Of a stretch of DNA of 15,142 nt, positions 1 to 15,142 are shown piece by piece. Numbering within the stretch: position 1 is the first letter of the stretch; every line of letters starts with the position of its first letter. Below the pieces are notes generated by a model that saw only the letters and a program-made list of their open reading frames with translations, ran no database searches and was not told the origin of the DNA. Location of the stretch: NCBI GenBank assembly GCA_008501735.1, contig QQUF01000011.1, positions 1 through 15,142 of the forward strand. The letters run 5' to 3'. Source of the DNA: Calditrichota bacterium. Its GTDB lineage: Bacteria > CLD3. The position numbers and the translations under genes are program-made.

Positions 1-322
1 TATGCCAACTTCTATTGAAGAAATTGGAGTTTCAAACTTACCTGTTAAATTTGCATTAAAACAAAATTTCCCAAATCCATTTAACCCAAGCACCACAATC
101 AATTATGAATTGGAAATTGTAAACTCTGAATTTGCCAAATTGAAAATCTTTAATGTTTTGGGTGCAGAAGTTAAGGAATTTACACTCACTCAACCAAATG
201 GAAGTGTTGTTTGGAATGGAACTGATAAACTTGGAAAGGCTGTTTCAAGTGGAGTTTACTTCTACACTCTTGAATCTTCAACAGGTTTAAAACAAACTAA
301 GAAAATGTTACTTTTAAAATAA
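1..322 (+). CDS. C-terminal end of a type IX-secreted protein (T9SS sorting domain), 5' partial
   Basis: The open frame runs in from the left edge, so only the last ~106 residues are visible; the ATG at base 2 is probably internal, because a sorting domain is normally the tail of a much larger cargo protein. What is seen: a linker, then FALKQNFPNPFNPSTTI (residues ~17-33), a beta-rich stretch with KIFNVLGAEVKEF, then SSGVYFYTLES and a basic end (KKMLLLK). This is the type A T9SS C-terminal sorting domain pattern, which directs a Sec-exported protein through the outer membrane, where the tail is removed. The catalytic or adhesive part lies outside the window, so the protein's role is unknown. 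A hairpin terminator begins 8 bases after the stop. The NPFNPST form is typical of Ignavibacteria/Kapabacteria-like lineages (family knowledge). Confidence 0.9.
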   Translation, partial: MPTSIEEIGVSNLPVKFALKQNFPNPFNPSTTINYELEIVNSEFAKLKIFNVLGAEVKEFTLTQPNGSVVWNGTDKLGKAVSSGVYFYTLESSTGLKQTKKMLLLK

Positions 323-329
323 TTCGAAC

Positions 330-364
330 AAAGCTAACGAGTTTTTCGCGTTAGCTTTTCTTTT
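330..364 (+). terminator. Rho-independent terminator after the T9SS-cargo gene
   Basis: A perfect 10-bp stem (330-339 with 349-358) and 9-base loop are followed by TCTTTT. It lies 8 bases after the stop and only 32 bases before the glgP start, so a glgP promoter would have to overlap the hairpin or lie upstream of it. The hairpin could therefore also act as an attenuator for the sugar operon (inference). Confidence 0.8.
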
Positions 365-384
365 ACCCCAAACGAAAATAATTT

Positions 385-389
385 AAGGA
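385..389 (+). promoter_or_regulatory. Ribosome binding site of glgP
   Basis: AAGGA lies 7 bases before the ATG at 397. It supports that start, which is also where the conserved N-terminal phosphorylase motif (AYFSAEIG) begins. Several other genes here have no clear Shine-Dalgarno sequence. Confidence 0.55.
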
Positions 390-396
390 TAGCTTA

Positions 397-2031
397 ATGG
401 CTTCAAATGTTTCAATCGCTTACTTTTCAGCGGAAATCGGATTTTCACCAAATGTACCAACTTACTCAGGAGGACTTGGAGTTCTCGCAGGCGACCACTT
501 AAAAGCCTCAGCAGATTTAGGTCTTCCAATTTGTGGAATTACTCTACTTTACCGCGAAGGTTACGTAAAACAAAAACTTGATAACAATGGAACTCAAACT
601 GAATTTTATCCAAAATTTCATCCGCGAAACCTTTTGAAAAAATTACCAATTGAGCTTTCCATAAAATTACGAGGAAATGATGTTAAAATTGCAGTTTGGG
701 AATACAAACTTAGAGGTGTTGGATTCAAAACTGTTCCAATTTATTTCTTAGACACAGATGTTAAAGAGAATAAAAAGAAAGACCGAAAAATTACTCGCAG
801 ACTTTATTCAGGTGGTCCAACAATGCGTTGTCTTCAAGAAGCGATTCTTGGAATTGGTGGTGTAAAACTCATTGAGCAACTCGGACACGAGATTGAAACT
901 TACCATATGAATGAAGGTCATTCTGCATTTTTGACTTTAGCTTTGAAAGAAAAATATGGTTCAGATGAAGAAGTCAAAAAACGTTGTGTTTTTACAACTC
1001 ACACTCCTGTTCCTGCAGGACACGATATTTTTGACACAAAATTAGTCAAAGAAATTCTTGGAAACTATTTCAAAAAACGAATCAACAAATCATTCCCAAA
1101 ATCGAAATTAAATATGACTCATTTGGCACTTTACTTTGCCCGTTACGCAAATGGAGTTTCGAAACTTCACGGTGAAGTCTCAAGAGAAATGTTTCCGAAA
1201 GATGAAATTGACTCGATTACAAACGGAATTCACCATTTGACTTGGCACGGAGACGAAACCGTCAGACTTTTCGACAAGTACGTTAGTGGTTGGAAAAAGA
1301 ATCCTGAAAGATTGCTCGAAGCTGATGCAATTCCTGACAAAGAACTTTGGAAAGCACATCAAAAAAACAAAGTAGAACTTTTGACTTATGCAAACGCAGC
1401 TACTCAAAGAGGATTTTCTCCCGACATTTTAACAATCGGTTTTGGAAGACGTGCAACAGGTTACAAAAGAGCTCAATTGCTTTTTAGCGACCCTGAACGA
1501 TTAGCAAAAATTGCAGGTGGAAAACTCCAAGTAATTTTTTCAGGAAAAGCTCACCCCAAGGATTTTCCTGGCAAAGAAATTATTCAAGAGATTTTCAAAA
1601 AATCTGAAGAACTTTTTGATAGCATTTCGATTGCTTACTTGGAAAATTACAATATGCACATCGGAAGACTCATAACTTCAGGAGTTGACGTTTGGCTGAA
1701 CACTCCACAAAGACCAAACGAAGCAAGTGGAACAAGCGGAATGAAAGCCGTTTTGAACGGTATTCCGAATCTTTCAATTCTTGACGGTTGGTGGTCAGAA
1801 GGTTGCAGACACAACGAAAACGGTTGGGCAATCGGCGACCACAAAGATTCAACTGACAAAGCAGATGCGAATTTCCTTTACGAGCTTTTAGAAAATGAAG
1901 TAATTCCAACTTACTACAACGACAGAGATAAATGGATTTCGTTGATGAAAGAAGCGATTAAAACTGCTGTTGACTTTACTGCACAAAGAATGGTTCAAGA
2001 TTACGCAAACAAATCTTACAATTTGAAATAA
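397..2031 (+). CDS. glgP: Alpha-glucan (maltodextrin/glycogen) phosphorylase, short form
   Basis: A GT35-family enzyme that uses phosphate to release glucose-1-phosphate from the non-reducing end of alpha-1,4-glucans, with PLP as cofactor; cytoplasmic. Visible motifs: AYFSAEIG near residue 9, YSGGLGVLAGDHLK at ~23-36, NEGHSAF, THTPVPAGHD, TNGIHHLTW, the phosphate-site motif GFGRRATGYKR at 348-358 (R and K match the Arg/Lys that contact phosphate in glycogen phosphorylase), and EASGTSGMK at 442-450, with K450 the expected PLP lysine. At 544 residues it is much shorter than the ~800-residue classical enzymes: it starts directly at the catalytic fold, without the extra N-terminal domain (DUF3417 type) of many bacterial alpha-glucan phosphorylases. 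Eight bases separate it from the MalE-MalF gene, so one operon for uptake and phosphorolysis of maltodextrins is likely. Glycogen rather than imported maltodextrin as substrate cannot be excluded. Confidence 0.93.
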   Translation: MASNVSIAYFSAEIGFSPNVPTYSGGLGVLAGDHLKASADLGLPICGITLLYREGYVKQKLDNNGTQTEFYPKFHPRNLLKKLPIELSIKLRGNDVKIAVWEYKLRGVGFKTVPIYFLDTDVKENKKKDRKITRRLYSGGPTMRCLQEAILGIGGVKLIEQLGHEIETYHMNEGHSAFLTLALKEKYGSDEEVKKRCVFTTHTPVPAGHDIFDTKLVKEILGNYFKKRINKSFPKSKLNMTHLALYFARYANGVSKLHGEVSREMFPKDEIDSITNGIHHLTWHGDETVRLFDKYVSGWKKNPERLLEADAIPDKELWKAHQKNKVELLTYANAATQRGFSPDILTIGFGRRATGYKRAQLLFSDPERLAKIAGGKLQVIFSGKAHPKDFPGKEIIQEIFKKSEELFDSISIAYLENYNMHIGRLITSGVDVWLNTPQRPNEASGTSGMKAVLNGIPNLSILDGWWSEGCRHNENGWAIGDHKDSTDKADANFLYELLENEVIPTYYNDRDKWISLMKEAIKTAVDFTAQRMVQDYANKSYNLK

Positions 2032-2039
2032 AAAGTCTA

Positions 2040-4247
2040 ATGCTTAAAGCTAAAAACCTTCTTTTCCTTTTTACATTTTTACTTTTCGCCCAAAGTGCTT
2101 TTGCCGAAGAAGTTCGGATTAGCCTTTGGCATCCAATGCTTTACGCAAATCGTGAAGTTTTGCGTGAAGTTTGCGACGAGTATGAAAAACTAAATCCAAA
2201 CATAAAAATCCAGCTGACTTACAGAGAGACAGAAGAACTTCGTTCAAATTTCCAATCTTCTGCAATGGGCGGAAGTGGTCCGGAATTAATTTACGGTCCA
2301 AGCGACCAAGTTGGCCCTTTCGCTTCAATGGGAATTATTCAGCCTTTGCAAGAACTTTTGTCCAAAGATTTTCTTGACCAAATTGACCCGAATGCACGAA
2401 TTTCTTTGAACGGAAATTTGTATATGGTTGGCGATATGGTTGGAAATCATTTGATGTTGATGTACAACAAAAAACTTCTCGAAACTCCACCGACGAACAC
2501 TGACGAATTAATTCAGTTTGGAAAAGAACAAACCAAAGACCTAAACGGCGACGGAAAAATTGACCAATACGGACTTGTTTGGAATTTCACAGAACCGTTT
2601 TTTTACGTGCCTTGGACGAATGGTTTTGGAGATTGGTTTTTAGACGAAAATTCTTTGCCGAATCTTCAAACCGAAGGAAACAAAGCAGGTTTTGATTTCA
2701 TAAAATCACTTCGAGACGAACACAAGATTATCCCAAAAGAATGCGATTACGAAATTGCAAACGCACTTTTCAAAGACGGAAAAGCTGCGATGATAATTAA
2801 TGGAGATTGGTCTTGGGGAGATTACCAACAAGCAGGAATTGATTTCGGAATTGTTCCGCTTCCAACAGTTTCTTCGACAGGTTTGAATCCTGCTTCTTTA
2901 GTCGGAACAAAAGGTTTTTCGCTTAACGTCAATATTGCAGAAGAAAAGATTCAGCCGACTTTGGACTTCCTAAAATTCCTTTTGAGCAAAGAAACTCAAC
3001 TTGAGTTTACAAACCAAGTAAGCCAAATGCCTTCTCATTTGGAAGCACGAAAAAGCCCGATTGTTACAGAAAATGCACTTCTCAAACAATCTGCAAAAGT
3101 TATGGAACTTGGAAGACCAATGCCTGTTGTTCCGGAAATTCGTGCAGTTTGGGACGCTTTGAGAACTCAGTACCAAGCAGTTCTTGGCGGAAATGTTTCT
3201 TCAACCGAAGCCGCAAAACTCGCTCAAGTGAATGCAGAAAAGCAAATCAAAACGATGAATGAAATCATCGAACCTGACGAACAAGCAACAGTAATTCAGA
3301 TTTTGATTCCGCTTTTACTTTTAGGATTTTTGTTTTGGGTTTTTAAAAATCTCAAGCCGTTTTTGGAAGATTGGAAGACTAACAGTTTCGCTTATTTTAT
3401 GGTTTTACCTGCTTTCATCGGAATTTTTGCAGTAATAATTTATCCGTTTTTCTACAACCTTTTGATTTCAGTTTCCAATTTTTCGCTAAGGACTTTTCAA
3501 GATTGGCAAATTGTGGGATTCCAAAATTACATTCAAGTTTTCCAAGAAGGAATTTTTTACTCCTACTTTTTCAAAACAATTTTGTGGACAGTTGTAAACT
3601 TGTTTTTCCACGTTGGAGTCGGAATTTTTCTCGCAATTTTGATTAACAGAACCTTGCCTGCCAAAAGAATGCTCCGAACACTTTTGATAATTCCTTGGGC
3701 AGTTCCGCAATACATTACAGCTTTGACTTGGAGAGGAATGTTCAACCAAGAATACGGCTCAGTGAATTTGGTTTTGGCAAAATTCATTGCAATGGAACCG
3801 ATTCAGTGGTTGAGCCAACCTTTTGAAGCATTTTCGGCTTGCATAATTACAAATATTTGGCTTGGATTTCCATTTATGATGGTGATTGCACTCGGCGGTT
3901 TACAGTCGATTCCGAAAGACCTTTACGAAGCCGCAAGAGTTGACGGAGCAACACGCTTACAACAATTTTGGAAAATCACACTTCCAATGTTGAAACCTGT
4001 GATGATTCCTGCAATCACTCTTGGAACGATTTGGACTTTCAACAACATCAACGTTGTTTGGCTCGTCAGTAACGGAGGCGAACCTTCCGACCAAACTCAC
4101 ATTTTGGTAAGTTACGTTTATAAAGCGGCTTTTAATCTCTACCGTTACGGTTACGCAGCGTCGCTTTCAATGGTAATTTTCCTAATCCTTTTGGCATTCG
4201 GAATTACATTTTTACGCAAAACTAAAGCAACGGAGTCAGTTTACTAA
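2040..4247 (+). CDS. Fused MalE-MalF: sugar-binding domain joined to ABC permease
   Basis: One 735-residue chain carries two parts of a maltose-type ABC importer. Residues 1-22 are a signal peptide (basic start, hydrophobic core, AFA before EE). Residues ~23-410 are a family 1 solute-binding domain (RISLWHPM start; GPELIYGPSDQVGPFASMGIIQPL; an EF-hand-like loop at 167-175, D-x-N-x-D-G-x-I-D; INGDWSWGDY). A membrane helix at ~418-438 leads into the cytoplasm, followed from ~450 by a six-helix MalF-type permease with the ATPase-docking EAA motif at 630-636 (EAARVDG) and on to ~650. The topology is consistent: binding domain in the periplasm, permease ends in the cytoplasm. The gene overlaps malG by one base (TAATG), giving translational coupling. 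No ATPase gene is in the window. Maltodextrin as substrate is inferred from the adjacent phosphorylase; another oligosaccharide is possible. Confidence 0.9.
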   Translation: MLKAKNLLFLFTFLLFAQSAFAEEVRISLWHPMLYANREVLREVCDEYEKLNPNIKIQLTYRETEELRSNFQSSAMGGSGPELIYGPSDQVGPFASMGIIQPLQELLSKDFLDQIDPNARISLNGNLYMVGDMVGNHLMLMYNKKLLETPPTNTDELIQFGKEQTKDLNGDGKIDQYGLVWNFTEPFFYVPWTNGFGDWFLDENSLPNLQTEGNKAGFDFIKSLRDEHKIIPKECDYEIANALFKDGKAAMIINGDWSWGDYQQAGIDFGIVPLPTVSSTGLNPASLVGTKGFSLNVNIAEEKIQPTLDFLKFLLSKETQLEFTNQVSQMPSHLEARKSPIVTENALLKQSAKVMELGRPMPVVPEIRAVWDALRTQYQAVLGGNVSSTEAAKLAQVNAEKQIKTMNEIIEPDEQATVIQILIPLLLLGFLFWVFKNLKPFLEDWKTNSFAYFMVLPAFIGIFAVIIYPFFYNLLISVSNFSLRTFQDWQIVGFQNYIQVFQEGIFYSYFFKTILWTVVNLFFHVGVGIFLAILINRTLPAKRMLRTLLIIPWAVPQYITALTWRGMFNQEYGSVNLVLAKFIAMEPIQWLSQPFEAFSACIITNIWLGFPFMMVIALGGLQSIPKDLYEAARVDGATRLQQFWKITLPMLKPVMIPAITLGTIWTFNNINVVWLVSNGGEPSDQTHILVSYVYKAAFNLYRYGYAASLSMVIFLILLAFGITFLRKTKATESVY

Positions 4248-5167
4248 TGAAAGGAACACCTTTAGAAAAATGGTTAGTTTTTGGATTTTTGTGCCTTTTC
4301 ACTTTGGCAACAATTTATCCTGTTTTGAATGTCGTTAGTATTTCGCTCAGAACCGACAACGCTTTTCAATCAAAATCTTTGTCCTTCTTGGAATTCGACG
4401 AACCTTTTGAGGACACAAATTTAAACGGAACTTGGGACGAAGGCGAAAAATTCACTGACGAAAATACAAACGGTCGTTGGGACGAAGGTTCAAGTTTTGC
4501 TTCTTACGTAATTTTGTTCACTGAAACTTCATTCTTGAAGTGGGCTTGGAATTCATTTTTGATAACTTTGGTAGTTACTTTGACAGGAGTTGCTTTGGCT
4601 TCGACAAGTGGTTATGCTCTTTCAAGGTTCAATTTTAAAGGCAAACAATTCGGAATGATTTCTTTGATGACAACGCAAATGTTTCCTGCAACAATGTTGC
4701 TTTTGCCATTTTTCATCATTCTTTCAAAACTTGGATTGATTGATTCATACCTTGGATTAATCATAATTTATTCCTCAACTGCTCTACCCTTTTGCATTTG
4801 GCAAATGAAAGGTTACTACGACACAATTCCGCCGGCTCTCGAAGAAGCTGCAAGACTTGATGGCTGTTCAAGATTTCAGGCATTTTACAAAGTTATTTTG
4901 CCACTTTCTGCACCTGCTTTGGTGATTACTGCTTTGTTCAGTTTTATGGCAAGTTGGAGCGAATACGTTGTTGCGGCAGTTGTGCTTCAAGACCCAGAAC
5001 TTTACACTTTGCCACTCGGACTAAAATCTTTCCAAGCAAGTTTGGCAACACAATGGGGTTTGTACGCCGCAGGAGCAATTGTTGTCAGCATTCCTGTAAC
5101 AGTCCTTTTCGTCGCTTTAGCAAAATATTTGGTTTCAGGTTTGACTTTAGGAAGTGTCAAAGGATAA
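4247..5167 (+). CDS. malG: MalG-type sugar ABC permease with periplasmic calcium-loop repeats
   Basis: The second permease subunit of the importer, partner of the MalE-MalF fusion. About six membrane helices are visible (roughly residues 10-33, 99-127, 138-165, 168-190, 215-248, 271-300), with the ATPase-docking EAA loop at 199-206 (EEAARLDG, continuing through FYKVILPL). It ends in GLTLGSVKG, the usual MalG-type C terminus. At 306 residues it is slightly longer than most MalG proteins. The excess lies in the periplasmic loop between helices 1 and 2, where residues 56-81 hold two 15-residue repeats D-x-N-x-N-G-x-W-D-E-G, a pattern otherwise seen in secreted calcium-binding proteins. The start overlaps the stop of the previous gene by one base. 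Tandem hairpins end the operon. The permease assignment is firm; the exact sugar and the role of the repeats are inferred. Confidence 0.9.
   Translation: MKGTPLEKWLVFGFLCLFTLATIYPVLNVVSISLRTDNAFQSKSLSFLEFDEPFEDTNLNGTWDEGEKFTDENTNGRWDEGSSFASYVILFTETSFLKWAWNSFLITLVVTLTGVALASTSGYALSRFNFKGKQFGMISLMTTQMFPATMLLLPFFIILSKLGLIDSYLGLIIIYSSTALPFCIWQMKGYYDTIPPALEEAARLDGCSRFQAFYKVILPLSAPALVITALFSFMASWSEYVVAAVVLQDPELYTLPLGLKSFQASLATQWGLYAAGAIVVSIPVTVLFVALAKYLVSGLTLGSVKG
4412..4489 (+). repeat. Two tandem 15-residue calcium-loop-like repeats within malG
   Basis: Residues D56-x-N58-x-N60-G61-x-W63-D64-E-G-E67 recur exactly 15 residues later as D71-x-N73-x-N75-G76-x-W78-D79-E80-G81. The Asp/Asn spacing is that of EF-hand/dockerin-type calcium loops. 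The segment falls in the periplasmic loop between helices 1 and 2. Calcium binding is inferred from the pattern only. Confidence 0.8.
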
Positions 5168-5174
5168 TTATTTT

Positions 5175-5213
5175 CTGAGATTCTCACTCAAAGTGAGGTT
5201 CTCAGTTGGTTTT
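5175..5213 (+). terminator. Terminator of the glgP-malEF-malG operon (first hairpin)
   Basis: A 14-bp stem (5175-5188 with 5192-5205, one T-T mismatch and one G-T pair) has a 3-base loop and is followed by TTGGTTTT. It lies 7 bases after the malG stop. The T-tract lies on the plus side only, so it mainly serves this operon. Confidence 0.7.
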
Positions 5214-5215
5214 CA

Positions 5216-5252
5216 GTGATAGTTTGGCTAAAAGTCAAACCATCACAATTTT
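5216..5252 (+). terminator. Second hairpin between the convergent malG and SBBP genes
   Basis: A 13-bp stem (5216-5228 with 5234-5246, one A-C mismatch and one G-T pair) and 5-base loop are followed by AATTTT. Together with the hairpin 10 bases upstream it forms a tandem terminator. It may also slow transcription of the minus-strand gene, but there is no T-tract on that side. Confidence 0.55.
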
Positions 5253-5267
5253 GGTCGTTGAGCGGAG

Positions 5268-6929
5268 CTAATTTTCCCACGTTACAAAATAAAAGTACTT
5301 CTCAGCACTTTGAGCAGCACCAATATCTATAAAAGTTGGAGGACTTCCGCTTGACGTAAAAGTTCCAATTTGAGTTGAATTTGTGAGTTCAAGGTTTGTG
5401 CTTCTGTATATTTTATAAAGTGTTGCATCTTGTTTTTCAAGCCATGTAAGAACTATATCACTTCCAGAAACTTCAATTTCAAAGTTTGAGATTTTCGAAA
5501 TCAAAGTATTAGGGAATTGAAGTTTTACGACTATAGCATCTTTTATTCCATTAAAAGTCCCATCAAATGCTTCATTTGTCACTGTGAAATTTGATGACGC
5601 TACACCTCCACAAAAGTATAAATTGCATTTATCAAATGCTACAGGGTTACCTTGAAAACCTTGTGAGTCATTACCACTTCCTCCCAAAAATGTCGAAAAC
5701 TCTAGATTTGAACCTGATGTATCAAACTGGGTTATAAAAAAATCACCGTTTCCATTAAAATTTGAGAATAAAGCATTTTGCATTGGAAAGTTGTTTGATG
5801 ACGTATTTCCAGTTATAACTACTTTATTATCTTCATAAAGTGTGATTCCGCATCCTGCATCATTATATAGCCCGCCAAAGTATGTAGAGTAAATTAACGA
5901 AGAACCATCACTTGAAATTTTTGTCATAAATGCATCATCGTAACCATCTTTTAAGCTATCATAAGCACTTTGAGTCGGAAAATCATTTGAATTAGTTTCA
6001 CCTGTTAAAAATATATCTTCATTAGAATTAAGTGTAATTCCATAACCTCTATCATCTAAAGCACCACCTAAGAAAGTTGAATAAAGCAAAGAAGAGCCAT
6101 CAGTTGATATTTTTGTCACAAAAATATCAACGCCACCATTATATGAATTATCGTAAGGATTTTGAACTGGGTAATTATTTGAATTAGTTTCACCTATTAA
6201 AAATATATCTTCATTAGCATTAAGTACATTCCCATAACTTCCATCCCATCCTGAACCTCCTAAATAAGTAGAAAAAACTAGTAATGCTCCATCAGTTGTC
6301 ATTTTTGAAACTATAATATCTGTACCGCCATTATATGAGTTGTCGTATGCACCTACTGTAACTGGGTAATATAAAGATTGAGTACGACCAGTTAAAATTC
6401 CATTTCCACTTTCAGTAATATTTAGTGCAATTCCCCTATCACCACCTTCTCCGACAAATGTTGAATAGCTTAAAATAGAACCATTACCTGAAAGTTTAGT
6501 TAGAAATGCAGTTTCAAAACCATTATTGATATTGCTAAAAGCATTAATTTGTGGAAAGTTAGGAGAAGAAGTTTTACCAGTTACTAAAACATTCTCACTT
6601 GTGTCTACTGCTATTGAATAACCTCTATCATCAAAAGCACCACCTAAGAAAGTCGAAAAATTTAAAGAAGAACCATCAACTGATAATTGAGTAACAAAAA
6701 TATCATTATTTCCTACACTATTGTGCAAAGTATCAAAAGAGCCAACAGTTGTTGGAAAATCATTTGTATATGTAATTCCTGTTATAAAAGCCTCGCCATT
6801 TTTATTTACATAAATATCATGACAGAAATCAGTATTCGCTCCTCCCAAATAGGTTGAGTAACTTAGAGTTGCAGCAATAGAATAACTTCCAGAAATTAAC
6901 AAAATCAAGATAAGTAAAAATTTTTTCAT
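5268..6929 (-). CDS. Secreted seven-bladed SBBP beta-propeller protein with C-terminal FN3-like domain
   Basis: This 553-residue protein starts with a signal peptide (MKKFLLILILL..., probable cleavage near residue 20, SIAA). Seven repeats follow, each opening with a form of S-T-[YF]-[LFV]-G-[GE] at about residues 25, 92, 156, 220, 284, 348 and 412; from the second on the spacing is 64 residues. Each unit continues with a [DG]xxxG turn, a 'x-[IL]-x-G-x-T-x-S-x-x-[FY]-P' strand and '[DE]x[FI][VIL][TS][KQ]'. This is the SBBP (beta-propeller repeat) family, and seven units fit one closed propeller. Residues ~478-553 (FEIEVSGSDIVLTW, YKIYRSTN, YFYFVTWEN) look like a fibronectin type III fold. There is no T9SS sorting tail. 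AGGA lies 8 bases before the ATG. The protein is probably periplasmic or at the surface; ligand and role are unknown. It converges with malG and is the last gene on its strand. Confidence 0.88.
   Translation of the reverse strand: MKKFLLILILLISGSYSIAATLSYSTYLGGANTDFCHDIYVNKNGEAFITGITYTNDFPTTVGSFDTLHNSVGNNDIFVTQLSVDGSSLNFSTFLGGAFDDRGYSIAVDTSENVLVTGKTSSPNFPQINAFSNINNGFETAFLTKLSGNGSILSYSTFVGEGGDRGIALNITESGNGILTGRTQSLYYPVTVGAYDNSYNGGTDIIVSKMTTDGALLVFSTYLGGSGWDGSYGNVLNANEDIFLIGETNSNNYPVQNPYDNSYNGGVDIFVTKISTDGSSLLYSTFLGGALDDRGYGITLNSNEDIFLTGETNSNDFPTQSAYDSLKDGYDDAFMTKISSDGSSLIYSTYFGGLYNDAGCGITLYEDNKVVITGNTSSNNFPMQNALFSNFNGNGDFFITQFDTSGSNLEFSTFLGGSGNDSQGFQGNPVAFDKCNLYFCGGVASSNFTVTNEAFDGTFNGIKDAIVVKLQFPNTLISKISNFEIEVSGSDIVLTWLEKQDATLYKIYRSTNLELTNSTQIGTFTSSGSPPTFIDIGAAQSAEKYFYFVTWEN
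5499..6854 (-). repeat. Seven coding repeats of about 192 bp (SBBP blades)
   Basis: Repeats 2-7 keep an exact 64-codon register. Some copies are still nearly identical in DNA: the tract starting at 5991 recurs at 6183 (192 bp apart) with few changes over about 45 bases, and the tract at 6042 recurs at 6618 (576 bp, three units). This suggests recent internal duplication or gene conversion between blades. Confidence 0.85.
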
Positions 6930-6975
6930 CTATTTTTTCCTATAAATAATAAAATATCTAAAAAACTATTTGTAT

Positions 6976-7004
6976 AAGATATACCTAAGCAACCTTTAAG
7001 TCAA
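6976..7004 (-). promoter_or_regulatory. Candidate promoter of the SBBP gene
   Basis: On the minus strand TTGACT (7004-6999) is followed after 17 bases by TATCTT (6981-6976), about 46 bases before the start codon. Nine consecutive A residues (minus strand) stand just before the -35 box, like an UP element. The same TTGACT with 17-base spacing precedes rpsT. A housekeeping sigma-70-type promoter is plausible; no transcript data. Confidence 0.45.
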
Positions 7005-7041
7005 TTTTTTTTTAGATTTACCCTTTTCTCTAATTCCACTT

Positions 7042-7410
7042 CTACAAACTGTCAATCAAATCTACAAGTTCTTTGATGAAAGGCTTTTTGATGATTCCTT
7101 TGATTCCGTAAGATTCGTAATTTTTTTCGATGTCCTCAGTGATGTTTCCACTGAAAATCACAGCTTTAACTTTTGGGTCAAATCTTAACAGATTTTTCAT
7201 TGTTTCTTTCCCGTCCATTCCTTCTTCGACTGTCAAATCCAAACTGACAACGTCAAAAGTTTTGCCTGAATTAAAAGCTTTCTCATAAAGACTCAATGCT
7301 TCATTTCCTTCTTTAGAAACACTTACTGTGTTACCCAATCTTTCCAAAACTTCCTTGAGGACATCGCGAATCGCGTCTTCGTCGTCCATTATTAAAATTC
7401 TTTTTGTCAT
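7042..7410 (-). CDS. Single-domain response regulator (CheY-like receiver)
   Basis: A 122-residue protein that is only a receiver domain. The acidic pocket is D9, D10 and E11 (ILIMDDED), the phospho-acceptor Asp is D58 (VVSLDLT), the switch Ser/Thr is S87 (VIFSGN), and the conserved Lys is K109 (KKPF). All catalytic positions are present, so it should accept phosphate from a histidine kinase and act by protein contact in the cytoplasm. It has no DNA-binding or enzymatic output domain, and no kinase gene is in the window. The segment around D58 (LDLTVEEGMDGKE) resembles receivers at the end of hybrid sensor kinases more than transcription-factor receivers, so it may serve a phosphorelay (inference). 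The stop is 112 bases before the SBBP start; 114 bases separate it from hpnC upstream, so it may be transcribed alone. Confidence 0.92.
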   Translation of the reverse strand: MTKRILIMDDEDAIRDVLKEVLERLGNTVSVSKEGNEALSLYEKAFNSGKTFDVVSLDLTVEEGMDGKETMKNLLRFDPKVKAVIFSGNITEDIEKNYESYGIKGIIKKPFIKELVDLIDSL

Positions 7411-7524
7411 TTTCTTAATTCGTTAATTAATTTTCTAATCCTACTACCACACTAAACTAAAATTTATTTTCATAAATTCCTATAAGAGCCAAATTTAACC
7501 TCTTTTAAAATATTTCGATAGTTT

Positions 7525-8397
7525 TTAAAACTGAATCACTTTTTTTAAAATTTTGAGTTTGTCTGAAGTTTTCAAATGAGGTCTTTCAAATCTAAGTTTT
7601 GAATTTAACTCTTTCACTTTTCCAAGAATTGTTAACCCACTGCTTACAACAAACCTAAGTTCCAAGCTCAAACGACCAGAAGTTTTGTGAATTAACTCGC
7701 TTCCTTCGTAGAACATTTTTTCTACAAAATCTACCTCAGACAAAATCATTTTTCTGAAATTTTCGGTTTTGTCTGAGTTGTGAAAATCTTCTCTTTCAAG
7801 TCCAAAACTACTGTAAATACTTTGAGGAATGTAAACTCTTCCTTTTCCCCAATCGACTGAAATATCTTGTAAGAAATTTACAATTTGAAGTGCTGTGCAA
7901 ATTTTATCAGACAGAAAATCATTTTCAGGATTCGATTTTCCAAACAAACTCAGAACCAATTTTCCGACAGGATTTGCAGAATGTTTACAATAAAAAATTT
8001 GCTGTTCACGGTTTTCGTATTCCGTAAAAGTTGTGTCCATTTCAAAAGCTTTTACCAAATCCAAAAACGGTTTTTGTGGAAGTTGTAAAAAACTCATCGT
8101 TTCTTTCAAAGCCACAAAGACAGGCTCTTGAGGTTTTGAATTTGCCTTAATACATTCCAAAAAACTCTCTCGAAAATCATTTAAATTTTTGAGTCTTTCA
8201 GAAGTGCTAAAATCTCCTTCATCAGCCAAATCATCAGCCATTCGTGAATAAGCATAAATGTTGTAAAAATGCGGTCTCATCTTTTTTGGGACTAAAATTG
8301 AGCCAACAGGAAAGTTCTCGTAGTGAGACTTTGCTAAATTCTCACACCAATCGAAGGCTTCTTCTTTTGAATAAATTTTATCTTTGACAAAATTCAA
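7525..8397 (-). CDS. hpnC: Squalene/phytoene synthase family, HpnC-type (hydroxysqualene synthase)
   Basis: A 290-residue trans-isoprenyl diphosphate synthase. The N-terminal HYENFPVGS (25-33) and the first aspartate-rich motif ADDLADEGD (54-62) are characteristic of HpnC. The second motif LQDISVD (D178, D182) followed by GKGRVYIP, and YCKHSANPVGKLVLSLFG (136-153), complete the Mg/diphosphate site. In bacteria with HpnCDE, HpnD makes presqualene diphosphate, HpnC converts it to hydroxysqualene and HpnE reduces that to squalene, the hopanoid precursor (established for this family). HpnD and HpnE are not in the window, so a general squalene or dehydrosqualene role remains possible. The start is TTG: the in-frame stretch back to the upstream stop has no ATG, and the next internal ATG (residue 40) would remove HYENFPVGS. 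It lies downstream of rpsT but is separated from it by a terminator hairpin. Confidence 0.88.
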   Translation of the reverse strand: MNFVKDKIYSKEEAFDWCENLAKSHYENFPVGSILVPKKMRPHFYNIYAYSRMADDLADEGDFSTSERLKNLNDFRESFLECIKANSKPQEPVFVALKETMSFLQLPQKPFLDLVKAFEMDTTFTEYENREQQIFYCKHSANPVGKLVLSLFGKSNPENDFLSDKICTALQIVNFLQDISVDWGKGRVYIPQSIYSSFGLEREDFHNSDKTENFRKMILSEVDFVEKMFYEGSELIHKTSGRLSLELRFVVSSGLTILGKVKELNSKLRFERPHLKTSDKLKILKKVIQF

Positions 8398-8484
8398 TGA
8401 AAAACAGAATTTTAATTTTGAAAATTAATTTTTTGTAAAATGGAGTAGAAAATTTAATTGGAAAAATGTGAAAGGAAAGAGGAA

Positions 8485-8527
8485 AATTAAAAGAGAGGGA
8501 CTGTAAAAAAGAAAAGTTACAATCCCT
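8485..8527 (-). terminator. Terminator of rpsT
   Basis: On the minus strand an 11-bp stem (8527-8517 with 8506-8496, one G-T pair) and 10-base loop are followed by CTCTCTTTTAATTTT. It begins 7 bases after the rpsT stop and separates rpsT from hpnC. Confidence 0.7.
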
Positions 8528-8534
8528 TGTTTTC

Positions 8535-8789
8535 TTAACCAAGAGAATTGACGTGTTTTGCAAGACGTGATTTTTGGTTAGAGGCTTTGTTCTTGTGAAT
8601 CAAGTTTTTTCCAACAAAGTGGTCAAGAAGTTTTGCAGCTCTATTGTAAGCAGTTTGTGCATCTTCTTTAGCTTCTGTTTCCAAAACTGTTTTGATTGCA
8701 GTATTCAACATTGAACGGTTACCTCTGTTCACCAATCTTGCTTCTTTGGAAGTCTTAAGTCTTTTCCAAGCAGATTTGTAATTTGGCAT
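8535..8789 (-). CDS. rpsT: 30S ribosomal protein S20
   Basis: An 84-residue basic helical protein of the usual length for bacterial S20. Diagnostic parts are MPNYKSAWKRLKTSKEARLVN at the start (helix 1, 16S rRNA binding), NRSMLNTAIKTV in the middle, and the C-terminal GKNLIHKNKASNQKSRLAKHVN, which matches the conserved 'G-x-I-H-x-N-x-A-x-R-x-K-S-R-L' pattern of the family. It binds 16S rRNA early in small-subunit assembly. GGAG lies 5 bases before the ATG. It is transcribed as a single gene: a sigma-70-like promoter is visible upstream and a terminator downstream. In many bacteria S20 represses its own translation; nothing in the leader shows this clearly here. Confidence 0.96.
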   Translation of the reverse strand: MPNYKSAWKRLKTSKEARLVNRGNRSMLNTAIKTVLETEAKEDAQTAYNRAAKLLDHFVGKNLIHKNKASNQKSRLAKHVNSLG

Positions 8790-8841
8790 TTTTGCTCCGA
8801 AATATTTTTAATTTTATTTAAGTTCTAAAAATTGGAAGCCG

Positions 8842-8870
8842 AATTTAACACTCAAACGACTTCAAGTCAA
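8842..8870 (-). promoter_or_regulatory. Candidate promoter of rpsT
   Basis: On the minus strand TTGACT (8870-8865) and TAAATT (8847-8842) are 17 bases apart, ending 52 bases before the start codon. The -35 box and spacing match those before the SBBP gene. Confidence 0.45.
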
Positions 8871-8885
8871 TAAATAATTTTAAGA

Positions 8886-8917
8886 TAGTAGGGAACAAAA
8901 ATTTTCGTTCCCTACTA
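8886..8917 (-). terminator. Perfect hairpin after gcvT, probable terminator
   Basis: An 11-bp perfect stem (TAGTAGGGAAC at 8886-8896 with 8907-8917) and a 10-base loop lie 29 bases after the gcvT stop. On the minus strand it is followed by TATCTTAAAATTATT, a weak T-tract. It most likely ends the aminotransferase-ppsR-gcvT operon, but a dispersed hairpin repeat is the alternative. Confidence 0.5.
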
Positions 8918-8946
8918 CAAATTCTCTAAATCTTCAATTCTATAAA

Positions 8947-10041
8947 TTAGTAATCCCTTTTGTAAAAAGGAGGTCTTACAATTGTAATCGGAAGAAACTT
9001 AGAACCTATTTTCACTTCAAGCTCTGTTCCAATTTTTGCAAATTCAGATTTTACGTAACCTAAACCAATGTTTTGTTCTGTACTTGGCGAAAAGTTTCCG
9101 CTTGTAACTTCACCAATTTCTTCACCGTTTGCAAAAATCTTGGTGTGTTGCCTTGCGATTCTTTTTGAGTTTACCACAAACCCAGCTAATTTCCGACTTG
9201 GTTTTTCAGCTTTCACTTTTGCAATTGCTTCTTTTCCAATGAATTCACCTTTGTCAACTTTTGTAATCCAACCCAAAGTAGCTTCAATCGGATTAGTTGT
9301 TTCGTCGATGTCATTTCCGTAAAGTGCCATCTTCATTTCCATTCTCAAAGAATCTCTTGCACCTAAACCAACAGGTTCAATTCCAAATTCTTCACCTGCT
9401 TCGAAAACTTTTTTCCAAAGTTCTTCCGAATACTCAGTTGGTAAGTAAACTTCAAAACCATCTTCACCAGTGTAACCTGTTCTTGAAATTATTGCTTCAA
9501 CTCCGCCAATTTTGTCAACAGTGAAGTAGTAGTATTTAATTTCAGTAGTATCGAAATCAACTAACTTTTGCACAACTTTTTCAGCATTTCTTCCTTGAAT
9601 TGCAAAAAGTGTGTAGTTGTCGCCAACGTCTTCAAACTTAACATTGTCTGTTAAATGACTTTTCATCCAAGCAATATCTTTGTCTCGATTTCCAGCATTG
9701 ATTACAAGAAAAAACTCGTCTTCTGACATTCGGTAAACCAACAAGTCATCAACAATTCCGCCATTTTCGTAACACATTGCCGAATAATGTGCTTGGTGAA
9801 TTTTTAGTGCAGCAACGTCATTTACAGTAATTTTTTGGACAAAGTCTAAAGCTCCTTCACCAGAAACAATCACTTCTCCCATATGCGAAACGTCAAAAAC
9901 TCCAACTGAACTACGCACTATTTTATGTTCGTGAATTATGCCTTTTGAATACTGAACAGGCATTAAATATCCACCAAAATTTACCATTTTTGCACCCAAA
10001 GACTCGTGAACGTGAGTAAGTGCTAATCTTTTTGGTTCCAT
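8947..10041 (-). CDS. gcvT: Glycine cleavage system T protein (aminomethyltransferase)
   Basis: A 364-residue enzyme of normal family length. It takes the aminomethyl group from the lipoyl arm of the H protein and passes it to tetrahydrofolate, giving 5,10-methylene-THF and ammonia; cytoplasmic. Visible motifs: ALTHVHESLGAKMVNFGG (7-24), MPVQY (27-31), FDVSHMGE (49-56), then GGIVDDLLVYR (94-104) with the folate-contacting Asp of the family among D98/D99, and SRTGYTGEDGFEVYLP (about 190-205). The C-terminal barrel has the usual SGNFSPSTEQNIGLGYV. All landmark residues are present, so it should be active. It is the last gene of a three-gene operon, 8 bases after ppsR; gcvH and gcvP are not in the window. 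GGAG lies 12 bases before the ATG, overlapping the end of ppsR, so start-site recognition may depend on coupling. Confidence 0.96.
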   Translation of the reverse strand: MEPKRLALTHVHESLGAKMVNFGGYLMPVQYSKGIIHEHKIVRSSVGVFDVSHMGEVIVSGEGALDFVQKITVNDVAALKIHQAHYSAMCYENGGIVDDLLVYRMSEDEFFLVINAGNRDKDIAWMKSHLTDNVKFEDVGDNYTLFAIQGRNAEKVVQKLVDFDTTEIKYYYFTVDKIGGVEAIISRTGYTGEDGFEVYLPTEYSEELWKKVFEAGEEFGIEPVGLGARDSLRMEMKMALYGNDIDETTNPIEATLGWITKVDKGEFIGKEAIAKVKAEKPSRKLAGFVVNSKRIARQHTKIFANGEEIGEVTSGNFSPSTEQNIGLGYVKSEFAKIGTELEVKIGSKFLPITIVRPPFYKRDY

Positions 10042-10049
10042 TAAATTTA

Positions 10050-10901
10050 TTAACTCCGTGAATTTGGTTTAATTCTTCTGACGTACCTCAAAATTTCAGA
10101 AGCTGTTTCTTCAACCGATTTGTTTGAAACGTCAATTACAATCCATTTTTGATTCTTTTTAAATATTTCTCTTGAGTACTCAAGTTCATCGTAAATGTGA
10201 AATTCATCTGCGTAATCTGTGAAATCTGTTTGATTAAGCCTTTTCATTCGCTCTTGCCTAAGTGCTTTAAGTTTATCAGGACTAATGATTAGACCAAATA
10301 TTTTTCGCTGATTCACTTTAAACAACTCTTCTGGAGGGTCAATTCCAAGAACCAAAGGAACATTCGCAGCTTTGTAACCGAGTCCTGCAAGGTAAATCGA
10401 AAGCGGAGTTTTTGAAGTCCTCGAAACTCCTGCCAAAATTATGTCAGCATCTCGTAAAGTGTTCGGATTTTTTCCATCATCATTTTTTACAGCAAATTCA
10501 ACTGATTCAATTCTGTTAAAATATTCCTCACTTAATGAGTGAAAAAGTCCTGGCAAATATTCAGGTTTTACTTCAAACATTGCAGCCATTTTTTTCAAAA
10601 TCGGACCTAAAACGTCAACCGAATAAAGGCTGTTTCTATCAGAAAACTCAAAAAGTTTAGCTCTGTGGTCTTTGTTTACCAAAGTGTAAATCAGAAAAGG
10701 TTTATCAATTTCTGCTTGTTCAAGAATGTGTTCAATTTGAGCATCTGTTCTAATTTTATTTAAATAAGAAATTTCCGTTTTTTGGTCTTTAAATTGAGTT
10801 AGAACAGATTTAAGTAAATTATCAACGGTCATTCCTGTTGAGTCAGAAATGAGATAGATTTTATAAACCTTGTCTTTATTTTTTACGATTTCTTCTGACA
10901 T
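10050..10901 (-). CDS. ppsR: Pyruvate phosphate dikinase / PEP synthase regulatory protein
   Basis: A 283-residue member of the PpsR/PDRP (DUF299) family: bifunctional enzymes that inactivate pyruvate,phosphate dikinase or PEP synthase by ADP-dependent threonine phosphorylation and reactivate it by phosphate-dependent dephosphorylation (established for the family). Motifs: IYLISDSTGMT (15-25), SVDVLGPILKKM, the P-loop-like GVSRTSKT (158-165), and SIYLAGLGYKAANVPLVLG, followed by GLIISPDKLKALRQER. Whether the target here is PPDK or PEP synthase cannot be decided, since neither is in the window. The gene starts 3 bases after the aminotransferase stop and ends 8 bases before gcvT, so the three are co-transcribed. 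The link suggests control of the pyruvate/PEP node together with amino-acid metabolism (inference). Confidence 0.93.
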   Translation of the reverse strand: MSEEIVKNKDKVYKIYLISDSTGMTVDNLLKSVLTQFKDQKTEISYLNKIRTDAQIEHILEQAEIDKPFLIYTLVNKDHRAKLFEFSDRNSLYSVDVLGPILKKMAAMFEVKPEYLPGLFHSLSEEYFNRIESVEFAVKNDDGKNPNTLRDADIILAGVSRTSKTPLSIYLAGLGYKAANVPLVLGIDPPEELFKVNQRKIFGLIISPDKLKALRQERMKRLNQTDFTDYADEFHIYDELEYSREIFKKNQKWIVIDVSNKSVEETASEILRYVRRIKPNSRS

Positions 10902-10904
10902 TTT

Positions 10905-12068
10905 TTAAAGTTTGCCTAAAGCATTTTCAATTCGGCTAAGTGCTTCTTGAATGTTCTCGACAGAATTTGCATAAGAAAATCTCAAGTAACCTTCTCCAAA
11001 AGCACCAAAAGAAGTTCCAGCAAGGCTTGCAACTCCGCCTTGTTCTAACAAATAATCTTGTAAAAATTTAGAACTTTTCCCTGTCTCTTTGATGTTTGGA
11101 AAAACGTAGAAAGCACCTTCAGGGTCTTTACAACTAATTCCATCAATTTTGTTTAATCCATTGACGATAATGTCTTTCCTTTCTTTGAAAGCTGCAACCA
11201 TATTTTCAACTTCTGTTTGGTCTCCGGTTAACGCCTCAATTGCAGCAATTTGGTTGAAAGAAGTTGTGCAAGAGTTACAGTTTGTCATCAATTTTGTCAT
11301 TGCAGCCGCAAGTGGAAGTGGAAAATATCCGTAACCAACTCTCCAACCTGTCATCGAATAAGTTTTTGTAAGTCCTTCAAGAATAAAAGTTCTTTCAGGC
11401 ATTCCTTCAAACTGAGTAATTGACTCAAATTTTCCTTTGTAATTTATTCGGCTATAAATTTCGTCCGACATTACAATCAAGTCATTTTCGACAGCAATTT
11501 TTGCAATTTCTCTCAAATCTTCTTTTGCCAAAACTCCACCCGTTGGGTTTGCAGGAGAATTAACAATTAAAACTTTTGTCTTCGGAGTTACGAGACTTCT
11601 AAGCTCATCTACGTCAATGCCAAAGCCTTTTTCTTCACGCAAAGGAATCGGAACAGCTTTCGCTCCTGAAAAATTAATTACAGATTCATAAATTGGAAAT
11701 CCTGGATTTGGATAAATTGCTTCATCACCTTCACCGAGTAAAGCCATCAAAGCAAAAAACATTATGGGTTTTCCACCTGGAGTAATGACGATGTTTTCTC
11801 TTGTTGCTTCGATTCCGCGAGTTTTTGAAAGTTCTTCTGCGATTACATCTCTTACGTGAGGAAGTCCTGCAGAAGGTCCGTAGTGAGTCCAACCGTCGTC
11901 AATTGCTTTTTTCGCAGATTCACGAATATTTTTTGGAGTGTCAAAATCAGGTTCACCTATTTCAAGATGAACAATGTGTTTTCCTTGTGCCTCAAGTCCT
12001 TTTGCTTTTGCAAGAACTTCAAAAGCTGTTTCGGTACCAAGTCTTGACATTCTTTCAGCGAATTTCAT
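10905..12068 (-). CDS. Class I PLP-dependent aminotransferase (aspartate aminotransferase-like)
   Basis: A 387-residue fold type I aminotransferase of the prokaryotic subgroup that includes Thermus AspAT. Motifs: HLEIGEPDFDTP (34-45), HYGPSAGLPHVRDVIAEEL, ITPGGKPIMFFAL, YPNPGFPIYES, NSPANPTGGVL (PLP/substrate Asn), SDEIYSRINY (Asp and Tyr that contact the pyridine ring), GLTKTYSMTGWRVGY with K235 as the Schiff-base lysine, and FLRFSYA-like GYLRFSYANS with the carboxylate-binding Arg near the end. The substrate cannot be fixed from the sequence: aspartate, prephenate, alanine or a broader range are possible. GGAG lies 8 bases before the ATG. It heads the operon with ppsR and gcvT and is divergent from xerD across 183 bases. 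Confidence 0.93.
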   Translation of the reverse strand: MKFAERMSRLGTETAFEVLAKAKGLEAQGKHIVHLEIGEPDFDTPKNIRESAKKAIDDGWTHYGPSAGLPHVRDVIAEELSKTRGIEATRENIVITPGGKPIMFFALMALLGEGDEAIYPNPGFPIYESVINFSGAKAVPIPLREEKGFGIDVDELRSLVTPKTKVLIVNSPANPTGGVLAKEDLREIAKIAVENDLIVMSDEIYSRINYKGKFESITQFEGMPERTFILEGLTKTYSMTGWRVGYGYFPLPLAAAMTKLMTNCNSCTTSFNQIAAIEALTGDQTEVENMVAAFKERKDIIVNGLNKIDGISCKDPEGAFYVFPNIKETGKSSKFLQDYLLEQGGVASLAGTSFGAFGEGYLRFSYANSVENIQEALSRIENALGKL

Positions 12069-12251
12069 TAATCTAACTCCGAATTTTTATTTTAAATTTT
12101 TAGTTTCTTTTTTAAAAATGAAGCCTCAATTTAAGAAATTATGTTTCAAAATTAAATCGAATTAGCTTAGCGTTTTTTAGACTTTGAGTTAATTTGGATT
12201 TTGGTTAATTTTTCGCCACACTCAAACAAAACTTTAAAGTTTAAAAACTAA
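12069..12251. promoter_or_regulatory. Divergent promoter region between aminotransferase and xerD
   Basis: This 183-base AT-rich gap must hold promoters for both directions. Toward xerD, TTTG (12183-12186) is followed after 19 bases by TAATTTTT, near the Bacteroidota -33/-7 pattern (TTTG / TAnnTTTG); TTGAGT at 12185 gives a weaker sigma-70 reading. Toward the aminotransferase I see only its GGAG site and no clear -35/-10 pair. No RNA gene or riboswitch is evident. Confidence 0.3.
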
Positions 12252-13142
12252 ATGAACTTGTACCTCCGTGACTTTCTCAACTTTCTCAAACTCGAAAAAG
12301 GGCTTTCCGAAAACACAATCGCTTCTTACAACTTCGATTTAGTAAAATTCAGCTGTTTTTTAAACGATTCACAAAACTCATTTGAAAAAGTTTCACCCGA
12401 ATCAATTACACTTTACTTAGAAAGACTCACTCAAGAAAATTACTCTTCCACAAGTATTTCAAGACACATCAGTTCTCTAAAATCATTCTACAAATTTTTG
12501 CTTCGCGAAGAAGTTGTTGAAGTAAATCCATTAGAATTAGTTTCCACTCGAAAAAATCCAAGAAAATTACCTGATGTTTTAACCGAAGAAGAAGTTGATG
12601 ACATTTTTAAACAACCACAAACAACAACTGAAATCGGACTTCGAGACAGAGCGATGTTAGAAATGATTTACGGTTGTGGTTTACGAGTTTCGGAATTGAT
12701 TGGTTTTCAGCAAGAAGACTTGTTTTTTGACGAAGAATTGATTAGAGTGAAGGGCAAAGGCTCAAAAGAAAGACTTGTTCCAATCGGTGAAACGGCAATT
12801 TATTGGATTAAACTTTACCAAAACCAAGTTAGACTTGGTTGGAAGAAACAAGGAATTAGCCTTGATTTTTTATTTTTAAACTGGCGAGGAAAATCTCTTT
12901 CACGAATGGGGTTTTTAAAAATTTTAAGAAATTACGTTCAAAAAGCAGAAGTTACAAAAAAAGTAACTCCACACACTTTTCGCCACTCTTTTGCAACTCA
13001 TTTGTTAGAAGGTGGAGCAGATTTGCGAGCAGTTCAAGCAATGCTTGGTCACGCAGACATTTCCACAACACAAATTTACACAAGAGTTGACAGAGAGCTT
13101 TTAAAAGAAATTCACAAAACTTACCACCCGAGAGGTCGCTAA
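12252..13142 (+). CDS. xerD: Tyrosine recombinase, XerD-type
   Basis: A 296-residue site-specific recombinase, the usual Xer length. Residues ~1-85 are the SAM-like core-binding domain (LEKGLSENTIASYNFDL; SSTSISRHISSLKSFYKFL), and residues ~105-296 the catalytic domain. All catalytic residues align: R145 (GLRVSEL), K169 (KGKGSKERLVP), H241 and R244 (HTFRH), H267 (GHADISTTQIYT) and the nucleophile Y276. Spacings (R to K 24, H to Y 9) equal those of E. coli XerD. With XerC or alone it resolves chromosome dimers at dif; no dif site is recognisable nearby. The sequence looks like a housekeeping Xer protein rather than an integron or phage integrase. Two bases after its stop the cysteine-array gene starts. 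No clear Shine-Dalgarno sequence precedes the ATG. XerC cannot be excluded. Confidence 0.93.
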   Translation: MNLYLRDFLNFLKLEKGLSENTIASYNFDLVKFSCFLNDSQNSFEKVSPESITLYLERLTQENYSSTSISRHISSLKSFYKFLLREEVVEVNPLELVSTRKNPRKLPDVLTEEEVDDIFKQPQTTTEIGLRDRAMLEMIYGCGLRVSELIGFQQEDLFFDEELIRVKGKGSKERLVPIGETAIYWIKLYQNQVRLGWKKQGISLDFLFLNWRGKSLSRMGFLKILRNYVQKAEVTKKVTPHTFRHSFATHLLEGGADLRAVQAMLGHADISTTQIYTRVDRELLKEIHKTYHPRGR

Positions 13143-13144
13143 AC

Positions 13145-14869
13145 TTGAAAGATTTTATCCAACATTTTTTTGAAGCAAGAAATTGTAAAGTCCAAGATGT
13201 CAAAAATAGATTACTTGTAGAACTCACTCCTGAACTCCAAACAGAATTCCGCTCTGAAAAACTACACCTTGCTTTTACGTCCAAAAGCCTTACCGAAAAT
13301 TCGGAACTCGTTACTCACGGAAGTTACATTCCAACAAAGATTTTATCAATTTTATCTGAAGAAGGACAAAAGGTTGTTGGGAAATTACCTTCTCAAAACA
13401 CCTTATCGAAAAAGGCTTTTCAAGAATCTCTTTCCACTAAAAGTTCAGAAATCAAAAAATTAACTCGAACAACAAAATTGAATTACGAGCTAATTTTTAA
13501 TTTCAAAGCAACCTTTGTTTCAGACGAAAAATTCGACGAGCTCTATTCTGTCAAACTTTTCGAGGAAAAAGCCAAAGTCTCAAAAATTGAATTTGTGAAA
13601 AACGAGAAAGTCGAAGAACTAACACACAGAGACTCTGGAGTGATTTCTGAAGCAGAAATCGAAGCGAAACTATTTTTTGCAACCGAAACACTTCAAAATT
13701 ATCTCACTAAAAGAACTTCCGAGATAGAAAAGGAAGTTTTAAAAAGACTATACGAAAATTTAAAAAGACTTAAAAGTTACTACGGTGAGCAAATTGCAGC
13801 TTTCCGAAGAAGCTCAGTTCCTGGTACAGACGAAAAAGCAGAATTCATAGAGATGGAGCTGAAAAAGAAGAAAATTGAGGAAGTTAAAAATCATTCTCTC
13901 AAAGTCGAATTACAATTAATAAGTTTCCAGCTTTTAGAAAGAAAAGTTTACCATTTTGATTTCCATCTCAAAAGTTCAACTTTAGAAAAAAATATTTCAG
14001 CAAGTTTCGATACTTTCAATGGGAAACTCACTTACCCAACTTGCGAAGGTTGTGGTGAACAAACTTCTAAAATTGAACTTTGCGATTCAAAACACTTACT
14101 TTGCCCTAATTGCCTTTCCGTTTGCGAAAAATGTGGAGAAATGGCTTGTCGAAGTTGTGGAGTCGAAACTTGTTCTGTTTCAGGCGAAATTTTATGCCAA
14201 AATTGCCAAAAAATTTGCGATTCTTGTGGACAAGCAACTTGCGATAATCACTCACATTTTTCACAAGAAGAAAACGAGTTAATTTGCGAAAATTGTTTAA
14301 TAGTTTGCAAGAATTGTCAATCTAAAGTATCAATTGACCACGCTGGAGGCTGTTCAGTTTCCAACGAATCTTTCTTTTGTGAAAATTGCTTAAATGTTTG
14401 CTCTAAATGCCAAAAGCAATACTTAAAAAATTATGAAAAAGAATGCACCCACTGTGGACAAATTTATTGTGAAGATTGCTCTCAAAAATGTTTTTACTGT
14501 GAAAGAAATAATTGCCAATCTCACTTATCAAACTGTAATATTTGTGCCAAAAGTTTATGCAAAAATCATTCTCACCAATGTTCAATGAGTAATTCTACTC
14601 TTTGTAAAGAGCATTCAAAACAATGTAATGGTTGTGGGAAAGAATTCAGAGAAACTTTTGTAACCGAATTAGGTAACTTAGATTTACACTACTGCAACAC
14701 TTGTTCTGAAAATATTAACTTTCAAGAGGCTAAAGAGCCACCAAAAGAATTTTCAGAAAAGAAAATAAGAGATAGTAATACAAAGTGGTATTTCTTAAAA
14801 GGTATAATTAATGATGTATGGATTTCAAAAGGGGGTGAACTAATTTACTACAAAAGAACTAATCATTAA
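13145..14869 (+). CDS. Unrecognised protein with tandem cysteine/zinc-knuckle array
   Basis: I do not recognise this 574-residue protein. Residues 1-~165 are alpha/beta (FIQHFFEARNCKVQDV; LLVELTPELQ; ELVTHGSYIPTKILSIL). Residues ~167-265 are charged and helical (TSEIEKEVLKRLYENLKRLK), perhaps coiled coil. Residues 300-520 hold 40 cysteines, mostly C-x2-C pairs, in modules whose leading pairs are at 300, 327, 358, 388, 419, 449/464 and 494. A recurring part is C-S-[VM]-S-[GN]-x-x-(x)-[LF]-C-x-x-[CH] at 343, 403 and 479. Structural zinc binding is inferred. The tail (521-574) lacks cysteines. There is no signal peptide or membrane helix, so it is probably cytoplasmic. The start is TTG, 2 bases after the xerD stop, indicating coupling. 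The N-terminal part vaguely recalls Bacillus YqhG, encoded next to an SNF2-type helicase (from memory, weak). A nucleic-acid or protein scaffold is possible; no enzyme motif is seen. Confidence 0.85.
   Translation: MKDFIQHFFEARNCKVQDVKNRLLVELTPELQTEFRSEKLHLAFTSKSLTENSELVTHGSYIPTKILSILSEEGQKVVGKLPSQNTLSKKAFQESLSTKSSEIKKLTRTTKLNYELIFNFKATFVSDEKFDELYSVKLFEEKAKVSKIEFVKNEKVEELTHRDSGVISEAEIEAKLFFATETLQNYLTKRTSEIEKEVLKRLYENLKRLKSYYGEQIAAFRRSSVPGTDEKAEFIEMELKKKKIEEVKNHSLKVELQLISFQLLERKVYHFDFHLKSSTLEKNISASFDTFNGKLTYPTCEGCGEQTSKIELCDSKHLLCPNCLSVCEKCGEMACRSCGVETCSVSGEILCQNCQKICDSCGQATCDNHSHFSQEENELICENCLIVCKNCQSKVSIDHAGGCSVSNESFFCENCLNVCSKCQKQYLKNYEKECTHCGQIYCEDCSQKCFYCERNNCQSHLSNCNICAKSLCKNHSHQCSMSNSTLCKEHSKQCNGCGKEFRETFVTELGNLDLHYCNTCSENINFQEAKEPPKEFSEKKIRDSNTKWYFLKGIINDVWISKGGELIYYKRTNH
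14042..14704 (+). repeat. Coding array of about seven cysteine-rich modules of 27-31 residues
   Basis: Leading C-x2-C pairs are spaced 27, 31, 30, 31, 30 and 45 residues apart (the last contains an extra 15-residue half unit, C449 to C464). Each typical unit reads C-x2-C-x4-C-x2-[CH]-...-C-x2-C-x3 before the next pair. The units have diverged in DNA, so the array is old rather than a recent expansion. Confidence 0.8.
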
Positions 14870-14915
14870 AGTAGCGAACAATATAAAATCGTCCACTACT
14901 TTAATTGATCTTTAG
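14867..14915 (+). terminator. Possible terminator of the xerD-cysteine array operon
   Basis: TAAAGTAG (14867-14874, including the stop codon) pairs with CTACTTTA (14896-14903), and partial pairing continues inward with two mismatches. ATTGATCTTT follows. The T-tract is weak, so the call is tentative. Confidence 0.4.
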
Positions 14916-15013
14916 TAGAAGTAGCAAATTGTAATCTCTAAGGTAATTAAGAATTGCAAAAAACGGAAAATAATTCCCATTTTTTATAAAAAATGAAAAA
15001 ACTCTCCTTAGTT
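14870..15013. other. AT-rich spacer between the xerD operon and the 5S gene
   Basis: I see no gene or tRNA here. The only structure besides the hairpin at its left edge is an 18-base perfect palindrome at 14978-14995 (CATTTTTTATAAAAAATG), which may be chance in such AT-rich DNA. Confidence 0.5.
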
Positions 15014-15053
15014 ACACAAAGAAAGCCTCTTTGAATTACTCCAAAGAGGCTTT
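15014..15053 (-). terminator. Terminator of the rRNA operon
   Basis: A perfect 12-bp stem (15022-15033 with 15042-15053) and 8-base loop lie about 10 bases after the 5S 3' end on the minus strand and are followed by CTTTGTG. Its strength and place fit the end of an rrn operon. The loop and position suit termination from the minus strand only. Confidence 0.8.
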
Positions 15054-15063
15054 TAAGAAACTA

Positions 15064-15142
15064 AAAGCTGGCGATGACCGACTCTCCCACCTCATTATAA
15101 GGCAGTACCATAGGCGCTAGTGGTCTTAACTACTCTGTTCGG
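15064..15142 (-). rRNA. rrf: 5S ribosomal RNA, 3' part (5' end outside the window)
   Basis: Read on the minus strand, the last ~79 bases give CCGAACAGAGTAGTTAAG, then ACCACTAGCGCCTATGGTACT, GGTGGGAGAGTCGGTCATCGCC and AGC. These match the conserved 5S core: the CCGAAC of loop B/helix III, the TAGCGCC-GATGGTA-like loop A/E region, GGGAGAGT of helix IV/loop E, and the 3' strand of helix I. About 35-40 bases of the 5' part are missing. The 3' end is placed near 15064-15067 by comparison with known 5S ends. It should be the last gene of an rRNA operon arriving from the right, convergent with the xerD operon. Confidence 0.92.

Follow-up and report, generated by a model that had tools for sequence, protein, structure and literature searches.

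A cysteine-array protein of a Calditrichota bacterium as the probable second subunit of a split RapA-type motor

RapA removes post-termination RNA polymerase from DNA (PMC8666675). Its ATPase core is followed by a Spacer and then by a C-terminal domain, and D744, a residue of the Spacer, is in contact with the beta' zinc-binding domain (PMC8501970). The RapA-like helicase YqhH of Bacillus subtilis goes by the name HepA/RapA in the literature, which counts it among the poorly characterised proteins (PMC7385302). Its gene belongs to those of sigma-F and shows a signal in sporulation timing (PMC4703394), and yqhG is a listed sporulation gene present in all the Bacilli compared (PMC3533761). YqhG itself is annotated as of unknown function. 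HelD of Gram-positives clears and recycles RNA polymerase (PMC7749165), as the motor proposed here may do, but it is an SF1-type NTPase unrelated to SNF2. The literature covered on YqhG, YqhH and RapA, with most subscription papers lying outside it, holds no statement that YqhG corresponds to the RapA C-terminal region and no mention of a form carrying a zinc array. RapA-type SNF2 motors as such are known; what would be new here is a split one that bears a zinc array. The protein described below is probably the second subunit of such a two-piece motor, with a zinc-binding array.

Gene setting and N-terminal domain

The window, by which we mean the whole stretch of DNA analysed, is an entire contig of 15142 bases in a genome totalling 4.14 Mb. 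The ORF under study encodes a YqhG-like/RapA-C-like domain, a Cys-rich array and a C-terminal tail, and the features to which the text refers are as follows.

12252-13142, plus strand: gene of a XerD-type tyrosine recombinase, separated from the ORF by 2 bp and a neighbour by position only
13130-13135, plus strand: Shine-Dalgarno-like GAGAGG, read from the sequence, 5' of the TTG start and within the end of the xerD-like gene
13145-14869, plus strand: ORF of 574 aa, start codon TTG, homologs in all nine genomes examined of the window's class
13145-14035, plus strand: YqhG-like domain, residues 1-297, structural counterpart of RapA 715-968
14042-14704, plus strand: tandem Cys/His array, residues 300-520, with 40 Cys and a period of about 15/30 residues
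14042-14134, plus strand: first module of the array, residues 300-330, C-x2-C-x9-C-x3-H-x2-C-x2-C-x3-C-x2-C, with RING-like C3HC4 spacing
14720-14866, plus strand: C-terminal tail, residues 526-574, of low model confidence

A functional linkage with XerD was considered and dropped, because the arrangement is not conserved: XerD linkage to the Cys-array gene was absent at the loci of relatives inspected. The window also contains gcvT (8947-10041), some 3 kb away from the YqhG-like gene, and in B. subtilis gcvT is a neighbour of yqhH; since the SNF2 gene sits elsewhere in the present genome, this proximity is probably due to chance. Two further reading frames, with translations read by eye, were a 735-aa chain that apparently combines a sugar-binding protein and a MalF-type permease (2040-4247) and, after it, a MalG-type permease with a calcium-loop-like DTNLNGTWDEGE insert (4247-5167). 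The contig ends in a truncated 5S rRNA gene on the minus strand (15066-15142), that is, it breaks off within an rRNA operon, and for this reason the sequence further downstream is missing.

The preliminary description had presented the ORF as a protein of unknown family; that it is an isolated protein of this kind is not supported, given the kinship of its N-terminal part with YqhG, the RapA C-terminal fold of that part and the co-occurrence with an SNF2 protein set out below. The Pfam YqhG family (PF11079) matched the window protein at E 0.0015 and 18 bits (20.5 bits in the whole-genome search), under the gathering cut-off of 25 bits, and four of the nine class homologs at E<=0.1. Alignment of family profiles with hhalign gave E 6e-8 for the class homologs against Paenibacillaceae YqhG and, against YqhG, E 1e-11 for the relatives with a single zinc module and 1.5e-12 for those with large arrays. 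As judged from these comparisons of sequence, the N-terminal 297 residues are a distant relative of YqhG. The Bacilli protein shares this homologous domain but differs from the window protein in having no zinc array, with only 3-6 Cys in about 286-354 residues, and in Paenibacillaceae its gene always adjoined a YqhH-type SNF2 gene (SNF2-YqhG order in 9/9 loci inspected), whereas the window gene is unlinked.

The structural models led to RapA. AlphaFold2 gave a mean pLDDT of 79.8 for the whole protein and of 83.0 for residues 1-297 folded alone, the latter comprising an alpha/beta part, a long helical hairpin (169-249) and the last strands. When either model was compared with the PDB by Foldseek, the top four matches, which were also the sole ones at E<=0.001, were E. 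coli RapA (prob 1.00; best E 4.1e-4 with the full model and 7.4e-5 with the N-domain alone). VIA-align superposed 217-226 residues, model 1-269 lying on RapA 715-968, and its best entries reached Z 8.2-9.3; with the N-domain folded alone, Z was 8.2-8.9 over 217-225 residues. At an rmsd of 5-6 A, Z values of 8-9 are moderate, and the long helical hairpin is part of the match. The next rows other than RapA had Z 6.8 and below over about 60-90 residues, nearly all of them in long helices. Following the naming of the regions behind the ATPase core, RapA 715-968 therefore corresponds to part of the Spacer plus the C-terminal domain. In agreement with the structural register, the profile of the N-domain family, aligned with that of nine C-terminal sequences of RapA, yielded E 7.9e-5 and a score of 40.9 over 233 columns, the best of 30 column shuffles scoring 19.1 and the reversed profile 21.2. 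The family profile was required for this result, as single-sequence hhalign to E. coli RapA gave no match, and the window protein alone had no significant match by sequence in the PDB. Pfam RapA_C (PF12137) did not match in the window's genome (the E. coli control was positive), and no overlap of RapA_C and YqhG in the same genome was seen, the expected overlap being only about one genome, too little for the result to be informative.

In summary of the comparison with E. coli RapA 715-968, the N-domain resembles it in predicted fold and through a weak, register-consistent profile match; in contrast, E. coli RapA is a single polypeptide, in which the C-terminal region follows the ATPase core, and lacks a long Cys array, and the window protein lacks the RapA_C match. 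Because the defining cut-offs are not reached, we do not class the protein as a member of Pfam YqhG or of RapA. Its N-terminal half can be placed and its array cannot; the full-length match to a characterised family, which the preliminary description named as refuting evidence, was obtained for half of the protein only.

The probable SNF2 partner

The window's genome encodes three SNF2 proteins. One is of YqhH type (641 aa, G000:C12:44351-46273) and lies on another contig than the window; of the three, it came closest to each SNF2 protein encoded beside a YqhG-type gene in other genomes, at about 38-54% identity, while the other two aligned with these over long stretches at about 22-31% and resemble the defence helicases ZorD and DpdE. 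For the C12 protein the nearest solved structure was again RapA, and hhalign of its family with the RapA family gave E 1e-61, although Pfam reported no RapA N-terminal domain family on it. On the alignment with RapA, the SNF2 protein of the window's genome ends near residue 709. The two proteins, SNF2 to about 709 and the window protein from 715, tile RapA from the ATPase through the C-terminus.

In the 20 gene pairs measured, the SNF2 gene was followed on the same strand by the YqhG-type gene at -17 to +24 bp, with a 4-bp overlap in nine of them; gene overlap of this sort is a usual sign of translational coupling. Outside the window's class adjacency was nearly universal, G248, which has both genes but apart, being an exception, whereas within the class the subunit gene and the SNF2 gene are unlinked and on different contigs. 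Nevertheless, an SNF2 ortholog with 57-73% identity to the C12 copy was present in eight of the nine class genomes; no SNF2 partner was found in the ninth (G008, in 620 contigs). Among 386 genomes, 27 had both proteins (a count that takes in G208 through its fused module), 2 the SNF2 only and 3 the subunit only (Fisher 6.5e-36, kinship being considered only by family counts). The first profile, which predates our knowledge of the SNF2 linkage, gave a comparable picture, with SNF2 in 23 of 26 matches (Fisher 1.9e-28); since those with SNF2 were spread over 14 taxonomic families, a single clade cannot account for the co-occurrence.

Two polypeptides were present in all genomes inspected except for the fusion-like L178 and L182. 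The former is a probable fusion of SNF2 with one zinc module, and in G208 the SNF2 gene is fused to a single zinc module. At L182 3676-7386 (G145), a 1237-aa SNF2 protein carries a degenerate C-terminal Cys array of CxxSGK-type units; it is possibly a natural fusion of both subunits. As its RapA-C-like part is only weakly detected, we take neither L178 nor L182 as proof. A 268-aa ORF adjoining the SNF2 gene of G098 gave a short helical match only.

The SNF2 partner had matches in PADLOC (DrmD, BrxH, ZorD), but a defence system was rejected as the leading reading, since these are shared-ATPase matches spread over many families and PADLOC had no match for the Cys protein. Separately, the window's genome has a Zorya-type defence operon on G000:C48 (L025 7610-14777), with the ZorD-like helicase and three neighbour ORFs of fitting size, and on G000:C18 (L027 3-2243) the DpdE-like SNF2 helicase stands beside a 1714-aa ORF, possibly another defence locus.

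The cysteine array and its variation

Forty of the 41 Cys of the ORF fall within the 221 residues from 300 to 520, exactly as first counted, and the remaining 353 residues contain one. Judged against composition-preserving shuffles of the array, the Cys autocorrelation showed an excess at lag 30 (18 pairs, 6.2 expected, z 5.7) and at lag 15 (17 pairs, 6.6 expected, z 4.9), and further ones at lags 61 (z 4.5) and 3 (z 4.1). The excess at both 15 and 30 indicates that the basic unit is of about 15 residues; the spacing of 30-31 residues reported in the preliminary description is thus a true peak, but one that represents two units. Likewise, the C-S-[VM]-S element described there as shared does exist, but it occurs three times (residues 343, 403 and 472) and is not common to all modules.

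The AlphaFold2 model of the array presents a short strand-turn-strand unit every 15 residues or so, with pLDDT of about 85-91. FYVE and LIM domains matched it weakly by fold (VIA-align, Z under 5), and by sequence the array profile weakly hit the RBR ligase RNF31 as well as FYVE domains in the PDB. The large tandem Cys/His array of the preliminary description is thereby supported. Pfam, NCBIfam, PHROGs and PADLOC contained nothing above cut-off for the array, and in this respect the absence of a known family is upheld. The RING C3HC4 pattern is C-x2-C-x(9-39)-C-x(1-3)-H-x(2-3)-C-x2-C-x(4-48)-C-x2-C, and the first module follows it save for the final gap, of 3 residues where the pattern has 4 or more. 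The array is like the treble clefs of RING, FYVE and LIM domains in this spacing of its first module and in its repeated short strand-turn-strand units, and unlike them in that a 15-residue unit is used many times per chain and the fold scores are weak; a ubiquitin-like context of the array was not seen. From the motif spacing and the expected cytoplasmic setting, zinc binding by the array is likely.

The profile built from the nine class sequences retrieved relatives in many other families. Within the class the array is conserved in kind in 9/9 genomes but not in length (23-41 Cys), so that the conservation anticipated earlier holds for the former only: homologs of the window's own family have 36-41 Cys, and those of a sister family, in which the C-x3-H pair of the first module is missing, are of about 450 aa with 23-28 Cys. 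Across lineages, array size goes from none, as in YqhG of Bacilli and other array-less relatives, through one module (L101, L104-L106 and L110, 10-15 Cys) to about 67 Cys, the large-array relatives L095-L100 having about 60-70 Cys in all. The first module is the only one retained in the one-module relatives. The constant part of the family is the N-terminal domain and not the array. The C-terminal tail (526-574) aligned loosely with the tails of two large-array relatives (L097 and L098). A Cys-rich ORF in G064 and a match in G274 were probably Cys-driven and were excluded from the support. Where arrays are long, the SNF2 protein of the lineage bears a zinc ribbon at its N-terminus, RCPxCGWLDxxxxxECFRCG, that is absent from lineages with no array or one module; the lineages compared are not independent, and G068, with 39 Cys and no SNF2 ribbon, is an exception.

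Proposed motor and alternative explanations

We believe, with good though not full confidence, that the window protein is the accessory subunit in a RapA-type Swi2/Snf2 translocase built from two polypeptides, and that it has acquired a zinc-finger-like array of variable size. According to this proposal, the RapA chain would be divided near residue 710 into the YqhH-type SNF2 ATPase and the window protein, whose residues 1-269 would correspond to RapA 715-968, with zinc-finger-like units, at least the first of RING-type spacing, fused behind. The two subunits would assemble into one motor, the SNF2 subunit translocating along double-stranded DNA at the expense of ATP and the window subunit taking the place that the C-terminal region has on the ATPase of RapA. 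The array could then act as a rigid arm that docks on a target, for which RNA polymerase or some other protein is the likeliest candidate, and translocation would pry the docked target off DNA, as RapA does with post-termination RNA polymerase. Being near neutral or acidic (net charge of about -9 in the window protein and between -5 and +5 elsewhere), the array seems better suited to docking on proteins than to binding nucleic acids by itself. That the target is RNA polymerase we put forward tentatively, at somewhat less than even confidence; the link of yqhH with UV survival (see below) and the sporulation listing of yqhG may point away from it. A little more doubtful still is a wider proposal, that YqhH-YqhG is a two-subunit RapA in many bacterial lineages, with YqhG as its missing C-terminal region, and that in several of them a zinc arm of up to about 67 Cys has taken over from the RapA N-terminal domain the sensing of RNA polymerase, alongside the zinc ribbon of the ATPase. 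Against the two-subunit motor stand the unlinked genes in the class, the failure to find an SNF2 partner in G008, the YqhG score below cut-off, the lack of RapA_C and the moderate Z values.

Of the other explanations, the one that survives best keeps the SNF2 motor but assigns it to DNA repair or replication forks, the array binding damaged or branched DNA or repair proteins. In B. thuringiensis, knockout of yqhH lowered UV survival and purified YqhH hydrolysed ATP and unwound DNA (PMC10054049), and an eDNA screen in B. subtilis found yqhG together with mfd and topA (PMC3487849). However, RapA is the nearest solved structure for each of the two subunits, the array is not basic, and reported rapA deletions of E. 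coli had no UV phenotype (PMC8501970), although the latter tells against repair by RapA itself and not necessarily by the present motor; we consider a repair role unlikely.

If the protein were instead a stand-alone scaffold or a RING-type ligase-like protein with no SNF2 role in the class, the unlinked class genes, the RING-like C3HC4 spacing of the first module and the weak profile matches to RNF31 and FYVE domains would be readily understood. Such a protein would hardly be expected to co-occur with SNF2 in 8/9 class genomes or to keep a RapA-like domain that has not diverged away; moreover, the FYVE/LIM structural scores are weak, and the SNF2 linkage is kept in one-module and no-module relatives, which argues that the array is the variable part. 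This makes a stand-alone function improbable. A metallothionein-like store or sensor buffering zinc or other metals, suggested by 40 Cys in 221 residues, is very improbable, as the array sits on a conserved RapA-like domain in a family that co-occurs with an ATPase, lineages differ in their Cys number from hardly any to about 67, and the array is predicted to be ordered and regularly repeated, unlike disordered metallothionein. Of the two possibilities named in the preliminary description, a multi-zinc scaffold is thus better supported than a metal store.

If the split-RapA reading is true, YqhG gains a place and a testable partner, in the tractable laboratory species B. subtilis and in uncultured lineages alike; RapA-type motors would exist as two-subunit machines, and their accessory subunit would be able to extend into a modular arm of zinc units, and the array would be an unusually large treble-clef-like one for a bacterial protein. 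In the neighbourhood of these genes, the SNF2 gene is preceded by that of an AAA ATPase in two genomes, and in others a DUF1257 gene follows directly 3' of the zinc-array gene (listed jointly at L098 10638-12527, L099 5744-7255 and L096 8956-9318), and both are possible further partners.
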